The notes beneath the pieces were generated by a model, which worked only from the letters and a program-made list of their open reading frames with translations, was not told the origin of the DNA and made no database searches. DNA of 64,000 bases from a virus, in IMG/VR virus record IMGVR_UViG_3300009103_000025, positions 1-64,000 of that record; one strand, given 5' to 3'. The translations under genes were made by a program, and so were the position numbers. Position 1 is the first letter of the stretch, and every line of letters begins with the position of its first letter. Below are positions 1 to 64,000 of the stretch, in pieces.

Positions 1-125
1 ATATAACCTATACTAACAACAATAATGATAGTAACACCTATATACTCTCGAAACAATTCCACAGTGTAGAGGAATCACAAACCACGTTCTAGGCGCACAT
101 GGAGAAAATTCAATTTTTTTAGCCT
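1..125. promoter_or_regulatory. Promoter-like left edge with possible short transcript
   Basis: No convincing gene lies before base 188. Read on the minus strand, bases 1-18 contain GTTAGTA followed by TTATAT, a degraded form of the promoter motif used elsewhere. On the plus strand, bases 31-48 contain GTAACACCTATATA, followed about 65 bases later by a run of seven T (114-120). This could give a very short transcript; the only reading frame in it encodes seven residues. Weakly supported. Confidence 0.25.
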
Positions 126-150
126 TTTGAGCCTACAAATGATACAAGTG

Positions 151-169
151 GATAGTAACTCTTATAAAG
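151..169 (+). promoter_or_regulatory. Promoter of the 188 gene
   Basis: GATAGTAACT followed by CTTATAAAG, centred about 23 bases before the ATG at 188. It matches the GTTAGTAA-plus-TATA class and implies a leaderless or nearly leaderless mRNA. Confidence 0.55.
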
Positions 170-187
170 TCGGAAAAAAGTGGATCT

Positions 188-475
188 ATGTTGACAGCAA
201 AAAAAGATACAAGGTTTCATTCTATGGTTGAAACCATAATAGACTGTAGTTTAGGATTCATGATAGGTATTCTAGTAAATTACTTAATACTACCATTCTA
301 CACTATACAGATACAAAACGGAGAATTTTGGGGTATGGCATCAATATCATTTTGGTACTTGGCTGTATCATTAATAAGGAGATATATGGTAAGACGGTGG
401 TTTGAGAATCACAAAAAGGCTTTTGCTAAATGGTGTTATGAGATTTCTCATAGTCGGAGATTAAATTTCTTATAA
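188..475 (+). CDS. Small two-helix membrane protein (DUF7220-like phage family)
   Basis: This 95-residue protein has two hydrophobic stretches (about residues 18-40 and 48-64) joined by a short polar turn, then an arginine-rich tail with the pattern IRRYMVRRWFE. That pattern, with a first helix ending near a PFY motif, is what I recall of DUF7220, a family of small phage membrane proteins of unknown function. It starts at ATG 188, about 23 bases after a TATA box, so it is probably transcribed alone. Its 3' end overlaps the 3' end of a convergent small minus-strand gene. No function can be assigned beyond membrane location. Confidence 0.65.
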   Translation: MLTAKKDTRFHSMVETIIDCSLGFMIGILVNYLILPFYTIQIQNGEFWGMASISFWYLAVSLIRRYMVRRWFENHKKAFAKWCYEISHSRRLNFL

Positions 476-596
476 CCTTTTTTCTATAATCAAACTGTTC
501 AGGCTTTGTATCGTCATCTGTCCATTTCATGTTTTCTATTATAAGAAGCCAATCATCGTAATGTTGTTTCCAAGTTTTATCATCGTCATACATCAT
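426..596 (-). CDS. Small acidic hypothetical protein
   Basis: A 56-residue frame rich in D, K and W (a WKQHYDDW segment early on). It begins with ATGATGTATGA, so its start overlaps the stop codon of the upstream 39-residue zinc-type gene, and an AGAGAGG motif lies just upstream, both suggesting translational coupling. It is the last gene of the minus-strand operon that starts near 2183 or 2446. It overlaps the end of the 188-475 gene by 50 bases, which lowers certainty. No family recognised. Confidence 0.4.
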   Translation of the reverse strand: MMYDDDKTWKQHYDDWLLIIENMKWTDDDTKPEQFDYRKKVIRNLISDYEKSHNTI

Positions 597-705
597 CTTT
601 AGTCATCCTCTCTTCTAATAATATAGAATCTTCTGATTGACAACAAGTCCTACAATAGAACTTAAAATCTTTAAAGAAAAAATTGGGGTGTTCGCACAGT
701 GCCAT
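586..705 (-). CDS. Small zinc-binding protein
   Basis: A 39-residue frame with C4, H6 and a CRTCC segment, which could hold one metal ion. It follows the preceding membrane-protein gene by 13 bases with an AAGGATAG Shine-Dalgarno-like sequence. Its end overlaps the start of the next gene (ATGATGTATGA). Position and coupling make it likely real; function unknown. Confidence 0.45.
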   Translation of the reverse strand: MALCEHPNFFFKDFKFYCRTCCQSEDSILLEERMTKDDV

Positions 706-718
706 AATCAATCTATCC

Positions 719-925
719 TTAATTACAAACCTCATAGTACGTTCCGTTCGGTGCTACGGCTGGATGACAGCCTTTAGTAACATAGTCTGGATAAATAGAA
801 ATGTCCCTACTTGGCTCGTTACTTGGTAGAAAGATCTTAGTATCTGAATCTCCAGCGACCAAAGCAGTAACACCTACCCCAGCTACAACACATATAATTG
901 CTATTATAAACTTAAACTGTATCAT
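719..925 (-). CDS. Small secreted or membrane-anchored protein
   Basis: The chosen start (925) follows a GAGAGAGG Shine-Dalgarno sequence and overlaps the end of the upstream zinc-ribbon gene; an upstream in-frame ATG at 940 is possible. The 68-residue product starts with a hydrophobic helix (MIQFKFIIAIICVV, then alanine/valine/glycine) and continues with a short polar domain containing two cysteines (KGCHP and the C-terminal VCN), which could form a disulfide outside the cell. It may be a small envelope protein. No family recognised. Confidence 0.6.
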   Translation of the reverse strand: MIQFKFIIAIICVVAGVGVTALVAGDSDTKIFLPSNEPSRDISIYPDYVTKGCHPAVAPNGTYYEVCN

Positions 926-1004
926 TACCTCTCTCTCCACATTTAGGGCAAACCTTTTTTTGGAACCTTATAAAGCATTTATGACAGTAATAATAATTTT
1001 CCAT
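912..1004 (-). CDS. Mini zinc-ribbon protein (30 aa)
   Basis: A 30-residue frame with CHKC and CPKC knuckles twelve residues apart, a complete four-cysteine zinc ribbon. It is one of many such tiny proteins in this genome. Its end overlaps the start of the next gene by 14 bases, as expected in a tightly packed operon. Function unknown; protein or nucleic-acid binding is plausible. Confidence 0.55.
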   Translation of the reverse strand: MENYYYCHKCFIRFQKKVCPKCGERGNDTV

Positions 1005-1023
1005 TGTATAGTTGTAATATTTG

Positions 1024-1158
1024 CTAAAAGATGGCATATAATATCACTGCCAAAGCACTAGGAACTCCCACAGATATTGCAATGGTCAAATTACGTCTAC
1101 GACGTTCACCTCGAACGTCTGGATGACCATCTTTAATCTTATCGCTAATCTTTACCAT
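1024..1158 (-). CDS. Small single-helix membrane protein
   Basis: A 44-residue frame with a basic segment (RGERRRRN) followed by one transmembrane helix of about 20 residues running to the C-terminus. The start ATG at 1158 overlaps the end of the upstream gene (AAAGATGGTAAAGATTAG), a typical coupled arrangement. The basic cluster before the helix suggests the N-terminus is cytoplasmic. Function unknown. Confidence 0.55.
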   Translation of the reverse strand: MVKISDKIKDGHPDVRGERRRRNLTIAISVGVPSALAVILYAIF

Positions 1159-1699
1159 CTTTATTTCTCTCCACGTCAACTTTTGTAATTTTTACTCCTT
1201 TTTTAGGTTTACGCTTATTTTTTTGCTTTTCACGCTCCTCAGCAAGTATTTTTTTACCATAATCTGATTCTGCGTCTATAGCCTCCATTACAACTGGATT
1301 ACCCTTATCATCCTTGGTCTCAAACAAAGTTTTGCCAGTTTTATCTAATTCTTCCATATCTGGTCTGTCTCTACCTTCTGCACCAGCAATCATCTCTAAA
1401 GCCTTTCTCTTGTTTTCCTTTTCTTCATCTGATGAGGTATCAACATCTTTCCATTCAACACCCCCCATTTCAGCAGCTCTTGCATTTGCTTCTGCTCTTT
1501 GTGTATCTTGTTTCTTGTCTAACTCTCTCATTTGGTCAGCCTCCATTTCTTTATATTCCCATAATTCTTTAGCATTTATAATTAAAGTACCTTGAACTCT
1601 AAATAAGCATCTAAGTAAGTCTTTATGTGAGTGGTCACCAAATAACTCATTACAAGCGTAACAACGCTCTTTTTTGATAGTGTTAGTCCCTATCGTCAT
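1145..1699 (-). CDS. Zinc-knuckle, charged coiled-coil protein
   Basis: The start at 1699 (fifteen bases inside a longer frame) is preceded by GGAGGAACGTATC, a strong Shine-Dalgarno sequence. The product of about 184 residues begins with a CYACNELFGDHSH motif, a candidate C2H2-type metal site, followed by a long highly charged helical region rich in K, E and D ending in a lysine-rich tail. It sits between a C2H2 zinc-finger gene and a membrane-protein gene. It may bind nucleic acid or act as a scaffold, but no family is recognised. Confidence 0.6.
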   Translation of the reverse strand: MTIGTNTIKKERCYACNELFGDHSHKDLLRCLFRVQGTLIINAKELWEYKEMEADQMRELDKKQDTQRAEANARAAEMGGVEWKDVDTSSDEEKENKRKALEMIAGAEGRDRPDMEELDKTGKTLFETKDDKGNPVVMEAIDAESDYGKKILAEEREKQKNKRKPKKGVKITKVDVERNKDGKD

Positions 1700-1844
1700 G
1701 ATACGTTCCTCCATCTATATTTCTTAACCCCTCTTCCTCATCTTGTTTGGCATGTACGTCTCTGATATGCTGTAAGACATCATCGAATGTTTCAAAGTCT
1801 TTTCGTTCACAATATATACAATGTTTGATGTCATCATATGGCAT
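1683..1844 (-). CDS. C2H2 zinc-finger protein
   Basis: The 53-residue product contains CIYC, twelve residues, then H-x4-H (QHIRDVH), a classical single C2H2 zinc finger, followed by an acidic tail. I prefer the start at 1844 because GGTATATAAG lies about 24 bases upstream, giving a leaderless transcript from an internal promoter; an in-frame start at 1925 would overlap the previous gene by 56 bases. Single-finger C2H2 proteins are common transcription factors in archaeal viruses, so a regulatory role is plausible but unproven. Confidence 0.6.
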   Translation of the reverse strand: MPYDDIKHCIYCERKDFETFDDVLQHIRDVHAKQDEEEGLRNIDGGTYHDDRD

Positions 1845-1869
1845 ACATTCGAAATTACGTGGTAGCAAC

Positions 1870-2052
1870 TTATATACCTTGTTGTATGGTATCAGGTGAA
1901 TATTGATTCTTGTTAAAGTCTCCAATCTGTTTCATATATTTAGATGTATAATCATTATAGAACCAAAGTGCAATCATAACAGCACCTACTGGCAGTAAGA
2001 AGCCTGTACATGCGAAGAATATACCTAGGTATAGCATCCAATTAGGGCTCAT
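1870..2052 (-). CDS. Small two-helix membrane protein
   Basis: Start at 2052 is set by AAGGAGGAACTCAACAAATG: a strong Shine-Dalgarno and an ATGA overlap with the upstream stop codon. The 60-residue product has a hydrophobic hairpin (roughly MLYLGIFFACTGFLLPV and AVMIALWF) and a polar C-terminus ending DTIQQGI. It could be holin-like or a membrane anchor; I cannot tell which. Confidence 0.55.
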   Translation of the reverse strand: MSPNWMLYLGIFFACTGFLLPVGAVMIALWFYNDYTSKYMKQIGDFNKNQYSPDTIQQGI

Positions 2053-2183
2053 TTGTTGAGTTCCTCCTTGATTTTCCATAGGTCGTTTTGAACTCGCTGG
2101 AAATCTCGGAGACAGAGTTGAATCTTGTCGCTTATCTGAGCCAGCCGTATGTTAACGTCGACAGACTGATTTATCTTATCCAT
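2049..2183 (-). CDS. Small coiled-coil protein
   Basis: A 44-residue frame of heptad-like amphipathic sequence (IRLAQISDKIQLCLRDFQ and onwards). It begins about 30 bases after the promoter at 2202-2224 and its end overlaps the start of the next gene, so it is the lead gene of this operon. Probably an oligomeric helical protein or a partner of the following membrane protein. Confidence 0.5.
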   Translation of the reverse strand: MDKINQSVDVNIRLAQISDKIQLCLRDFQRVQNDLWKIKEELNK

Positions 2184-2201
2184 ACATACTAGACGTACGA
2201 A

Positions 2202-2224
2202 CCACTTAATAAGGCTTACTAACG
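2202..2224 (-). promoter_or_regulatory. Promoter of the left minus-strand operon
   Basis: Minus strand reads GTTAGTAAGCCTTATTAAG, the same motif as in front of many right-arm genes, with the TATA box about 30 bases before the ATG at 2183. Confidence 0.65.
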
Positions 2225-2236
2225 CACACCAATCCC

Positions 2237-2260
2237 AAAAAAAATTCGCCCTTCGGGCTC
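2237..2260 (-). terminator. Hairpin plus T-run terminator
   Basis: On the minus strand GCCCGAAGGGC can form a four-base-pair stem (2248-2258) and is followed by GAATTTTTTTT. It lies just after the stop codon of the 59-residue gene and just before the next promoter, so it probably separates two transcripts. Confidence 0.55.
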
Positions 2261-2266
2261 ATAGAA

Positions 2267-2446
2267 TTAGTCTTCTTCATGTACTTTTGTTTCTTGCAGT
2301 TCTTTCATTTTGTCCTCTGCTAGGAACGTCAGTTTCCAGAACGTACGTTTGTGTTCGAGAGGCATCTCCGTTAACGCTCGTTTTCCGAATGTACCTTCAA
2401 ACCAACTTAATATTACATTATAGTCTTCAGGTTCAAGTTCTACCAT
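2267..2446 (-). CDS. Small hypothetical protein (59 aa)
   Basis: An acidic, single-domain protein with a helical pattern (VILSWFEGTFGKRAL, then EHKRTFWKLTFLAEDKMKEL). It starts MVELEPEDYN at 2446 and is followed by a clear terminator. A TATA-like CTATATAAAC lies about 43 bases upstream on the minus strand. Codon phasing and the terminator support it as a real gene. No family recognised. Confidence 0.5.
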   Translation of the reverse strand: MVELEPEDYNVILSWFEGTFGKRALTEMPLEHKRTFWKLTFLAEDKMKELQETKVHEED

Positions 2447-2489
2447 AGTTTGTTATCTTCGACATAACTAATAAGTATATCTGTTTATA

Positions 2490-2612
2490 TAGGGGGTGAT
2501 CGTGTAGCTGGCTCGCAACACCAGACCTTCGTGGCTCTTATCTCATGTCCGTGTGAACACATAGAGATTTACCATTCGACGTGCTCTCGCTCACACTACT
2601 ACACAATATAGG
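2490..2612. ncRNA. Candidate structured RNA, tRNA-like fold
   Basis: This stretch is clearly richer in G and C than its surroundings and has no reading frame. GTGTAG (2502-2507) can pair with CTACAC (2599-2604), enclosing CTGG/CCAG (2508-2524), ATCTC/GAGAT with inner ATGT/ACAT, and GTG/CAC stems. On the minus strand the order is acceptor-like stem, U-A, short D-like arm, long middle arm, five-pair arm with a seven-base loop, acceptor 3' strand, as in a tRNA. The T-loop is not canonical (GTTGCGA) and the middle arm is too long unless it holds an intron. Could equally be another structured RNA or a packaging or replication site. Confidence 0.3.
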
Positions 2613-2624
2613 AATCTTTTAATA

Positions 2625-2634
2625 TGTTTATATG
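2625..2634 (+). promoter_or_regulatory. TATA box of the 2646 gene
   Basis: TGTTTATATG about 16-21 bases before ATG 2646, in the T-rich leader after the structured element. Plain TATA without the GTTAGTAA motif. Confidence 0.4.
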
Positions 2635-2645
2635 TATTTGTTCTT

Positions 2646-2771
2646 ATGGCAGACAAAATCATAGAATCTGAGAAACCTCAAGAGAAAGTAGAAAAGAAGG
2701 TAAGTAAGTCTTCTTGTGCATGTACTGGGTCTAGAAACATAGATTGTTCAGAACATGGTGACAAAAACTAG
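2646..2771 (+). CDS. Small lysine-rich, cysteine-containing protein
   Basis: A 41-residue frame: a charged N-terminal half (SEKPQEKVEKKVSK) and a C-terminal CACTGS...CSEHG motif that could bind a metal ion. It is followed after 50 bases by the portal gene. Small and without known relatives that I can recall, but it has its own TATA box. Confidence 0.45.
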   Translation: MADKIIESEKPQEKVEKKVSKSSCACTGSRNIDCSEHGDKN

Positions 2772-2789
2772 ACAAAAACGTTACATAAT

Positions 2790-2821
2790 GTTTATATAAT
2801 GGGGTTATTAAGTCTTACTAT
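2790..2821 (+). promoter_or_regulatory. Portal promoter with overlapping inverted motif
   Basis: GTTTATATAA (2790-2799) is a TATA box about 27 bases before the portal ATG. Immediately after it, 2801-2821 reads GGGGTTATTAAGTCTTACTAT, whose reverse complement is the AGTAAGACTTAATAACCCC element found in right-arm promoters. It overlaps the expected transcription start, so it could be an operator. Confidence 0.5.
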
Positions 2822-4828
2822 ATGGGATTTAAAGACACTCTAAGTGCATTTGCATCTAGATTTACCAATAAATCAACAACCGAAGGTACTACAAGACCTT
2901 CTATAGCAACACCATACATGAGCACTGATACAGGTGCTAAATTACCAATTTTCCCATTTCCTCTCATAATGATTTATGAGTTAGCAGATAACATAGATGC
3001 ATTAAGAATACCTATTGAAACTCTAAACAGAGAAATGTTCAAGAATGGATTTGAGGTTGTAGAGAAATGGAAGTTTAAATGTGAGAATTGTGGAAAAGAA
3101 TTCCAATACAAACCAATCAAAGGAGACCATAAAGATGAACAACCATTTGAACAAAACGCAGATAATGAATCACAATCATTACCAAGAAATGATGCTAAAA
3201 AGGCTATTGCACATGAACTAAATGAATCAGAAGAGATGGAATGTGATACATGTGGTAGTGATAAATTATTAAGACCTATACCAGAAAATAGGAAAAAATT
3301 AGAGAATTTACTCGTAAATCCTATCAATGGAAACGAACAAACCCTAGAAGATTTAGCAAGACAGTTAGAGAGAGATTTAGAAATTGCAGATAATGCATAT
3401 TGTTTAGTACTTAAGAATTATAAAATTGATGATAGAACTGGTAAGATTAATCATGAACAATCTGAAGTAAAAGAGTTACTTAGAATAGACCCCCCACAAG
3501 TCGCTTTAATTGCAGACTCTGATGGAAGAATTGGTTATGATGATAAGAGAAACAAAGTGTTTGTATGTCCTAGATTTGAACACCGAGATAGAAGATTAAA
3601 TGTACCAAAATGTGATAGATGTGGTGCAGAAGCATTAAAGGCAGTTATTGAAGTTAACTCAGTTTATTCAATCGGTATACCACAACCAAAACGTGTAGTA
3701 TATGGTGAAGGTGAAGTTATTTGGAAAGCAGGCAAATACAAACCATCATTGCTCTATGGGTACTCTCCAATATACTCTATTTGGTCAAAAGCAATGTCCT
3801 TATCCCATATGGATGAGTATATTAGAAAATACTTTGATAAGATGAGACCTCCAAGAGGTATGTTAGTTATTGCATCTCGTAACTATGAGACATTTAGGAA
3901 ATCTTGGGATGTTTTAGAACAAAAAGCAACCGAAGACCCATACATGATACACCCATTATTGGTTGAATCAGACAAAGGAGGTAAGAATATGGCTCAATGG
4001 ATTGATTTCACTGGTAGTTTGAAGGAATTAGAGTTTACTGAGATAAGAAGAGAGATTAGAATGATAATCGGAGCCGTTTTTGGCGTTCTACCATTATACT
4101 TTGGTGAATTACCAAGTGGATGGAGTCAAGAAGGACTACAAGTTACTATCACTAACCGTGCAATTAAATGGGGTCAAGACATTTTAGCACAAGCATTTTT
4201 GAGAAAGTTCGCAAAATTATTAGAAGTTGATGATTGGGAGTTAAGATTAAAAGGTGGAGAAGAGAACGACAAACTCAGAGACCTACAAATACAAGGGGTT
4301 GAAATACAAAACATGGCAGCTATGCAAGGAATGGGCTTTGAAGTTACAAGAACACACACTGGTGAGTTCAAAGTATCTAAAAATCCAATTATTAACCCTA
4401 CAATGATGATGTTAGAGAGTAATAATGACGATGAAAAACCAAATACAAGTGGTTCAAAAGGTCGTGGTAGAGGCACAGCAGCTCCAAAAGAAGACCAACA
4501 AGAAATAGACGGTAAACCAAAGAAACAAAGACCATCTGATAAGGGTGGAATTGGTCAAGGAGCACCAGCTAGTGGTAAAGGTACATCACAATCTAAGAAA
4601 GCAGACTTACAACCATACTTAGAACCTAGAAGATTCCCAGATGGAATCACACCAGCAAACTTCGAGATAGTAAAATCAACACTTCAAAGTGCAATAGACT
4701 TCGATTGGACAAAGAAAAAGACTGTTGATGAGTTAAGAACCAAGGCAAACATGACAGTTAGACAAGCACGTGAAATAGTTAAACAAGAATTAGCAGATAC
4801 TAAAAGATGGGAAGAAGAAGAATTTTAG
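2822..4828 (+). CDS. Portal protein with zinc-knuckle insertions
   Basis: This 668-residue protein forms the dodecameric DNA channel of the head vertex. The core after residue 290 has portal hallmarks: a stem/wing region (YSPIYSIWSKAMSLSHMDEYIRKYF), a segment around PPRGMLVI, and a helix-rich part with a GVLPLYFGELPSGWSQEG loop and ITNRAIKWGQDIL. Unusually, it carries two cysteine clusters: CENC (87-90) with CDTC (141-144), and C249/H254 with CDRC (264-267), suggesting two zinc-binding insertions. The C-terminal 130 residues are low-complexity (G, K, S, Q) and then helical. It opens the structural cluster, but the terminase gene is 32 kb away. Portal identity is from overall pattern, not a database match. 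Confidence 0.8.
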   Translation: MGFKDTLSAFASRFTNKSTTEGTTRPSIATPYMSTDTGAKLPIFPFPLIMIYELADNIDALRIPIETLNREMFKNGFEVVEKWKFKCENCGKEFQYKPIKGDHKDEQPFEQNADNESQSLPRNDAKKAIAHELNESEEMECDTCGSDKLLRPIPENRKKLENLLVNPINGNEQTLEDLARQLERDLEIADNAYCLVLKNYKIDDRTGKINHEQSEVKELLRIDPPQVALIADSDGRIGYDDKRNKVFVCPRFEHRDRRLNVPKCDRCGAEALKAVIEVNSVYSIGIPQPKRVVYGEGEVIWKAGKYKPSLLYGYSPIYSIWSKAMSLSHMDEYIRKYFDKMRPPRGMLVIASRNYETFRKSWDVLEQKATEDPYMIHPLLVESDKGGKNMAQWIDFTGSLKELEFTEIRREIRMIIGAVFGVLPLYFGELPSGWSQEGLQVTITNRAIKWGQDILAQAFLRKFAKLLEVDDWELRLKGGEENDKLRDLQIQGVEIQNMAAMQGMGFEVTRTHTGEFKVSKNPIINPTMMMLESNNDDEKPNTSGSKGRGRGTAAPKEDQQEIDGKPKKQRPSDKGGIGQGAPASGKGTSQSKKADLQPYLEPRRFPDGITPANFEIVKSTLQSAIDFDWTKKKTVDELRTKANMTVRQAREIVKQELADTKRWEEEEF

Positions 4829-5238
4829 ACCCCACTAAAATAGATGCACAAGTTGAGGAGAAATCCTTATATATGGCGAAATATGACCATAATGTAATGG
4901 TAGTATTTAGTAGAAAAAACAAAGATAAGATTCCAACCACTGACGACGCAAGAAAAACAAGATTACCTAGTGGTTCAAAAGTCAGATCAACTAAAGAATC
5001 AGCAGATAGAGCCTTAAAGGCAGCTGAAGAGAAAGCCAAAAGAACAGAAGAGTTTAAGAAGAGACAACAATCACCAAGAATAACAAACGTTTATTCAGCC
5101 GACTTTTCAAATATAGACGAAGTTCTTGAAGATTGTAAAAAACACTCACGTGAGCAAGGTGTAAACGACTATGCATGTAAGAATATTTATTCTGCATTAG
5201 CTGAAGCACTAAGAAAAATAAAACTCGCACAAAAATAA
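4807..5238 (+). CDS. Hypothetical basic protein following portal
   Basis: The 143-residue frame starts inside the end of the portal gene (22-base overlap). A start at 4873 (MAKYDHNVMV) is also possible, as GGAG lies upstream. The middle is a charged, lysine-rich helix (KESADRALKAAEEKAKRTEEFKKRQQ) and the C-terminal 50 residues look like a small helical domain. Position suggests a head-associated or assembly protein. No family recognised. Confidence 0.6.
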   Translation: MGRRRILDPTKIDAQVEEKSLYMAKYDHNVMVVFSRKNKDKIPTTDDARKTRLPSGSKVRSTKESADRALKAAEEKAKRTEEFKKRQQSPRITNVYSADFSNIDEVLEDCKKHSREQGVNDYACKNIYSALAEALRKIKLAQK

Positions 5239-5679
5239 TTGGCAACTAAACTAAACGTTGATACTGGAGGAGAATATGTCGGTAAAAAACTCTGGGAGAA
5301 TCATCAAGCTAATGAATATACACGTGTAAACAACTACAAAGAAGGTGTTTGCTTAAATTGTCTTAAAGTTGATGCAGTTTCAGCAACAATAGTAACAATT
5401 TGTGGTGATTGCGCTGGTAAAAGAGGTAGAGAACCACTTTTAGCCAAAGTTTCAGATAAAATGTATGGTCTTTGTTACTTTTGTGGTGAACATAAGTTCC
5501 ATATTGAAGAAATTAACGGTAGATTCTGTCATCCATGTCATAGAAAGATAGCAGATGTCACAAAACAGTATAATAAAAAGGGTGGATTATTCGGAAATCC
5601 ATTTTGGGAGAGAATTAAGAAGAAAAACGGTAAAGATTGGAGACAAATTATGTCTCAAAACCTAGGCAATAGGAGATAG
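5239..5679 (+). CDS. Double zinc-ribbon protein
   Basis: Start is TTG at 5239, overlapping the previous stop codon (TAATTG), so it is translationally coupled. The 146-residue protein has two cysteine pairs typical of a ribbon (CLNC, CGDC) and a second set (CYFCGEH...CHPCH), followed by a basic C-terminus with KQYNKKGGLFGNPFWERIKKK. It probably binds nucleic acid or a virion protein. It converges with, and overlaps by 18 bases, the minus-strand gene at 5662. Function unknown. Confidence 0.65.
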   Translation: MATKLNVDTGGEYVGKKLWENHQANEYTRVNNYKEGVCLNCLKVDAVSATIVTICGDCAGKRGREPLLAKVSDKMYGLCYFCGEHKFHIEEINGRFCHPCHRKIADVTKQYNKKGGLFGNPFWERIKKKNGKDWRQIMSQNLGNRR

Positions 5680-6129
5680 AAGAATAAATTCTATTCTTTG
5701 GGCTTTTACATTAAAGAATTTTAAAGACCAATCGATTTTACAATCCTTTTTAGGTCTGTCACCCCAAAATCTACCTACTTTAAAGAATACTTTTGGTTTT
5801 CTCATTCTTTTTTTAAAGAACATTATGTTATCTGTCTTTGGGTCAAATCTAACTTCATCATATTTTACTAATCTTTCATCACCAGTAAGATATTGATGGA
5901 TATTATTTTTTTGATAACATGTTATTGACCTTGAAGTATCTGGTCTATCAAAAAACTTCTCTATATCTACAACACACATTATTTTATGATCATCACTATC
6001 TGGGTTTCTAACATAAATATCACATAAATCTAATGATGCTTCATTAACATCAGCCTTATCTGACACCATGTGACCATTTCTTTTCACATATTCAGATATT
6101 GTATCATAAACATGCACTGATATTCCCAT
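5662..6129 (-). CDS. Hypothetical protein, divergent orphan in the head cluster
   Basis: The only minus-strand gene within the head module. I place its start at 6129 (MGISVHVYDT), exactly 24 bases from the centre of a palindromic TATA box; an upstream ATG at 6144 lies only 9 bases from that box and is unlikely. The 155 residues mix beta-rich and basic segments (FFKKRMRKPKVFFKVGRFWG). Its first half resembles a small nuclease-like alpha/beta pattern (CDIYVRNPDSDDHKIMCVVDIEKFF), which is only a guess. No family recognised. Confidence 0.6.
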   Translation of the reverse strand: MGISVHVYDTISEYVKRNGHMVSDKADVNEASLDLCDIYVRNPDSDDHKIMCVVDIEKFFDRPDTSRSITCYQKNNIHQYLTGDERLVKYDEVRFDPKTDNIMFFKKRMRKPKVFFKVGRFWGDRPKKDCKIDWSLKFFNVKAQRIEFILLSPIA

Positions 6130-6146
6130 AGTCACCAAAAGCATAT

Positions 6147-6160
6147 CTTTATTAATAAAG
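6147..6160. promoter_or_regulatory. Palindromic TATA box serving two divergent genes
   Basis: CTTTATTAATAAAG is a perfect 14-base palindrome. Its centre (6153.5) is 23.5 bases from the plus-strand ATG at 6177 and 24.5 bases from the minus-strand ATG at 6129, the distance expected for leaderless transcripts in both directions. Confidence 0.7.
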
Positions 6161-6176
6161 CTTTCGGATTTATTAT

Positions 6177-6392
6177 ATGGATGACGAAGGCACAGAAATG
6201 TGTGATTGTGGTAAAAAACGTTATGGTTATTTTGCAGACGCTGGATTCATATTTGTATGTTTTGCGTGTGGTAGGTTCAAATGTGAAGGATTCTCACCAG
6301 AGATGGAACAGTTCTTTAAGGATGAACCAGCAGTGATTCTACAGTTAATACAAGACGGTGTATTCAAATCATTATCAGATATAAAAGAGTGA
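6177..6392 (+). CDS. Small zinc-ribbon protein
   Basis: A 71-residue protein with CDC near the N-terminus and CFAC-GRFKC further on, so a probable four-cysteine zinc site, followed by an acidic helical tail (EMEQFFKDEPAVILQLIQDG). It starts 24 bases from the palindromic TATA box shared with the divergent gene. Possibly a regulator or adaptor protein. Confidence 0.55.
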   Translation: MDDEGTEMCDCGKKRYGYFADAGFIFVCFACGRFKCEGFSPEMEQFFKDEPAVILQLIQDGVFKSLSDIKE

Positions 6393-6400
6393 TCTTAATC

Positions 6401-6409
6401 CTTAAATAA
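6401..6409 (+). promoter_or_regulatory. TATA box of the 6430 gene
   Basis: CTTAAATAA preceded by TTAATC, about 25 bases before ATG 6430. Confidence 0.5.
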
Positions 6410-6429
6410 GATAGCCTATTATTGTTCTT

Positions 6430-6672
6430 ATGATAGAAAGCATATTCGAAGAGATAATAGTGGCAATAGCTTTGGCAGTCGGTGGTGTATTATTCGCTTT
6501 CTTTAGAAAAATGGCTAGTACCCAAAAAGACCTTTGTAATAAGGTGACAGACCTCCAAAAAGCCCTCATTATTTTAGCAACTGCTTTAGACCGTCAAACT
6601 AACCGTATTCATGAAGAGGCTGATTCTGATTTAGAGGATTTAGTCAGTAAGGTTATAAATGATTCAGAATAA
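6430..6672 (+). CDS. Membrane protein with coiled coil, holin-accessory-like
   Basis: The 80-residue protein has one N-terminal transmembrane helix (IIVAIALAVGGVLFAFF) and an amphipathic helix with heptad spacing (KDLCNKVTDLQKALIILATALDRQ) ending in an acidic tail. This one-helix-plus-coil layout is common among small phage lysis proteins that accompany a holin. The next gene encodes a holin-like protein, which supports that reading, but no endolysin is recognisable nearby. Confidence 0.5.
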   Translation: MIESIFEEIIVAIALAVGGVLFAFFRKMASTQKDLCNKVTDLQKALIILATALDRQTNRIHEEADSDLEDLVSKVINDSE

Positions 6673-6681
6673 TAATCAAAA

Positions 6682-6692
6682 TGTTTATATAA
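6682..6692 (+). promoter_or_regulatory. TATA box of the 6713 gene
   Basis: TGTTTATATAA about 25 bases before ATG 6713. Confidence 0.5.
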
Positions 6693-6712
6693 TTGGATCT
6701 AGGTGAGCTATT

Positions 6713-6973
6713 ATGGTAGATCCAGTACTTATAACAGTTGGAGCAGCTGTAATTGGTGCAGGGTTAAACACACTCCGAGGTTACCTACATCGAACAGATG
6801 AATCTTTCTCTGCAAGGAAACTCGCTGGTGCTTTAATCGTCTCTACTTTCGCAGCTTTGGCTATAGGACAAACCTTAGCCGTTGAGGGAGTAGGAACCGT
6901 AGGACTAGCCTTAATTGGTTTGACCACAGGTTTCGCATCTGACTTTGCAGTCTCCAAAGCAAAAAAAGAGTAA
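6713..6973 (+). CDS. Holin-like membrane protein
   Basis: An 86-residue protein with three hydrophobic segments: PVLITVGAAVIGAGLNTL, a second in LAGALIVSTFAALAIGQT, and VGTVGLALIGLTTGFASDFA, with a short charged tail SKAKKE. The polar first loop (HRTDESFSARKLAGAL) resembles small phage holins in which a GESFSxxKxxxT-type loop precedes helix two. Holins form membrane pores at the end of infection. Archaeal viral holins are poorly characterised, so this is a structural resemblance only. Confidence 0.55.
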   Translation: MVDPVLITVGAAVIGAGLNTLRGYLHRTDESFSARKLAGALIVSTFAALAIGQTLAVEGVGTVGLALIGLTTGFASDFAVSKAKKE

Positions 6974-6999
6974 AAGTAACCAAAAATTACATAATACCT

Positions 7000-7030
7000 C
7001 AACCCTTTTTTATTTAAAACTTTAAATATA
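7000..7030 (+). promoter_or_regulatory. T-run terminator and TATA box before the protease gene
   Basis: AACCCTTTTTTATTT (7001-7015) is a likely end for the holin-like transcript. AACTTTAAATATA (7018-7030) is a TATA box about 25 bases before ATG 7050. Confidence 0.55.
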
Positions 7031-7049
7031 CGCATGTATAGAGATATAT

Positions 7050-8258
7050 ATGGACAAAATAGGTAAATTATTGACCAAATCCATGACAGTGTTAGATGCC
7101 ACTGATGAGAATAGGTTTTTCGAAGGATATCTAACAGTAGAAATGAAGGATAAACAAGGAGAATTAACAATAGTAGATGAATTATACAAAGTATTACCAA
7201 TTTGGATGGATAGAGGAGCACCTATCACAGATACACATTCTAACAGAGTAGTAGGAAAAGGCATTAATTTTATGAAAACAGAATTCACACATGATGGTGA
7301 AACATTCCCAGCAATCAAAATAACTGGTAAAATACATAAGAATTATGAATTAGATGAAGATATCTGGATGAAGATAAAATCAGGCGAATATAAAGGTCTA
7401 TCGTTCGGTGGAGCCACAAAGGCTGATAGAACACCAAAAATCATGAAAGATGGCGATGTAGCTTATGCACTGACAGATCTCGAACATTATGAGGTAGCAG
7501 TATGTAAAGACCCAGCAGTACCATTAGCATTAATTACAGATTATAATCCATTAGCAAAAGCAACAATACCATCAGAACCTAGAGGAGATGGTAAAGAAAT
7601 TATCAAATGTGATAAATTTGGTTGTTATGTTGATAAGGTTCAACACACATCAGTAGACTTTTCTAATGCTGACGGAGACAGTAATCATGCTCAAGCAACA
7701 CAGACAATAGATTCTGGAGGCATGGGTAAGAACGCAAAACCAGTAAAAATGCCAGAATTAGACTCTATTAACACATTGGAGGAAGTTACGGAGTTGGATG
7801 GTGGTATAAAGGAAAATAAGCCTACTTTAGTTAAAAATGAGAGTCCAGCCCAGACTGGAACTGGTGGTGGGATTAGACCAGCACCTGATACAAACCAATC
7901 TAATCAAGATGACCCAGATAAACAAACAGCACAAAATACAACTACAATAACACCTGTAAATCAAGCAGTACCAGCAATATTAGCTGCTGTAGGTAGAGGT
8001 GCAGCTACTGTAGGTAGAGCAGTAGCAGAAGGTGCTGGAGACTTTGCAGAAGGAGCAGCTAAAGAAACTGGTCATGAAATAAAAGAAGAAGTTGAAGAAA
8101 AAATTGCAAGTATTACAATTTTACACCGTGTAAAAGAAGAACTTCTAAAAAAGAAAGCAGAACATGAAAAATCTGCATATCAAACAGAAGATGGTAATGA
8201 AAAACTTGGTGGACAAGCAGAACCAGAAGATGCAATTAATCAAGTAAATAGAGAATAA
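7050..8258 (+). CDS. Prohead (capsid maturation) protease, HK97/U35-like
   Basis: The N-terminal 170 residues have the layout of phage prohead proteases: a strand with FFEGYLTVE, His63 in ITDTHSN, Ser118 in YKGLSFGG and a beta-strand ending EHYEVAVCKDPAVPLAL, equivalent to the usual V-x-NPA segment. His and Ser would be the catalytic pair that cleaves scaffold and capsid protein during maturation. The remaining 230 residues are low-complexity and then alanine/glycine-rich (VGRGAATVGRAVAEGAGDFAEG) and lysine/glutamate-rich, so they may be a fused scaffold or delta-domain-like part. It lies directly before the scaffold-like and capsid genes, the usual order. Confidence 0.75.
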   Translation: MDKIGKLLTKSMTVLDATDENRFFEGYLTVEMKDKQGELTIVDELYKVLPIWMDRGAPITDTHSNRVVGKGINFMKTEFTHDGETFPAIKITGKIHKNYELDEDIWMKIKSGEYKGLSFGGATKADRTPKIMKDGDVAYALTDLEHYEVAVCKDPAVPLALITDYNPLAKATIPSEPRGDGKEIIKCDKFGCYVDKVQHTSVDFSNADGDSNHAQATQTIDSGGMGKNAKPVKMPELDSINTLEEVTELDGGIKENKPTLVKNESPAQTGTGGGIRPAPDTNQSNQDDPDKQTAQNTTTITPVNQAVPAILAAVGRGAATVGRAVAEGAGDFAEGAAKETGHEIKEEVEEKIASITILHRVKEELLKKKAEHEKSAYQTEDGNEKLGGQAEPEDAINQVNRE

Positions 8259-8280
8259 TATCCTATATAAAAAATGACGA

Positions 8281-8310
8281 AATCTTTATATAGTGACTAT
8301 ATATAGTTTT
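8281..8310 (+). promoter_or_regulatory. TATA boxes of the scaffold/capsid transcript
   Basis: AAATCTTTATATAG followed at once by a second TATA-like ACTATATATAG. One or both should direct transcription of the scaffold-like and major capsid genes; the first is 30 or so bases and the second about 17 bases before the ATG near 8320. Confidence 0.5.
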
Positions 8311-8319
8311 ATTAATAAC

Positions 8320-8928
8320 ATGGTCGAAGAAGACAATTCTAACACACAAGTTGAAGAGGTTTCTACATCTAATGTAGAAAAATCAGACAACGAAGTTGAA
8401 AAGTCTTTCCAAGAATCTGTTAAATCAGGTTTTGATACATTGACCGAAGTAGTTCAATCTATCGCTGAAACACAAAAAGCAACACAAGAAACTTTGAGTG
8501 GTTTAGACAACAGATTGAAAGCTTTGGAAACCCCTACCGACTTGCCACTTACCCCAAAAGGTACAGCTGCAAGTGAGGATGTAGGAGCAAAAGTTACTGT
8601 ACCAGACACCTATCAATCAAACTCAGTGCAAGCTGGATTAGATGACGATAGATCTGGAGACAAAAAACCAAGCTCAGACAAAGGTGGTTTGAAGATGCAA
8701 CAAAAATCAGACGATACAGAATTAATCGAGAAAGCAGAGCATACTTTCTCAACTGAAACTCCAAGACCAAATGCAGCTTTAGAAACTGTTGACAAATCCT
8801 TTAAAGATGAGTCATTGATTCTCAAAGACGCAAGAGCAAATGGAGCAGAAGGTTTGAGTCAAGTAGCTCGTGATATCCTCGCTGGAAAGTACTACATGCC
8901 TTCAGAAGACGAAGTAGGAGCATATTAA
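8320..8928 (+). CDS. Scaffold-like or head-assembly protein
   Basis: About 202 residues, acidic and mostly helical or disordered (SVKSGFDTLTEVVQSIAETQKATQETLSGLDNRLKALE is a clear coiled coil). It lies directly before the major capsid gene, where scaffold proteins are usual. The start is taken as the ATG of MVEEDNSN; an upstream GTG near 8294 is possible. The C-terminus (LSQVARDILAGKYYMPSEDEVGAY) is the best-ordered part and may contact the capsid. It shares an SSDKGG segment with the portal tail (PSDKGG). Function inferred from position and composition. Confidence 0.6.
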   Translation: MVEEDNSNTQVEEVSTSNVEKSDNEVEKSFQESVKSGFDTLTEVVQSIAETQKATQETLSGLDNRLKALETPTDLPLTPKGTAASEDVGAKVTVPDTYQSNSVQAGLDDDRSGDKKPSSDKGGLKMQQKSDDTELIEKAEHTFSTETPRPNAALETVDKSFKDESLILKDARANGAEGLSQVARDILAGKYYMPSEDEVGAY

Positions 8929-8929
8929 A

Positions 8930-10156
8930 TTGGTTCAAGTCAAAACAATCGATGAGCTTGAAGCACTCTATTATGGACACAACAGAAATCTCCTCCGTAA
9001 AGCAGACGCACCAGTTGTAACAAGTACAGCAGGCACATTCAACGCTATTTTTGGCGCATATGCATGGGCACAGCTTAACCTTGAAGCAAACGCCTTCGGT
9101 ATTTTACCTAAATACCCATGGGACAAGTCTGGATGGAGGGTCATAACTGCAAAACCTTCTCTAGCAGCTAATACCAATCAAACGGCATTAGGTGGTACAG
9201 TAGAAGGTGGAGTTATTGCAGATACAATCAAACCAACATTGAAAGAAATCGATGTTAGACCAAAGACAGCACAGTTACCTTTCAGTGCATCAGAGGTTAT
9301 GGAATGGTTAGCAACACACTCTAAAGACGACATTTGGGGAGGACTTGGTTCACTCCGTTTGTTCATGGCAGTACAACACAAAGAGTTCCTAAACAGAATG
9401 CTTTTGGCAGATGTGGAGAAAGAAGCAGCTGATGCTGGTGGTTCCAACGACAACGGTGGAACTAAAGACTTCGAAACTCTCGATAGAATCATTTCAAGTG
9501 ATGCTGAAGAAGATGCATTAGGTGGTAGTTCTGCAAAGTACTATAATCCTTGGGCAGCTAACGCAGACATCGACAGAGATGGAGCTAGCGAATTTGATTC
9601 TACTGTAGAATCAGCTTCTGGTACAATAGGCACCAATGGAGTCCTTACTGACGATACATTACGTACTTTCTTAAGAAAGATACGCATTGCAGCTGGTAAA
9701 GATCCAAACGTATTCCTCGGTTCCCACGAAGTATACTCTGAAATCCAAGGTTTGTATATGCCTTCAGTCCGTATTCCAAATCCATACGGTGAAGCACTCG
9801 TACAAGTCGACGTAAATGGAATTCAAAGTTTCAAAGGAACAGGTGTAGGTATTCACGTAGATTCAATCTATGGAATCCCATTCATCCCATCAAAGGATGC
9901 ACCAAGCAACTCAGCCGACTCAGCAGAAATCGGTAGATTATTCGCATTAGATACTTCTGATGCAGAAGGCTACGGATATCCAAGAATCGGAATTCAAATT
10001 GCTATTCCAACAGAATACTACGAAGCAACTCGAAGAACCCCTGCATACCCATTCGTAAACAATGCATTTGTTGAGAAAGGTGTATTCAGAACTATGGGTG
10101 AAACAGTCTGTAGACACTTCAAATCACAAGGTAAGATTAGAGATATTAAACTTTAG
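8930..10156 (+). CDS. Major capsid protein, HK97 fold
   Basis: A 408-residue protein with the usual size and order of an HK97-type capsid protein: short N-arm, a spine-helix region (FSASEVMEWLATHSKDDIWGGL), a long P-domain helix (LRLFMAVQHKEFLNRMLLADVE), an A-domain segment with NVFLGSHEVYSEIQGLY, and C-terminal strands with RRTPAYPFVNNAFVEKGVFRT. The start codon is TTG at 8930, just after the previous stop (TAAATTGG), with TAGGAG about ten bases upstream. Codon choice is richer in C-ending codons than in neighbours, as expected for the most abundant protein. No unprocessed N-terminal delta domain is obvious, so scaffolding is probably by the preceding gene. Confidence 0.85.
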   Translation: MVQVKTIDELEALYYGHNRNLLRKADAPVVTSTAGTFNAIFGAYAWAQLNLEANAFGILPKYPWDKSGWRVITAKPSLAANTNQTALGGTVEGGVIADTIKPTLKEIDVRPKTAQLPFSASEVMEWLATHSKDDIWGGLGSLRLFMAVQHKEFLNRMLLADVEKEAADAGGSNDNGGTKDFETLDRIISSDAEEDALGGSSAKYYNPWAANADIDRDGASEFDSTVESASGTIGTNGVLTDDTLRTFLRKIRIAAGKDPNVFLGSHEVYSEIQGLYMPSVRIPNPYGEALVQVDVNGIQSFKGTGVGIHVDSIYGIPFIPSKDAPSNSADSAEIGRLFALDTSDAEGYGYPRIGIQIAIPTEYYEATRRTPAYPFVNNAFVEKGVFRTMGETVCRHFKSQGKIRDIKL

Positions 10157-10167
10157 TCAAATACCAA

Positions 10168-10199
10168 CCCCTTTTTTCTTTTTTAATCTTTATATATAG
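10168..10199 (+). terminator. T-rich terminator and next TATA box
   Basis: CCCCTTTTTTCTTTTTT after the capsid stop is an archaeal-type oligo-T terminator. AATCTTTATATATAG (10185-10199) follows at once and is the TATA box for ATG 10218. Confidence 0.65.
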
Positions 10200-10217
10200 G
10201 TAATCCTAGGCATATAT

Positions 10218-10574
10218 ATGGCACACACCAGTTCAACAAAAGATTGGACAGATGCTAACGTGAGAAAAACACTCTCATGGCAAGCAGCTTTAACATCAAA
10301 GTTGCGAGTATATAAAATCAAAGTCACCTTTGGTGGTTCTGATGCATATGCAACCAACGGAGTGGCAGCTGATCTCAAAGAGAACAGAATTTCTACACTC
10401 GTTGCAGTGATTCCAGAGTATACGGACTCAGCATACAAAGTAGAATACGACAAAGCTAATGAAAAGATTAAACTCTATTCAGTAGGTGGTTCAGCTGGAG
10501 CAGTATTTGCAGAAGTTGCAAACTCAACAAGCATTGCAAACAAAGTTTGCGAATTCCTAGTCATAGGCTACTAG
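10218..10574 (+). CDS. Capsid decoration-like structural protein
   Basis: A 118-residue beta-rich protein placed between capsid and connector genes. The pattern (short N-tail, KIKVTFGGSDAYATNGVAADL, ISTLVAVIPE, YDKANEKIKLYSVGG, ending FLVIGY) resembles small phage proteins found next to capsid genes that are thought to decorate the head. It has its own promoter and terminator, consistent with high-level independent expression. Decoration role is inferred from position and pattern. Confidence 0.5.
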   Translation: MAHTSSTKDWTDANVRKTLSWQAALTSKLRVYKIKVTFGGSDAYATNGVAADLKENRISTLVAVIPEYTDSAYKVEYDKANEKIKLYSVGGSAGAVFAEVANSTSIANKVCEFLVIGY

Positions 10575-10587
10575 AGTCCAAAACAGC

Positions 10588-10625
10588 CTCTTTTTTTTCT
10601 TTCAAAGGCATAATCCTTATATATT
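10588..10625 (+). terminator. T-run terminator and next TATA box
   Basis: CCTCTTTTTTTTCTTT (10587-10602) ends the 10218 transcript; AATCCTTATATATT (10612-10625) is the TATA box for ATG 10645. Confidence 0.6.
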
Positions 10626-10644
10626 CGTGATTATCATATAATTC

Positions 10645-10911
10645 ATGGTAGAGTACAACCACGATGTAGTATCTTTTAACTCTGATACAACAATTAAAGC
10701 CAGTCATGGCGTTATTGTGAGTGTTTATGTAACAAAGACAGGTTCATCTGGTTCCAAAGTAGTCTTTAAAAATGGAGGCTCAAGTGGCACAACAGAGTTC
10801 AGTATATTTGCAGAACAACAAGGAACATACGTCGGAATTAACAGACGTTTTGAATCTGGTATATATGCAGATATCACAGGTGACGCTGAATATACAGTAG
10901 TTTACAAATAG
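10645..10911 (+). CDS. Small beta-rich head protein
   Basis: An 88-residue all-beta protein: a strand with KASHGVIVSVYVTKTG, a loop SGSKVVFKNGGSSGTTEFS, and the end GIYADITGDAEYTVVYK. This arrangement resembles small phage head or spike-base proteins in which a jelly-roll-like strand set ends in a V-V-Y motif. It has its own TATA box and is followed by a TATA box for the connector gene. It probably decorates the capsid or joins the tail. Confidence 0.5.
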   Translation: MVEYNHDVVSFNSDTTIKASHGVIVSVYVTKTGSSGSKVVFKNGGSSGTTEFSIFAEQQGTYVGINRRFESGIYADITGDAEYTVVYK

Positions 10912-10918
10912 ACGTGAA

Positions 10919-10931
10919 TATCTTTAAATAT
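10919..10931 (+). promoter_or_regulatory. TATA box of the connector operon
   Basis: TATCTTTAAATAT about 26 bases before ATG 10952; drives the three overlapping connector/tail-completion genes. Confidence 0.55.
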
Positions 10932-10951
10932 AGTGACTCAATAAGACTTAT

Positions 10952-11587
10952 ATGGCAACTACATATTGTTCAGTTGGAGATGTTTCTGATTTCCTCAGGG
11001 TTCCTATTACCAGTACTAGTACACCTAATAAGAAACAAATTCAGAAAATAATCAATCGTAAAGAAGATGAAATAGACAGACGTATTGGTCATGCTTGGAG
11101 AAGTAAAAAAGTAACAAGAGAAGTTCATGATTTACCATTATTATACACTTATGGATGGGGTACACCTATATTTTTACAACATAGAAATATTTATGATTTT
11201 GATACAGACCAAGGAGATAAAATAGAAATTTGGCAGGGTGCTAGTGCATCATGGGAAGATATTTTAGGAAATAGTTCATGGTATGATATTGAATATGAAT
11301 ATGGTAGATTATACTTAAGAGGTTTCATATTTTCAATTTTGAGAAAAAACAGAGTAAGAGTAACTTACAGATACGGTGGAGAACAATTCGCTGGTGATAC
11401 AACAGTACCATCAGATATTCAAGACGCTGTAATTAAAATGACTGCAATAGAAATTCTCAATACAAGTTTCAGAATGGATGAACTCCCTACTGGTGGTATG
11501 ACAAATATATCGGAATCCAAAAGAAAGTGGGAGGAAGATATTGAAAAGTGTATCGAAAACAGAAGGGAGCTATTCGTGATACCATAA
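10952..11587 (+). CDS. Head-tail connector (adaptor) protein
   Basis: The 211-residue protein begins MATTYCSVGDVSDFLRVPI and then KKQIQKIINRKEDEIDRRIG, the start typical of phage head-tail adaptor proteins (gp6/gp15-like): a small N-terminal helix pair that docks under the portal. A central beta insertion (RVTYRYGGEQFAGDTTVP) is followed by the long helix DIQDAVIKMTAIEILNTSF. First of three genes with overlapping ends (CATAATGA at 11583-11590), which are therefore probably translated together. Confidence 0.7.
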   Translation: MATTYCSVGDVSDFLRVPITSTSTPNKKQIQKIINRKEDEIDRRIGHAWRSKKVTREVHDLPLLYTYGWGTPIFLQHRNIYDFDTDQGDKIEIWQGASASWEDILGNSSWYDIEYEYGRLYLRGFIFSILRKNRVRVTYRYGGEQFAGDTTVPSDIQDAVIKMTAIEILNTSFRMDELPTGGMTNISESKRKWEEDIEKCIENRRELFVIP

Positions 11588-12216
11588 TGAAAATAGAAAG
11601 ATACTTCAGAAAACAAGCAGTTAGATTATTTAACGAGGCTGGTTTTACTGCAAGTTTGAAAGGTAAAAAGGTAATGATTAATACACCAGTAGGTGTAAAG
11701 GACATTAGATTTTCAGAACCAGAATCAATGTTTGAGATAGTACAAAGATTTACTGCTTTATTCAAACCAAAAGAGAACCTATATGAAGAACCTCCAGATG
11801 TAGTTGCAATGAATAAAAGTGGTCAATTCCCAGAAGAAAAACTACCAGAAGGTTATGCTAGATACGTTTTACCAGCAACATTCAAGCCAAACATAGCAAA
11901 TGTCAAGAAATGGGTTTCTCATCAAAAATTTGCTGGAAAGACAAATGAAGATTTAATTAATGAATATAATGAGAATTTTGGCAGATTAATAGAAAGACCA
12001 TTAACAAGAAAACAAAAGGATGAGTTAATAGATTCAATAGCCTATAAAATATCAAGAAAAATATGGTATGTAGGTAGAAGACCATCTGATATGACCGATG
12101 TACAATGGAATACAATGACAAAGGCAATGAGACCAAGGGAAGGAAGTTATGGTACAAACGATACATGGACTAATTTTCCATATACTGAGTCTTATAAATA
12201 TAGGAGTGGTTCATAA
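11587..12216 (+). CDS. Head-tail joining or tail-completion protein
   Basis: Start at 11587 overlaps the previous stop codon (TAATG). The product of about 209 residues starts MKIERYFRKQAVRLFNEAG, then a small beta domain (MINTPVGVKDIRFSEPESMFEIVQ) and a helical C-terminal half ending in SGS. Position between the connector and the tail-terminator-like gene suggests a stopper or neck protein. It is longer than typical (100-150 residues) and no specific family is recognised. Confidence 0.5.
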   Translation: MKIERYFRKQAVRLFNEAGFTASLKGKKVMINTPVGVKDIRFSEPESMFEIVQRFTALFKPKENLYEEPPDVVAMNKSGQFPEEKLPEGYARYVLPATFKPNIANVKKWVSHQKFAGKTNEDLINEYNENFGRLIERPLTRKQKDELIDSIAYKISRKIWYVGRRPSDMTDVQWNTMTKAMRPREGSYGTNDTWTNFPYTESYKYRSGS

Positions 12217-12635
12217 TGGGTACAGCAAATTATGATGCAATTAATACAATAATCACAATACTTAATGATAATTGGACTGCTGGTAGGGTACCAAATATAG
12301 AAAAATCATGGGAAAAAAGAAGTGTGGGTTTTATTGATGATAGAAGAGACCAGATAATTATAACCCCAAAAGCAGAAGATGTCAAGTATTTCAGCCTTTA
12401 TGGTACAGACCATTTTCATGATGTAACTGTTGATTTTGACATAAGAACCTATCAAAATGATGATAGACATAATAATGTCGTAAAAGAGGCTATGAAGATA
12501 TTAAAGGATAAAATTAGGGGTGGAGATGACTATGTAGATTTGAGGATTATAGCCTCATACACAAGAAACCAATATATGCGTAATATGTTCAATCATATAG
12601 TAACAGTTTCTCTCCGAAAGATGAATCCCTCATAA
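12216..12635 (+). CDS. Tail-terminator-like (tail completion) protein
   Basis: A 139-residue alpha/beta protein with the pattern common to tail-terminator proteins: an N-terminal helix (DAINTIITILNDNWT), a strand DQIIITPK, a second strand DVTVDFDIRTY, a helix NNVVKEAMKILKDKIRG and a C-terminal strand VTVSLRK. These form the hexameric ring that caps the tail tube before joining the head. The start overlaps the previous stop codon and the gene lies directly before the tail-tube gene, the usual order. Confidence 0.6.
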   Translation: MGTANYDAINTIITILNDNWTAGRVPNIEKSWEKRSVGFIDDRRDQIIITPKAEDVKYFSLYGTDHFHDVTVDFDIRTYQNDDRHNNVVKEAMKILKDKIRGGDDYVDLRIIASYTRNQYMRNMFNHIVTVSLRKMNPS

Positions 12636-12637
12636 GA

Positions 12638-12649
12638 AATCTTTAAATA
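12638..12649 (+). promoter_or_regulatory. TATA box of the tail-tube gene
   Basis: AATCTTTAAATA about 27 bases before ATG 12671. Confidence 0.55.
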
Positions 12650-12670
12650 CATTAAGCAGAATCAGTATAT

Positions 12671-13657
12671 ATGGTACGAACAGGTGCATATGCATACGCC
12701 AAATGGGGTTTAGAATCATCAACCTTCGCTGGCTCAGCTACTATTGACAAGTCATTTGGAGTAAAAACAGCTATTTCTGGCTGGACTTTATCAACCAATA
12801 GACAACAATTAGGAGCACTTGGACAAGTAGAACCAGCCAAATACGCATACGGTACACAAAGTGGTACACTTTCAGTAAACTTTGTATTTGGAGATAAAAG
12901 TAGCCATGAATTATTTAACTGTTATTACCCAAGAAGTGGTTCAGCAGGCGCATATGTTTATGGTTCAGCAACTAGCAGTGGTCAGGGTCAAGCAAATAAA
13001 ACATTTGTAGGAAAATCATTTTCTACAGAAATTGGATTTATAGCAGAAAACGCTGGTACTGATCAACACATTATCAGAACTCTAAAAGGATGTCTTTTGA
13101 ACTCTCTAAACATAACAACAGCAATCAACGATGTAGTTAACTGTTCAGCAGATATTGCATACGGAGATGAAGATGCACCAAGTAATGGTGCTGGAGACTT
13201 TGACGGAATGCCAACTGATGCATCACAACCATTCACATTCGCACATGGTTCATTAAAAATTGGTGGTAACACAATAGCAGAAGTACAAGAAGTAGATATT
13301 ACATTTAACAACAATGGTGACCTATTATACCAATTAGGTAGTAACCAAGCAGTAACTGGTATAAAAAGAACATTAGATATTACTGGAAGATTTAAAGCAT
13401 CATGGCTTAACGATACACTATTAAGAGAAGTAATTAAACAATTAAAAGGTACAGCCTACAAAGAAGAAGTGGGTGGCTCACCAGAATTAGAATTATTCTT
13501 TACAAATGGAGCATCCAATCCAAAAACATTTAAAATAACTGGATATGGTTTAGGACTTGCAGACATTTCTATAACTGGTATTGAACCAGTAGAACCAGTT
13601 TTCGAAGAAATTAACTGGCAAATCAAAGCAGCTAAGATAGACGTAGACGACACCTAG
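12671..13657 (+). CDS. Major tail (tube) protein
   Basis: A 328-residue beta-rich protein with its own strong promoter, located between the tail terminator and the tail chaperones. Features that fit a tail-tube protein are duplicated halves with strands such as SGTLSVNFVFG and LDITGRFKASW, a helix LNDTLLREVIKQLKG, and the C-terminal EINWQIKAAKIDVDDT strand. Archaeal tailed-virus tube proteins are often of this size because two domains are fused. Codon use is more C-ending than average, in line with high expression. Confidence 0.7.
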   Translation: MVRTGAYAYAKWGLESSTFAGSATIDKSFGVKTAISGWTLSTNRQQLGALGQVEPAKYAYGTQSGTLSVNFVFGDKSSHELFNCYYPRSGSAGAYVYGSATSSGQGQANKTFVGKSFSTEIGFIAENAGTDQHIIRTLKGCLLNSLNITTAINDVVNCSADIAYGDEDAPSNGAGDFDGMPTDASQPFTFAHGSLKIGGNTIAEVQEVDITFNNNGDLLYQLGSNQAVTGIKRTLDITGRFKASWLNDTLLREVIKQLKGTAYKEEVGGSPELELFFTNGASNPKTFKITGYGLGLADISITGIEPVEPVFEEINWQIKAAKIDVDDT

Positions 13658-13663
13658 ACGATA

Positions 13664-13673
13664 GGTTTATAAG
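13664..13673 (+). promoter_or_regulatory. TATA box of the tail chaperone genes
   Basis: GGTTTATAAG about 27 bases before ATG 13696. Confidence 0.5.
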
Positions 13674-13695
13674 TTAAAAGCATTCTTAGACACTT

Positions 13696-14067
13696 ATGGC
13701 AACAAAAAGTTTCGAGATAGATTGGATTAATGGTAAAGAAACTATAGAATATGATGATGATATCACATATGGAGAATTGGAGGCAATTCTTCAAGGTGCA
13801 ATAGATTTATCAGATGTTTCAAAGCCTAAAGTCAATATCCCAAAATACAGATTTTCAATACTTATGAAAGTGTTGAAAAAAGCACCATTCCCAGTAGGTG
13901 ATGCTGTTTCGATAAGAAATCTTAAATCAAAACAAGCAAATCAAATCATGAAGGAGGTCATGAAAGACTACCCTTTAGCGAAGTACTTAGGGGAGTGGGT
14001 GGAGAGTTTTACAGGCTCACTGAATCTGAACGAGCAAGATTCGGAATTTACTACGTCTGCGCCATAG
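13696..14067 (+). CDS. Tail assembly chaperone (gpG-like)
   Basis: A 123-residue acidic-to-neutral protein (starts MATKSFEIDWINGKETIEYDDDITYGELEA) located directly before the tape-measure gene. This is the usual place of the phage tail chaperone that coats the tape measure during tail assembly. Its last part is overlapped by a second frame (13926-14210) reached by a -1 shift at CCCTTTA (13971-13977). Ribosomes that do not shift make this 123-residue form; those that shift make a G-T fusion of about 171 residues. The pairing of short and extended forms is conserved in long-tailed phages. Confidence 0.75.
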   Translation: MATKSFEIDWINGKETIEYDDDITYGELEAILQGAIDLSDVSKPKVNIPKYRFSILMKVLKKAPFPVGDAVSIRNLKSKQANQIMKEVMKDYPLAKYLGEWVESFTGSLNLNEQDSEFTTSAP

Positions 14068-14210
14068 AATTTGGCTGGGATCAAAAAACAGTAGACGCTC
14101 AAGACTCTAAGTATATAAAGAAATTATTAGCCGTGCTTAAAGAAGAAAGAGACAAAGAAAACAAGGCTATGAGTGCACGTCAATCCAAACAAGTAAAGAG
14201 GTTCATGTAG
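13926..14210 (+). CDS. Tail chaperone extension (gpT-like), made by -1 frameshift
   Basis: This frame is open from just after a TAA at 13923 to the stop at 14210 and has no good start: the first candidate is a GTG at 13995 without a Shine-Dalgarno sequence. It lies in the -1 frame relative to the gpG-like gene. Shifting at CCCTTTA would join 94 residues of G to 77 residues of this frame (FSEVLRGVGGEFYRLTESERARFG and so on, ending QSKQVKRFM). The basic helical tail would recruit the tape measure, as gpT does. Coordinates give the open frame; the translated part starts at 13977. Confidence 0.75.
   Translation: MKTSKSNHEGGHERLPFSEVLRGVGGEFYRLTESERARFGIYYVCAIEFGWDQKTVDAQDSKYIKKLLAVLKEERDKENKAMSARQSKQVKRFM
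13971..14002 (+). promoter_or_regulatory. Programmed -1 ribosomal frameshift site
   Basis: CCCTTTA (13971-13977) is a canonical XXXYYYZ heptamer, read C-CCT-TTA in the zero frame and CCC-TTT-A after slipping. Twelve bases downstream is an unusually G-rich run, GGGGAGTGGGTGG (13990-14002), in an otherwise AT-rich gene, which could form a stimulatory structure. Confidence 0.75.
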
Positions 14211-14225
14211 ATATCTTTTTATATT
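14211..14225 (+). promoter_or_regulatory. TATA box of the tape-measure operon
   Basis: ATATCTTTTTATATT, immediately after the chaperone stop codon. It is about 21 bases before ATG 14239 and 27 before the in-frame ATG at 14245. Confidence 0.55.
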
Positions 14226-14238
14226 GTGACCCTTATAA

Positions 14239-15948
14239 ATGAATATGAGTAGTCCAGAAGGAGATAATACAGATTTTACAGAGGTAAAAGACTTAGATAA
14301 GCTCTTCGAGATGCTTACTAAGACAATCGAAAAGTTAAACAAAAAACTCGATGATATGACCAAAACCACTGGTCAAGCAGCTACTGGCAATAAAGATTGG
14401 CACAAAACTCAGGCTCTTTTGAAGATTGAATTAGAAAAAGAACGTGGTAGACAGGTTAGAATGAATAAAGACCACGCTAAAGCATTATCTGAGGGTGGTA
14501 ACCAGATGAAATTATTCACTGGTATGTTAACAAAAGGATTGCCTATCGGTGCAGCTTTTGGAATGTTAACTGGTAAGGCTGAAAAACTGGCTTTACAATA
14601 TGAAGCAAATCAACAAGAATTAGCAAGTTTAGAATCATCATTAGAAAATTTGAATAAAAGATTAAATGACCCTGATTTAGACCCAAAAGAAAGAGGTACT
14701 TTAGAAAGAGCAAAAGAGGGACTAGAAAGTAGAAGAGATACAGCACAAGGAAAAGTTGATGAATCTGGACAAGTAGCAGAAAAATTGGCTGGTGCCAAAG
14801 AATTCTTTGGAAAACATAAAATGGGTATGATGATAGGTGCTGGTTCAGCTGGAGTTCTTATAGGAATATTGAAGAAAGCATTAGATGCATCACCAATGTT
14901 TCAGCAAATTTACAAATTACTTAATTTTGGTATCATGATGATATTAAGACCAATAGGTGACTTCTTTGGTTTCTTAATGAGACCTATTATGATTATGTTA
15001 CTTAGAAAATTCATTATACCATGGTATACAAAGATGTACCCACAAATGATGAAATGGGGTAATGAGATTGGTACAAAATTAGCTGGAGCATTAACAGCAT
15101 TAGCTAATGGAGATATAGGTGGAGCATTCGCATCTTTATGGGGTGAAGTTGATTGGGGTCAAATAATCTGGGATGCAGTAAGATTAATGTCACCAGCTAT
15201 TGCAGCTGCTGACTTTATAGGAGGATTGTTTGGTGTTGGTGATAATACATGGACTAATGAATGGGGTAGAGAAGTAAGTAAGTGGTTTAAAAATGGATTA
15301 GCACAAGCTACCGTTGACTTTGATAATTGGAAATCATCTGTAGAAGAATGGTTTTCAGATGGTATATCAAGAACATATGCGAACTGGAATAAATTCTGGA
15401 GTAATATCTGGACATGGTTTAGTAATGGTATATCTGGTATAAGTGCATACTGGAATAATCTATGGGGTACAGTGTATGGATGGTTCTGGGGTGGAATAAA
15501 CTACATGCAAGATAATTTCAAAGGTATATGGGAAACTGTTTATAATTGGTTCTGGAATGGAGTTAATGGTATAGCAGCTGACTGGGGTAAGATTTGGGAT
15601 AATGTATTAGATTGGTTAAACCCACTATCAGCAAATAAATGGCAAGGTAAAAGTGGTACAAATCAACAAAATAATTCATCATCAAATAGTTGGAATCCAT
15701 TCACATGGGCTGAAGGTGGTCACATAACAGAACCTATAATGGGTATTGGTAGAAGTGGTCAACAATATTTAATGGGTGAAGCTGGAAATGAAACAGTAAT
15801 TCCAGACAAAAAACTAGGTGATATTGGTGGTACAAACATCACAATTAACATACAAAGTATGAGTGGTTCACAGCAAGACTTAAATAATCTAAGGCAAACA
15901 ATACTTAATGTGATGCAAGAGTCAAATACAAGGAGAGGTAGAGTATAA
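14239..15948 (+). CDS. Tail tape measure protein
   Basis: A 569-residue protein with the layout of a tape measure: N-terminal coiled coil (DLDKLFEMLTKTIEKLNKKLDDM), a hydrophobic hairpin (LFTGMLTKGLPIGAAFGMLTG), a second coiled coil, a long hydrophobic region around MMIGAGSAGVLIGILKKAL and GIMMILRPIGDFFGFL, and a C-terminal segment EGGHITEPIMGIGRSGQQYLMGEAGNETVIP that is characteristic of the family. Between residues about 365 and 460 are four tryptophan-rich repeats of about 25-28 residues. The protein sets tail length; at roughly 0.15 nm per residue it predicts a tail of under 100 nm. The start could be 14239 or 14245 (MSSPEG). Confidence 0.85.
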   Translation: MNMSSPEGDNTDFTEVKDLDKLFEMLTKTIEKLNKKLDDMTKTTGQAATGNKDWHKTQALLKIELEKERGRQVRMNKDHAKALSEGGNQMKLFTGMLTKGLPIGAAFGMLTGKAEKLALQYEANQQELASLESSLENLNKRLNDPDLDPKERGTLERAKEGLESRRDTAQGKVDESGQVAEKLAGAKEFFGKHKMGMMIGAGSAGVLIGILKKALDASPMFQQIYKLLNFGIMMILRPIGDFFGFLMRPIMIMLLRKFIIPWYTKMYPQMMKWGNEIGTKLAGALTALANGDIGGAFASLWGEVDWGQIIWDAVRLMSPAIAAADFIGGLFGVGDNTWTNEWGREVSKWFKNGLAQATVDFDNWKSSVEEWFSDGISRTYANWNKFWSNIWTWFSNGISGISAYWNNLWGTVYGWFWGGINYMQDNFKGIWETVYNWFWNGVNGIAADWGKIWDNVLDWLNPLSANKWQGKSGTNQQNNSSSNSWNPFTWAEGGHITEPIMGIGRSGQQYLMGEAGNETVIPDKKLGDIGGTNITINIQSMSGSQQDLNNLRQTILNVMQESNTRRGRV

Positions 15949-16979
15949 TGGTCAATCTATTACTTTATAAAAATTCATCAATGCATGAGGCATCTGGTAT
16001 ACCAAAAACTTGGAGATACGAAATAAATAACTTAGAGAGTATTATGGTCTCATTAGATCAACCAGTATCACCTATGGCATTACCTCAAGAAGATGCTAGT
16101 GAGAATGTATTAGTAAAAATGGAGGGTAACACACAAACAGTAACTGTAAATTGGAAGGTAGCAGACTCATTTCCAAAACCTCAACAATGTAATACAAGAC
16201 TACTAACAAGTGGAATAAGCACAGACATAGAAGAATTTTATGCTGGTACTTCACCTTCTGCATCTTGGAGTGACGCTGTTTCATCTGATAGTGCTGGTAG
16301 AATAGTGAGTTGGTTACTAAGTACTTTTCAAGGAAAAGACCTTTCAGATAGATATTTCATAAAATTAGGTGAAGATGTAGACGTAATGGAGGGTTTCATT
16401 ACAAGAATTAATGCAAACATATCTGGTAATTCTCCAGTAGTTTGGGATGTAAGTATAACATTTATCATGGGTAATGTGATTTCAATTTATGAATCAGACG
16501 CACCAAGTGAACCAAGAAATGTAGCAACATCAACTGTAAATGCATCTGGTGGTTCAAGTGGTACAAAGACAAGAATGATGGTTTCATGGTCAGTTCCAAG
16601 CGATTCGTCAAGCACAATTACAGGTTATGGTATATGGATAAAAGATGGAGAATCATCATATGGTGGTGAACCAGACTTTACAGTATCAGTTTATCAGGCA
16701 GCTGCAAGTCCTTCAAATACAAATACAGCAGCTAGAGATGCAGAAGTTCAAGGACATGTAACTGGTGGTTCTAATTATGAAGTATCATGGGGTGACCCTA
16801 ATGCTGATAATACTGCATTCTTGAAAGATGACAGTTCTTCATATACAGACGCAGAATGGGATAAAGTTAAAGGAAAATCTTTATCGTCTGGAAAAGAATA
16901 TTTCATAAAAGTAGCAGCTAAAAATATCGGTGGAGGATATGGCTTGAAGAGTAATGAAGTAGCCATTACGATGCCATAA
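15948..16979 (+). CDS. Distal tail-type protein with fibronectin III domain
   Basis: The start overlaps the tape-measure stop codon (TAATG). Of 343 residues, the first 190 look like a distal-tail/baseplate ring domain (NLESIMVSLDQPVSP, VTVNWKVADSF, GFITRINANISGNSPVVWDVSITFIMG). Residues about 195-343 form a fibronectin type III-like domain (PSEPRNVATSTVN, MVSWSVPSDSSSTITGYGIWI, YFIKVAAKNIGGGYGLKSNEVAITMP) that may touch the host surface or glycans. Followed with a one-base overlap by the hub gene, as in most tail modules. Confidence 0.65.
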   Translation: MVNLLLYKNSSMHEASGIPKTWRYEINNLESIMVSLDQPVSPMALPQEDASENVLVKMEGNTQTVTVNWKVADSFPKPQQCNTRLLTSGISTDIEEFYAGTSPSASWSDAVSSDSAGRIVSWLLSTFQGKDLSDRYFIKLGEDVDVMEGFITRINANISGNSPVVWDVSITFIMGNVISIYESDAPSEPRNVATSTVNASGGSSGTKTRMMVSWSVPSDSSSTITGYGIWIKDGESSYGGEPDFTVSVYQAAASPSNTNTAARDAEVQGHVTGGSNYEVSWGDPNADNTAFLKDDSSSYTDAEWDKVKGKSLSSGKEYFIKVAAKNIGGGYGLKSNEVAITMP

Positions 16980-19111
16980 TGAAAGATAGAGTAAGGTGCG
17001 TTGTTAATAACAAACCTATTGAATTAATATCTGCACATGTTGAAAAGAATGGTACAAGGGCAATAGATTCTGGAAAATTTACATTTTCAAGAAAATCAGC
17101 AGTTGATAAACACGATGAAGTATTATACATTCAAGATGTAACAAACGTAAAATATCTTACTGGTGTATGGAATTTTGAATATAGCACTAGAGATGAATCT
17201 GGTCATAGTTTAGATGGTTTAGAGACAGATGCAGATAAAACAACATTTACTTATGTAAAAGATTGTGATGGTATATGCTTACAGGGTGGTGATATTAGTG
17301 GTTCTGAAAGAAAACCTCCAAAAATACCAGACCCAAGAGCAACAACATCCTCTGATTTTACTATTGATTTTAGTCAACAATTTGATATTTTGGCTCTTAT
17401 TAAAGGAGATGATTATCCTAGACAGACAAAGAATGGTATTTTTGCAAAAGGTGATGCAAGTAATAATATAGAATTATACTTCACTTCTTCTGTAAATGGT
17501 TCAAGTAATAATGACCCAAACTATGCAAGAGCTGACATAGAAATAGGTGGAACCACTGTAAGTTTAGGCTACGGTACATCAAATGCATCTGGAACCCATA
17601 CAAATATCAAAGAGTATGGAGATGGAGGAGCCACTGGTGAGGGAGCAGCTAGAGGTAGATATTATTGGGTTAGATTATATAGAGACCAAAACAATTTAGT
17701 TAAACTTGAAGTAAATGGTAATCTTGAAGGCAGTGCAACAATAACTGGAAATCCAAATACAACAGAACCGATGTATTTAGGTGCTGATAGATCTGGTGCT
17801 AATGTTATTAATAGCAGAATGGCACAAGTTAGAATGTATTGTGGATATTATCTAACAGAAAATGAATATGATGATTTAGTAAAAGCCAGAATATCAACAG
17901 AAATATGTAAGTTTGGAGGAAATGTGTGGAAAATAGATGAGAAAACAACACATAAAGTAGTTCACTGTAAAGGTTTTTCTGACAAATTACATAATATAGA
18001 AATAAAAACTGGTGGAACCTACCCTACAAATACAAATGATAATGGAATAATGAAATGGACTACTGGTGATGCTGATATCATTAAAAACGAGTATAAGTCA
18101 AAAAGAGGGTATGAAATAATAGAAGATTTAATTAAAGTGTATAATCAATCTCTAAACAACTTAATAGTTCATACTGCCGATCAAAGTAAATGGGATGAGA
18201 TGTACAATCACTATATTGCAACTGGAACTTTATACGCCAATCTTTTATTATTATCTTTAAATGAAGCGTCTGACACATCATTTAAAATAACTGGTAGGGG
18301 TGTTTTATTATTAGAAACCGATGATATTGATGCAAGCCAAATATTATTTAGGCAGGGAGCTAGTGCAAGAATAAAGGATTTAGGTACAGATGATAGTAAT
18401 GTTATAACCCAATTAACTCTCATTTCTAGTAATATATTAAGGTCACATAAAAGAAAAGTAACAAGTAATGATTTTTCAACTGACGGTAGTTATTATACGT
18501 TAACCTCAAATAAATTAGTAGGTAAACCAATATCAACTAAAGTAACAAGAAATAGTAATAATTATGTACTCACACAAGCTGATCAGGGAGAGTCATTATT
18601 TCAACATCTGAATTTTAGGGTTAATACCAACGATAAAAGCATAACTCTGGCTGGTGCACTTGATACATCATCAGATGGGTATGACATAGAATATACATAT
18701 GAGGATGTTAATGATTCAAGTAAGTTTTATACTGCCAGAGATGGAGATTATGCAACTTTAGGGCTTTATTCGAAAACATACCAAGTCCCACAATTTGTGG
18801 GTACTGAGGGTTTGGCAACTGTAGCAACAAGAATATTTGGTAAATTCGGAAAATTAAACAGACGTATAAGTATTTCGGTTCCACACCTAGCAAACCACGT
18901 AAGAGAAAACTATGAGGTTAAGGTAGAAGCACCTCAACATGGAATAACAACGCCTGAAACACTGTCAGTTATGAGTATAGAGTACTTTTACCCAGAAGGT
19001 AGGACAATAATTAATATAGGAGAGCACCAATTTGACGCATTTGACTTAGATAAAAGCTTCGGAGAGGCTATTTCTACCCAAAAATCACACATTGTTACTA
19101 ATATGGCTTAA
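16979..19111 (+). CDS. Tail hub (baseplate) protein with inserted LamG-like domain
   Basis: A 710-residue protein. The start (CVVNNKPIELISAHVEKNG, FTFSRKSAVDKHDEVLYIQDV) and the end (FGKFGKLNRRISISVPHLANH, LSVMSIEYFYPEGRTIINIG) match the discontinuous beta-barrel domains of phage hub proteins (gp27/gpJ-like). Between residues about 60 and 305 is a concanavalin/LamG-like lectin domain (SDFTIDFSQQFDILALIKG; GRYYWVRLYRDQNNLVKLEVNG; MAQVRMYCGYYLTENEYDDLVKA). An inserted lectin in the hub is unusual and may give sugar binding close to the membrane. The gene shares ends with the preceding distal-tail gene. Confidence 0.65.
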   Translation: MKDRVRCVVNNKPIELISAHVEKNGTRAIDSGKFTFSRKSAVDKHDEVLYIQDVTNVKYLTGVWNFEYSTRDESGHSLDGLETDADKTTFTYVKDCDGICLQGGDISGSERKPPKIPDPRATTSSDFTIDFSQQFDILALIKGDDYPRQTKNGIFAKGDASNNIELYFTSSVNGSSNNDPNYARADIEIGGTTVSLGYGTSNASGTHTNIKEYGDGGATGEGAARGRYYWVRLYRDQNNLVKLEVNGNLEGSATITGNPNTTEPMYLGADRSGANVINSRMAQVRMYCGYYLTENEYDDLVKARISTEICKFGGNVWKIDEKTTHKVVHCKGFSDKLHNIEIKTGGTYPTNTNDNGIMKWTTGDADIIKNEYKSKRGYEIIEDLIKVYNQSLNNLIVHTADQSKWDEMYNHYIATGTLYANLLLLSLNEASDTSFKITGRGVLLLETDDIDASQILFRQGASARIKDLGTDDSNVITQLTLISSNILRSHKRKVTSNDFSTDGSYYTLTSNKLVGKPISTKVTRNSNNYVLTQADQGESLFQHLNFRVNTNDKSITLAGALDTSSDGYDIEYTYEDVNDSSKFYTARDGDYATLGLYSKTYQVPQFVGTEGLATVATRIFGKFGKLNRRISISVPHLANHVRENYEVKVEAPQHGITTPETLSVMSIEYFYPEGRTIINIGEHQFDAFDLDKSFGEAISTQKSHIVTNMA

Positions 19112-19128
19112 TCATGACTGTAGACACA

Positions 19129-19142
19129 AAATCTTTAAATAC
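19129..19142 (+). promoter_or_regulatory. TATA box of the fibre operon
   Basis: AAATCTTTAAATAC about 28 bases before ATG 19164. Confidence 0.55.
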
Positions 19143-19163
19143 TCCAAACTATCTTAGATTATT

Positions 19164-19904
19164 ATGAGAATCACAGAAAACTCAGTTGATGAGCGTATTG
19201 AGCAATTCAATTCTTGGAAAGATAAACTCCCAAACTATCATAAAAGAGGAGTAGAAATTAACAAAAATGACAATATTACAATCGTAAAAGGTACTTATGA
19301 AGATGATGGTACATATCACAAACAAACAATGTTTACTCATAACTTAGTAACTTCTGATGGAGATATTTACTACGCAAAGAAAATAACTCTTAAAAAATCA
19401 GATGGTACAGCATATGCAGATACCGATTTCTCAACTGATAAGATTTTATTCCATCACGACGGTTCAACATCTGTTGATTCTAGTACTGTACACGGCTGTA
19501 TGATTTTAGGAAGCGCAACAGTAACTCCTCACCAAGGAGATACATATGGAGCATCTGGTTCATCTGGAACCACATTCAGTTCTGGAGCATATGATGCATC
19601 ACACTCAAGCATTAATACTACTAAAGCATTAAGAAGCAACTATCCTCGTTTCAACGATGGCGATGCTGACAACACTGGTGGAGCAAACGACCAAGTAACA
19701 TGGTCATATAATTGGGCTACTGGAGACTTTGATACTACAGGTGCCACTGACCTAAAAGGTGGTGTCATTGTAGATAGAAACAAAGTTGCAACCCCAGCAA
19801 GCACAGCAAAACTATTGTGTCACTTTAACTTTGCATCTGCCTTCGAAAAGACTGGAAACGATACACTGAAAGTATTCGTAAACCACACCTTCGAAGGAGC
19901 ATAG
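19164..19904 (+). CDS. Tail/baseplate structural protein
   Basis: A 246-residue beta-rich protein, low in complexity in its middle (GASGSSGTTFSSGAYDASHSS). It begins MRITENSVDERIEQFNSWKDK and includes ITIVKGTYEDDGTYHKQTMFTHNLVTSDGD, a form often seen in small baseplate or fibre-base proteins of marine phages. It opens an apparent fibre operon with its own TATA box. Role inferred from position and composition. Confidence 0.5.
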   Translation: MRITENSVDERIEQFNSWKDKLPNYHKRGVEINKNDNITIVKGTYEDDGTYHKQTMFTHNLVTSDGDIYYAKKITLKKSDGTAYADTDFSTDKILFHHDGSTSVDSSTVHGCMILGSATVTPHQGDTYGASGSSGTTFSSGAYDASHSSINTTKALRSNYPRFNDGDADNTGGANDQVTWSYNWATGDFDTTGATDLKGGVIVDRNKVATPASTAKLLCHFNFASAFEKTGNDTLKVFVNHTFEGA

Positions 19905-19909
19905 TCAAA

Positions 19910-20008
19910 ATGGGATTTAAATTCTTAAAACAACAAAAAGACAATCCAGACAGTAAAATACACACTGCTGAACAAGTGATTGTAAAAAAAGGAGTTAAAA
20001 TAGATTAA
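19910..20008 (+). CDS. Very small hypothetical protein in fibre operon
   Basis: A 32-residue frame starting MGFKFLKQQKDN, six bases after the preceding stop codon. It is followed after one base by the next gene (TAAAATGG). The exact fit between the two genes suggests it is translated. It carries an N-terminal basic stretch and a C-terminal VIVKKGVKID. No function known. Confidence 0.45.
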   Translation: MGFKFLKQQKDNPDSKIHTAEQVIVKKGVKID

Positions 20009-20009
20009 A

Positions 20010-20861
20010 ATGGCACGTAAAGCAATTTATAAACACGCAACACAAGTAGATGCATCAGCATACCCTGACGATCCATCAGCACCAATCGGTACTAATGAAT
20101 GGAACGAAAACCCAGACCCAGCTGGAATGTTAGGATTTACAGCACAAACAGCTGCATCAGCAACAAGTGTAGCAGTAGCAAACTCTGTATTATCATTAAC
20201 AGGTTCAACAGATGTAGCAACTTTTGCAACAGCAGACACAGCAGAAAATGATTTACTATGGGTTACAACAACTGGTACAGTTACATTGAAACATGGAACT
20301 GGAAACATTTACACAAAATCAGGTGCAGATTTAGACTTAAGTACAACAGAACCAGCAATTTTCATTAGAAAATCAACAAACTGGTATCAATATGGTGGAG
20401 CACCTACAGCAAGTCCTACATTCACAGGTACTATTGCTGGAGCAAGTATGACATTATCAGGTAATTTAACAGTAAATGGAGCAACTACAACCATCAATTC
20501 TACAACAGTAACTGTAGATGACAAAAACATCGAATTAGCTTCAACAGCAAGTCCTACAGACGCACTAGCAGATGGTGCTGGTATTACAATTAAAGCAACC
20601 ACAGATAAAACCATCACATACACAAACGCAACTGGAGACTTTGATATCTCTGAAAACGTAGACATTGCAAGTGGTAAGAAATTTAAAATTAACGGAAATG
20701 ATGTATTCAGTCCAATAGACTTAGACAGAGTAGGTTCAGCACCAGCAGACCCAAGTGCTAACAAATGTTTAGTCTATGTCAAACAAATTGACAGTAACAA
20801 CGACGGAATATTTATTAAGATTAAGAAAGCAGGCTCATATAACGAGGTACAGGTGGCATAA
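20010..20861 (+). CDS. Tail fibre protein (marine phage type)
   Basis: A 283-residue protein, rich in A, T, S and N. Residues about 150-185 contain GNLTVNGATTTINSTTVTVDDKNIELAS, a motif recurrent in tail fibres of many marine phages, where short beta strands stack into a trimeric shaft. The C-terminal 60 residues (PADPSANKCLVYVKQIDSNNDGIFIKIKKAG) look like a capping domain. It likely lies at the base or shaft of the host-recognition fibre together with the two large genes that follow. Confidence 0.6.
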   Translation: MARKAIYKHATQVDASAYPDDPSAPIGTNEWNENPDPAGMLGFTAQTAASATSVAVANSVLSLTGSTDVATFATADTAENDLLWVTTTGTVTLKHGTGNIYTKSGADLDLSTTEPAIFIRKSTNWYQYGGAPTASPTFTGTIAGASMTLSGNLTVNGATTTINSTTVTVDDKNIELASTASPTDALADGAGITIKATTDKTITYTNATGDFDISENVDIASGKKFKINGNDVFSPIDLDRVGSAPADPSANKCLVYVKQIDSNNDGIFIKIKKAGSYNEVQVA

Positions 20862-20863
20862 AC

Positions 20864-23809
20864 ATGGCAATTAAATACTTAGCAGGCAACAGATTAACTG
20901 GATTATCTACTGATACAAAACCTACAACTGTAGCAACAAACTCTGTCTTTACTGAAACAGATACCAAAAAAGACTATATCTTTAACGGCTCTGCTTGGGT
21001 AGCAGCTGGAGTAGGTGCAACTATTGAAGGTTCTGAAATTACAGATGGTACAATATCACTAGCAAAATTAGCTTCTGGTTCAGCAAACAAAACAATCGGT
21101 TTCGATTCAAGTGGAAACCCAGCTGAATTAGCATCAAGTACTGGTGTAGGAGCTGCAAGTTCTGTTATGGCTTATGATACACAAGGTAAATATTCTAATT
21201 ACAGTCCAATTCTAGGATGTCACACTGAAAAAAGAAAGAGAGACGGAACTGGTACAGCAACTTACTGGTCTGACTTTACTACTGGACATACCACTGGATG
21301 GTCACACAGTGGAGACGGTGCTTATATTTCTGCTGGTACACTTCACGGTCAAGCAGATGAATCAGCCTCAGTTTATGATTTATACTCAGTATTAGGAAAT
21401 AAGAAAATAGATGTAAGAAACTGGTGTTTAAGATTTGTTTTTAGACCAGCAGCTTCATCAAGAACTCAAGGTACAATTTGTATGGGATTGTCTTCAAAAA
21501 GTCAAGCTTATCATGCAAACGAACAACAGAACTTTGTAGGATTCAGATACTCAGCCGATACAGGTGCTGGTGGATGGTCATGGGGTTCATGTTATGGTTC
21601 ACAAAACCCACACAGTCATGCTGGAGACGATGGTATGGGTGGTTCAATTAACTATTCACAGACAAACAATGCATGGGCACACAAAACAAGAGTTTACATT
21701 GAGATTATCAGAGAAGGAAACAGATTTATTTTCAGAAGATATGCAGATAATGACTTTAGAGAATGTGTAGACGAATACGAACAAAACTCTGAAGCACGTA
21801 GTTATTTCACTGACTTGGATGAATCAGAAGATGGAGATTCAACAACTCAAAACGACCAAAGATTAAGATACATTAAGATTATGGGTTATAACGGAACCAC
21901 AAGTGGACAAGGCATGATGGATGCTAAAGTTGACTATGTAGGATTCTGGAATGGTAGATGTGGATTACCTTCAGCACCTTATTACTTAACAAGAAGAGCA
22001 TGGGAAAGAAACACCAATGGTACAAAACCAGCAGGCGTAACCGAAGGTGGTTATGAACACTATGGTGCAACTACATTTAGAAACTTCCCAGTTACTGGAA
22101 CTGAAAACACAAACAGTGACCATAAATGTATTGGAAATGAATCTTCAACATTCTGGGATGCAGTAGGTGTTTATATTGACGAACAAGATCATCCAGCAGT
22201 ATCAAACAGATGGAATGGAGAAAGAGACTCAGAATTTAACTGGGTTAGATATTACGGTTATCCATTAAGAAGTGTATCATTCTGGCTATGGAAAGAAGGT
22301 AGCCCTACTGGTAGACTTAGAGGAGTTGTTTATGGACAAAACTCAACATCACACTTTAGAGCACGTTCAACAAACTGGATAGATGCATCAACATTATCAT
22401 CAACAGCTGGTAAGGCTAACGCTACAAAATGTGAATTTTTCTTTGATGGTTACACACCAAGAAAAGAAGACCACTTTTTAGTAGAATTAGAAGCACCAAC
22501 TAAAACAGATGCAACAGATGGTTATGCAATACCAGCACCATACTATCGTGGACAATCAGACGGTAGTACAGCAAGAGTTCACATTGCTTGTAGAAATGAT
22601 ACTAACAATGACATAGATGATAACTATTCTGGTCAATGGATGAGATTAGGTTATGCATACAACAGACAATCAACATCACAATCAAGTGGAGTTCCAAACA
22701 TGGCAAGAACAGGTTCAACTAACACAAACGGCTACTGGTTTAACAACGGTGGTATTACAAGCGATTCTAACTGGACACCATGGGTAGAATGGAAATGGGG
22801 TGCAGACATGTATTGTTCTCCAAACGAAGCAAATCCATACATAGACTGTTATGTAGGAGAAGACCAATGGAAATATGAACAACATGGTAACAGTAGAAGT
22901 AACTATGACGATTGGCAATCAGAATTATCAAGTTCAAGTCCTTACACATATTCTTGGAACACAAGTGGTACATGGGAACAAACCGATGGTACAAACCACG
23001 CAAACTTCTGGGATAATGATTCAGATTCATTAACATCAAACACAAGTACATATTACGTAAGAAGACAAAACTTTGAAGGAGATGAGTTTGATGCTTATCG
23101 TGAAGCAGACTTTAGTTCTTACAAACACAGAACTATTATATTTAGAATATACTACAGATATGGTTCAATCATGTGGTTCGGAAGAGGTCACAGTTCAAAC
23201 ACATTCACACCAGATGACACTGGTTCAACACCATTCGAAAGATTTACTACTGACGACTGGGAAGAATTAGCTTATGATGAGAACTACTATGGCAACTGGG
23301 ATCATAGAGTAATTGTAGTAAGTGGTTACTTTAGATATCTAAGAATGTACTTCCACTCAAGAGCAAACGAACAAAGAGCAGAATACCAATTCTACTGGTA
23401 CTCAGACTATCCAAGAAGATATGTATCACACATAGACATAGTACCATTCAAGAAACTATACACACATAACGGTTCATCAGCTAACCAATCAACAGACTTA
23501 ATGACAGCAACACAGTTAGAAATTCAAAAGAGAAATGATGACGCAGCTTCTGACAGTGACAAACCAACTTACACCACAGTAAGAACAATTAACGTATCAG
23601 CATTAACAGATAATGAATCAAACTATATCAGAGTTCCAATCGCAGACACTACATCATATAGAATTAGATGTAAAGACTCTGGAAACAAAAGAATAGCATT
23701 CAGTTCCATCAGAGTGAAATATCACACACAAAACGATGTATCATTCAACCATGGACACCAACCAATGACTGCAACTGATGCAAGCCTACAATTAAACGGT
23801 GAAGCATAG
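20864..23809 (+). CDS. Large tail fibre or spike protein
   Basis: 981 residues. The N-terminus (MAIKYLAGNRLTGLSTDTKP, FTETDTKKDYIFNGSAWV, ISLAKLASGSANKTIGFDSSG) is a fibre-attachment type common in marine phages. The rest is rich in W, Y, S, T and D with jelly-roll-like strands (CLRFVFRPAASSRTQGTICMG; TRVYIEIIREGNRFIFRRYAD; RTIIFRIYYRYGSIMWFG), suggestive of several carbohydrate-binding or laminin-like modules. It begins three bases after the previous gene and ends 18 bases before the giant repeat gene. It is a good candidate for a receptor-binding protein. Confidence 0.6.
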   Translation: MAIKYLAGNRLTGLSTDTKPTTVATNSVFTETDTKKDYIFNGSAWVAAGVGATIEGSEITDGTISLAKLASGSANKTIGFDSSGNPAELASSTGVGAASSVMAYDTQGKYSNYSPILGCHTEKRKRDGTGTATYWSDFTTGHTTGWSHSGDGAYISAGTLHGQADESASVYDLYSVLGNKKIDVRNWCLRFVFRPAASSRTQGTICMGLSSKSQAYHANEQQNFVGFRYSADTGAGGWSWGSCYGSQNPHSHAGDDGMGGSINYSQTNNAWAHKTRVYIEIIREGNRFIFRRYADNDFRECVDEYEQNSEARSYFTDLDESEDGDSTTQNDQRLRYIKIMGYNGTTSGQGMMDAKVDYVGFWNGRCGLPSAPYYLTRRAWERNTNGTKPAGVTEGGYEHYGATTFRNFPVTGTENTNSDHKCIGNESSTFWDAVGVYIDEQDHPAVSNRWNGERDSEFNWVRYYGYPLRSVSFWLWKEGSPTGRLRGVVYGQNSTSHFRARSTNWIDASTLSSTAGKANATKCEFFFDGYTPRKEDHFLVELEAPTKTDATDGYAIPAPYYRGQSDGSTARVHIACRNDTNNDIDDNYSGQWMRLGYAYNRQSTSQSSGVPNMARTGSTNTNGYWFNNGGITSDSNWTPWVEWKWGADMYCSPNEANPYIDCYVGEDQWKYEQHGNSRSNYDDWQSELSSSSPYTYSWNTSGTWEQTDGTNHANFWDNDSDSLTSNTSTYYVRRQNFEGDEFDAYREADFSSYKHRTIIFRIYYRYGSIMWFGRGHSSNTFTPDDTGSTPFERFTTDDWEELAYDENYYGNWDHRVIVVSGYFRYLRMYFHSRANEQRAEYQFYWYSDYPRRYVSHIDIVPFKKLYTHNGSSANQSTDLMTATQLEIQKRNDDAASDSDKPTYTTVRTINVSALTDNESNYIRVPIADTTSYRIRCKDSGNKRIAFSSIRVKYHTQNDVSFNHGHQPMTATDASLQLNGEA

Positions 23810-23827
23810 ATAAAGGAGTAGCCTCAA

Positions 23828-26800
23828 ATGGCTTTCCTAAAGGTTTTTCAAAGTAACCTATTTGATAACGATCTTTTCTCTATAAACCAGACACTTGGTA
23901 AAACATTTCAGGGGTCTATTTTTGATTCAGATTTATTTCAGCAAGCTCCTACAACTATAACATATGTAAGAAACCCATTCCAGTCTAATATATTCCAAAA
24001 AACATACAACAGTAAGTTATTATTCCAAAAACAATATACACAAATATCATATGGAACTATCGCTAAGTTATTCCAAACTAACATATTTGATGTAGATATA
24101 TTCCAGCAACCTCATACAATAAATGTTTATCCAAGAAAAGTATTCCAGTCTAATATATTCCAGAAAGTATTATTCCAAACAACTCAGGTAGCTAATGCTG
24201 GTAAATATGTATTCCAATCTGGATTATTCCAAGGAAATGTGTTTGATGTACCAAATTCAATCATTAAAACAATACAAGAAATAATAGGAATAGATGAAAC
24301 AATTCCAAAGGCAATAGGATTCCCAAGAATAACATATGATGCAGTACAACTTGTTATGCAAGTATATAAGGTCATGGGTAAGACAAAATCTAGGTCAGAT
24401 TTAGAAAGAATAACAGAAGTATTCTATCATACGAGGGCTCGGAGTAAACCATTAACACCAGATGTTGAAAATGTAGTAGAATTTATCGTTTATAATAAAA
24501 CCACAGACACCACTTATGTGTTTAAGGTATTTCAATCAAATATATTCCAGAGTAACGTATTCCAATTTAAGTATAAGAGAGTTAGAGAAACAGCAAACAA
24601 AGTATTCCAATCAATATTCCAGAGTGATATATTCCAAACATCAGGTCATAAGGTACAGACAGTACCAAAAACATTCAGCAGTATATTCCAAAGTGATGTA
24701 TTCCAAGGTAGTTATGATAAGACAACTGTTAACAGAAGTGTATTCCAATCTGGTATATTCCAAGTAGGACTATTCCATCAAACAATACAGAAATTCAGAG
24801 AAGAAAGAGACACGATATCTGTATCAGAAACTGTTTCATATGCTAAGGGTAGACCACAATCTATCTCAGAAACCGTAGGAATTACAGAACAAAACAACTA
24901 CATAGAGAACGCATCTGGTAGAGAATTATCTGAGACCATAACAGAGAATGTAAACGTAAGTGAAACAACCAAATCATCTGTAGGAAAAATAAAAACTGTA
25001 AGTGAAACATCATTAGTAAATGAAACAATAGTAGGAGAGCCTGCAAGAGATCCAAATATTGTTGCTAAATTATTCCAGACAAATGTATTTGACCAAGACA
25101 TATTCCAGAAGAGGTATCTAAAGACAGTAACATCAGTAGGAAAGGTATTCCAGACAAACATATTCCAATCAATATTCCAGCAAGCATCTAACCCACAAAC
25201 TGTAGGTAAATTATTCCAGAATAATGTATTCTCTACAAAGATATTCCAATCTGATTCATTCTTAAGGACTTCATTAGGTAAAATACAAACAATATTCCAA
25301 GTAGGAGTATTCCAGTCAACAGCATTCCAAACAAAGGTACCAATACCAAAGGTAGCACCACTTGATACTGTAGGAATAACAGAGACAACATCAACGAGAA
25401 GAATACGTGATAACTTTAAATCAGTAACTGAAACAGTAGGAATATCTGATACACCTACAAAGGTAGAAGGATTTGTAAAGACATCAAGTGATACTATAGG
25501 AATCACAGATACATTAACTAAAGTATTTGGTATTGTTAGACTTGGTTCTGACTCTGTTAATATTAATGAATCAATCTCAGTAAAGATACACAAACAAATA
25601 GATGAAAACATCAATGTCAGTGAGTCCATAATAAGAAAGAGAGACCTAGTAAGAGTGGTTAATGAGAATGTATCAGTAACAGAATACAGATTCAAACCAG
25701 TTGAGAGAGTAAGAGTTGTAAGCGAAACTGTTAATGTTAATGAGAGTGTTGTATTCCCATGGTACAAGAACATAACAGAAATAGAAAACATAAACGAGTT
25801 AGTAGTTAGGGCAAGAACAATACTAAGAACAATAACTGATAACATTGAAATTAATGAAAGTGGAACACCAAAACACTATGCAATAGAACCAAGTTATGTA
25901 AGCAAAGTATTCCAAACCAATGTATTCCAGCAAGATGTATTCCAGAAACTATATGATAAGAATGCAGTTAAACCAATAATATTCCAGTCTAATGTATTCC
26001 AGTCTGATATATTCCAGCAAAAACTACAACCATTAGAAAGAACTGTAGGTTCAATATTCCAGACTAATGTATTTGCAACCAATGTATTCCAGAAAACATT
26101 TGATGCAACTGCACCACTTAATAGATTATTCCAGAGAAATGTATTCCAGTCTGATGTATTCCAGAAGAGATACCAACTATCAACTGCTGTTAAGAAAGTA
26201 TTTGATGGAGATGTATTCCAGAATAAAGTATTCCAGACTAAAGCATTTGATACTGCTATCACAGTTTCAAGACCAGTGTTCTCAGGTATTTACCAATACC
26301 CACTGTTCCAAGCACCAGAACCAGTAAAGAAGTTTGTCGAAGATACAGAAGAGATAGTTGAAACATTAAGAGTAGTATTTGGTTCATCTCAGAGACCTAC
26401 TGATGTAATAAATGTTACAGAAGCATTATCTAGAGCAAGGACATTAGTAAGAAGTGTTAGTGAAACTGTTAATGTAATAGATACACCAGCACTATTCAAA
26501 CAAAGAACATGGAAGATAGCAATACCTGAAACAGTAGGAATTACTGATGAGATATTAACAAAGAAGAGACAGGTTACATACTTTGTCAATAAAGTATTCC
26601 AAACTAATATCTTTGACCAAGATATATTCCAGAAGAGATGGGATGAACATAGAATCGTACCAAAACTATTCCAAACTAACATATTTGACACTGATGTATT
26701 CCAGCAAACATTCAACAGGTTTACTATTCCAGCTGTATTCCAATCTAATGTATTCAGTGGTAAATTCTGGCAGAAAGGATATGACACTAGAAAACTTGGT

Positions 26801-29800
26801 AAGTTTGTATTCCAGCCTTATGTATTTGATAGTGATGTATTCCAAGCACCAATTAGTAAGAAGGATGTCGTATATGATACAGTTAACATTAGTGAGGCAG
26901 TAAACAAAGTAGAAGGATTTGTAAAGGCTGTTAGTGATACTGTAGGTATTACAGAAGGAGTTAATGTATTAAAACAAAGAACAATAACAAAGACTGTTAC
27001 AGAGAATGTAAACGTAAGCGAGATAAACAACAGAGCAGTTCCACTAGTTAGAACTATCAATGAAAATGTATCTGTAATAGACCTTACCAAACATAAGAAA
27101 GAGCAAACAATATTCACAATTCCAAGAGTATTCCAAACTAATGTGTTTGATAATGATGTATTCCAGCAATTATGGGATCCATCTAGTACCTCTGTTAGTA
27201 AAGTATTCCAGTCTAACATATTTGATACCGACTTATTCCAGCAAGGATATAACACAAACATTAAGCCAGCTGTATTCCAGTCTAACGTATTCAATAATAA
27301 AGTATTCACTACAAAGGTATTCAACATACTAAAGAAATCAACTGTAGTATTCCAATCATTTGTGTTCCAGTCTAATACATTCCAGTCTGCAATAGGTAGA
27401 GCAAAATCAGTTTACGAATCAATAGGAATTACAGATGCATCTGCAATAGTGAAAGGATTTGTTAAGACTGCTACAGATAGTGTAGGTGTGTCAGAAACAA
27501 CACAAAGTATTGTTAGAAAGACACTAACAAAGACTGTTACAGACACTGTTTCATTAAGTGAGACACTAGCAAGGGCAACACCAAAGAAGATTACATTAAC
27601 AGAGAATGTATCTGTACTTGATACATATTCATCTTACTTCAAGAAACAGACAATATTCACTATCCCAAGAGTATTCCAGACTAACATATTTGATAATGAT
27701 GTGTTCCAGCAGTTATGGGATCCATCTAGTACAAGTGTTACAAAGGTATTCCAGAGTAATATATTTGACAGTGATGTATTCCAGACATCAACATTTGATA
27801 CCACTGTTACACCAGCAGTATTCCAAAGTAATGTATTCAATAACAAGGTATTCACTACAAAGATATTTGATAGTAAGACTATATCAACTGTAGTATTCCA
27901 GCCTTATGTATTCCAGAGTACTGCATTCCAATCTGCAATAGGTAGGTCAAAGACAATATATGACATAGAAGGAATAGTTGAATCAACATCAATAGTTAAG
28001 GGAGATGTTGTACCTACTGCTGATACTGTAGGAGTAACTGAACAAGTCAACAGTATTGTAAGAAAGACAGTTAAAGCAACTGTTACAGAAACTGTCAGTG
28101 TAACTGAAGCAAACAATAGGGCTGTACCAAAATTCATAACTGTAACTGACAATGTTGCAATTAAAGATGATAAGACATCATACTTAGACAAACAGGTAAT
28201 ATTTACTATCCCAGCAGTATTCCAGACCAATGTATTCGATGGTGATGTATTCCAGAAGCTATGGGATCCATCTAGTACAACTGTTAAGAAAGTGTTCCAG
28301 TCTAATGTGTTTGACCAAGATGTATTCCAGAAACAATACATTACAACAACAGTTCCAAAAGTATTCCAAACCAATGTATTCCAACAGAATATATTCCAGA
28401 AAGCAACAGACACCACAAAGAAACAAACATCTGTATTCCAACAGGGAGTATTCCAGCCAGATGTATTCCAAGCACCTACAGCACTTAACAAGGCAGTTTA
28501 TGATACTATTGGTATTACAGATAGTGAGAATCATAGATTTGGATTTGTTAAGACTGCAAGTGATAGTATCGGTATTTCAGAATCAACATTCTCTGGTAAG
28601 GGTAAGACAGTATCAGTCGTTGATAATGTATCATTAATAGAAACAACACAGAAAGTTATACAGAAGGTACAGGTAATAATAGATACTGTAAAGTCTATAG
28701 ATACTACAGTACCATTCAGATGGAGAACTGTTACATTCATTTACAGTCCATTCCAATCCAATGTATTCCAATCCAATGTATTCCAAGACAGATATGAAAT
28801 ATTCCCAAGTGGTAGACGTAGAGAAAAGATTGAGAAGGTATTCAGTAGTATATACCAAAGCGATGTATTCCAAGGAGACATATACGACACCAATCTGGTC
28901 TATAGAGTATTCCAGCCTACAATATTCCAGCAACCTTCATTCAGTTATCCAAAGGCAATATTCCAGAGAACATATTACAAGTCTGACATTGAAGAGAAAG
29001 AGACAAAGATATACCAAGAGAATATATTCCAGCATAACGTATTTGCAACAAGAACACCTCTACACATAGAGGAACTAAACCACTATGTAATAGAAGAAGT
29101 AGGAATAACGGAGTCAATATCTGTTAAGAAGGAGTCATTTGTATCTGTAGTAGAGAATGTATCTATTGGAGAAGCCACACAACCAGTAAGAACATTCAAC
29201 AAGACAATTACAGAACCAGCAGTATCTATCACTGAAAGTGTAGATAAAGCAAGAGAGATGAGTAGAATTGTTGATGAGAATGTATCTATAACAGAAACAA
29301 CTGGTAGACTACTGAACAAGTTCAAGGCTGTTGCAGAATCAGTTACAGTATCTATATTCCAAGGAGTACAAGAAAGAGCAAGAACAATCTCAAGAACTGT
29401 AACAGATAATGTAAGTGTCAGTGAGACAAAACAATACGCTATAGGATTAATCAGGTGGATATCAGACTCTGTAGGTATCACTGAAGCATTCAACAGATTC
29501 AGAGGTATTGCAAGACCAATAGCAGAAACAATCAATGTATCTGAAGGAACTGATAGAGTAAGAACATTGATTAGACATGTAGCAGAAAGTGTACCAATCA
29601 ATGAGGCTGTAATAAAAGCAAGAACATTAATCAGAGTATTCACTGAGTCATTATCTGTAAGCATATGGCAACTCAATAAGAGATCAAGAGTACTTGCAAG
29701 AACAATAGGTGAGAGTATATCCATTGCAGAATCTAAATACAAGAAGATTGAAATAATCAGAGTAATAACAGACACTGTAGGTATCACTGAACTTATTACA

Positions 29801-32590
29801 AGATTCACTGAGAAATTCAGAAAGATATCTGAGAGTATAGCAGTTAATGAATCATTAGTAAGAGTTAGAACATTAATTAGAAAACTATCAGATAATGTCA
29901 GTGTATCTGAATCAGTTGTAAGAACAAGAGAGATACTAAGAATATTAACAGAGTCTCTAGGAATTACAGATGTAGTTACAACATTCAGAGATAGGTTCCA
30001 AGCAATATCTGATATAGTTGAGATAGTTGACTTCAGAGGTAGAGTAAGAGAGTTAATCAGAGTCATAGTCAATGAGACCGTGGGTATTACTGAATCATTA
30101 GTAAGACTAAGAGTATTAAACAGAGTGGTTAATGAAGTAACTAACATCAGTGAAACAATTACAAGATTCACTCAGAAGTTCAGAACAATCACTGAGAATG
30201 TTTCAATAACTGAGGCAGTAGATAAGGTTAGAACAATAATAAGAACACTCACAGATAATGTAGGTATCACAGAAACAATAACTAGAGTAAGAGAATTAGT
30301 TAGGGCTATAAGTGATTCTGTAACAGTCAATATATTCCAAGGTAGATTCAGAGTACTTGCAAGAACAATAGCAGACTCTGTTGAAGTGTCTGAATCATTA
30401 GTAAGAGTAAGAGGATTAATAAGAATACTATCTGAGAATACAATCATATCTGAATCAATCACAAGATTCACTGAGAAGTTCAGAAGTGTTACAGAGAATG
30501 TAGCAGTTAATGAATCAATAATAAGAGTAAGAGAATTGTTGAGAATGATATCTGATAATGTCAACATATCAGAGTCTGTAGTAAGAGTGAGAGAATTAAT
30601 CAGAATGATTAGTGACTCTGTAGGATTAACAGATGTAATAACAACATTAAGAGAGAGATTCCAAGCAGTGTCTGACACCGTAACTATAGAAGACTTCAGA
30701 GGTAGAGCAAGAGAGTTAATTAGAATCATAGTAACTGAAACGGTGGGAGTTACTGAGTCATTAGTAAGAACAAGAACACTGAATAGAATCATTAGTGAGA
30801 TTACCAATATATCTGATACAATCCCACACTTTAAGACAATAAGTAAGGCAGTTGCAGATACTGTTGAGATAATCGAGACAGCAGTTAAGCAATATGTAAT
30901 CATGAGAATGATTAATGAATCTGTTACAATATCTGAGAGTGTATTAAGAACCAGAGTACTTAATAGAATCATCAATGAGATAGTTAATGTAACTCAGTTC
31001 CAAGGAAAGGTAGCTGAACTGGTCAAGATAATTAGTGAGTCTGTAGGAATAACAGAATCAATAGTAAGACTAAGAGACCTAATAAGAATCATTAATGAGA
31101 CAGTTAATGTCAATGAGGTTACAAAGATTCTACACTTCTTACAAAGAACAATAACTGAACCAGCAGTAGTAATATCTGAGAATGTAATAAGAAGTAGAGT
31201 ACTTAACAGAATCATCAATGAGATTGTCAACGTATCTCAATTCCAAGGCAAGGTAGCTGACATTGTTAAGATAATAACTGAAACAATAGGTGTATCTGAC
31301 AGCATAGTAAGACTGATTGGTAGAGTAAGAATCATTGCAGAATCTGTAGACATAACAGAAACAAAGGTCAGAATAAGAGAAATTGTTAGAATGTTAACAG
31401 ATACTGTCAACGTTAATGAGATTACAGACAGAGTAAGAGACTTAATCAGAATGATATCTGACACTGTAACAATAGATGACTTCAGAGGAAGAGCCAGAGA
31501 ACTAATTAGAATAGTAGTAACTGAAACTGTCAACGTATTAGAGAACGCAACAAAAGCAAGAAGTATCATAAGAACAATAGCAGATGCAACATTGGGTATT
31601 ACAGAATCAATAGTAAGGTTCAGAGAGATCTCACGCATACTATCAGATACTATCAATACTAACGAGACTTTAGATACTATTAGAAACAGATTTGGTATAA
31701 TAACAGAATCTGTAATCATCTGGGAGAGTATAGAGAGAGCAAGAACATTAATCAGAAACATTGCTGATACTGTAACAATAGATGACTTTAGAGGTAGGGC
31801 TAGAGAACTAATTAGAATAATAGTCAGTGAGACTGTATCAATAGGAGAGTCAATAGTAAGACAATCTACAATAACCAGAGCATTTACTGAGGCTGTAACA
31901 ATAACAGAATCAGTATTAAGAACCAGAGAATTGACCAGAATATTATCTGACACAATCAATGTATCTGATATAGTAGGTAGAATACGAGAACTATCAAGAA
32001 TAATCAGCGATACTGTATCAATAGATGACTTCAGAGGAAGAGTAAGAGAATTAATCAGAATAATAGTCAATGAATCGGTGGGTATTACTGAAACTACAAA
32101 GTTCGCAATAGGAAAGTTCAGATCAATAGCAGATACTGTAATCATTACAGAAGGATTTGCAAAGGTTCAAGGTATAGCAAGAACCGTTGCATTAGATGCA
32201 GTTAACATCACTGAGTCTGTATTGAGAACCAGAGAGTTGAGCAGAATCATCAATGAGATAGTTAACATATCTCAATTCCAAGGTAAATTAGCAGATATAA
32301 TAAGAGTAATAGATGAGACTGTTAACATCTCAGAAACTGTTGTAAGAGTAAGAGACTTACTAAGACATGTTACAGACAGTGTGACAGTAACACAGTTCAG
32401 ACAAAGACTAAGAGACTTAGTAAGAGTAGACACTGCTATTGTACATATCATAGAAGGAATACCAAAACAACTAGGATTGTCCAAGGTAATAAACGAGGAT
32501 GTTAACATCACTGAGTTTAGAAATGTATTCAACAATTTGATATTAATTATCAATGAGACAATACATGTAACAGAATCATTCATACTATTG
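23828..32590 (+). repeat. Protein-coding tandem repeat tract
   Basis: DNA-level view of the giant gene. TATTCCAG/A-type units (coding for VFQ or IFQ) are scattered through 23.8-29.1 kb, and from 29.1 to 32.6 kb the units are about 60 bases. Recurrent words include GATACTGTA, GAATCAT, AGAGTAAGAG and AGACTTCAGAGG. The copies are diverged, so this is an old array rather than a recent expansion. Confidence 0.7.
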
Positions 32591-32890
32591 GTAAGATTCG
32601 GATTTGGATTGGTCACTGGTTCAATAGGTTCATCTGTAGTACAAAACACATTGAGAACACACAATAAGACAGCAGATGTTGTAACAGCATTGAGAGATAA
32701 ATCTATCAAGATATATATGAACAGTAAATCATTGAAAGAAGAGGCTAAGAGTAAGGCTGAAAGAGTGGCTGATAAAGCAAAGTCAGTCGCAACTGAGGCT
32801 AAGAGTAAAGCACAGAAACTCTATGATAGAAGCAAATCTGGAAATCTTTATAAACGAGATAAGTCAACAAAGGATGAAGACAATGAGTAG
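23828..32890 (+). CDS. Giant 3020-residue repeat fibre with FQ and SETVxITE repeats
   Basis: An uninterrupted frame of 9 kb after a good AAAGGAG site. Two repeat types alternate in the first ~1750 residues. Type A is a 5- to 10-residue pattern, VFQSNIFQSDVFQ, seen in bacteriophage tail proteins. Type B is about 20-24 residues, DTVGITEsvxxxxxxxRtvS. From about 1750 to 2900 only type B remains, regular at about 20 residues with RVRELIRMI, giving over 50 copies. The final 80 residues are a lysine/alanine-rich helical tail (EEAKSKAERVADKAKSVATEAKSK). Type B strongly resembles repeats in large surface proteins of ammonia-oxidising archaea (from memory). It is probably a very long fibre for host contact; the next gene overlaps its stop codon. 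Confidence 0.6.
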   Translation: MAFLKVFQSNLFDNDLFSINQTLGKTFQGSIFDSDLFQQAPTTITYVRNPFQSNIFQKTYNSKLLFQKQYTQISYGTIAKLFQTNIFDVDIFQQPHTINVYPRKVFQSNIFQKVLFQTTQVANAGKYVFQSGLFQGNVFDVPNSIIKTIQEIIGIDETIPKAIGFPRITYDAVQLVMQVYKVMGKTKSRSDLERITEVFYHTRARSKPLTPDVENVVEFIVYNKTTDTTYVFKVFQSNIFQSNVFQFKYKRVRETANKVFQSIFQSDIFQTSGHKVQTVPKTFSSIFQSDVFQGSYDKTTVNRSVFQSGIFQVGLFHQTIQKFREERDTISVSETVSYAKGRPQSISETVGITEQNNYIENASGRELSETITENVNVSETTKSSVGKIKTVSETSLVNETIVGEPARDPNIVAKLFQTNVFDQDIFQKRYLKTVTSVGKVFQTNIFQSIFQQASNPQTVGKLFQNNVFSTKIFQSDSFLRTSLGKIQTIFQVGVFQSTAFQTKVPIPKVAPLDTVGITETTSTRRIRDNFKSVTETVGISDTPTKVEGFVKTSSDTIGITDTLTKVFGIVRLGSDSVNINESISVKIHKQIDENINVSESIIRKRDLVRVVNENVSVTEYRFKPVERVRVVSETVNVNESVVFPWYKNITEIENINELVVRARTILRTITDNIEINESGTPKHYAIEPSYVSKVFQTNVFQQDVFQKLYDKNAVKPIIFQSNVFQSDIFQQKLQPLERTVGSIFQTNVFATNVFQKTFDATAPLNRLFQRNVFQSDVFQKRYQLSTAVKKVFDGDVFQNKVFQTKAFDTAITVSRPVFSGIYQYPLFQAPEPVKKFVEDTEEIVETLRVVFGSSQRPTDVINVTEALSRARTLVRSVSETVNVIDTPALFKQRTWKIAIPETVGITDEILTKKRQVTYFVNKVFQTNIFDQDIFQKRWDEHRIVPKLFQTNIFDTDVFQQTFNRFTIPAVFQSNVFSGKFWQKGYDTRKLGKFVFQPYVFDSDVFQAPISKKDVVYDTVNISEAVNKVEGFVKAVSDTVGITEGVNVLKQRTITKTVTENVNVSEINNRAVPLVRTINENVSVIDLTKHKKEQTIFTIPRVFQTNVFDNDVFQQLWDPSSTSVSKVFQSNIFDTDLFQQGYNTNIKPAVFQSNVFNNKVFTTKVFNILKKSTVVFQSFVFQSNTFQSAIGRAKSVYESIGITDASAIVKGFVKTATDSVGVSETTQSIVRKTLTKTVTDTVSLSETLARATPKKITLTENVSVLDTYSSYFKKQTIFTIPRVFQTNIFDNDVFQQLWDPSSTSVTKVFQSNIFDSDVFQTSTFDTTVTPAVFQSNVFNNKVFTTKIFDSKTISTVVFQPYVFQSTAFQSAIGRSKTIYDIEGIVESTSIVKGDVVPTADTVGVTEQVNSIVRKTVKATVTETVSVTEANNRAVPKFITVTDNVAIKDDKTSYLDKQVIFTIPAVFQTNVFDGDVFQKLWDPSSTTVKKVFQSNVFDQDVFQKQYITTTVPKVFQTNVFQQNIFQKATDTTKKQTSVFQQGVFQPDVFQAPTALNKAVYDTIGITDSENHRFGFVKTASDSIGISESTFSGKGKTVSVVDNVSLIETTQKVIQKVQVIIDTVKSIDTTVPFRWRTVTFIYSPFQSNVFQSNVFQDRYEIFPSGRRREKIEKVFSSIYQSDVFQGDIYDTNLVYRVFQPTIFQQPSFSYPKAIFQRTYYKSDIEEKETKIYQENIFQHNVFATRTPLHIEELNHYVIEEVGITESISVKKESFVSVVENVSIGEATQPVRTFNKTITEPAVSITESVDKAREMSRIVDENVSITETTGRLLNKFKAVAESVTVSIFQGVQERARTISRTVTDNVSVSETKQYAIGLIRWISDSVGITEAFNRFRGIARPIAETINVSEGTDRVRTLIRHVAESVPINEAVIKARTLIRVFTESLSVSIWQLNKRSRVLARTIGESISIAESKYKKIEIIRVITDTVGITELITRFTEKFRKISESIAVNESLVRVRTLIRKLSDNVSVSESVVRTREILRILTESLGITDVVTTFRDRFQAISDIVEIVDFRGRVRELIRVIVNETVGITESLVRLRVLNRVVNEVTNISETITRFTQKFRTITENVSITEAVDKVRTIIRTLTDNVGITETITRVRELVRAISDSVTVNIFQGRFRVLARTIADSVEVSESLVRVRGLIRILSENTIISESITRFTEKFRSVTENVAVNESIIRVRELLRMISDNVNISESVVRVRELIRMISDSVGLTDVITTLRERFQAVSDTVTIEDFRGRARELIRIIVTETVGVTESLVRTRTLNRIISEITNISDTIPHFKTISKAVADTVEIIETAVKQYVIMRMINESVTISESVLRTRVLNRIINEIVNVTQFQGKVAELVKIISESVGITESIVRLRDLIRIINETVNVNEVTKILHFLQRTITEPAVVISENVIRSRVLNRIINEIVNVSQFQGKVADIVKIITETIGVSDSIVRLIGRVRIIAESVDITETKVRIREIVRMLTDTVNVNEITDRVRDLIRMISDTVTIDDFRGRARELIRIVVTETVNVLENATKARSIIRTIADATLGITESIVRFREISRILSDTINTNETLDTIRNRFGIITESVIIWESIERARTLIRNIADTVTIDDFRGRARELIRIIVSETVSIGESIVRQSTITRAFTEAVTITESVLRTRELTRILSDTINVSDIVGRIRELSRIISDTVSIDDFRGRVRELIRIIVNESVGITETTKFAIGKFRSIADTVIITEGFAKVQGIARTVALDAVNITESVLRTRELSRIINEIVNISQFQGKLADIIRVIDETVNISETVVRVRDLLRHVTDSVTVTQFRQRLRDLVRVDTAIVHIIEGIPKQLGLSKVINEDVNITEFRNVFNNLILIINETIHVTESFILLVRFGFGLVTGSIGSSVVQNTLRTHNKTADVVTALRDKSIKIYMNSKSLKEEAKSKAERVADKAKSVATEAKSKAQKLYDRSKSGNLYKRDKSTKDEDNE

Positions 32891-33248
32891 CCCAGCAAGT
32901 ATGAATATGGTAGGAAATTCGGTGGAATATAGAGTCAAAGCTGGCTCTAGAGCTGTATTACAATTAACAATTAAAGATGCATCAGGCGTTGCTAAAGTAC
33001 TAAATGATGCAACAACCTATAACCAAGGAGCATGGAAAGTATGGAAACCAGATGGAACCTTGGTAATAAATGGAGCTTTAACATTCTCAGATAGACCAAA
33101 TGGTATTGTTACTTATCAATTAAGCGCAACAGACACTGCAATAGCTAATGCTGGTATCTGGGAGGGTGAGGTTGAGATTAAAAACTCATCAGGTGTGATG
33201 GTTGAACAGACCAAATCATTCGCTTTTGTAATAGAGGATTCATATTAA
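32883..33248 (+). CDS. Ig-like baseplate/fibre protein (BppU-N-like)
   Basis: Start at 32883 overlaps the giant gene's stop (ATGAGTAG). The 121-residue product has an immunoglobulin-like layout, VEYRVKAGSRAVLQLTIKDASG, WKVWKPDGTLVING, GIVTYQLSATDTAIANAGIWEGEVEIKNSSG, close to the N-terminal domain of phage baseplate upper proteins, which anchor fibres. Directly following the fibre gene, it may attach or cap the giant fibre. Confidence 0.55.
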   Translation: MSSPASMNMVGNSVEYRVKAGSRAVLQLTIKDASGVAKVLNDATTYNQGAWKVWKPDGTLVINGALTFSDRPNGIVTYQLSATDTAIANAGIWEGEVEIKNSSGVMVEQTKSFAFVIEDSY

Positions 33249-33250
33249 AC

Positions 33251-33364
33251 ATGGCTGATTTAACAAATACAGTAGGTGGAAAATGCGATGGATGTGGACA
33301 TCACCAGAAAGACCATGATAAGGTCACTGGTTGCATAAAATGTGAGTGTGGCTCACGCAGTTAG
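33251..33364 (+). CDS. Small zinc-ribbon protein
   Basis: A 37-residue frame with CDGCGHHQKDHD and CIKCECG, enough cysteine and histidine ligands for one or two zinc ions. It begins two bases after the previous stop codon and its own stop lies inside the next promoter motif (GTTAGTAAG). Function unknown. Confidence 0.5.
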   Translation: MADLTNTVGGKCDGCGHHQKDHDKVTGCIKCECGSRS

Positions 33365-33380
33365 TAAGCCTTATATATAA
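33359..33380 (+). promoter_or_regulatory. Promoter of the 33399 gene
   Basis: AGTTAGTAAGCCTTATATAT, the GTTAGTAA-type promoter, about 25 bases before ATG 33399. It overlaps the stop codon of the preceding zinc-ribbon gene. Confidence 0.7.
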
Positions 33381-33398
33381 CACGAACTAACTATCTTT

Positions 33399-34070
33399 AT
33401 GCAGAAAACAACCGTAGCAGTTGTAACCCTTATGGGTATCATAGCTTCTGTCGCTTTAATAGGCAGTGCTTATGCAGAGACTCACATTATTAGTGGGGAT
33501 GATTTTCCATTAATGATTGATGTTAAAAACACTGACACTCTACAATTTACAGGTCATGTAGATGGAGTTAGAGGTATTCAACCAGTACAAGTAGGTGGTT
33601 ATTATTATAACTGTCAAGCTGGCTGGGGTGAAGGTGAAACATTCTCTGGATGTATACTAGACTTTAGTAATTTTGAACTAGGTCAACACGAATGGTTTGA
33701 TAGAACAACCGATACTTATGGTAAGTTTTGGGTTCATGAAGACACCACAGTAAGTACATCAACAGAGACTACTACTGAAACAACCGTAGAAACTACTAGT
33801 ACAACACCAGTAGAGACTACTACAACAGTAGAATACACATCAGGTGATACTCCAGAAAGTGTTTTATCACAAACACAAGAGTATGCAACAGCTATTCAAA
33901 GTAAAATCAATGAACAAGTAGCACCTTTACAGGCTGAGATTGTATCATTGAAAGCAGAGAACGATGGATTAAAGACAGAGGTGGAAACCTTAAAGACTCA
34001 GATGGAGAACTGGAAAGCAATTTGCTTAGAACAGCTCAGAATAATGGCTGAAGTCTTAGGATTACTTTAA
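33399..34070 (+). CDS. Secreted stalked beta-sandwich (cupredoxin-like) protein
   Basis: A 223-residue protein with a clear signal peptide (VAVVTLMGIIASVALIGSAYA, cleavage after about residue 26). Residues 28-115 form a beta-sandwich domain whose end (FELGQHEWFDRTTDTYGKFWVHE) resembles the last strands of archaeal cupredoxins, but the Cys-His-Met copper loop is absent; C72 and C84 may form a disulfide. A threonine-rich stretch (TTVSTSTETTTETTVETT and onwards) is probably an O-glycosylated stalk, followed by a coiled coil (about 170-215). It has its own GTTAGTAA-type promoter, unlike structural genes, so it may be made early and act outside the infected cell. Function not known. Confidence 0.6.
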   Translation: MQKTTVAVVTLMGIIASVALIGSAYAETHIISGDDFPLMIDVKNTDTLQFTGHVDGVRGIQPVQVGGYYYNCQAGWGEGETFSGCILDFSNFELGQHEWFDRTTDTYGKFWVHEDTTVSTSTETTTETTVETTSTTPVETTTTVEYTSGDTPESVLSQTQEYATAIQSKINEQVAPLQAEIVSLKAENDGLKTEVETLKTQMENWKAICLEQLRIMAEVLGLL

Positions 34071-34073
34071 TCC

Positions 34074-34110
34074 TTTCCTTTTTCTTTTTTGTTAGTAAGC
34101 CTTATATATT
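34074..34110 (+). terminator. T-rich terminator and promoter
   Basis: CCTTTCCTTTTTCTTTTTT (34072-34090) ends the preceding transcript. GTTAGTAAGCCTTATATATT (34091-34110) follows, 27 bases before ATG 34130. Confidence 0.65.
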
Positions 34111-34129
34111 AGATTATCGTGAGTAAATT

Positions 34130-34903
34130 ATGATTAAACTTGATGATATTAATAATGAAATTTATTTTCACTGGCGTAGAGCACAAGTAGATGCTTTAGG
34201 TACTGAGAGATTAGGTCACATACATGTATCTGATATTATCAAACCATGTATGAGAAATGTAATCTATAAAAAAACTGAACCAGATACTGGTCTTTCCACA
34301 GAAGATGTAAAGTCATTATATTTTGGTCAAATAGTACATAGTAATTCTCAACTGGCTGAGCCAGAACACCATGAGAAATTCCTAGCGTATGATTACATAC
34401 GTGATGAGGGATTGACATATGAAGAGGCTAAAGCAATCCCAGAAGATGACCCTAGACAGTTAGATATCATTTATGGTAGCATAGATGACCTAATAAAAGT
34501 GGGTGATAAATGGGTAATTTGTGATAAAAAGACCACTGGTAGCATAGACTATTTCAGTAAAGCAAGGTCTACAGCAAGTGATTCTCATAAAGATCAAATC
34601 AATAGATATAGGGTGTTGTTAAAAAAATGCTATAATATTGATGCAGACTATGGGTGTGTGGTATACATATCAAATAGAATTGAGAAAGATTCTAGAGATA
34701 AGCCAGCCATAATATCATTCAAATTGGCAAACCCAGAAGAGACCTTAATGGATATGATTGAAAAGGCTAAGAAAATCAAAGAGTCTCTAGTGGAAAAAAC
34801 ACTACCTGAAAGAACCAAATGTTTCTTATGTGATGGTATGTGTCCTTATGCAACGAAATGTTTTGTTGATAATAGGAGCCACTGGGATGGACAATCCGAT
34901 TAG
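34130..34903 (+). CDS. Cas4/RecB-like PD-(D/E)XK nuclease with Fe-S cysteines
   Basis: A 257-residue protein with a full Cas4-type set: C40 (SDIIKPCMR), H70 (GQIVH), D119/D120 (GSIDDL), D132-x-K134 (ICDKKTT), Q156 and Y160 (HKDQINRY), and C231, C234, C238, C244 (CFLCDGMCPYATKC). C40 and three of the C-terminal cysteines would hold a 4Fe-4S cluster; the acidic residues and K134 would form the active site. Family members are 5'-3' exonucleases used in recombination, replication or CRISPR adaptation. No Cas1, Cas2 or CRISPR repeats are present, so this is likely a stand-alone viral nuclease working with RadA. It leads a long operon ending near the terminase. Confidence 0.8.
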   Translation: MIKLDDINNEIYFHWRRAQVDALGTERLGHIHVSDIIKPCMRNVIYKKTEPDTGLSTEDVKSLYFGQIVHSNSQLAEPEHHEKFLAYDYIRDEGLTYEEAKAIPEDDPRQLDIIYGSIDDLIKVGDKWVICDKKTTGSIDYFSKARSTASDSHKDQINRYRVLLKKCYNIDADYGCVVYISNRIEKDSRDKPAIISFKLANPEETLMDMIEKAKKIKESLVEKTLPERTKCFLCDGMCPYATKCFVDNRSHWDGQSD

Positions 34904-35012
34904 ATATATTTCACCTGAGTGCAGAATGCACGACCATGTAGAATGTAATCCTAATCAAAAGTCATCTCCTATTAAATGTGAATGTTTATGTCACAAATTG
35001 GTGGGAGAATGA
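34887..35012 (+). CDS. Small cysteine-rich protein
   Basis: A 41-residue frame starting inside the end of the nuclease gene (MDNPIRYISPECRMH). It has C-x-MHDH, C, and CECLCHK, ligands for at least one zinc ion. Its stop overlaps the start of the next gene (GAATGA). Confidence 0.5.
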   Translation: MDNPIRYISPECRMHDHVECNPNQKSSPIKCECLCHKLVGE

Positions 35013-35071
35013 TGTCCGATGAGGAAGAAGAAAGACCTGAATGGGATTGGATTAAACGGAGAAAGAAATGA
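35009..35071 (+). CDS. Tiny charged protein (20 aa)
   Basis: A 20-residue frame (acidic run EEEE, then WDWIKRRKK) whose start overlaps the previous stop and whose stop overlaps the next start (ATGA). It may be a real micro-protein or simply keep ribosomes moving between genes. Confidence 0.3.
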   Translation: MMSDEEEERPEWDWIKRRKK

Positions 35072-35190
35072 GTTACATAGAACCATGTCCAAAATGTAAA
35101 AAATCTCAAGGATGGGACTGGGTTTGGGGTAAGAATGACGGTCATTCTACTGGATATTCTAAATGTAAATCATGTGGTGCTAAGTTTTGA
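35068..35190 (+). CDS. Small zinc-ribbon protein
   Basis: A 40-residue protein with CPKC and CKSC pairs 26 residues apart, a standard zinc ribbon, with a tryptophan-rich middle (GWDWVWG). Both ends overlap neighbours by four bases (ATGA, TTGA). Function unknown. Confidence 0.55.
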   Translation: MSYIEPCPKCKKSQGWDWVWGKNDGHSTGYSKCKSCGAKF

Positions 35191-35945
35191 GGGTATATTT
35201 TCACGCAAATAATAAAGCAACATTAGAAGCATTGCAGAAATGTGGAGTAAAGAATGTATTGGTGTCACACAAATACTCACATAATATATCAACCTTCACA
35301 GAATGTTTTGATAACATATTAATTACTGCTGGAACTAATGATGACCCAGATAAATATTATGATTTTTTAAAGATGGAAAAGGGCAATTATCAATATGCAA
35401 CACAATACTCCGTGCCTGATAATATGAATAAAACAATGGAATATTGGAATAAAGAGAAGGATATGGGTCTAAATACCCTACCTATTTTACAAGAAGATTA
35501 TGTAAAACATCTAAGTATGCTTAACTTACCAGTGGGTTCACATATAGTAGTGGGAAAAATGAAGGGTAGATTTGACACCGAAGATGCATTAAAAAAATTA
35601 CCTACCAATAATAAATATCATGGTTTGGGTAAAGGAAAATATATTGATAAAGGAATGTTTGAAAGTATAGACACAAGTTTATGGATATCAGCAGCTATGT
35701 CAAAGAAGTGTGACATATGGCATAATGGAACCAAAATACCGATGAAGTTTGGTGAGAACAATGTGTTTGAACCAGTGTTAGAACATTATTGTGAAGAGTA
35801 TAAAGATAATATGGAAAAGATAGGCATAAACTTACATGGTGTGAAGGTTAGACACTACTACACAATGTTAAAACTACCAATAGCATTATACTACATGCCA
35901 CTATTAAAGCACCTAAACAGTTATTCAGATAACTTTATAAACTAG
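35187..35945 (+). CDS. DpdA/TGT-like protein (possible 7-deazaguanine transferase)
   Basis: Start is TTG at 35187, overlapping the previous stop (TTGA). The 252-residue protein begins MRVYFHANNKATLEALQKCGVKNVLVSHKYSHN and has NNKYHGLGKGKYIDKGMFESIDTSLWI at about residues 141-167. Those two segments match the way DpdA and related phage tRNA-guanine transglycosylase-like proteins begin and the HGxG...S-D-S-x-W barrel strand they carry. DpdA enzymes swap guanine in DNA for a 7-deazaguanine to evade host nucleases. The usual catalytic D-S-G motif is not clear here and no preQ0 synthesis gene is in the window, so the reaction is uncertain; it may be an inactive or diverged relative. Confidence 0.4.
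   Translation: MRVYFHANNKATLEALQKCGVKNVLVSHKYSHNISTFTECFDNILITAGTNDDPDKYYDFLKMEKGNYQYATQYSVPDNMNKTMEYWNKEKDMGLNTLPILQEDYVKHLSMLNLPVGSHIVVGKMKGRFDTEDALKKLPTNNKYHGLGKGKYIDKGMFESIDTSLWISAAMSKKCDIWHNGTKIPMKFGENNVFEPVLEHYCEEYKDNMEKIGINLHGVKVRHYYTMLKLPIALYYMPLLKHLNSYSDNFIN
35930..35941 (+). promoter_or_regulatory. TATA box of the packaging operon
   Basis: AACTTTATAAAC at the end of the DpdA-like gene, about 29 bases before ATG 35965. It may drive the small coiled-coil gene, candidate small terminase and large terminase. Confidence 0.5.
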
Positions 35946-35964
35946 GAAAATTGTTATATATATT

Positions 35965-36081
35965 ATGAGCCTATTAGGTAAGATAGAAGAGTATGTTAAT
36001 AGTTTAGAGAATCTTGTAAGGCAATTACAACAAGAAAATCAGGCATTGAGAGACGAAGCTAAGAAGAAAGGTGGTAAATAA
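35965..36081 (+). CDS. Small coiled-coil protein
   Basis: A 38-residue protein with a leucine/asparagine heptad pattern (KIEEYVNSLENLVRQLQQENQAL) and a lysine-glycine tail. It stops with TAATG, giving the start of the next gene. Leads the packaging operon; may oligomerise or partner the small terminase candidate. Confidence 0.55.
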   Translation: MSLLGKIEEYVNSLENLVRQLQQENQALRDEAKKKGGK

Positions 36082-36599
36082 TGGCTGATGATTTGTTTAA
36101 AATTAAAGCCATAGATGGTAAGAATGTAGTTTCTACTGATAAGAGAAAAGTTATTTCTCCATATAATTCAACCAAGCATTTCAAAGACGCTAACATTCCA
36201 GCATATTGTGATCAGTGTGTTTATAGGTCTGTTGAGACTGGTGGAAATGGTAAGTGCCCAAAATATGAAAAGGGTTCCATCTGTACTATCAGAGATGATT
36301 TTGTAAAAATAATAAATGAAATAGACACCAGAAATCCAGAGGATGTTAAATCAATGTTAGATTTAATAGCCAAAATATCATTTGAAAATGTATTAATGGC
36401 ATTAACTCAAGCCAAAATGGATGGTAATATACCAGACAGAAACACAAAGTCTGAGATAAACACATTATTGGCTATTGTTAAATCAATCAATGACCTCAAT
36501 ACTAAGATAGTAGTATCTGAGAAAACTGAGGTTAATGAAAAAACTGGAGATATATCATCCATATTTAAACAGATAAAAGCACAGAGGGGTGGAGACTGA
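36081..36599 (+). CDS. Candidate small terminase subunit or packaging regulator
   Basis: A 172-residue protein in the operon of the large terminase. It has an N-terminal zinc motif (YCDQCVYRSVETGGNGKCPKYEKGSIC) and a helical C-terminal half, with KSEINTLLAIVKSINDLNTK resembling an oligomerising coiled coil. Small terminases bind viral DNA and form rings, and usually lie just before the large subunit; here four small genes and about 500 bases intervene. The zinc motif is not usual for the family. The assignment is from position and architecture only. Confidence 0.4.
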   Translation: MADDLFKIKAIDGKNVVSTDKRKVISPYNSTKHFKDANIPAYCDQCVYRSVETGGNGKCPKYEKGSICTIRDDFVKIINEIDTRNPEDVKSMLDLIAKISFENVLMALTQAKMDGNIPDRNTKSEINTLLAIVKSINDLNTKIVVSEKTEVNEKTGDISSIFKQIKAQRGGD

Positions 36600-36724
36600 T
36601 GATAGGTGATTTATTCTTCACGGCAATATGTATGCTTTATTTTGCTGGTGGTATTACAATAGGTTATTACATACCAAAATGGAGAAAATCTAGAAAGCAA
36701 CGAGGCGATGGTAGATGGGATTAG
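36599..36724 (+). CDS. Small single-helix membrane protein
   Basis: A 41-residue frame with a transmembrane helix (LFFTAICMLYFAGGITIGYYI) and a basic C-terminal tail (KWRKSRKQRGDGR). Its start overlaps the previous stop codon (TGATGA) and its end overlaps the next start by ten bases. Function unknown. Confidence 0.5.
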   Translation: MIGDLFFTAICMLYFAGGITIGYYIPKWRKSRKQRGDGRWD

Positions 36725-36996
36725 GAGATTTAATTAAAGGAATATGGGAAGACCCAGAATGGGAACTGCCTGATGAGAATGAATTAACCAAGGAGATAGA
36801 AGAATTAGATAAAAAGATAAGAAGTATGCCAAAGAAATCGAGAGAGAAAACCAGACTTATCTATACAATGGCTAACAAAATGCAGATTCTAAGGCTCGTA
36901 CTTCATAGGAAAAAGAAGGCAAAATATAGACCAGACGCACAAGGTAAGTGGGTTTGGATTCCAGAAGAGGAGTATGAGGGTAGAAAATATGAGTAA
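36715..36996 (+). CDS. Charged helical protein
   Basis: 93 residues, mostly an amphipathic charged helix (ELTKEIEELDKKIRSMPKKSREK and RLVLHRKKKAKYRP) ending in WVWIPEEEYEGRKYE. Located between packaging genes and overlapping both neighbours. It could bind DNA or the terminase. No family recognised. Confidence 0.5.
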   Translation: MGLGDLIKGIWEDPEWELPDENELTKEIEELDKKIRSMPKKSREKTRLIYTMANKMQILRLVLHRKKKAKYRPDAQGKWVWIPEEEYEGRKYE

Positions 36997-37096
36997 TGGA
37001 TGTTGTATTTATTGTGGACATTGTGATGATGAGGTTATTGAAATGATGACAGAGTGTGAATGTCATTGCCATTCTAGAGGGGGTAATACCTCATAA
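36989..37096 (+). CDS. Small cysteine-rich protein (35 aa)
   Basis: A 35-residue protein with CCIYCGHC and CECHCHS, a dense set of metal ligands. Its stop codon overlaps the large terminase start (TAATG), so it is translationally coupled to it. Function unknown. Confidence 0.5.
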   Translation: MSNGCCIYCGHCDDEVIEMMTECECHCHSRGGNTS

Positions 37097-38478
37097 TGCC
37101 TAGACCAGAAGCAGATATAATAAAGGACAGAGAAAACCTAATGCAGACCATAGCAGACTGCGCTGATAGTCCGTCAACATTCAGCAAGGTGTTCTTAGAT
37201 CATGATGTGTTTGATTATAATAAGAAATATGTTGATTGTAAAGATAGATTCATAGTATACAGGTCTGGTCGACAGGTGGGTAAAACTATGTCAACAGCAG
37301 TGAAGGCAATACATTTTGCTTTTTTTGCACCACTTATGTTAAAAACTGTAAATCATGAATGTACTATAGTCATAGCTGCACCTACACAAAATCAGGCTGG
37401 AATCATGTTCGATAGAATTAGGTCTTTAATTATTAGAAATGAATTCTTAAAACAATATGTTGTAAGAAATACACAGACAGAGATGTGGGTTAACTTCTTA
37501 GATAATACTGGCATGAGTAAGATAGTAACAAGGGCTACTGGTGAGCACGGTACTACACTTAGGGGTTATTCACCACACTGTATTATAGCAGACGAATGTT
37601 CTTTCATTAAGACTGATATTCTTAAGGCATTCTTGCCTTCTGGTATGGCTACGCAAGCCAGAGTATGGTTAACATCAACACCATTCAGTAAATCTGGTTA
37701 CTTTTATGAGGCGTGTCAGAATAGTAAGGCTAAAAACCCAGATGGATTATGGACAGAGTTCCATGTAAAGTCTACGGATAACCCTTTAGTTGCTGAAGAC
37801 CCTACCTTTTTAGATGAAATTAAGCGTTTAACACGTGAAGAATATGTACAAGAAGTCGAAGGTGAGTTCTTAGACATAGGTAATGCATTAATTCCTCACT
37901 CGCTATTACGTGAGGCTGTTAATGATAAACATCCTAAAGGTAGACATTCATATTACATGGGAGTGGATGTTGCACGTTCTGGTAGAGACGAAACCGTATA
38001 CACAATAGTGTCTGTAGATGAAGATGACCACGTATTTGTACATGAGACAATAGCAGAATCACAATCAAATGTGGTAGATGTGTGTGGTAAAATAGGAGAA
38101 ATGGTAAGAGATTATAGAATAGAGACTGTATTTATAGATGAAACTGGTCTAGGTGGAGGTCTAATAGACTTAGCACGTGAGCAAGATATACCAGCAAGGG
38201 GTGTTATATTTTCTCTACAAGAAAAGGCATCGATGTATAAGAATTTGAGATTGTTGTTTGAAAATCATAAAATATCACTAAGAAATGTAGATAAATTGAT
38301 ATATCAATTATCATATTTGACCAGAGAATATACTGAGGCTGGTGTTATGAAGGTAAAATCTGAAGAACATGATGACTATCCAGACAGTTTGGTGTTAGCA
38401 TGTAAGGCTGTTGCTGGTGGAAATCAATGGCATGTTCTAGATATCGGAAAAAACCTCCAAAAATCCCTATTTGGATGA
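37096..38478 (+). CDS. terL: Terminase large subunit
   Basis: The 460-residue DNA-packaging motor has both expected domains. ATPase: Walker A RSGRQVGKT (residues 56-64), Walker B with catalytic glutamate CIIADECSF, and a coupling motif WLTSTPFSKSG. Nuclease (RNase H-like): first aspartate in YMGVDVARSGRDE, second in TVFIDETGLGGG, third in HDDYPDSLVLACKAV. All catalytic acids are present, so it should translocate and cut DNA at the portal. The start overlaps the preceding small gene (TAATG). Unusually it lies 32 kb after the portal gene rather than next to it. Confidence 0.92.
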   Translation: MPRPEADIIKDRENLMQTIADCADSPSTFSKVFLDHDVFDYNKKYVDCKDRFIVYRSGRQVGKTMSTAVKAIHFAFFAPLMLKTVNHECTIVIAAPTQNQAGIMFDRIRSLIIRNEFLKQYVVRNTQTEMWVNFLDNTGMSKIVTRATGEHGTTLRGYSPHCIIADECSFIKTDILKAFLPSGMATQARVWLTSTPFSKSGYFYEACQNSKAKNPDGLWTEFHVKSTDNPLVAEDPTFLDEIKRLTREEYVQEVEGEFLDIGNALIPHSLLREAVNDKHPKGRHSYYMGVDVARSGRDETVYTIVSVDEDDHVFVHETIAESQSNVVDVCGKIGEMVRDYRIETVFIDETGLGGGLIDLAREQDIPARGVIFSLQEKASMYKNLRLLFENHKISLRNVDKLIYQLSYLTREYTEAGVMKVKSEEHDDYPDSLVLACKAVAGGNQWHVLDIGKNLQKSLFG

Positions 38479-38501
38479 GTTTTTGCTCATTTTCTAATAA
38501 A

Positions 38502-38514
38502 AACTTTAAATATT
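38502..38514 (+). promoter_or_regulatory. TATA box of the post-terminase operon
   Basis: AACTTTAAATATT, plain structural-type TATA box about 27 bases before ATG 38535, just after the terminase stop codon. Confidence 0.55.
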
Positions 38515-38534
38515 GTTACGTTTATAAGAATTAT

Positions 38535-38801
38535 ATGACCGAAGGAAAAATTCCTCCATTAGAAGAAGAAGTGCCTGAAATAAAGGATGAAATTAAAAAA
38601 GAACCTGAATATAAAGACGCATCTATGCCTAATGACTTATGGAAATCATGGCTAGAAAGACGTAAAACAGGTCAAACTACTGTAGGTCAAGGAGCTGGAG
38701 ATGCCAGTTTAGGTAATCCACATGAATCTGGAACCCAAAAAGACTGGGATAAACCAGTAGCAGGGAAAACTTATATAGACAATGAGGAGGATAAAAGTTA
38801 G
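38535..38801 (+). CDS. Small hydrophilic protein with W-S-W-L-E-R motif
   Basis: An 88-residue acidic, glycine-rich protein, mostly disordered, with one ordered segment SMPNDLWKSWLERRKTGQ. A similar segment (KTWNTWLEERQAQ) occurs in the next protein. It has a structural-type promoter and may be a virion or assembly protein. No family recognised. Confidence 0.5.
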   Translation: MTEGKIPPLEEEVPEIKDEIKKEPEYKDASMPNDLWKSWLERRKTGQTTVGQGAGDASLGNPHESGTQKDWDKPVAGKTYIDNEEDKS

Positions 38802-38803
38802 GT

Positions 38804-40237
38804 ATGAACCAAAATAAGATCAAAAATACCAAAGTCGGAGATGACATTCACTTCTACGTTAATGGTGTAGAAGACCGTGGAATAGTAGTTAAGATGAATA
38901 ACGAATACGTCACAGTATTCAAGGAATCAACTCAGAATTATGATGATATCCATATAAATGATACCTTCTTTATTAAAGATATAATGATAAACAAGGAATG
39001 GGATATGTGTTCAGACCAAGAAAGATTTGAATTATTAAAAAATATACACGCACCATCACCAAGATACTTACAAAAAACTTGGAATGATTTACCAAAAGAC
39101 ATCAAAGAATTACTTAGAAAAAACAACAGTAACCAACAAGGATTTAAAAAAGACGATGATGAAAACATAACAGCAAGAACTTTTGATCAACAAAAAACAG
39201 ACCCACAAGAAATAGATAACAACTATGGAAAACAATCATTAAAAGCAGAAGACACAGAGAAAGCATCAAGTGGAGATATAAACAAAAAACCAATAGTACC
39301 AGAAGGTGAAGTTGCTGGTGATATTACTGCAAAAAGAATTTCTGGTGGATTTAAAGAGACTCAACATATTAAAGACCAAAAAGAAAACCCAAACATAGGA
39401 CAGGGTTCAAAAATTACAACACGACAGCACGGAACTGAAGAAAGAGAACCATCAACAGAAGAACAAAAAGGAGAAGCTAGAGGTGGTAAAAAAGACAGTG
39501 GTAAAGAAGCTGGCGACGCATGGATGAAATACTTTAAAGAATCACAAACAAAGAAAACATGGAACACATGGTTAGAAGAAAGACAGGCACAAATTAACAA
39601 AGATGGAGCACCATACAAAGAAAGAAAAGAACCATCAAACAAACCTATGTCAGCAGAAAGAAGAGCAGCTGGTGCAGATGCTGGTACAGAATCAAGCAGA
39701 CAAGATGCAGCTACATCATCAAGAAATAGAGGTCAGTCAAATATTGTTGGTGGTACTGGTGGAATAGACCCAGCTAAAGAAACAACCCCAAAATCAGATA
39801 AGGGTGTATTTGGAAGTGCAGCTACTGGTAGAGCTGATCATATGGGAGATGATTATTTTGGTGATAGTAAAGGAGCTAAAGAAGGTCAAGGAGCACTAGG
39901 TAAATCATGGGAAGAATTAATAGCAGAAGTAAAATCAAGCGTAGAAAACTCAGTACATGGTAACGCAGCTAGAAATCCTACAGCTGGAGTAAATACTAAC
40001 ACAAACTTTGACGCACCAAAAGACTATGAGGGATTCTCACACTCAGGTGTAAGACCAGAGCAATTTAAACACGAAGAAAAGAAACCAAAAGTCGGTCAAG
40101 AAAAAAAGAAAAAAGAAGTAAAAGTTGATGATAAACCAGCAGACAGAGTTAATAGTCAAACAAATAAATATGAAACTAATCAAGAAAATAAAGACACTGA
40201 CGGTAGAGCAACAAACCAAGTAAAGGATAAGATTTAA
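38804..40237 (+). CDS. Large hydrophilic protein with N-terminal SH3-like domain
   Basis: 477 residues. The first 60 have a small beta-barrel pattern (VGDDIHFYVNGVEDRGIVVKMNNEYVTVF), the next 45 are helical, and the rest is lysine-, glutamate- and glycine-rich and probably disordered. Short amphipathic motifs are spaced along it: TKKTWNTWLEERQ (about 248) and KSWEELIAEVKSSVENS (about 365). Such organisation suggests an internal virion or scaffold-like protein with repeated short binding motifs. No family recognised. Confidence 0.5.
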   Translation: MNQNKIKNTKVGDDIHFYVNGVEDRGIVVKMNNEYVTVFKESTQNYDDIHINDTFFIKDIMINKEWDMCSDQERFELLKNIHAPSPRYLQKTWNDLPKDIKELLRKNNSNQQGFKKDDDENITARTFDQQKTDPQEIDNNYGKQSLKAEDTEKASSGDINKKPIVPEGEVAGDITAKRISGGFKETQHIKDQKENPNIGQGSKITTRQHGTEEREPSTEEQKGEARGGKKDSGKEAGDAWMKYFKESQTKKTWNTWLEERQAQINKDGAPYKERKEPSNKPMSAERRAAGADAGTESSRQDAATSSRNRGQSNIVGGTGGIDPAKETTPKSDKGVFGSAATGRADHMGDDYFGDSKGAKEGQGALGKSWEELIAEVKSSVENSVHGNAARNPTAGVNTNTNFDAPKDYEGFSHSGVRPEQFKHEEKKPKVGQEKKKKEVKVDDKPADRVNSQTNKYETNQENKDTDGRATNQVKDKI

Positions 40238-40238
40238 A

Positions 40239-41573
40239 ATGGCAGTTGGCGAACCAGAAATTAGCCTCAATACATGGGGATTAAAATATGTTAGAAAAGA
40301 TGATAAAGGTCAAATTAAAGTTGATGGTGGAAAAGTAGGAGATACATCAGAAAAACCACAGCAAGCTTCTGGTACAACACCAGCAAGTAGCACTGGTATT
40401 AATATACAACATGAAGATACTTCAAGTTCAGTGGGTGGAAAAGTTGACACTACTACATCATTTGGAGCTGGTCATGCAACAAGACACGCATCAACAGGTG
40501 ATCAGGGTCAAGCAAATAGAAGTAATGTTAAACCATCAAAAGCACCATCATCCAAACCAAGTTCAAGTATAACTAATCCAAAAACAAGTAAAAGAGTACC
40601 AGCAGAAAGTCAAACACATAATAGTGGAACTGGTACAGCAGCTGGAGCATTTACACCAGAAGGTAAAGAAACAACAGCTGGTCATGAAAAACATGGTGAC
40701 AAAGCACCAAGTCGTGGTTATGAATCAAACACTGAAAGAGATGAAAAAGGAAAAGAAGTTCTTGGTAAGAAAGGAAAACCAAAGAAAATAACAGTTCAAG
40801 ATGACTCACCAAAAGCACCAAAGTGGACAGGTGGTAGAGCTGGTGGACATAAAATAAATAGAGAAAAACCAGAGCATGGTGGTACACCAAGTGGAGTGGC
40901 ATCAACAAGTTTACCAAAGGCAAAAGCAATATTAGAATTAGCCATTAATAAATGTAAATTACTTAAAGCAAAAAGTAATCTCTCAAAAGGTTTGGGTGGA
41001 GAAGGTAGACACACAGCTGGATATCTCAAAGAGATAGAATCAGGTGCACAAAAATTCCTCAAAGATGGTAAAACTGGAGGTAGTGAATCACCAGATAAAT
41101 CTGCTAAAGAATATCTAGAGTCAAATAAAACAAGAACTGGTGCTAAAATACCAGACGAAAAACTAGGAGAATTACCACAAGGTGGTCAAGACAATAGTGG
41201 AAACTCAACTACAACAATCGAAGGCGCAGATGGTAAAGAAAAAGAGATAGAAACAGGCTATAAAAAATGGGAGAAAGAACACAAACAGAAAACAGAAGTA
41301 TTTAATAATGCATTAGAATTAGTCAATCAAACAATAGCAACAATCGAAAAAGATTTTCATCCAGCAGTGGATAGAGACACAGTAGATAAGGATGCAGCTG
41401 CAACTACATCTACACAAGGTATGGCAAATTTTGTTTACTCAGATGTCAAAGAAGATCAAGCAAAAAAGAAAGCAGAAAAACCATTTGGTAAAGTATTAGA
41501 TGAAGAAGGTAGACCAGATGAGTATACAAAAGAAGAGCATGCTGAGCATGACTCAAATAAAGACAAACAGTAA
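40239..41573 (+). CDS. Large hydrophilic low-complexity protein
   Basis: 444 residues, starting one base after the previous stop. It is rich in K, G, S, T and E, with a short ordered N-terminus (ISLNTWGLKYVRKDDKG) and a helical segment from about residue 220 (ASTSLPKAKAILELAINKCKLLKAKSNL) and another near 345-375 (EVFNNALELVNQTIATIEKDFHPAV). Composition is like internal head proteins that travel with DNA, but this is inference. Forms one transcript with the two preceding genes. Confidence 0.5.
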   Translation: MAVGEPEISLNTWGLKYVRKDDKGQIKVDGGKVGDTSEKPQQASGTTPASSTGINIQHEDTSSSVGGKVDTTTSFGAGHATRHASTGDQGQANRSNVKPSKAPSSKPSSSITNPKTSKRVPAESQTHNSGTGTAAGAFTPEGKETTAGHEKHGDKAPSRGYESNTERDEKGKEVLGKKGKPKKITVQDDSPKAPKWTGGRAGGHKINREKPEHGGTPSGVASTSLPKAKAILELAINKCKLLKAKSNLSKGLGGEGRHTAGYLKEIESGAQKFLKDGKTGGSESPDKSAKEYLESNKTRTGAKIPDEKLGELPQGGQDNSGNSTTTIEGADGKEKEIETGYKKWEKEHKQKTEVFNNALELVNQTIATIEKDFHPAVDRDTVDKDAAATTSTQGMANFVYSDVKEDQAKKKAEKPFGKVLDEEGRPDEYTKEEHAEHDSNKDKQ

Positions 41574-41585
41574 CCCTTTTATAAT

Positions 41586-41600
41586 AGATTTATAAGATTA
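41586..41600 (+). promoter_or_regulatory. TATA box of the RNase H-like operon
   Basis: AGATTTATAAGATTA about 32 bases before ATG 41625, after a CCCTTTTATAATAG stretch that contains a second TATA-like sequence. Confidence 0.45.
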
Positions 41601-41624
41601 ATGTATGAACCGTGATGGTAAAAT

Positions 41625-41765
41625 ATGAGACGTGATGACACTCATTATTGTATAGAATGTGGTACTACCTTACCATGGAGGTATAAGGGAAGACAGCGCA
41701 TATATTGCTCTCAAATGTGTAGAAAACTATATACGGAAAAGAAAAAAGCAGAAAGTAGTGATTAA
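41625..41765 (+). CDS. Small zinc-finger protein
   Basis: A 46-residue protein with CIEC near the start and CSQMC later (C-x2-C...C-x3-C), of a type seen in small viral DNA-binding proteins, followed by a lysine-rich tail. Its last eight bases overlap the start of the RNase H-like gene. It may work with that enzyme. Confidence 0.55.
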   Translation: MRRDDTHYCIECGTTLPWRYKGRQRIYCSQMCRKLYTEKKKAESSD

Positions 41766-42114
41766 GTTATACATAGATGGTGGAACTAGAGGTTCTAGAA
41801 TTTGTCTTGTAGACAGAGATGATGACTTCACCATTGTAAAAACTAGGGGTGCTGGATTGACCAATAATGAACTTGAGTATTTGGCACTAGAATATGCGTT
41901 GAGATATGTTGAAAATAGATATTCAAAAAAAGATGTCACAATACATAGTGATTCAAAACTAGTTGTTAATCAAATCAACGGTGATTGGAGAGTAACAACT
42001 GAAACATTGAGACCATTATATCTTAAATGTATGAAGAGAATGAATAGTAAAATAAAATTAAAATGGGTAAGGAGAGATTTTAATTTTGCTGGTCATGTTC
42101 TTGAGAAACCTTAG
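41758..42114 (+). CDS. RNase HI-like protein
   Basis: GTG start at 41758 within the end of the preceding gene; the product is 118 residues. RNase H fold elements are clear: D7 in YIDGGTRG, E40 in NNELEYLALEYAL, D65 in HSDSKLVV, and a C-terminal segment RRDFNFAGHVLE. In typical RNase HI the last motif is N-x-x-A-D; here the aspartate position appears to be His113. It may remove RNA primers from viral DNA, or be altered in activity. It converges with, and overlaps by 35 bases, the minus-strand gene at 42080. Confidence 0.75.
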   Translation: MIKLYIDGGTRGSRICLVDRDDDFTIVKTRGAGLTNNELEYLALEYALRYVENRYSKKDVTIHSDSKLVVNQINGDWRVTTETLRPLYLKCMKRMNSKIKLKWVRRDFNFAGHVLEKP

Positions 42115-42319
42115 AAGGATATGTTGAGTGTGGTATTCCTCCCTCTCCAGAGTTTTGTACATAGTACTGAAGAATTCTATTGAATAATGCAGAATCACTT
42201 TCATACAAATCACCAGTCTTTGTTTTTTTAACAAACTTAGCAAATTTTCTGAAAGACTCTTTGTCCTCCCATTTGATACAGATTGTTGTATGTGAATTGC
42301 CTATTTTACGTCTTGCCAT
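42080..42319 (-). CDS. Putative small DNA-binding protein (RHH-like)
   Basis: A 79-residue protein beginning MARRKIGNSHTTICIKWEDKESFRKFAKFVK, i.e. a short basic strand followed by helices, as in ribbon-helix-helix or related regulators, ending in a polar tail. It has its own promoter about 25 bases upstream (CCTTATATATT, 42338-42350) and lies alone between the plus-strand RNase H-like gene and the minus-strand matrixin gene. A regulator role is plausible. Confidence 0.5.
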   Translation of the reverse strand: MARRKIGNSHTTICIKWEDKESFRKFAKFVKKTKTGDLYESDSALFNRILQYYVQNSGEGGIPHSTYPSKVSQEHDQQN

Positions 42320-42337
42320 ATATATGGTTTTTTTATT

Positions 42338-42352
42338 TAATATATAAGGTTT
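42338..42352 (-). promoter_or_regulatory. Promoter of the 42319 gene
   Basis: Minus strand AACCTTATATATTAA about 25 bases before the ATG at 42319. Confidence 0.6.
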
Positions 42353-42357
42353 TCTAC

Positions 42358-43206
42358 CTATTCAAACTTGGAGGTAATAACATCTAAAATGCCGTCAAGT
42401 AATTCAAATATACCAATATCATCATTAGTATAACCCTGTATTCCTCCAAAGCCATCATTACCATAGATGATTCTCATTGCCTCTCTATCTGCTACTGGAA
42501 TTCCTATGTCTGGATATTCTTGGAATGGATTCATTTGTGGGTACATTAATGATTCAACTTTTCCTCCTACAGTGTCTTCAATATAATGACCGACACCTAA
42601 AGCATGACCTAACTCATGTTTAATAATACTTGAGAGTGCATCATTTCCTATTGGTTTTGGTGTCATATCAATCTCTACATTTTTTGGTGTTTCGTCATCA
42701 CATCCTATACAGAAACTAAATTTTTGACCTACTTCTATAGATTCTAAATAAATCATAATGAAAGCCCACTGATGACCTGATTTAGAAAAATCTATTTGGG
42801 TATAACCTAATGCACTTTGGTTAGGAATATGTTGACCCATGTTAGACCTATCAAACTCTATGAAAATATTACATTGATGAAAATCAGTAACTAATTTATT
42901 GTAATGGTCTTCAAAAGGAATTAATTGTTGATGGATAACCCAGCCAGTAGGCTTGTGATGTTTTAAACCCTTTGTGTAATCATACATCGCTTCAGACCAA
43001 GCAAAAACTGCCTTATTTGCAACCTCTACATCATTCTCATGGAATCTAAATTGGAGTGTTGGTTCTGGTTCCATTATACAAACCATAGGATTGTCTTTAT
43101 GGGCTATTCCCATAGTCTCTAGTTTATCAGCGTTAGCACTGATAATCCCTGCCAATGTAATGATGCCTACTATAATAAGACCACAGGTTATCATAAATCT
43201 ATCCAT
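42358..43206 (-). CDS. Secreted matrixin-type zinc metalloprotease
   Basis: A 282-residue protein with an N-terminal signal or anchor helix (MITCGLIIVGIITLAGIISANA). The catalytic motif HELGHALGVGH (197-207) has the three zinc-binding histidines and glutamate of metzincins, and Met221 (ESLMYP) fits the Met-turn, so it is a probable active matrixin. Cys166 and Cys169 may form a disulfide. Related enzymes are found in ammonia-oxidising archaea (from memory), suggesting host origin. Acting outside the membrane it could cut surface-layer protein during entry or release. It shares a TATA box with the divergent gene at 43257. Confidence 0.8.
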   Translation of the reverse strand: MDRFMITCGLIIVGIITLAGIISANADKLETMGIAHKDNPMVCIMEPEPTLQFRFHENDVEVANKAVFAWSEAMYDYTKGLKHHKPTGWVIHQQLIPFEDHYNKLVTDFHQCNIFIEFDRSNMGQHIPNQSALGYTQIDFSKSGHQWAFIMIYLESIEVGQKFSFCIGCDDETPKNVEIDMTPKPIGNDALSSIIKHELGHALGVGHYIEDTVGGKVESLMYPQMNPFQEYPDIGIPVADREAMRIIYGNDGFGGIQGYTNDDIGIFELLDGILDVITSKFE

Positions 43207-43224
43207 ATTATTTTCCAGTTAGTA

Positions 43225-43241
43225 ACCCTTATATATTTAAC
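43225..43241. promoter_or_regulatory. Shared TATA box of divergent pair (matrixin / 43257)
   Basis: CCCTTATATATTTAA. Its centre (about 43232) is 26 bases from the minus-strand ATG at 43206 and 25 bases from the plus-strand ATG at 43257. GTTAGTAA precedes it on the plus strand. Confidence 0.6.
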
Positions 43242-43256
43242 CGTTATATGACTTCT

Positions 43257-43670
43257 ATGGGAACAAAAATCAAAGCAAAATTTGATGGAAACTGTAAGAT
43301 ATGTGGAAACCAGTGGGCTGTAGGAGATGAGATATGTTATCAAAAAACACCTAAAGCCATATGTGTTGACCTAGAATGTTTCTCTCAACAGGGAGGAAGT
43401 CTTAGTACACCAAGAACTGGTAGTGGATTCGGTAATCCAGCAAACATAATAATCACAAAAGTTCCAGAGGTTCAGATTTCTGAGGACACTAAGATTATTG
43501 GAGGTTTGTGGAAACAATATTTTAGAGAGGCTCATGAGCTAACAAAACAAGTTTATCCACAAGAGGATGTTAACAGTGATAGATTTGGTATGATTAGACA
43601 AACAGTATTAAATCAACTAGTTCACTTAGCTGGTGTCGTTGTTGCAAAAGCAAACGGTACTTCTGAGTAG
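43257..43670 (+). CDS. Zinc-ribbon protein, possible DNA-metabolism factor
   Basis: I choose the ATG at 43257 (MGTKIKAKF) because it lies at leaderless distance from the TATA box; an ATG at 43248 is only about 16 bases away. The 137-residue product begins with a zinc ribbon (CKICGNQWAVGDEICYQ...CVDLEC), a type found in small viral and archaeal DNA-repair or nuclease-accessory proteins, and ends with a helical domain. Next in the operon direction is another small gene with its own promoter. Function unknown. Confidence 0.55.
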   Translation: MGTKIKAKFDGNCKICGNQWAVGDEICYQKTPKAICVDLECFSQQGGSLSTPRTGSGFGNPANIIITKVPEVQISEDTKIIGGLWKQYFREAHELTKQVYPQEDVNSDRFGMIRQTVLNQLVHLAGVVVAKANGTSE

Positions 43671-43690
43671 TTAGTAACTCTTATATATTA
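43668..43690 (+). promoter_or_regulatory. Promoter of the 43709 gene
   Basis: AGTTAGTAACTCTTATATATT; the GTTAGTAA block overlaps the stop codon of the previous gene. TATA about 25 bases before ATG 43709. Confidence 0.7.
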
Positions 43691-43708
43691 CCTACACATA
43701 TCATAATT

Positions 43709-44044
43709 ATGCATGTATCAGAAGTTCTAGAAATAGATTCAAGTACAGGTAATTCTACTCCACTAACCGTGGGAGAGAAGATAGTCGTTCAAGGTTTCAA
43801 GATTAAACATGTTGAAGACCTTGATGCAGACGTGGCTGAAATTTCAACCACAAATGGAATGAGACATTCTTTTGGCAAGGCAATAGTCGGACAAGCAAAA
43901 TCTGATTATTGGATAAAAGCAGTAAAAGAATGTGTCAAGAAAGATGCATCAGACGGCTTAGATTGTTGGGTGGTTGAAATGGAAGCAGAAAAGACTGGCA
44001 GACCTATGTTAAGTTTAAGTATGTTCCAACCTAAAAACCACTAA
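43709..44044 (+). CDS. Hypothetical protein (possible OB-fold)
   Basis: A 111-residue beta-rich protein (KIVVQGFKIKHVEDLDADVAEISTTNGMRHSF, then WVVEMEAEKTGRPMLSLSMFQ). The strand pattern with a KxVxxxGxKI start would suit a single-stranded DNA-binding OB fold, which otherwise is missing from this replication module, but no known family is recognised. It has its own GTTAGTAA-type promoter and a T-run after its stop codon (44049-44059), suggesting strong separate expression. Confidence 0.5.
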   Translation: MHVSEVLEIDSSTGNSTPLTVGEKIVVQGFKIKHVEDLDADVAEISTTNGMRHSFGKAIVGQAKSDYWIKAVKECVKKDASDGLDCWVVEMEAEKTGRPMLSLSMFQPKNH

Positions 44045-44045
44045 C

Positions 44046-44062
44046 ATCCTTCTTTTTTTATT
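44046..44062 (+). terminator. Oligo-T terminator
   Basis: CATCCTTCTTTTTTTATT directly after the 43709 gene, an archaeal-type T-run terminator. Confidence 0.5.
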
Positions 44063-44161
44063 ATGAACCAATATAATAAACGGTATATGGTAGAGAAAAT
44101 AGAGAGACCATATCAATGGTATCTTGATTGGCTTAGAAAGAAGGGATTTACTAAAAAATGA
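44063..44161 (+). CDS. Small basic protein (32 aa)
   Basis: A 32-residue frame (MNQYNKRYMVEKIERPYQWYLDWLRKKGF...) whose stop overlaps the start of the next gene (ATGA). Amphipathic and basic. Likely translated because of the coupling; function unknown. Confidence 0.4.
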   Translation: MNQYNKRYMVEKIERPYQWYLDWLRKKGFTKK

Positions 44162-44265
44162 AATGTGATAGATGTGGAAAAGAGATGAAAAAAATGACAG
44201 TATGTCACCAAATATGTGATAATTGTGGTGCTGTTGTAGACTGTTCTGATGGAGTTTTTGATTAA
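44158..44265 (+). CDS. Small zinc-ribbon protein
   Basis: A 35-residue protein with CDRC and CDNC pairs plus C13 and H14 (VCHQIC), forming a probable ribbon. ATGA overlap upstream and TAATG overlap downstream. Confidence 0.55.
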   Translation: MKCDRCGKEMKKMTVCHQICDNCGAVVDCSDGVFD

Positions 44266-44573
44266 TGGTTAAATTTGAACAATTACCTAATGGAAAATGG
44301 AAGCCTATTAAAGAATATAAGCCTACCTATAAAGATGGTAAGAGAAAATACCATTGGGATGACCCAATCTATCAGAAAAAAGTGCAAAAAGCATTAGCGT
44401 CGATACAAAAAGAATGTCAGTTTTGTGGGGAGTATACACTAGCAGACCCATGCATACATCACCTACCTGATGGTTATAAAAATGATATGAGACGCAGAGC
44501 ATATTATAAAAAACTAAAAGCTGAAAGAAATTCTGTAATTGAAGAAACAACAAAAGCAGATACACTTGATTAA
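44265..44573 (+). CDS. HNH-like/zinc protein
   Basis: A 102-residue basic protein with an N-terminal PNGKWKPIKEYKPTYKDGKRKYH segment, CQFCG, and then DPCIHHLPDGYKND. The C-x2-C followed by I-H-H-L-P resembles the first half of an HNH endonuclease motif, though a second cysteine pair is not seen. It could be a small nuclease or an inactive relative. Last gene before the MCM/phosphoesterase promoter region. Confidence 0.45.
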   Translation: MVKFEQLPNGKWKPIKEYKPTYKDGKRKYHWDDPIYQKKVQKALASIQKECQFCGEYTLADPCIHHLPDGYKNDMRRRAYYKKLKAERNSVIEETTKADTLD

Positions 44574-44579
44574 AAAACG

Positions 44580-44610
44580 CCTTAACTAAGGTTAGTAATG
44601 CTTATAAGTA
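44580..44610 (+). promoter_or_regulatory. Promoter and inverted repeat before the phosphoesterase gene
   Basis: CCTTAACTAAGG (44580-44591, a 5-base inverted repeat) joins directly to GTTAGTAATGCTTATAAGTA. The TATA box is about 33 bases before ATG 44638. The word CTTAACTAAG recurs at 46039 before the MCM operon. Confidence 0.6.
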
Positions 44611-44637
44611 AGGATATCGCAGTCTAAGTAACGAAAA

Positions 44638-45486
44638 ATGTTTAGCAAAAAAGTGATAATTGACCTTCATGACTTAGGGTTGAAGATGGATTCTATAATC
44701 CACGTTGAACCATTAGGAGATGAACATTTTGGTCATGTCGGAACTGACATGGACTTAATTAAAAAGGCAATTAAAAGAATATCAAATGCAAAAAACAGAT
44801 TCACCGTTTTCATGGGTGACCAACTGGATGCAATTAATATCTATGATAAGAGGTATAATCCAGACTCAGTTTTAACTCATGAAATTGATGACCAAAGACA
44901 AAACTGGCAAGACGCACATGAGCCTCTATTTGAAATTCAAAGAGAGATTCGAAAAAAATACAAACAGTTTGAATATCCAATTACTAAAAACGAGAAAATA
45001 CTAGGATTACTACATGGTAATCATGAGTATAAAATAAGAGAGCTTAATAGAACATATATTGAGAACCTTATGTGTAGACCAAATGGTATAGACTTCTTAG
45101 GAAGTAGAGCCACAATCGGTATATCAGTACAATGGAAAGGTAAAGTTCTAAACGAATGGACTATAGCATTAATGCATGGTTCTGGAGGAGGACAGCCTGA
45201 AACAATGTTACGTGATATGAAGAAAAATTGGTATTCAGATGTATTCCTTTGTGGACATCTTCACCAGAAGAGATACCACACGGAAATTGTAAATGACTTC
45301 AACTGGGAGACTGGCAAATGTGAAGAACGCTCAATTCACTTAGCAAATACTGGTTCTTTCCAATCAACTACAACTGACGGAGTAGATGGATATATGGATA
45401 GAAAGAATGGTCTCGTAGGAGGTCAAACAGGCACAATTACTATCTCATTTGAGGGATATTCTGGAAAGGTGAGTGGTCATATATGA
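44638..45486 (+). CDS. Calcineurin-like metallophosphoesterase
   Basis: A 282-residue protein with the five metal-binding motifs of the family in order: GDEHFGH (27-33), GDQLD (60-64), GNHE (about 124), ALMHGSGGG and CGHLHQK. The histidine/aspartate set would hold two metal ions. Members next to replication genes are often Mre11-type or other nucleases or phosphodiesterases. It overlaps the following winged-helix-like gene by four bases and precedes MCM and RadA, so a role in DNA processing is plausible. Confidence 0.8.
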   Translation: MFSKKVIIDLHDLGLKMDSIIHVEPLGDEHFGHVGTDMDLIKKAIKRISNAKNRFTVFMGDQLDAINIYDKRYNPDSVLTHEIDDQRQNWQDAHEPLFEIQREIRKKYKQFEYPITKNEKILGLLHGNHEYKIRELNRTYIENLMCRPNGIDFLGSRATIGISVQWKGKVLNEWTIALMHGSGGGQPETMLRDMKKNWYSDVFLCGHLHQKRYHTEIVNDFNWETGKCEERSIHLANTGSFQSTTTDGVDGYMDRKNGLVGGQTGTITISFEGYSGKVSGHI

Positions 45487-45770
45487 GACGTGCACAACGT
45501 AACAACCAAGGTCAACAATTAGTTGATAAGGATGATGATTCACCAAAAATACCAGCATATGAGAGAGTTAGAAGGTCAGTTATAGATGTTATAGAAGAGT
45601 CTGGTGATTATGGTATGACTGCTGGAGACTTGTATAAGTCTTGTTCAGAGATAGATGCCAGAAGAATCAGAGAGGCTGTACAGTCTTTAAAAGGTCGTGA
45701 GGAGATTTTCGGTGAGAAGTGTCGATGTGGTTGCGCAACTATCTACAGACTTAAAAAATATGACAGATAG
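45483..45770 (+). CDS. Winged-helix-like DNA-binding protein
   Basis: A 95-residue protein; residues 25-75 have a winged-helix pattern (VRRSVIDVIEESGDYGMTAGDLYKSCSEIDARRIREAVQSLKGREEIFG), followed by CRCGC, a possible metal site, and a strand TIYRLKKY. Overlaps the phosphoesterase stop by four bases (ATGA). Probably a regulator or a DNA-binding partner of the phosphoesterase. Confidence 0.6.
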   Translation: MRRAQRNNQGQQLVDKDDDSPKIPAYERVRRSVIDVIEESGDYGMTAGDLYKSCSEIDARRIREAVQSLKGREEIFGEKCRCGCATIYRLKKYDR

Positions 45771-45807
45771 TCAGCGAACCCAATCCTATTTTTTATAAAT
45801 GAGTGTT

Positions 45808-45823
45808 AGCAAAAGTTAAATAC
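45808..45823 (+). promoter_or_regulatory. Promoter of the 45844 gene
   Basis: GTTAGCAAAAGTTAAATAC, a weaker version of the GTTAGTAA motif with TTAAATA about 25 bases before ATG 45844. Confidence 0.45.
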
Positions 45824-45843
45824 TCTCCACTCTTAGAGACTCT

Positions 45844-46047
45844 ATGTTTATCAAAATTACATGGAAAAATTCAAAAGGAGAGGACATGATGACACTCGTT
45901 GAACACACTAAAGTACAAGGTTTTATAAATGGTTTTGAAGAAAGACAGGTGGAACCATCATTAGATGTACCTGAAGAAATGACTCTTACGGAGTCTTCTA
46001 TCGGAAAACTAGAAGAAGCTTTAACTAGAGAAGAAATTCTTAACTAA
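45844..46047 (+). CDS. Small acidic hypothetical protein
   Basis: 67 residues beginning with a strand (MFIKITWKNSKGEDMMTLVEH) and ending in an acidic helix (SIGKLEEALTREEILN). It has its own promoter; its last codons form part of an inverted repeat. No family recognised. Confidence 0.5.
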   Translation: MFIKITWKNSKGEDMMTLVEHTKVQGFINGFEERQVEPSLDVPEEMTLTESSIGKLEEALTREEILN

Positions 46048-46062
46048 GTTAATTTAGTTAAG
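46039..46062. repeat. Inverted repeat before the MCM operon
   Basis: CTTAACTAA and TTAGTTAAG, perfect nine-base arms with six bases between them, overlapping the stop codon at 46045. It could be an operator or a terminator hairpin, and lies 25 bases before the MCM-operon promoter. Confidence 0.5.
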
Positions 46063-46083
46063 TTAGTTAGCTAAGTGTTAGTT

Positions 46084-46104
46084 ATGGTTAGTAAGCCTTA
46101 TATG
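46084..46104 (+). promoter_or_regulatory. Promoter of the MCM operon
   Basis: ATGGTTAGTAAGCCTTATATG, the full GTTAGTAA-type promoter, with the TATA box about 27 bases before ATG 46127. Preceded by repeated GTTAGTTA words (46058-46085). Confidence 0.7.
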
Positions 46105-46126
46105 TATCTCATACATATCATATAAT

Positions 46127-46459
46127 ATGCAATTCAAAAGATCAACTGTAACAATTTCTGTAGGTGCCAATGCTCAGAAGATTTTTGAACAGTTAGATAA
46201 AATAAGACCATCACATATGAGTATGTCATTATTCATTGCAAGTATTGCTGATGAATATGTAAAAACTCATGGTAATAATTCTAACCTTCTGGATTTTGCA
46301 GAAATGAACGTAGAAGCAAGTTTACCACTATTTTACGCACCTATACAAAAGTGGGAGGAAAAAGTAAGAACCATGTCATCTGAGGACTTTATCAAATTAC
46401 AACAGAGACATGACCAATTAGGAAATATGATTAGGACATACGAGGCACGAAAATTATGA
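46127..46459 (+). CDS. RHH-like accessory protein of the MCM operon
   Basis: A 110-residue protein starting MQFKRSTVTISVGANAQKIFEQLDK, a strand followed by helices as in ribbon-helix-helix proteins, then two longer helices. It is the first gene of the MCM operon and its stop overlaps the MCM start (ATGAG). It may regulate the operon, which carries nearby inverted repeats, or assist helicase loading. Confidence 0.5.
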   Translation: MQFKRSTVTISVGANAQKIFEQLDKIRPSHMSMSLFIASIADEYVKTHGNNSNLLDFAEMNVEASLPLFYAPIQKWEEKVRTMSSEDFIKLQQRHDQLGNMIRTYEARKL

Positions 46460-48411
46460 GTGAAACTCAATATACTGAATCAGCACAGGTTGATAGAATA
46501 AAAGAACTTCTAATGACCAATGAGTGGATTGACCAAATTGATAGGTTAAGACCTACTGATAGCCTAACCATAGATGTATCTGACCCTAAATGGGTAGATA
46601 TTTTCCTTTATGATGAGGGAGGTTTTACCGATTTTGCAAGAAGAGCAATTCAAGAAATTCTTCAGCAAAAACACGTAGGTATAGACATCTCAAAAACATT
46701 TGGTAGATTAAAAATCAGATTAGCATCTGAGAAATTAATTCCTATGGAGGAAATTAACTCTAAGAAAGAGGGTGAAAGTGTATCTTTCACATGTAATATA
46801 ATTGGAACCGATGCACCAAAAACATTTGTCAAAGAGGCTGATGTTATGTGTGACCAGTGTTTCACTGTAGAGCATGTTAAGGCTGGATTTGATAGGATTT
46901 TACCTACATTAATGTGTATGAATCCATCATGTAAAGGCAATAGAATGGATGTTCAAAAAACTGGCTTAGTAACAGAAGATATCCAAACACTCATTCTTCA
47001 ACAACCATTAGAAAATGCAACTAAGAACTCACCAATAACATTCTATGGTAAAGTGACAGCAGACCAAGTAGGAACTTCATTTGTAGGTCAACGTAAGAAT
47101 ATAATTGGCATATTCAGAAGTATTATTGACCCAAAGAAAGATGAAAATGAGGTATTAATTGATGTGTTATCAATAACTGATGTTGATGATGTAGAGGAAA
47201 TAGTTCCTACTCAAGCAGAAGAGGAACAAATTAAGAAGGATGTCAAAGATGAAGACTTTGTTGAGAAACTAAAAAACAGTTTTGCACCTCATATTTACGG
47301 ATATGATGACATTAAACTGTCATGTATACTCCAATTACTGGGGGGTGTACCATCAAAGAAACGTGCAGATATTAACATCCTATTAGTGGGTGACCCATCA
47401 ATGGCAAAATCTGAGCTATTGAAATATGGTAATCTGGTAACCCAGAAATCAATATACACATCTGGTAAAGGAACTACCAGTGCTGGTCTAACAATCGGTA
47501 TGGTAAAATTACATGATGGTAGAATGATAGCACAGGCTGGTGTTTTACCACTTTGTAATAACGGTCATGCATTTATTGATGAGTTTGACAAAATGAATAA
47601 AGATGATAGAAGTTCAATGCATGAGGCAATGGAACAGCAAACAGTATCAATAGCAAAAGCTGGTGTCACAATGACATTAGATGCAAAGGCATCAATTCTG
47701 GCAGCTGCAAACCCAAAGTTTGGTACTTATGATAGTAATCTATCATTAATGGATAACATAAACATACCAAGTCCATTACTATCTAGATTTGATTTAATCT
47801 GGCTAATAAAAGACAAAGTAAGTTTAGTCGAAGACAATGCAAAAGCAAATCACATATTAGATGGATTTGCATCAAACGAACCAGATAAATCATGTAGATT
47901 TACTGAGAGACAATTAACAGCATTTGTTAATATGGCAAAAAAATGTACACCAGAACTCACAAGAGAAGTTCGTGATGAAATTGTCAGAATATATGAGAAA
48001 CTAAGGCAAGCATCAAACGAGCAATTCACTGTAGGAATAAGACAGTTAGAGGCTTTGGTTAGACTTTCTATGGCTCATGCAAAAATGAGATTGAAAGATA
48101 AGGTAGAAATAGAAGATATAACAGCAGTCCGTGATTTGTTAGTATCAATGTATGCACACTTTGACATAGATATATCACAAGGAGGTTCACAAGCTAAATT
48201 GTTTACCACTGGTACTATGACAAAAGAACAGAAATATCATACATTATGGTCTGAGTGCGCAGATAAAAACGGAAAGGTTAAATTGCAAGACTTTATGAAA
48301 AAGTTAGAGGAGAATGGATTATCAAACCTTGAAGCAGTTAAACTATTTCATAGATGGGAGAACACAAACACAATAAAGTTGATGGCAGATGGCACGTACA
48401 AAAAAACCTGA
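46456..48411 (+). CDS. mcm: MCM replicative helicase
   Basis: A 651-residue, almost full-length archaeal-type MCM. N-terminal domain with a zinc site (C132, C135, C154, C159) and beta-hairpin region; AAA+ domain with Walker A GDPSMAKSE (312-320), Walker B HAFIDEFDKM (371-380), sensor 1 in ILAAANPKFG, arginine finger in PLLSRFDLIW (about 434), and a C-terminal winged-helix part. All key residues are present, so it should unwind viral DNA as a hexamer. It overlaps the previous gene by four bases and the RadA promoter begins right after its stop. Confidence 0.93.
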   Translation: MSETQYTESAQVDRIKELLMTNEWIDQIDRLRPTDSLTIDVSDPKWVDIFLYDEGGFTDFARRAIQEILQQKHVGIDISKTFGRLKIRLASEKLIPMEEINSKKEGESVSFTCNIIGTDAPKTFVKEADVMCDQCFTVEHVKAGFDRILPTLMCMNPSCKGNRMDVQKTGLVTEDIQTLILQQPLENATKNSPITFYGKVTADQVGTSFVGQRKNIIGIFRSIIDPKKDENEVLIDVLSITDVDDVEEIVPTQAEEEQIKKDVKDEDFVEKLKNSFAPHIYGYDDIKLSCILQLLGGVPSKKRADINILLVGDPSMAKSELLKYGNLVTQKSIYTSGKGTTSAGLTIGMVKLHDGRMIAQAGVLPLCNNGHAFIDEFDKMNKDDRSSMHEAMEQQTVSIAKAGVTMTLDAKASILAAANPKFGTYDSNLSLMDNINIPSPLLSRFDLIWLIKDKVSLVEDNAKANHILDGFASNEPDKSCRFTERQLTAFVNMAKKCTPELTREVRDEIVRIYEKLRQASNEQFTVGIRQLEALVRLSMAHAKMRLKDKVEIEDITAVRDLLVSMYAHFDIDISQGGSQAKLFTTGTMTKEQKYHTLWSECADKNGKVKLQDFMKKLEENGLSNLEAVKLFHRWENTNTIKLMADGTYKKT

Positions 48412-48413
48412 TA

Positions 48414-48430
48414 GCAACCCTTATAAGGTA
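48414..48430 (+). promoter_or_regulatory. Promoter of radA
   Basis: AGCAACCCTTATAAGG right after the MCM stop codon, resembling the GTTAGTAACCCTTATA promoter at 43225. It is about 26 bases before the ATG at 48449, which also has GGAG upstream. Confidence 0.5.
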
Positions 48431-48448
48431 GATGATGATAAGGAGAAT

Positions 48449-49456
48449 ATGTCTGGGGTCGAGGAAATAGCAAAAGCTGACGCTCAAGAAGAGCAAGTAC
48501 TTGACCTAGGCATCTCTCAACTAGATGGTGTCGGAGCTGTCACAGCTAAGAAACTAACTGACTTTGGCGTATCATCTCTAATTGATATCTGTATTAGGGG
48601 AGGTAGAGAAATATCTGAAATTACAGGTGTTGCAAAATCCAAAGCAGATGGTTGGGTTTTTAATGCTCAGAAAATATTAGAAGAGAACAATCTAATAAGA
48701 AAATCTGACATGGATGTAATAGATTTAATGGAATATCAGGCAAATTACCCTACCTTAGAAACCAAATGTACTGCAATAGATGAGTTATTTGGAGGAGGAG
48801 TAAAGCCAGAATGTACATATGAAGTATATGGAGAATTCGGTTCTGGTAAAACACAATTCTGTAATACACTCACATCTCAAGCAATAAATGATGGTGAGAA
48901 TGTAGTATGGATTGATTGTGAAGATACTTTCAGACCTACAAGAATATTAGAAATAATGAAAGCAAGAGAATATGTTGAAACAAGAGAGGATATGGAAAAG
49001 GCATTAGGTCGTATACAATATTATTATACTCCAAATACTGAGCAACTTCTAGGAACTATTAATGCATTATCAAAAATAATGGAGGAAAAAAGACCAAGAT
49101 TGGTAATCATAGATGGTGCTATAGGACAATTTAGGGAGGAATATCTAGGTAGAGGAACTCTAGCAGATAGGCAAAACCAAATTGCAAGACTAATGACTCA
49201 TATCAAAAACATATCATATTATTTTAGAACAACTGTTATCTACACAAATCAAGTACAAACAGACCCATCAGTTATGTTTGGAGACCCAGTAAAACCTATT
49301 GGGGGTAATGTTGTAGGTCATGCAGCTACTTATCGTATTTATTTTAAGAAATCAGGCAAAAAAAGAATAGCAAGAATGGTTGATTCACCAGAACATCCAC
49401 AAGCAGATGCAGAATTTGCCCTCACAGAGAAGGGTATTGAAGACAAAGAAGATTAA
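48449..49456 (+). CDS. radA: RadA/Rad51-family recombinase
   Basis: The product from the preferred start (MSGVEEIAK) is 335 residues; an in-frame start at 48389 inside MCM would add 20. It has an N-terminal helix-hairpin-helix domain (LDGVGAVTAKKLTDFGV), Walker A GEFGSGKT, a Walker B region LVIIDGAIGQFREEYLGRGTLADRQ, and L2/C-terminal strands (PIGGNVVGHAATYRIYF, RMVDSPEHPQADAEFALTEKGIED) as in archaeal RadA. The Walker B strand normally reads LLIVDS; here IIDGA. It would pair homologous strands for recombination-dependent replication or repair of concatemers. Confidence 0.9.
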   Translation: MSGVEEIAKADAQEEQVLDLGISQLDGVGAVTAKKLTDFGVSSLIDICIRGGREISEITGVAKSKADGWVFNAQKILEENNLIRKSDMDVIDLMEYQANYPTLETKCTAIDELFGGGVKPECTYEVYGEFGSGKTQFCNTLTSQAINDGENVVWIDCEDTFRPTRILEIMKAREYVETREDMEKALGRIQYYYTPNTEQLLGTINALSKIMEEKRPRLVIIDGAIGQFREEYLGRGTLADRQNQIARLMTHIKNISYYFRTTVIYTNQVQTDPSVMFGDPVKPIGGNVVGHAATYRIYFKKSGKKRIARMVDSPEHPQADAEFALTEKGIEDKED

Positions 49457-49465
49457 ATACTATGT

Positions 49466-49543
49466 ATGCCTAACCATAATGTGTGGCTAGAGCATGATTA
49501 TAAACATACAACACCATGTGAAAACATGCCAAGGTTTAACTAA
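49466..49543 (+). CDS. Possible micro-protein (25 aa)
   Basis: A 25-residue frame (MPNHNVWLEHDYKHTTPCENMPRFN) between radA and the next gene. It has no clear promoter and could be spurious. The rest of 49457-49597 is AT-rich with a T-run at 49571-49579 that could end the radA transcript. Confidence 0.25.
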   Translation: MPNHNVWLEHDYKHTTPCENMPRFN

Positions 49544-49597
49544 TCGTTTCCCTGCATTGATGCCACATTATTTTTTCTTTGGGGGTAATTAAACATT

Positions 49598-50029
49598 ATG
49601 AACCCAAGAGAAAGAATGAGACAATCTAACAGACGAGCTGTAAACCATCTTTTATCCAAAGGATATGATGATATCTGGTTGAAACCACATGGTAGAAGAC
49701 AAGATTTAGTATATACTTTAGGTGAATGGTATAGAGCACTTGACTTATGGAATCTATTTGATGGAATATGTTTTGACCCACTCGGTAATATAGTCCTAAT
49801 TCAAATAAAAACAAATGCATGGGCTCAAGCAAAACCAATAACAGATTTCTTAGCAAACAAAAACAACCTTAAAGCATTAGTTATAAATGTAAAGGTTACA
49901 GGTAAAAAATGGGAGGTACTTATTAGAGAATATGAATCCAATAATAGGAAAAGGCGAAAAAACTGCTCTCTCCGTCGTAACAGAATTGTTCGGAGAAAAC
50001 GCATATTATCTAACACAGGTACCGTTTAA
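49598..50029 (+). CDS. PD-(D/E)XK nuclease-like protein (resolvase-like)
   Basis: A 143-residue protein with a basic N-terminus (NPRERMRQSNRRAVNHLLSKG) and a core DLWNLFDGICFDPLGNIVLIQIKTN, i.e. an acidic residue before a strand ending in Q-x-K, as in VRR-NUC and Holliday-junction-resolvase-like folds. The expected lysine and glutamine are there. It ends with a very basic tail (NNRKRRKNCSLRRNRIVRRKR) that overlaps the next gene in another frame. Probably a DNA-cleaving enzyme acting with RadA. Confidence 0.55.
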   Translation: MNPRERMRQSNRRAVNHLLSKGYDDIWLKPHGRRQDLVYTLGEWYRALDLWNLFDGICFDPLGNIVLIQIKTNAWAQAKPITDFLANKNNLKALVINVKVTGKKWEVLIREYESNNRKRRKNCSLRRNRIVRRKRILSNTGTV

Positions 50030-50321
50030 AGACCTTCTATCCTCTGAGTTTTATGAGGATGGTCTTTCAGAAAGACAGAAGAAAGAGTCTGTCGATATAG
50101 TTGTTTGGACTCTTTTTGGTGCTATATGTGTCAGAGTTAACGGAGGAGACCACACTGGAGTATTAAAATCCCAGAGAGATTCGGTGCAAAAGAAAATGTT
50201 AGAGTGGTCTGGTCATAAAGTGGTTGATTTATGGTTCTACGATTGTCCTACATTATTCAAAGAAGAGTTGAATGATGAGTCTAGAAGAGAGGTTAAGGAA
50301 GCCTTTTACGGTCTAATATGA
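49932..50321 (+). CDS. PD-(D/E)XK nuclease-like protein
   Basis: A 129-residue protein overlapping the previous gene by 98 bases in a different frame. The core (KKESVDIVVWTLFGAICVRVNGGDHTGVLKSQRDSVQKKMLEWSGHKVVDLW) has an acidic residue before a strand, then a basic strand pair and a helix, as in small restriction-fold nucleases (DUF2726-like) where a GHK motif follows. The exact catalytic lysine is not certain. Another nuclease so close suggests a DNA-processing unit. Confidence 0.5.
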   Translation: MNPIIGKGEKTALSVVTELFGENAYYLTQVPFKDLLSSEFYEDGLSERQKKESVDIVVWTLFGAICVRVNGGDHTGVLKSQRDSVQKKMLEWSGHKVVDLWFYDCPTLFKEELNDESRREVKEAFYGLI

Positions 50322-50481
50322 GGGTTGTAAGAAGCTCTTTATAACAATCATCACAATACTTCTGATTTGTCAATGCCAATGATTCATTTCTACATAAAAC
50401 ACATGGTGTTAGAATATTTGTATTTTTATGATTGAACCAAGGAGTCTCATTTGTAGAGGTTGTCTGGTTCTGGTCTTTCAA
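50293..50481 (-). CDS. Small zinc-ribbon protein
   Basis: A 62-residue protein with CVLC and CDDC pairs and basic ends. Its start overlaps the end of the previous minus-strand gene and its 3' end overlaps the convergent plus-strand nuclease gene by 29 bases. Function unknown. Confidence 0.5.
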   Translation of the reverse strand: MKDQNQTTSTNETPWFNHKNTNILTPCVLCRNESLALTNQKYCDDCYKELLTTLILDRKRLP

Positions 50482-50719
50482 CAGGTTCCTCCGTTTTTTC
50501 TCCAGCTTTAGGTTTCTCTTCAGAATCCCTAGCCTTTAGAAACTCATGCATTAACTCGATTTTTTGTTGAAGGATTTTTTCCTTCATCATCATCATACCA
50601 ATTTCTATCTCTCCATAAGAGATTTTTTCCTTGTTAAAATAATCTGTTATACTTTTATCAAGGTCATCATAGAATGCATTAATTACATCCCATCTTGGCT
50701 CTTGTGTTTCAAAACTCAT
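50447..50719 (-). CDS. Helical hypothetical protein
   Basis: Start at 50719 (MSFETQEPRWDVINAFYDDLDKS); longer in-frame forms would overlap the previous gene. The 90-residue product is helical with a methionine-rich stretch (EIGMMMMKEKILQQKIELMHEFLKARD) and an acidic proline-rich tail (EEPVERPEPDNLYK). CTTTAAATATT directly precedes the ATG. No family recognised. Confidence 0.5.
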   Translation of the reverse strand: MSFETQEPRWDVINAFYDDLDKSITDYFNKEKISYGEIEIGMMMMKEKILQQKIELMHEFLKARDSEEKPKAGEKTEEPVERPEPDNLYK

Positions 50720-50744
50720 AATATTTAAAGGTTTAGTATAACTA

Positions 50745-50990
50745 TTAAACTTTATGGCGCAATTTAGCCACAATGGCTAGGGTAACACCAATAATTGGTA
50801 TCATTTCTAGAGTATCTATACCATATAGAAGGAAATCAATAACAATACCATGACCGTGTAGAATGCCATGACCCCAAATACACTCCAAAGCCCACCACGA
50901 ATGTGGGATTTGCATATATAAGATAATTGCTGAAATTATAAGGCTTTTAGCCATATGACGCTCGTACCAGTCAAAGAATCGTTTGAACAT
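50745..50990 (-). CDS. Small membrane protein with histidine-rich loop
   Basis: The start at 50990 (MFKRFFDWYERHMAKSL) is preferred over TTG at 51008 because it lies about 29 bases from the TATA box. The 81-residue product has two or three hydrophobic segments (SLIISAIILYMQI, IVIDFLLYGI, MIPIIGVTLAIVAKL) and a loop HGILHGHG that could bind metal. Divergent from the 51042 gene. Function unknown. Confidence 0.5.
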   Translation of the reverse strand: MFKRFFDWYERHMAKSLIISAIILYMQIPHSWWALECIWGHGILHGHGIVIDFLLYGIDTLEMIPIIGVTLAIVAKLRHKV

Positions 50991-51011
50991 ACCTACTTTA
51001 TTCCACAAAGT

Positions 51012-51027
51012 TTTAATATATAACTCT
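51012..51027. promoter_or_regulatory. Shared TATA box of divergent pair (50990 / 51042)
   Basis: TTTTAATATATAACTC. Its centre (about 51019) is 23 bases from the plus-strand ATG at 51042 and 29 bases from the minus-strand ATG at 50990; the core is nearly palindromic. Confidence 0.5.
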
Positions 51028-51041
51028 TATTATTTTATCAT

Positions 51042-51299
51042 ATGGCTGACAATCTGACCGACTCATGTACCGTAGATTTTAGACTATTCGGTGAAAATAG
51101 AGGAATCTATTATGATGAAACAAACAGATGTTTGATATATTTGACCAATCATGAGACATTATCTGACCTTTATAGTACTATTCAACATGAATTAATTCAT
51201 TTCTGTCTTGCAAAACTGGGTATTACTGATGATATAGACGAAGAACAAGAAGAAAAATTAATATTTTTTATGGCTTGGGCTACTCAAGACTGTCTTTAG
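51042..51299 (+). CDS. HExxH small metallopeptidase-like protein
   Basis: An 85-residue protein with TIQHELIHFCL, a full HExxH motif, then an acidic helix ending EEKLIFFMAWATQD where a third zinc ligand (glutamate) may sit. Small stand-alone HExxH proteins like this are common in tailed-phage genomes and their substrates are unknown. It is the only plus-strand gene in the right arm and overlaps by 20 bases the convergent gene at 51280. Confidence 0.6.
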   Translation: MADNLTDSCTVDFRLFGENRGIYYDETNRCLIYLTNHETLSDLYSTIQHELIHFCLAKLGITDDIDEEQEEKLIFFMAWATQDCL

Positions 51300-51555
51300 A
51301 GTGTTTATTTTTATACCACTCTTCAACTTCTTCACTATCTGCTGATATTTTTCGTGCTATCTGCATTGTGTTTTGAAGTTTAAATTTCTTTGGCTTGTTT
51401 CTAACAAGACCATTACAACATCCACATCTCAACCTAGCCATAGAAGAATTTTCTCTATGTAGGTAGTTTTTATGGATGAATGTAGCGCATTCTTGGCAAT
51501 AATAGCTGTCACCATAGTATTTTTTAGTGAACCTAGAGCATAAACCATTACACAT
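51280..51555 (-). CDS. Zinc-binding protein
   Basis: 91 residues with C2, C6, CQEC...H and RCGCC, enough ligands for two zinc ions, plus a basic middle (RNKPKKFKLQ). Start overlaps the previous stop codon (TAATG). Function unknown. Confidence 0.5.
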   Translation of the reverse strand: MCNGLCSRFTKKYYGDSYYCQECATFIHKNYLHRENSSMARLRCGCCNGLVRNKPKKFKLQNTMQIARKISADSEEVEEWYKNKHSKDSLE

Positions 51556-51725
51556 TAGGTAAAACCCCTAGGATATCCATCATCTCTTTTGTAATAATTT
51601 GGGTCTTTCTTTATATTTTCCTCATATTCTTTAATGCCTTTTGAAACATTTATGTAACAATCAGCACATAAAGTTATCTTATCTATTTTTTCTACGTTAC
51701 CCTCCTTCATACAGATGAGGCACAT
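51555..51725 (-). CDS. Small zinc-ribbon protein
   Basis: Start at 51725 (MCLICMKEG) follows GGTGGAGG, a strong Shine-Dalgarno sequence. The 56-residue protein has CLIC and CADC pairs and a charged helical C-terminus ending in YPRGFT. Confidence 0.55.
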   Translation of the reverse strand: MCLICMKEGNVEKIDKITLCADCYINVSKGIKEYEENIKKDPNYYKRDDGYPRGFT

Positions 51726-51729
51726 GGAT

Positions 51730-52005
51730 TTATCCTCCACCAACTCGAAAAAACCTCCCAAGACTGTTGTTTGTTCTCTCCTCAGCCATGTCATACACAC
51801 TGGTAGACAGTAAAACCTCTTCTTCTAGGTCATTGTATAGACTATCTATATCTTCATCAGTTAGTTTTCTACAACGATTTGCCCTAATCATACCAAGAAG
51901 TCTCTTAACATCTACTCCTCCACCACCTTTCTTTTTATTGGCAACATCCATTGTCATCAATGTGGTTGCATGGTAGATGAATTTCTCCCTCTCTGTAAAT
52001 GTCAT
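51730..52005 (-). CDS. Helical hypothetical protein
   Basis: 91 residues, helical at the start (TEREKFIYHATTLMTMDVANKKKGGGG) then acidic (DEDIDSLYNDLEEEVLLSTSVYD). ATGA overlap with the upstream gene. No family recognised. Confidence 0.5.
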   Translation of the reverse strand: MTFTEREKFIYHATTLMTMDVANKKKGGGGVDVKRLLGMIRANRCRKLTDEDIDSLYNDLEEEVLLSTSVYDMAEERTNNSLGRFFRVGGG

Positions 52006-52343
52006 ACTGGATTTGCAAGAAGGTGTTCTAATGATGCTAAATCCCTTTTTAGCTCAACATCTTCTTTTGCCTCCCAATATTCATAGGGATATTTACAGTT
52101 AGAGCAAGCACAGTTGTCTTTCTCTTCTTGTGTAAATTCTCGATAACCCATTTCTTCTGGGTAATTTGGATCTTCAGGGGTACCTTTCGGTATATGTTTG
52201 GGCATAAATAAATCCCTTTCAAGTTCCATTATACGTTTTATTGTTTTTGACCGTGAAAATACCAATATATCTCTACTTCTATCAGTATCTTGAACGGTTT
52301 TACATATAATGTCTTTGTATTTTTGTTTAATAGTTTCGTTCAT
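52002..52343 (-). CDS. Hypothetical protein with cysteine pair
   Basis: 113 residues; basic helical N-terminal half and a CACSNCKYPYEYWE segment, half of a zinc site. First gene of an operon with a promoter about 26 bases upstream (52362-52388). No family recognised. Confidence 0.5.
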   Translation of the reverse strand: MNETIKQKYKDIICKTVQDTDRSRDILVFSRSKTIKRIMELERDLFMPKHIPKGTPEDPNYPEEMGYREFTQEEKDNCACSNCKYPYEYWEAKEDVELKRDLASLEHLLANPV

Positions 52344-52361
52344 CCAATGACTAGGTAGCTT

Positions 52362-52388
52362 AGGGTATTTAAGCGTTACTAACCACAG
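52362..52388 (-). promoter_or_regulatory. Promoter of the 52343 operon
   Basis: Minus strand GTTAGTAACGCTTAAATACCCT, the compact form of the right-arm motif in which GTTAGTAA and CTTWWWWACCC are joined in one unit. TATA about 26 bases before the ATG. Confidence 0.7.
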
Positions 52389-52395
52389 TATAAAC

Positions 52396-52416
52396 AGTAT
52401 GCATATTATGCATACT
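52396..52416. promoter_or_regulatory. Operator-like inverted repeat
   Basis: AGTATGCATA and TATGCATACT, perfect ten-base arms separated by one base. It lies about 10 bases upstream of the 52343 promoter motif, among further AGTAT words. Likely a binding site for a dimeric regulator. Confidence 0.55.
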
Positions 52417-52429
52417 ATCCATACTATGG

Positions 52430-54211
52430 TTAACGTAGAACTGATTTAACTAAGTTTTTGAATCTGTTTACAACAACATCTGATGCATCATACATAGAAC
52501 GCACATTCATTATTCTCTTTTTACCAAAGCATTCTTCTAAGAACCATTCTCCATACTGATGCATTCCTACTGAAACAATCATAATATTTGGTGTGGTTCT
52601 TCTTGCTCTCAATAAAGCCTTTTGATTCATTGCCAAAAGTTGTTTTTTCTTTAAAGAATAATAGTTGTTTTGATATTGTGGTAGTCCGTCTGTAATCAAA
52701 ATCATTAATTTCTTCTGTCCTTTCATCCTTTTTAGTTGTCTAGATGAGTAATCTAGGGCTAAATGGGTAGGTGTCATCATGCATTGACCATCATTTCCAG
52801 TTACTATTTGGTTACAATCCTCTAAGTTATTGATGTCAGTTATACCAACATCACCTCTTTGGTTAGATGACCAAACATTTGCCTTTAATTCTATGTTAGG
52901 ATAGTCTTTAACACTTGCAAATAATGATGCGACGAGTTGTCTTGCAACCTCTATTCTGCCATTTTCCATGGAACCAGAGGCATCTACACTGATTACAACC
53001 GATGCTCCTTGATGTCTTTTTACATCCTTAAAGCATTTTGTAATATCATATCCTCTAATTTGGTTCTCAATATAGGCATCAATATCTATTTCATCACCAT
53101 CATAACCCACAGTAGGTCTAGACCTTTCAGTGATTGTTCTAAATATCTTTCTTAGACCAATTACTGTATCATTATCTAACTCTATACTATCAGACTTATC
53201 ACGATTCACTCTTAAGACGTACGATGGTACAGGTGTTTCAGTACTAGTTGATTCTTCACCCATTGAGTCTTGAATTTCTTGAATCTCTTCTTCACCACGT
53301 TCAGCCTGTTGAGACTCAAGCTCACTAAGTGCGTCTTCATCACCTTCTGCTTCTGCTATTTCATCAATTAAATCATCGTCTGTTTGTGAATCTAATGGGT
53401 CATCAGATAACTGTTGATGGTCTTTACCATCACCTTCAGTACTATCATGCTCCCATTCTTTATCCTCATCCGAATCATGTAAAGGCATATTCTCTTCTAT
53501 TGATTTCTCATATTGTGCTGTTTGCATCTTTGGAGGTAGTTGTTTCTTACGTTGTTTATCTAACTCCTTAAAATATTCATCCACAATGTGTTTTAATTTA
53601 GACATTTGGACTAATGCACCCAGTCTACCACTACCTACAATGTCATTTAATGCTTGACCTAACTCCTTTGAGTGTTTGAATTTTCTACCAGAAACTAAGT
53701 CATCCCTAAAGAATCTATGCATAAGTAGAATATCAACTGGATTGTTTTTTATTTTATTTTTATTAAATTTTTTACCTAGATTTGTTCTTGCTTTTACAAA
53801 ACGTTTTTCATTTGCTAGCCAAAGTCTAGCCATCATAGATTCTATTCTTTGGTCTTCAAGAACATTCATCATATTCCACATCATATCATATCTCTCTTGA
53901 TTATGCCAATCTTCTTTATGCATCCATTTTTGCAATAAGTCTTTCATTTCTGGCATAGGTGTTTGCATCATAATATGACCTATTTCATGATTAAATGCAG
54001 TAAATTTCTCCAGACCTTTAACGGCAGGGGTTGCTACATTTAATATAAATTCTGTATTATTTGGTTTTTTATTATTTAAATTCTTATCGATAACTTTGTT
54101 ATCATCATCCCAGTATGTAAGGTCAATCTTACAATCTCTCACATGTTCAGCAATATCTGCTGTCTTACGAAAGAATTCTTTGTCCGATAATAAGTCACGA
54201 TTTCTAGCCAT
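52430..54211 (-). CDS. VWA-domain metallopeptidase, CobT-like
   Basis: 593 residues. Residues about 55-85 hold FTAFNHEIGHIMM (HEIGH 75-79), a zinc-peptidase motif. A middle region of ~100 residues is acidic. The C-terminal domain (about 395-590) is a von Willebrand A domain with MIDAS residues D-x-S-x-S in VVISVDASGSMENG, threonine in MTPTHLALD and aspartate in ILITDGLPQ. This metallopeptidase-plus-VWA layout is seen in phage and bacterial proteins paired with MoxR-type ATPases and often annotated CobT. The partner ATPase gene lies two genes upstream in the same operon. Together they probably act as a chaperone or remodelling machine rather than in cobalt chelation, since no other cobalamin gene is here. 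Confidence 0.75.
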   Translation of the reverse strand: MARNRDLLSDKEFFRKTADIAEHVRDCKIDLTYWDDDNKVIDKNLNNKKPNNTEFILNVATPAVKGLEKFTAFNHEIGHIMMQTPMPEMKDLLQKWMHKEDWHNQERYDMMWNMMNVLEDQRIESMMARLWLANEKRFVKARTNLGKKFNKNKIKNNPVDILLMHRFFRDDLVSGRKFKHSKELGQALNDIVGSGRLGALVQMSKLKHIVDEYFKELDKQRKKQLPPKMQTAQYEKSIEENMPLHDSDEDKEWEHDSTEGDGKDHQQLSDDPLDSQTDDDLIDEIAEAEGDEDALSELESQQAERGEEEIQEIQDSMGEESTSTETPVPSYVLRVNRDKSDSIELDNDTVIGLRKIFRTITERSRPTVGYDGDEIDIDAYIENQIRGYDITKCFKDVKRHQGASVVISVDASGSMENGRIEVARQLVASLFASVKDYPNIELKANVWSSNQRGDVGITDINNLEDCNQIVTGNDGQCMMTPTHLALDYSSRQLKRMKGQKKLMILITDGLPQYQNNYYSLKKKQLLAMNQKALLRARRTTPNIMIVSVGMHQYGEWFLEECFGKKRIMNVRSMYDASDVVVNRFKNLVKSVLR

Positions 54212-54512
54212 TGTTTATCTCCTCAAACTTTTGTCTGTTTAGATAGTCCGTGGCTATTACTCTTTTACCAAACTCATTACAAGTACCAAACGACTTCATT
54301 GGTTGTTCAGACTTTGTAACTGTATTCTTATTTCTCTTTCTTTTTGATTGGTAAAAACCAGCCTTACTCATAGTCATAAGAATAAAGTTTGGCTTGTAGT
54401 CTTCTGGATGTTCAGTAACAGCACAAACAGGGCATAGCTGATATTTCTTCCAGCATTGACCTTTGGCTCCTCCTCTACATCTAGTTCTAGAGCACATTTT
54501 ACAGCGTACCAT
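54204..54512 (-). CDS. Zinc-binding protein of the ATPase/VWA operon
   Basis: Start at 54512 (MVRCKMCSRTRC) follows AAGGAG. The 102-residue product has CKMC, C, CWKK and CPVC motifs and a basic stretch (QSKRKRNKNTVTK). It lies between the AAA+ and VWA genes and overlaps the latter by eight bases, so it is probably part of the same machine or its regulator. Confidence 0.5.
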   Translation of the reverse strand: MVRCKMCSRTRCRGGAKGQCWKKYQLCPVCAVTEHPEDYKPNFILMTMSKAGFYQSKRKRNKNTVTKSEQPMKSFGTCNEFGKRVIATDYLNRQKFEEINNG

Positions 54513-54546
54513 TAGATACACTCCTTGTTTTTAAAAAAATATTGGG

Positions 54547-55491
54547 TCATTTGAGATTCACCCCAAATGTTTCATTAGCTCTTGCTTTGATTAATTCCCT
54601 TTCGTTAGGGTCAGTGTACTTGATGAGAATTGTCTCTTTAATTGTTGTTTCAAGAATTTCAGCTGGTGATGCGTCTGGCATATCTTCCAATAAATCTCGA
54701 TATACTTCAGTGAATTGTATTAAATCTCTAGGAGATAACACATATTCTATATTGCCTTTTGTTCTTAAACTGTATGTATCTTGTCCAAGTGTTAGAAGTG
54801 GATTTTTAACATATTGTTCTGGAATATCTTTCCAATCTACAACTCTTGTTACCTCTTCAACAGAAGGATAGTCCCATACAGAACCAATTAAACGACTTCT
54901 CAAGTCTTCAGTTAGGTTATTTACTCCAGCATATTCAACTGGGTTTGTTGTAAGAATGATTGCTAATTTGCAATTTTCTTTTAGTCTGTAAGTTTTACCT
55001 CCAGCACTACAACTAGCCCTTTTGTCAAATGGTCTGTTAACCCATTTCTGAATGTCTTCTTCAAGAGCACCGACTTCATCAATGTATAGACATGCATGTC
55101 CAAAATGATTTGCTACTTCAAAAGCAGTAGGCAATAGTCCTCTCTCAAAATAAGAGCCATTTTTGTCAACTTGTAATCTACCTTGTAAATCACTTCTATT
55201 GGTACCTACTCCACAGTTAAACTCTACTAATGCTATACCTTTATCTCTACATATGGCATGAACTAAAGAAGTTTTACCAAGTCCTTTAGCACCATAAATG
55301 AGATATGGTTTATCTGCACGTTCAATGACACGTTCTACTCGTTTACGTTCACCATGTAAGTCAACGTATTCTCCCATATCATCTATGTTTTCTGGTGAGT
55401 ATTCATCAAAGTTGATGCTGTTAATTCTACCAACAGCTTCATCTTTTTCCTCAGAAATGTTTTCAAGATATTTCATATCGTCTTGTGACAT
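54547..55491 (-). CDS. MoxR/CobS-like AAA+ ATPase
   Basis: A 314-residue AAA+ protein: Walker A GAKGLGKTS (67-75), Walker B ACLYIDEVGAL (133-143) and sensor region LAIILTTNPVEYAG. MoxR-like features include the insert after Walker B and the C-terminal helical lid (SPRDLIQFTEVYRDLLEDM). It is 5' of the zinc protein and the VWA-metallopeptidase, the classical MoxR-VWA arrangement, and similar proteins are often called CobS in marine viruses. It would remodel a protein or complex with the VWA partner. Preceded by the tandem promoter at 55512-55576. Confidence 0.8.
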   Translation of the reverse strand: MSQDDMKYLENISEEKDEAVGRINSINFDEYSPENIDDMGEYVDLHGERKRVERVIERADKPYLIYGAKGLGKTSLVHAICRDKGIALVEFNCGVGTNRSDLQGRLQVDKNGSYFERGLLPTAFEVANHFGHACLYIDEVGALEEDIQKWVNRPFDKRASCSAGGKTYRLKENCKLAIILTTNPVEYAGVNNLTEDLRSRLIGSVWDYPSVEEVTRVVDWKDIPEQYVKNPLLTLGQDTYSLRTKGNIEYVLSPRDLIQFTEVYRDLLEDMPDASPAEILETTIKETILIKYTDPNERELIKARANETFGVNLK

Positions 55492-55511
55492 AGTATATAT
55501 TGTATTTACAT

Positions 55512-55576
55512 CTTATTAAGCCTTACTATCCCAACTATGCATACTATTGATAGTTAATTGGGGTATTTAAACGTTG
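55512..55576 (-). promoter_or_regulatory. Tandem promoter element of the ATPase operon
   Basis: Minus strand holds AACGTTTAAATACCCC and, about 25 bases further, GATAGTAAGGCTTAATAA, 26 bases before ATG 55491. Between them lies ATAGTATGCATAG, which shares ATGCAT with the operator at 52396. Confidence 0.65.
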
Positions 55577-55594
55577 AAAGTGGTTGTAAAAAAA

Positions 55595-55984
55595 TTATAC
55601 TCTCTCTCTTAACTCTAACAATTTCTTAAGAACACGTTTCATTCTTTGTTCCTCATTCCTTAACTTTTGTTTTCTAATTTTGAAGTTCTCCACATTTGCT
55701 TGAGCAACTCTAATCTTATGCATAGCCCTATTACACTCAACATTACAAAACTTTGGTTTGTTAGAAGGAAGTGGTTTATTACAGTATAAACAATTATCTA
55801 GAGACACTGTTAATCCCATCTCTATCATAATCTTTCTTCTAGCATCTCTAACCTTTTTTTGTCTGTCAGCATATCCTTTTTTAATACACTCATCACATTT
55901 TATTCTAGCTGGTGAGTAATCTGTTGTTAGTGGATATATTTCACAGCCACATCCTTCACATGGCTTTTTAATCTCTTCACTCAT
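55595..55984 (-). CDS. Double zinc-finger coiled-coil protein
   Basis: 129 residues: CEGCGCE...CDEC, then CLYCNKPLPSNKPKFCNVEC, two zinc fingers, followed by a long basic coiled coil (FKIRKQKLRNEEQRMKRVLKKLLELRE). Likely a nucleic-acid-binding protein. Last gene of the operon that starts at 59068. Confidence 0.6.
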   Translation of the reverse strand: MSEEIKKPCEGCGCEIYPLTTDYSPARIKCDECIKKGYADRQKKVRDARRKIMIEMGLTVSLDNCLYCNKPLPSNKPKFCNVECNRAMHKIRVAQANVENFKIRKQKLRNEEQRMKRVLKKLLELRERV

Positions 55985-56163
55985 TTTTTCACCCTATAGT
56001 ATGCTTTTCTACACTCATCGTCACAATAAACCCTACTGTTATTGTATCTAGTTGAGACATATTTATTCCACTTACCACATTCACGGCAATTAAATGTCTT
56101 TATCCTAACATTTGGTTTACCAAACATTTGCTCCATCTCCCAATCAGATAAACCTTCAGCCAT
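55981..56163 (-). CDS. Small zinc-finger protein
   Basis: Start at 56163 (MAEGLSDWEMEQMFGKP) follows AAGGAG. The 60-residue protein has CREC and CDDEC, the latter in a YCDDECRKAYY segment that resembles the zinc motif of the adjacent gene (KFCNVECNRAMH), so the two may share an origin. Confidence 0.55.
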   Translation of the reverse strand: MAEGLSDWEMEQMFGKPNVRIKTFNCRECGKWNKYVSTRYNNSRVYCDDECRKAYYRVKK

Positions 56164-56365
56164 CTTGTTTCTCCTTAAGTTCCATAAAATCACTTGCTAT
56201 TGTTCTCTTAAACAAATCCATATCCTCTTTAGGTATCTCATCATTAGATAAGAAAAAATAAATTAAATTCATTGCACGTTTTAGCTGAGCTTGACAATCA
56301 AGCAATGCATAATATTGCTCTGTATCTCCCATTGGGTCACAATAATCACAACCCAAATTCTTCAA
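56156..56365 (-). CDS. Small hypothetical protein
   Basis: 69 residues with a CDYC pair near the N-terminus, helical after that (QYYALLDCQAQLKRAMNLIYFFLSN). Overlaps neighbours on both sides. No family recognised. Confidence 0.5.
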   Translation of the reverse strand: MKNLGCDYCDPMGDTEQYYALLDCQAQLKRAMNLIYFFLSNDEIPKEDMDLFKRTIASDFMELKEKQDG

Positions 56366-56627
56366 CTCCTATTTCTTTTCTAACCCACTCACAGTTATCA
56401 CACATACATCTAATAGATGGTATGACTTTATTAGCCCAGTACATTTCAGGGTCAGACCAGAAGTCTATCACCCCAGCTTGAGCTACTCTATCATGTGAGT
56501 GAACATTTTCAACTAATATTCTAAGTATAGCACTCATTTGTAATCCTTCAGTATCATCAAAGTAATCAAGGTTACTGTATTTTTTTATCAACTTGTGTTG
56601 ACAATCCATTATAGGTGAACAAGTCAT
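56346..56627 (-). CDS. Hypothetical protein with CxxC
   Basis: 93 residues; C3, C9, later CMCDNC near the C-terminus, so a possible zinc site. Its start overlaps the previous stop (ATAATG). Function unknown. Confidence 0.5.
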   Translation of the reverse strand: MTCSPIMDCQHKLIKKYSNLDYFDDTEGLQMSAILRILVENVHSHDRVAQAGVIDFWSDPEMYWANKVIPSIRCMCDNCEWVRKEIGVEEFGL

Positions 56628-57028
56628 TATGGTATCTCTCCATCAGGGTCAGGTTTTTCATATTTTTTAATAATATCAAATATTCTATCAGATATTGCTA
56701 AAACTCTTTTATCATGATTTGCTATACCCATAGCACCTAATTCTAATTGTAGTTCTTGTAATTCATTTTTAATATCAATCATATCTTTCTCATAATGAGT
56801 ATAATATTTACCATCCACTTTAACATAATGGTCTCCACAATCCATTGCTTCAGCTTCATTCTCATCCTTTGGATAATGAGGTTGTATCTTAGGCTCTGGG
56901 TCACTACCATCATGAACCTGTTCTATCTCCTCATATTTCTGAGCTACCTCTTCAGAAGCTTGGTCTTCAATTCCACTTAGAACATATTCCTCATAGAATC
57001 CAACATCAGGCTCTTCTTCGTAACTCAT
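56627..57028 (-). CDS. Acidic hypothetical protein
   Basis: 133 residues, strongly acidic in its first half (SGIEDQASEEVAQKYEEIEQ) and helical in the second half (KDMIDIKNELQELQLELGAMG). Part of the minus-strand operon. It overlaps the upstream gene by four bases. No family recognised. Confidence 0.5.
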   Translation of the reverse strand: MSYEEEPDVGFYEEYVLSGIEDQASEEVAQKYEEIEQVHDGSDPEPKIQPHYPKDENEAEAMDCGDHYVKVDGKYYTHYEKDMIDIKNELQELQLELGAMGIANHDKRVLAISDRIFDIIKKYEKPDPDGEIP

Positions 57029-57468
57029 CTATAATCTTCCTCCGTTACTGAAGCAGTGTATTTATTAATATTTTTTATTTTACTCATAAATTCATATACT
57101 TCTTGCGCATTTGTTACACCTAATAAATTAAATAATATCAACAAAGTCGATAATGCATAATCATCTTTTTCTTCAACGTGTTGTTTATACTTAGATTGTC
57201 TTAAACATCTTATTGCATTGTCTACTGATTTATTCCACATTTTATTAAATTCCTTTTCACCAGCCTTAAATATCTTTAATTGTTCATCATCTAATTGTGA
57301 CTCTGGTGTCAATCCATTCTCACAATTCATACATTTCCAATGTCTACCATTTTTAATAAAACCTTGGTCAGACGCTAAAATCTCATCACTTGGTACTCTA
57401 TAACCACAATCTTTACAGTAATTACCCACTTCAGAAGGGTCATATACTATTCTATAGAATCTAGTCAA
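57025..57468 (-). CDS. Zinc-ribbon plus helical domain protein
   Basis: 147 residues: N-terminal ribbon with CKDC and CMNC (26 residues between), then a helical domain (KIFKAGEKEFNKMWNKSVDNAIRCLRQ; STLLILFNLLGVTNAQEVYEFM). Such N-zinc/C-helical proteins are common in viral small-gene clusters. It overlaps the SWIM-domain gene by eight bases. Confidence 0.5.
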   Translation of the reverse strand: MTRFYRIVYDPSEVGNYCKDCGYRVPSDEILASDQGFIKNGRHWKCMNCENGLTPESQLDDEQLKIFKAGEKEFNKMWNKSVDNAIRCLRQSKYKQHVEEKDDYALSTLLILFNLLGVTNAQEVYEFMSKIKNINKYTASVTEEDYR

Positions 57469-57661
57469 AGTTATTTGCCTCCTTTACATGTGTAACATGC
57501 CAGCATTCAGAGCGATATTTGAATCCTTTACAGTTACATTCAATCTCGCCATTACCTTTCAATACTACTTTATAGTATACATCAGGGTCAGACTTTGATT
57601 GAACTTCCCATTGATTCGTAATTGAATCATTAAAGTCTGCAATAGAAGTAAAGAAATCCAT
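57461..57661 (-). CDS. SWIM zinc-finger protein
   Basis: A 66-residue protein with the SWIM signature C-x-C-x(n)-C-x-H (IECNCKGFKYRSECWHV). SWIM domains bind DNA or proteins and occur in recombination regulators such as Shu2/SWS1, which work with Rad51-type recombinases. Since the genome has RadA, a link is conceivable. The start overlaps the previous stop codon. Confidence 0.7.
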   Translation of the reverse strand: MDFFTSIADFNDSITNQWEVQSKSDPDVYYKVVLKGNGEIECNCKGFKYRSECWHVTHVKEANNFD

Positions 57662-57876
57662 TAGTAACCAAGCTCCGTTAATTTAAGATGAACTTCTTCT
57701 TTTACATCCTCTGGGATATAATCAAAGTATTCCTCCATTATTTTTAATGCTTCTTTACATTTATCCATACCAACATAAGCCTCAACCTCTTCAGTCCAGT
57801 TTTCACAAACTAACTCAATCATTTGGTCAGGGTCATTAGCAACAACATCGAATGCATCATTATAATCTATTTCCAT
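57661..57876 (-). CDS. Small acidic protein
   Basis: 71 residues, acidic and helical (DPDQMIELVCENWTEEVEAYVGMDKCKEALKIMEEYF). It ends where the SWIM gene begins. No family recognised. Confidence 0.5.
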   Translation of the reverse strand: MEIDYNDAFDVVANDPDQMIELVCENWTEEVEAYVGMDKCKEALKIMEEYFDYIPEDVKEEVHLKLTELGY

Positions 57877-57879
57877 ATC

Positions 57880-58122
57880 TTAATAATCATCTCCTTTTAT
57901 AAAAGCCTTACTATCAGCGTCTGGAATCCATTTTTTAATATCTTTTGGATAATACATGTAACCAGAACCATCACAATACCAACACTCAACATCTTGAGTA
58001 TCACCATCAGCCATTTCTACATCACGGATAAATCCATGCAAACAATATTTGCATTTTTCTTTAATTACGTTATTTTTTTCCATAACTTCAGTCTCATGTT
58101 TATCTTCGTGGTCTAAAGGCAT
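57880..58122 (-). CDS. DnaJ-zinc-finger-like protein
   Basis: Start at 58122 (MPLDHEDKHETEV) overlaps the upstream stop codon (TAATG). The 80-residue protein has CKYCLHG and CWYCDGSGY, close to the CxxCxG repeats of the DnaJ zinc domain but with only two units. No J-domain is present. It may be a small protein-folding or redox helper, or simply a structural zinc site. Confidence 0.5.
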   Translation of the reverse strand: MPLDHEDKHETEVMEKNNVIKEKCKYCLHGFIRDVEMADGDTQDVECWYCDGSGYMYYPKDIKKWIPDADSKAFIKGDDY

Positions 58123-58244
58123 TATGTATCTGCACACTCCGTAAGTTTAGAATAACATTTTTCACATAAATTCCATATTACACCATCATGTGTATACCAT
58201 TGTTTCTCTGTTTTATGTCCACAACTGGTTTTTGGAAGTTTCAT
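58122..58244 (-). CDS. Small zinc-binding protein (40 aa)
   Basis: A 40-residue protein (MKLPKTSCGHKTEKQW...) with CGH and CEKC motifs, i.e. a complete zinc site. TAATG overlaps link it to both neighbours. Confidence 0.5.
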   Translation of the reverse strand: MKLPKTSCGHKTEKQWYTHDGVIWNLCEKCYSKLTECADT

Positions 58245-58711
58245 TAGAAATCACCCCTTCTAACTTGATAACAATTTAATCCTATTTTACGCCACATTTC
58301 AACAACCTTTTGTCTGTCATCAAATGCAGTAACTGGATTAAAACCATCGTTTGTAATTTGCCAGTATAATTCTTCTTTAACAATCTCATCAGGTCTAAAG
58401 TCATCATCTTTTCTTAAATATAATTTATTATATCCCACTCCAGCTTGAGCTAATTGTTGTATTGTAACTTTTCTATGTCTCTCATTTCTAGCACTGGTAA
58501 TAATTACTTTTTCTCCAGCATCATATAATACTTCAGCTATCTTACAAACATCATAATTTGGTCTGTCCCACTCAAGCATACATTCAGGGTCTAGGAATAA
58601 ATCCCAGTTCATAACTTTATCTTCATCTCTTTTTGCAAGTTTAGCACGTGCAACACGTAACTCTACATTCATTAAGGTACCATCTACATCAAAAATATAA
58701 TCTTCAGTCAT
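58244..58711 (-). CDS. HAD-family phosphatase (polynucleotide 3'-phosphatase-like)
   Basis: Start at 58711 (MTEDYIFDVDGT) is set by AAAGGAG upstream; an ATG at 58720 is too near that site. The 155-residue HAD core has motif 1 FDVDGTL, motif 2 ITSARNE and motif 4 TAFDDRQKVVEMW, with a lysine-bearing region between (LYLRKDDDFRPDEIVK). The pattern with SARNE and DDR matches the phosphatase half of T4-type polynucleotide kinase, which removes 3'-phosphates from nucleic acids. No kinase domain is fused. A role in nucleic-acid repair fits the nucleases here. Confidence 0.7.
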   Translation of the reverse strand: MTEDYIFDVDGTLMNVELRVARAKLAKRDEDKVMNWDLFLDPECMLEWDRPNYDVCKIAEVLYDAGEKVIITSARNERHRKVTIQQLAQAGVGYNKLYLRKDDDFRPDEIVKEELYWQITNDGFNPVTAFDDRQKVVEMWRKIGLNCYQVRRGDF

Positions 58712-58799
58712 TATTATCATCTCCTTTAAACTGAGCGTAACAATCCCTACACATTGGAGGGTATGAAGTCCAGTCTATACTATTATGCATACATTTCAT
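58704..58799 (-). CDS. Small zinc-binding protein (31 aa)
   Basis: A 31-residue frame (MKCMHNSIDWTSYPPMCRDCYAQF...) with C-x-x-H and CRDC motifs. ATGA overlap with the upstream gene and eight-base overlap with the HAD gene. Confidence 0.45.
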   Translation of the reverse strand: MKCMHNSIDWTSYPPMCRDCYAQFKGDDNND

Positions 58800-59068
58800 T
58801 TTAAATCCTCCCTTTGGTCTTCAAATTGTTTGTAGGCATTTTGTTTCATAACTTCACTAATAACTGAAAACATCATTAATTTTAATGTATCTACTATGTT
58901 ACCAGACTTTTCATCTCTCCATACAGAAGTAATAAAGTCTGCAAGTTGATTATACATTCTTTCATTTGAGCTTTCAATGTTTGGGTCAGTTAATATTCCT
59001 AAAATCTCAGACGAGAACTCTTTAGTCATAATTATTTTCTCATACATTTTATCATCTTTATCTGCCAT
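58796..59068 (-). CDS. Helical hypothetical protein, operon leader
   Basis: 90 residues, helical, rich in M, E and K (SSEILGILTDPNIESSNERMYNQLADFITSVW; DTLKLMMFSVISEVMKQNAYKQF). First gene of a long minus-strand operon (59068 to 55595). The promoter lies about 27 bases upstream. No family recognised. Confidence 0.5.
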   Translation of the reverse strand: MADKDDKMYEKIIMTKEFSSEILGILTDPNIESSNERMYNQLADFITSVWRDEKSGNIVDTLKLMMFSVISEVMKQNAYKQFEDQREDLK

Positions 59069-59086
59069 AGTAATTATACCATAAAC

Positions 59087-59110
59087 TCATATAAAAGACT
59101 TACTAACCAG
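59087..59110 (-). promoter_or_regulatory. Promoter of the 59068 operon
   Basis: Minus strand GGTTAGTAAGTCTTTTATATG, TATA about 27 bases before the ATG at 59068. Confidence 0.7.
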
Positions 59111-59119
59111 TAACGAATT

Positions 59120-59200
59120 AATTTTAAAAAGAAAAGAGTATTTGGCTCTAAGAGCCTCCTCAAATATCATCTTTTCTACAATAGTATTTTATTTTTATTT
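59120..59200 (-). ncRNA. Candidate short transcript with terminator hairpin
   Basis: Downstream of the tandem promoter at 59203-59242 the minus strand holds no good gene (one possible 27-residue frame) but a perfect GGCTC/GAGCC hairpin (59144-59156) followed by T-rich sequence (CTCTTTTCTTTTT). Expected product is an RNA of about 60-80 bases. The next promoter starts right after. Could be a small RNA or an attenuator. Confidence 0.35.
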
Positions 59201-59202
59201 TA

Positions 59203-59242
59203 TTTAAGCGTTACTAACCACAACAGGGGTATAAAAGCGTTG
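59203..59242 (-). promoter_or_regulatory. Tandem promoter element
   Basis: Minus strand CAACGCTTTTATACCCC, then GGTTAGTAACGCTTAAATA, one copy of the right-arm tandem repeat. It stands after the 59265 gene and drives the short unit at 59120-59200. Confidence 0.65.
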
Positions 59243-59264
59243 AATACATGGTTAAAAAAAAGGA

Positions 59265-59411
59265 TTAAGGAGGCAATCCTAAATCTTTGGCTACTTTATT
59301 AGCCATTTTTAAGGCACGTTCATTTGCACGTTTGTTTACTCCTTCTTTACAGGTACACTTAGTGTGTTTTATGCCACAGAAGTTACAATAATGTCTCATT
59401 GTATCAGTCAT
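59265..59411 (-). CDS. Small zinc-binding protein (48 aa)
   Basis: A 48-residue protein with CNFCGIKHTKCTC, a dense cluster of four cysteines and one histidine, and a basic helical tail. Its start overlaps the previous stop (AAATGACTG). Minus-strand T-runs follow its stop. Confidence 0.5.
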   Translation of the reverse strand: MTDTMRHYCNFCGIKHTKCTCKEGVNKRANERALKMANKVAKDLGLPP

Positions 59412-59923
59412 TTACCTTCACCCCATACAGCACTACCATCTTTTTTACCAGCCATGTAATGCATTGCAAGACTTAATGCTGAAAACTTAGCTATTGCGTG
59501 ATTATTTGATTTTTTACCAAAATCACTATCTAAGTCAACAGTAACACCTCTTCTAGTTGGTACGTTATTTTCATAGTCATCTGCCATGAACCACGCAACC
59601 AAAGAAATGTATTTGCACATAGCTCTCAAGTCTTTATCAGTTACTTTGTATTTTTTCTTAAAAAATACTGCCATATCTACCCAGTATTGTCTCCAATCCA
59701 TTAACTTATCAATCTGTTTATTAACAGATTTATTTGTTAATTTATGTTTAGCACAATACTCAACAAAGTCTAAAGAATTCTCAAGTAAATAACCATGAAT
59801 TTCATCTTCAAGTTCACTTGAATCAAATCCTTCAGGCATTTTGCGTGCCATCTTGTATTTGTAAATAGGCTTTAACATATCTTTCAATGCCTTTTCACTA
59901 GCTAGTCCATAATATCCAGTCAT
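59408..59923 (-). CDS. Helical hypothetical protein
   Basis: 171 residues, mostly helical (KQIDKLMDWRQYWVDMAVFFKKKYKVTDKDLRAMCKYISLVAWFM) ending with AMHYMAGKKDGSAVWGEGK. It has a tandem promoter about 26 bases upstream. No family recognised. Confidence 0.5.
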   Translation of the reverse strand: MTGYYGLASEKALKDMLKPIYKYKMARKMPEGFDSSELEDEIHGYLLENSLDFVEYCAKHKLTNKSVNKQIDKLMDWRQYWVDMAVFFKKKYKVTDKDLRAMCKYISLVAWFMADDYENNVPTRRGVTVDLDSDFGKKSNNHAIAKFSALSLAMHYMAGKKDGSAVWGEGK

Positions 59924-59946
59924 TAATATTATATTCTTTTAATTGT

Positions 59947-59988
59947 TATTAAGTCTTCCTAACCATAATAGGGGTATAAAAGCGTATT
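59947..59988 (-). promoter_or_regulatory. Tandem promoter element of the 59923 gene
   Basis: Minus strand TACGCTTTTATACCCC then GGTTAGGAAGACTTAATAA; the second TATA box is 26 bases before the ATG. Confidence 0.65.
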
Positions 59989-60011
59989 GTTATGACTTAA
60001 AAAAAGAGGGT

Positions 60012-60344
60012 TTAAGACACAAATAACATTCTCATAGTTATAGGGTCTCGTTCACGGTCAAATGTACTTATACTATTGAACTCAAAGCCTAACTCAGCCA
60101 TGTGATTTAATAACTTAGTTATTCTATGTCCACCAATAGATAGTGCATTGTAACAATCATCGTACTTTGAGGTATCAGATTCTACTTTTTTACCAGTGAC
60201 ATGACATGATGCAAAATATTGATTGTCAATTTCTTTACATTCAACTTCAATGTCATTAGGCAATATTATAGTAGATTCCATCATTGAATCCATCATATTC
60301 TCGACATATTTTTCAAAGTCTTCATTGAATTCATTCCCAGTCAT
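60012..60344 (-). CDS. Hypothetical protein
   Basis: Start at 60344 (MTGNEFNEDFEKY) follows GGAGGAAATAAAG; an ATG at 60359 overlapping the previous gene is less likely. 110 residues: an acidic N-terminal helix, then beta strands (IEVECKEIDNQYFASCHVTG) and a C-terminal EFNSISTFDRERDPITMRMLFV. No family recognised; second gene of a two-gene operon. Confidence 0.5.
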   Translation of the reverse strand: MTGNEFNEDFEKYVENMMDSMMESTIILPNDIEVECKEIDNQYFASCHVTGKKVESDTSKYDDCYNALSIGGHRITKLLNHMAELGFEFNSISTFDRERDPITMRMLFVS

Positions 60345-60936
60345 CTTTATTTCCTCCATAGTGGTTTATAAAAACATCAATCATATCTTCTTGTTCACCA
60401 AGGTAAAAACCAAAACATGAATCTTCATGTTCAAGGTGTTCTTCATTGTGGTCACATTTTGACTTATTGTATAGAATATATCCATACACATTACCCTCAA
60501 GATATTCAGCATATGTTTTTACTTCTTGAATTAAAGACTGTCTAGCTTCTTCAAGCATTTTTTTAGTAAGTCTTTTCTTCATTGGCATTCGTTTCATACC
60601 ATCCCATCCAGTATTACAGTCTAGAATTTTTTCTCTAGTTGCATAAATCATACCTACACATCCAGAGTCCCATCTATCAGCGTAATCACCAGTGGACATA
60701 GTAATTCCTCCATGGTCATATAGATATAATGGCATGTGAATTACTGGTTTTTCTTCTCTGAGTATTTCATTCAATTCTTCAGCTGATTCTACCATATCAT
60801 CACCTAATGTGTATCTTTTATGTGAGCATATCATAGTGCCCATATTATCCCATTGTCTAGGTGACTCAGCATCATCATCTGTATGAATTTCTAGTACTTG
60901 ATTTGTTTTTTCGTTTTCGAATGTTTCTACTAACAT
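60331..60936 (-). CDS. Conserved phage-type hypothetical protein
   Basis: 201 residues. The middle segment (MPLYLYDHGGITMSTGDYADRWDSGCVGMIYATREKI) is a pattern recurrent in hypothetical proteins of many phages and bacteria, of unknown function. N-terminal part is beta-rich and the C-terminal part acidic (CDHNEEHLEHEDSCFGFYLGEQEDM). Leads the operon with a tandem promoter about 26 bases upstream. Confidence 0.6.
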   Translation of the reverse strand: MLVETFENEKTNQVLEIHTDDDAESPRQWDNMGTMICSHKRYTLGDDMVESAEELNEILREEKPVIHMPLYLYDHGGITMSTGDYADRWDSGCVGMIYATREKILDCNTGWDGMKRMPMKKRLTKKMLEEARQSLIQEVKTYAEYLEGNVYGYILYNKSKCDHNEEHLEHEDSCFGFYLGEQEDMIDVFINHYGGNKDDWE

Positions 60937-60958
60937 TAAATAGTATTATATTTTATTT

Positions 60959-61006
60959 TATTTAAGGCTTACTAACCAAAACAAGGGTTAATAAGCGTAT
61001 TGTTTT
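60959..61006 (-). promoter_or_regulatory. Tandem promoter element of the 60936 operon
   Basis: Minus strand AATACGCTTATTAACCC then GGTTAGTAAGCCTTAAATA. Preceded on the minus strand by the T-run that ends the upstream transcript (61011-61020). Confidence 0.7.
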
Positions 61007-61023
61007 AGGTAAAAAAAAGAGAG

Positions 61024-61509
61024 TTACAAACACGTGTCTGCACGCATTTGTGATATGGATTCAGGTGTAGGTAATGAAGGCAAATCATGAATATCTGTTC
61101 TAATCAACATTTCTGTACCTTTTAACATAGTGTTATCATAGTCGATTCCATTCAATTCTTCTATATTCCACTGCATTTGAGTGTTTATTTCAAAGATTTG
61201 ATTTGTACCAAAGTCAAGAATGTACACATATTCACTACCGTAGATATTTCTAGCTTCATCAAATGTCTTACATACTTTAGGTGAAATACCTAATCCAGCT
61301 GTTTCATCAGCATGTTCTCTGTAATTGTCAGACTTGTACCAATATGCAAAATTTGCACATGCATACTCAAAGTCATGATTTCTTGACATATTAAATGCTA
61401 GAAAATCAACTAATTCTGGCACTGTTGTTTCTGGATATCCATCCCAGTGTTTATAGAACTGAACCTCATTTTTATCCATTTTAAAGATAATGAGACATCT
61501 AGTAGCCAT
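61024..61509 (-). CDS. Conserved phage-type hypothetical protein
   Basis: 161 residues starting MATRCLIIFKMDKNEVQFYKHWDGYPETTVPELVDFL. The strand-turn pattern ending in YxHWDGYPE is one I have seen in a widespread family of hypothetical proteins of phages and bacteria. The rest mixes helices and strands with conserved-looking YVYILDF. The 5' end overlaps the preceding small gene by 11 bases. Function unknown. Confidence 0.6.
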   Translation of the reverse strand: MATRCLIIFKMDKNEVQFYKHWDGYPETTVPELVDFLAFNMSRNHDFEYACANFAYWYKSDNYREHADETAGLGISPKVCKTFDEARNIYGSEYVYILDFGTNQIFEINTQMQWNIEELNGIDYDNTMLKGTEMLIRTDIHDLPSLPTPESISQMRADTCL

Positions 61510-61711
61510 AAGGATTTTCCTCCAATAATTCAGTCAATGCTTTGTATGTAGGGTCATCTTCCATGAAATGAGGAGCCAATTCTTTATGAATTCTTCTTAT
61601 CTCATTCCAACAATCCTTACCAGTCATATTTTCTGGTCTGGCTATAATATCAAATTGTTTAGCCAATCCCAAAATAATATCTTTTGGTATTTGATAGTTT
61701 TCCATTGTCAT
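61499..61711 (-). CDS. Small helical protein
   Basis: 70 residues (MTMENYQIPKDIILGLAKQF...), helical and slightly acidic. First gene of its operon, with the tandem promoter 27 bases upstream. No family recognised. Confidence 0.5.
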   Translation of the reverse strand: MTMENYQIPKDIILGLAKQFDIIARPENMTGKDCWNEIRRIHKELAPHFMEDDPTYKALTELLEENPYGY

Positions 61712-61732
61712 TATATATTATTTATTTTATTT

Positions 61733-61777
61733 CTTATTAAGTCTTACTAACCAAAATAGGGGTTATTAAGCGTTGAT
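61733..61777 (-). promoter_or_regulatory. Tandem promoter element of the 61711 operon
   Basis: Minus strand CAACGCTTAATAACCCC then GGTTAGTAAGACTTAATAAG. A T-run (61791-61799 on the minus strand) ends the upstream gene. Confidence 0.7.
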
Positions 61778-61798
61778 TTATTGAACAAAAAAAAGGGT

Positions 61799-62119
61799 TT
61801 AAGGAGTGAGCCATGAGTCTTCATCGACAATAACACCAAAATCATCAGCGTCTGCGCTTCTCATGTCTTCAAGATTACCACAGTCTTTTGAAACGGTGTC
61901 TATTGTTTCTAACTCTTTCAGCATTCCCTTAATAGATGCATGTTGCATCGTACAAGAGTTTTTTAATCCTCTATTGTCCCAAAGTCGTTTAATCTTGGAT
62001 TCGAGTTCATAAATATCAAAGTCATTAACAGCATCTAATGCCTCAATAATGTCTTCAATTTCTTCCTTAACTTCATCCAAGAGTTCATTAAACTCTTCTG
62101 GGTTTAGTTGTTTGGTCAT
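61799..62119 (-). CDS. Acidic coiled-coil protein
   Basis: 106 residues, acidic (NPEEFNELLDEVKEEIEDIIEALDAVNDFDIYELESKIKRLWDN) with heptad spacing. ATGA overlap with the preceding 50-residue gene. Perhaps a DNA-mimic-like or oligomeric protein; function unknown. Confidence 0.5.
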   Translation of the reverse strand: MTKQLNPEEFNELLDEVKEEIEDIIEALDAVNDFDIYELESKIKRLWDNRGLKNSCTMQHASIKGMLKELETIDTVSKDCGNLEDMRSADADDFGVIVDEDSWLTP

Positions 62120-62268
62120 GTTAAATCTTCCTCATTTACATAATGGGTTTTAGGTGTACCCTCCCATTCTTCTACAAATTTTTCCAAATCTGCATATGTA
62201 TAAGGAACGTGGTCATCTGGTAAATGACGCTCTATAGCATTTAACATTGCTTTTAGTCCTTCGAACAT
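62116..62268 (-). CDS. Small hypothetical protein (50 aa)
   Basis: A 50-residue protein (MFEGLKAMLNAIERHLPDDHVPYTYADLEKF...), with a helical start and acidic end (EEDLT). The promoter is about 29 bases upstream, so it leads this two-gene operon. Confidence 0.5.
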   Translation of the reverse strand: MFEGLKAMLNAIERHLPDDHVPYTYADLEKFVEEWEGTPKTHYVNEEDLT

Positions 62269-62288
62269 AATATATTATTTTTTTTATT

Positions 62289-62334
62289 TTATTTAAAAGT
62301 TACTAACCAAAAAAGGGGTTTATAAGCGTATTGT
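62289..62334 (-). promoter_or_regulatory. Tandem promoter element of the 62268 operon
   Basis: Minus strand ATACGCTTATAAACCCC then GGTTAGTAACTTTTAAATA. Confidence 0.65.
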
Positions 62335-62354
62335 TTAGGGTCAAAAAAAGAGAG

Positions 62355-62540
62355 TTAGAAATCAATTCCAGCTTCAAGTAATGCATCATCTGAGTCTAAG
62401 CCATTCATAACTAATCGGTCATAACGTGCCCATTTTGATTCTGGTTTTTTGGCTTGTACAGCATCCCAGCAGTCAAAACATAAGCCATCACAACCATCAA
62501 AGTCTTCAGCCTGTTTTTTGCATCTAGTACAATCAGTCAT
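62355..62540 (-). CDS. Small zinc-ribbon protein
   Basis: 61 residues with CTRC, CDGLC and CWDA motifs and a C-terminal helix (YDRLVMNGLDSDDALLEAGIDF). Part of the operon with the 34-residue gene just upstream. Confidence 0.55.
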   Translation of the reverse strand: MTDCTRCKKQAEDFDGCDGLCFDCWDAVQAKKPESKWARYDRLVMNGLDSDDALLEAGIDF

Positions 62541-62542
62541 TT

Positions 62543-62647
62543 TTACTCATTCCTCATATCTTTAGGTATGCTACATGGACATAAATTAACACAACAGAAT
62601 GGTCTATGATGATAAAGTTTATGTCCACATTCAATACAATCAGTCAT
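62543..62647 (-). CDS. Small cysteine/histidine-rich protein (34 aa)
   Basis: A 34-residue protein (MTDCIECGHKLYHHRPFCC...) with CIECGHKLYHH and CCVNLCPC, potential ligands for two zinc ions. It and the next gene both begin MTDC, hinting at duplication. The promoter is about 30 bases upstream. Confidence 0.5.
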   Translation of the reverse strand: MTDCIECGHKLYHHRPFCCVNLCPCSIPKDMRNE

Positions 62648-62671
62648 TAAATAAGGTATCATGTATTAACT

Positions 62672-62714
62672 ATTAAGGCTTACTAACCAAAATAGGGGTA
62701 TAAAAGCGTAGTGT
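62672..62714 (-). promoter_or_regulatory. Tandem promoter element of the 62647 operon
   Basis: Minus strand TACGCTTTTATACCCC then GGTTAGTAAGCCTTAATAG. Confidence 0.7.
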
Positions 62715-62738
62715 TTGGGGGTAAAAAAAGAGAGTGTT

Positions 62739-62993
62739 TTAATCCTCAAGTTCTTTTGCTTCATCAATTTGTCTATCAATGCTGGCTACAATATCCTCAA
62801 CGTCTGGAATCTCTTCTCCGAAAACGTTTGGGATGTATTCAGTCAACATGTCAACAAACATAGTGCGCATGCTCTTGAGTTCATCATTGGACAATTCTTC
62901 AAAGTCATTATCATGCTCTTCAAAGTGTCCCATGGCTTCATACAATGCTCCAGCAGTATTCTGAAACATGCAATAACTCATGTTATAACCCAT
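62739..62993 (-). CDS. Acidic hypothetical protein
   Basis: 84 residues, acidic and helical (EEHDNDFEELSNDELKSMRTMFVDML; EDIVASIDRQIDEAKELED). The TATA box lies about 27 bases upstream. The N-terminus has a MSYCMF start that could be an alternative start. No family recognised. Confidence 0.5.
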   Translation of the reverse strand: MGYNMSYCMFQNTAGALYEAMGHFEEHDNDFEELSNDELKSMRTMFVDMLTEYIPNVFGEEIPDVEDIVASIDRQIDEAKELED

Positions 62994-63015
62994 ACTAACC
63001 CTATCATTGAATCAT

Positions 63016-63068
63016 TATTAAGGCTTACTAACCAGAATTAGACTCAAGAGGGGTTAATAAGCGTATAC
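63016..63068 (-). promoter_or_regulatory. Tandem promoter element of the 62993 gene
   Basis: Minus strand TACGCTTATTAACCCC, a longer spacer than usual, then GGTTAGTAAGCCTTAATAATG. Confidence 0.65.
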
Positions 63069-63101
63069 TTTGAAGGCAAATAAAAAAGGAGTTGGATTTA
63101 C

Positions 63102-63371
63102 CTAAGTGTGATATGGTAAATCTTGGATTCGACGGTTTAACCCTGCATAGTCACCATCACCAAAGTTATGATGATAGTAGAGTCCTAAAGTGTCAAACAT
63201 ACTTTGGAGTGCATCATTGAACTCAAAGTGATTGACACTGAAATCATGCAATACATAGTATGCACTGGTCTCAGCATCTGGGTCATCGTCTAAGATATCT
63301 TGAAGTTGTTCAATTCCAGCCTCAAAGCATTTTTGAAGTTCTTCAAGTGTTTCTCTAACGTTTTCATCCAT
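63102..63371 (-). CDS. Acidic hypothetical protein
   Basis: 89 residues, acidic (NVRETLEELQKCFEAGIEQLQDILDDDPDAE). A C-terminal segment YHHNFGDGDYAGLNRRI suggests a small folded part. TATA box about 26 bases upstream. No family recognised. Confidence 0.5.
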   Translation of the reverse strand: MDENVRETLEELQKCFEAGIEQLQDILDDDPDAETSAYYVLHDFSVNHFEFNDALQSMFDTLGLYYHHNFGDGDYAGLNRRIQDLPYHT

Positions 63372-63391
63372 TACATATATGAGGTTGTAAG

Positions 63392-63477
63392 ATGTATAAA
63401 AGACTTCCTAACAGTTAACTAAAAGAGAGAAATACCCCACACCCCAAAGAGAGAAAACAGGGGTTAATAAGCGTTAG
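63392..63477 (-). promoter_or_regulatory. Extended tandem promoter element of the 63371 gene
   Basis: Minus strand AACGCTTATTAACCCC, about 50 bases of spacer containing GGGGTGTGGGG, then TGTTAGGAAGTCTTTTATAC 26 bases before the ATG. Spacer longer than in other copies. Confidence 0.6.
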
Positions 63478-63502
63478 GCTTACGCACAAATAAAAAAGGG
63501 GT

Positions 63503-63811
63503 CTAATCCTCATCATCGGATTCAATCATAGACTCAATTAAGTCTCTAACATCATCCTCAAAGTCCTCTCGACGACTATCTGCATAATCAACCATGCCAC
63601 AACGGTACGCAGTAGGGTCACACTCCTTTAAAACCTCAGAAGGGTTAAAGGTCATGCTTCCTATCTCACATGGAGGATAACAGTCATCAAGCATGTCATC
63701 ATACTCGGATTCTTCAATAGCCTCAACCTGAGCTTCAATCTCAGCCTCAACTAATGAGTCAAGATTTTCCTCAGTAACAGGCTCATTGATATCCAGTATT
63801 AAATCAACCAT
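63503..63811 (-). CDS. Conserved phage-type acidic protein
   Basis: The start at 63811 (MVDLILDINEPVT) is chosen because the TATA box GGTTTTATTC is about 25-30 bases upstream; an ATG at 63826 is possible. The 102-residue protein is very acidic (VEAEIEAQVEAIEESEYDDML) and contains MTFNPSEVLKECDPTAYRCGMVDYADS, a pattern known from hypothetical proteins of many phages. Function unknown. Confidence 0.6.
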   Translation of the reverse strand: MVDLILDINEPVTEENLDSLVEAEIEAQVEAIEESEYDDMLDDCYPPCEIGSMTFNPSEVLKECDPTAYRCGMVDYADSRREDFEDDVRDLIESMIESDDED

Positions 63812-63827
63812 AGTAATAATAAACACA

Positions 63828-64000
63828 TACTAGAATAAAACCATTACTAACTGTCATATATTACGTGATTTTGTTTCATAAAATACCTTGCTACGAGCGA
63901 CGCCACATGGGGTATTTAAGCCTTGTTATTCTTTTATTACTACAGTTTATTTTTATTTTTTTTATTTTTTTTCTGGGCTAGAAATAGGGGTATAAAAGCG
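63828..64000 (-). promoter_or_regulatory. Right-edge promoter region, two further copies
   Basis: Minus strand: CGCTTTTATACCCC at the window edge (63987-64000), AAGGCTTAAATACCCC at 63910-63925, and GTTAGTAATGGTTTTATTC at 63834-63853 before the 63811 gene. Between them are AT-rich tracts and a GC-richer stretch (GTGGCGTCGCTCGTAGC, 63893-63909). No gene is seen in 63827-64000. Confidence 0.55.

Follow-up and report, generated by a model that had tools for sequence, protein, structure and literature searches.

We find that a tailed virus, probably of archaea, very probably makes two tail assembly proteins from one short gene through a programmed -1 frameshift of the lambda G/GT kind, with a Shine-Dalgarno (SD)-like GGAGGU as the likely stimulator. 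The -1 frameshift itself is supported as well as sequence alone allows, and we regard it as nearly certain; its lambda-like character follows from the chaperone fold of the predicted product and from the place of the gene between the tail tube and tape measure genes. The window that we analyzed is a 64,000-nt stretch, positions 1 to 64,000 of IMG/VR record IMGVR_UViG_3300009103_000025, a 65.5-kb virus contig. The features that bear on the frameshift are as follows.

12671..13657, + strand: gene for the major tail (tail tube) protein (Pfam Phage_tube_2, E = 6.9e-18; 78/78 flanked relatives carry a homolog upstream of G)
13696..14067, + strand: G, predicted tail assembly chaperone, zero-frame product of 123 aa (sequence; AF2 fold match)
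13953..13958, + strand: SD-like GGAGGT, within AAGGAGGT at 13951-13958 (anti-SD energy, conservation)
13971..13977, + strand: slippery heptamer C_CCT_TTA, predicted -1 shift site (in phase in 79/79 distinct relatives; 0 substitutions by parsimony)
13977..14210, + strand: T, the -1-frame extension of 77 codons and a stop (YY..A.EFGW motif; weak PHROG 9001 match)
14239..15948, + strand: tape measure protein gene (PHROGs 167 and 305, E about 1e-7; homolog downstream in 56/56 flanked relatives)

A slippery heptamer in two overlapping frames

The original prediction, made on the letters of this DNA, placed CCCTTTA at 13971-13977 in the phase needed for a simultaneous -1 slip, and the sequence bears this out. 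The zero frame, 13696 + 3k, divides the heptamer as C CCT TTA, so that CCT occupies 13972-13974 and TTA 13975-13977. The -1 frame stays open between 13926 and a TAG at 14208-14210. The zero-frame stop of G is at 14067. The lengths given earlier for the two products, 123 residues for G and 171 for a G-T fusion, were also correct, the fusion being composed of 94 residues read before the shift and 77 after it.

In the mechanism that we propose, most ribosomes would read G to its stop and produce the 123-aa chaperone, and a minority would slip back one base on C_CCU_UUA, tRNA-Pro moving from CCU to CCC and tRNA-Leu from UUA to UUU, to produce the fusion; both the slippage and its efficiency we infer. 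By analogy with lambda, G would coat the tape measure protein, with T in the fusion recruiting the tail tube protein. No viral tRNAs were found within the window.

A heptamer in a single genome is weak evidence when taken alone. Elsewhere in these G genes, in-phase XXXYYYZ sequences occur at a rate of 0.0077 per codon, and about 0.36 are expected by chance in the 47-codon overlap, so that one such site lies within chance expectation and proves little.

Conservation of the heptamer across relatives

Relatives were collected from viral contigs by one single-sequence and three alignment-based scans, which yielded 82 distinct G sequences. The slip site is reached by 79 of these, the other three being contigs that end before it. 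Comparison of heptamer and phase in related viruses, the check proposed with the original prediction, found CCCTTTA in phase in every one of the 79, at identities down to ~35%, a count to be read with a possible bias in mind, since a peptide pattern adjoining the slip site served in part of the G-based scans. A -1 extension of 66 to 95 codons follows in all 79. The slip codons are invariant (CCT, 79/79; TTA, 79/79), and the codon before them always ends in C (TAC in 58, TTC in 20, and CAC in 1). On a tree made from the codons upstream of the site, parsimony counted 14 to 20 third-position changes at control Pro codons, 17 to 22 at control Leu codons, and 17 each at Tyr51 and Phe65; on the same tree, the slip codons had none. 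In this set of relatives, the invariance of CCCTTTA is far beyond chance.

A further scan was seeded on T alone and was blind to G. It returned 44 distinct loci. In 39 of these, a long open zero frame leads to an in-phase CCCTTTA; the other 5 carry CCCTTTC, also a legal heptamer. These five are the cases in which the heptamer is changed while both frames are intact, and only the Z letter varies; the XXXYYY logic is kept. Both the CCCTTTC group and two loci with CCCTTTA (L265 and L266) encode a G protein different from that of the window. At L265/L266 and at L269-L272, the -1 frame has a stop directly ahead of the heptamer.

Gene order, fold, and probable host

The order tail tube, G, T, tape measure, all on the same strand, recurs in relatives with enough flanking sequence (78/78 upstream, 56/56 downstream). 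Searches with the G sequence gave no usable match in Pfam and PHROGs and no match in the phage collection. The AlphaFold (AF2) model of G (pLDDT 82) matched BFVD entries for viral tail assembly chaperones, one from Bacillus phage 019DV002 (E = 2e-4) and one from Haloarcula virus HHTV-2 (E = 1.3e-3), as well as an uncultured archaeal virus protein; a fold search of the PDB returned no match. Judged by this model, G has the tail assembly chaperone fold. The T model is helical, and its only reasonable fold match is an uncharacterized protein of an uncultured archaeal virus (E = 5.5e-3). T also matches PHROG 9001, "tail assembly chaperone," weakly (best E 0.001).

Two side observations concern these modules. 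BFVD entries A0A1S5Y368 and A0A1S5Y388, both uncharacterized and both listed for an uncultured archaeal virus, resemble G and T in fold, one each, and on the strength of the models they may mark an unrecognized frameshift there. In addition, at L262-L264, L267, L269-L272, L265, and L266, a different G is joined through C_CCT_TTC or C_CCT_TTA to a T with the motif YY.CAKEFGWT, and these loci have no SD-like element; the T module appears, from such sequences, to be common to different G families. The different G of L265 had no match in the phage collection, Pfam, or PHROGs.

The contig encodes MCM and Rad51-like proteins. In the phage collection, MCM matches only archaeal viruses and the tail tube protein matches only the Haloarcula viruses HCTV-1 and HCTV-16, while the best match of the terminase is Halogranum virus HGTV-1. 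Because these three proteins point to archaeal viruses, an archaeal host is likely. Genome contigs searched with G, and with the Rad51-like protein to trace the host, gave no confirmed cellular or proviral copy. Two further genes of the window were noted. A 3,020-aa open reading frame downstream of the tail genes (23828-32890, + strand), with FQSNIFQ-like and RELIRIISDTVGITES-like repeats, would encode a giant repetitive structural or adhesin-like protein. A matrixin-type metalloprotease (42361-43206, - strand; Pfam M10 at the cut-off), unusual cargo for a tailed virus, is probably secreted.

A conserved SD-like element upstream of the heptamer

The original prediction sought a stimulator downstream of the heptamer and overlooked the SD-like element upstream of it. 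The last G of the GGAGG core lies 13 nt upstream of the heptamer, and the stretch in which it stands, ATC ATG AAG GAG GTC ATG AAA GAC TA, is strikingly conserved in nucleotides among relatives. Glu87 within the motif is encoded by GAG in 47/47, though the gene prefers GAA, and the SD-like core is kept despite changes in the residues that it encodes (KEV, SEV, SGV, KGV, AGV, and REV). Strong codon preferences are also seen outside the SD core and the heptamer, for ATC at Ile84 (13945-13947) and for GAC at Asp91 (13966-13968; 60:6 over GAT, against the gene-wide use of GAT).

Scored against a general archaeal-type 16S tail, from which the 16S 3' end of the actual host may differ, the mean anti-SD duplex energy peaks at -9.96 kcal/mol at offset -18, over a background of 0.12 ± 1.69, and 78 of the 79 relatives reach -5 kcal/mol or lower. 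The per-sequence minimum averages -10.3, compared to -5.26 ± 0.29 for synonymous reshuffles (z = -17, a value that is overstated since it counts related sequences as independent). Strong SD sequences are absent at the starts of most genes of this virus, and other SD-like sites of similar strength exist within the window; across the relatives compared, it is conservation, not strength, that sets this site apart.

The comparative data make it probable that the element is functional. As in dnaX, GGAGGU would stimulate the shift by pairing with the 16S anti-SD during elongation; that it acts in this way on archaeal ribosomes is less certain than its function, and slightly more likely than not. Among the sequences at hand, it is common, not universal. 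The motif is weak in one relative (L158, -3.8) and missing from L237 (-3.9), and it is missing from the C_CCT_TTC group. Because L158 and L237 keep CCCTTTA all the same, the element would modulate rather than define the site.

The frameshift could be real while the conserved GGAGGTCATG is maintained by something other than anti-SD pairing, whether a protein, codon, or tRNA-pausing constraint or another RNA or DNA signal. The unusual uniformity of neighbors that have no SD potential, such as the Ile84 and Asp91 codons, fits this explanation, as does the fact that L158, L237, and the CCCTTTC group manage without the motif. Against it, the strongest anti-SD complementarity in the G gene falls at precisely this element and at fixed spacing over differing residues, and that complementarity exceeds what synonymous reshuffling produces. 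The 13-nt distance to the heptamer also falls inside the 9- to 14-nt range known for SD stimulators of -1 sites (Atkins et al. 2016, PMC5009743). We therefore consider a constraint of another kind rather unlikely. With pairing as the preferred explanation, we lean slightly toward a broader proposal, based on these sequence comparisons: the anti-SD of archaeal ribosomes would scan mRNA in elongation, as the bacterial one does, and archaeal tailed viruses of a large clade would exploit this, an SD-like element 13 nt 5' of C_CCU_UUA driving the -1 shift with no 3' RNA structure involved.

The downstream G-rich stretch

The G-rich GGGGAGTGGGTGG, at 13990-14002, does begin twelve bases downstream of the heptamer as first described, and it had been put forward as the stimulator of the shift through a 3' structure. 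That role is very doubtful. The motif is present in the window and in one near relative, and it is exact in only 2 of the 79; two tracts of three or more Gs occur in 28/79 and GGGG in 22/79, and the region is dual coding around a near-invariant Trp. Predicted folding downstream of the heptamer is near random, with mean z values in four intervals of -0.24, -0.53, -0.26, and -0.09 among relatives and a z of -0.54 for the window's own sequence. A search with RNAalifold for a conserved 3' RNA structure across relatives gave an energy of about 0 and found none. What speaks for a structure is a weak 5-bp hairpin that begins 21 nt past the heptamer and is paired in 86%, a slight excess over column shuffles (0.86 versus 0.83). 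The lambda-like tail-chaperone frameshift of the original prediction was thus upheld by the heptamer, phase, and frames (79/79), by the fold, and by the gene order; its G-rich stimulator found no support.

The T frame is coding and has no conserved start

The -1 frame is coding, as judged by its conservation: the YY..A.EFGW motif of T is shared across relatives, and G codons 118 to 122 are frozen at the nucleotide level where the -1 frame encodes a conserved IYYFCA. The -1 frame had been described as lacking a start of its own. It has no conserved start, but a GTG is present at 13995, and T could in principle be a separate gene initiated within G, for instance at this GTG, with no frameshift at all. 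An NTG does occupy position +24 of the T frame in 61/79 relatives; it is, however, a by-product of the near-invariant frame-0 Trp codon, TGG. In 18/79, no ATG, GTG, or TTG occurs in the T frame before +120, by which point much of the conserved T has been passed. The SD-like motif is ~37 nt away from the GTG, and independent initiation would leave the invariant in-phase CCCTTTA unexplained. We consider a separate T gene highly improbable, and an internal start was rejected as the NTG is not conserved. Decay of one gene, by an old frameshift mutation or an assembly error, is practically inconceivable: sequencing errors can produce overlapping frames, but the same arrangement, with both frames conserved, is found in 79 distinct sequences on many contigs, which refutes it.

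Relation to known frameshift sites

G/GT frameshifting is widespread in tailed phages (PMC5009743). As in lambda (Levin 1993; Xu 2004; PMC5009743), the window's gene lies between the tail tube and tape measure genes, specifies a short chaperone and a -1 fusion, and has its XXXYYYZ slip site toward the 3' end of G. It differs from lambda in that its G has no detectable sequence similarity to annotated chaperone families, in its conserved 5' SD-like element, and in its probably archaeal host.

The nearest parallels are haloarchaeal siphoviruses. A G-T frameshift was predicted earlier for HVTV-1 and HCTV-1/2/5, and a +1 shift for HSTV-2 (PMC5009743, PMC8211752), so prediction of such a frameshift in haloarchaeal viruses is already known; in HCTV-1 and HCTV-16, it is annotated as joined genes. 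The statement that archaeal viruses offer few examples was therefore fair. HVTV-1, HCTV-1/2/5, and HCTV-16 are likewise tailed archaeal viruses whose -1 shift lies between the tail tube and tape measure genes, but the HCTV-1 heptamer is G_GGA_AAC where the window has C_CCT_TTA, the G proteins are not alignable, and it is the window's site that has been tested for conservation across a large clade. As a lead, SD-like sequences, AGGGGAG or AGGAGAG, also stand just upstream of G_GGA_AAC in HCTV-1 and HCTV-16, with AGGGGAG in HCTV-1 (L209:7455-7490) giving an energy of -7.2.

Escherichia coli dnaX shares with the window an internal Shine-Dalgarno 5' of a -1 heptamer under the 9- to 14-nt spacing rule; it is bacterial, however, and adds a 3' stem-loop, whereas the window's site has no conserved 3' structure. 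The same CCCUUUA has been proposed for -1 shifting in Giardiavirus, which is a eukaryotic dsRNA virus and in which the proposal is disputed (PMC8230311). Internal SD stimulators are documented in bacteria, and for the Sulfolobus fucosidase, rare codons are said to fill that role (PMC8037382). Proven archaeal recoding is rare: the one worked-out -1 case in reviews is the Sulfolobus fucosidase, beside a small number of haloarchaeal viruses in which it is predicted. The open-access literature, as searched, held no description of an archaeal SD-like stimulator, no account of this frameshift in these viruses, and no paper linking Thaumarchaeota viruses to tail-gene frameshifting.

What is new here is very strong comparative evidence for the frameshift in another, probably archaeal, virus clade, together with a likely anti-SD-driven stimulator acting on the archaeal ribosome. 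One site conserved over 79 distinct virus sequences provides a ready test case for archaeal recoding, and it allows a direct test of whether archaeal ribosomes, like bacterial ones, are induced to frameshift by their anti-SD during elongation.
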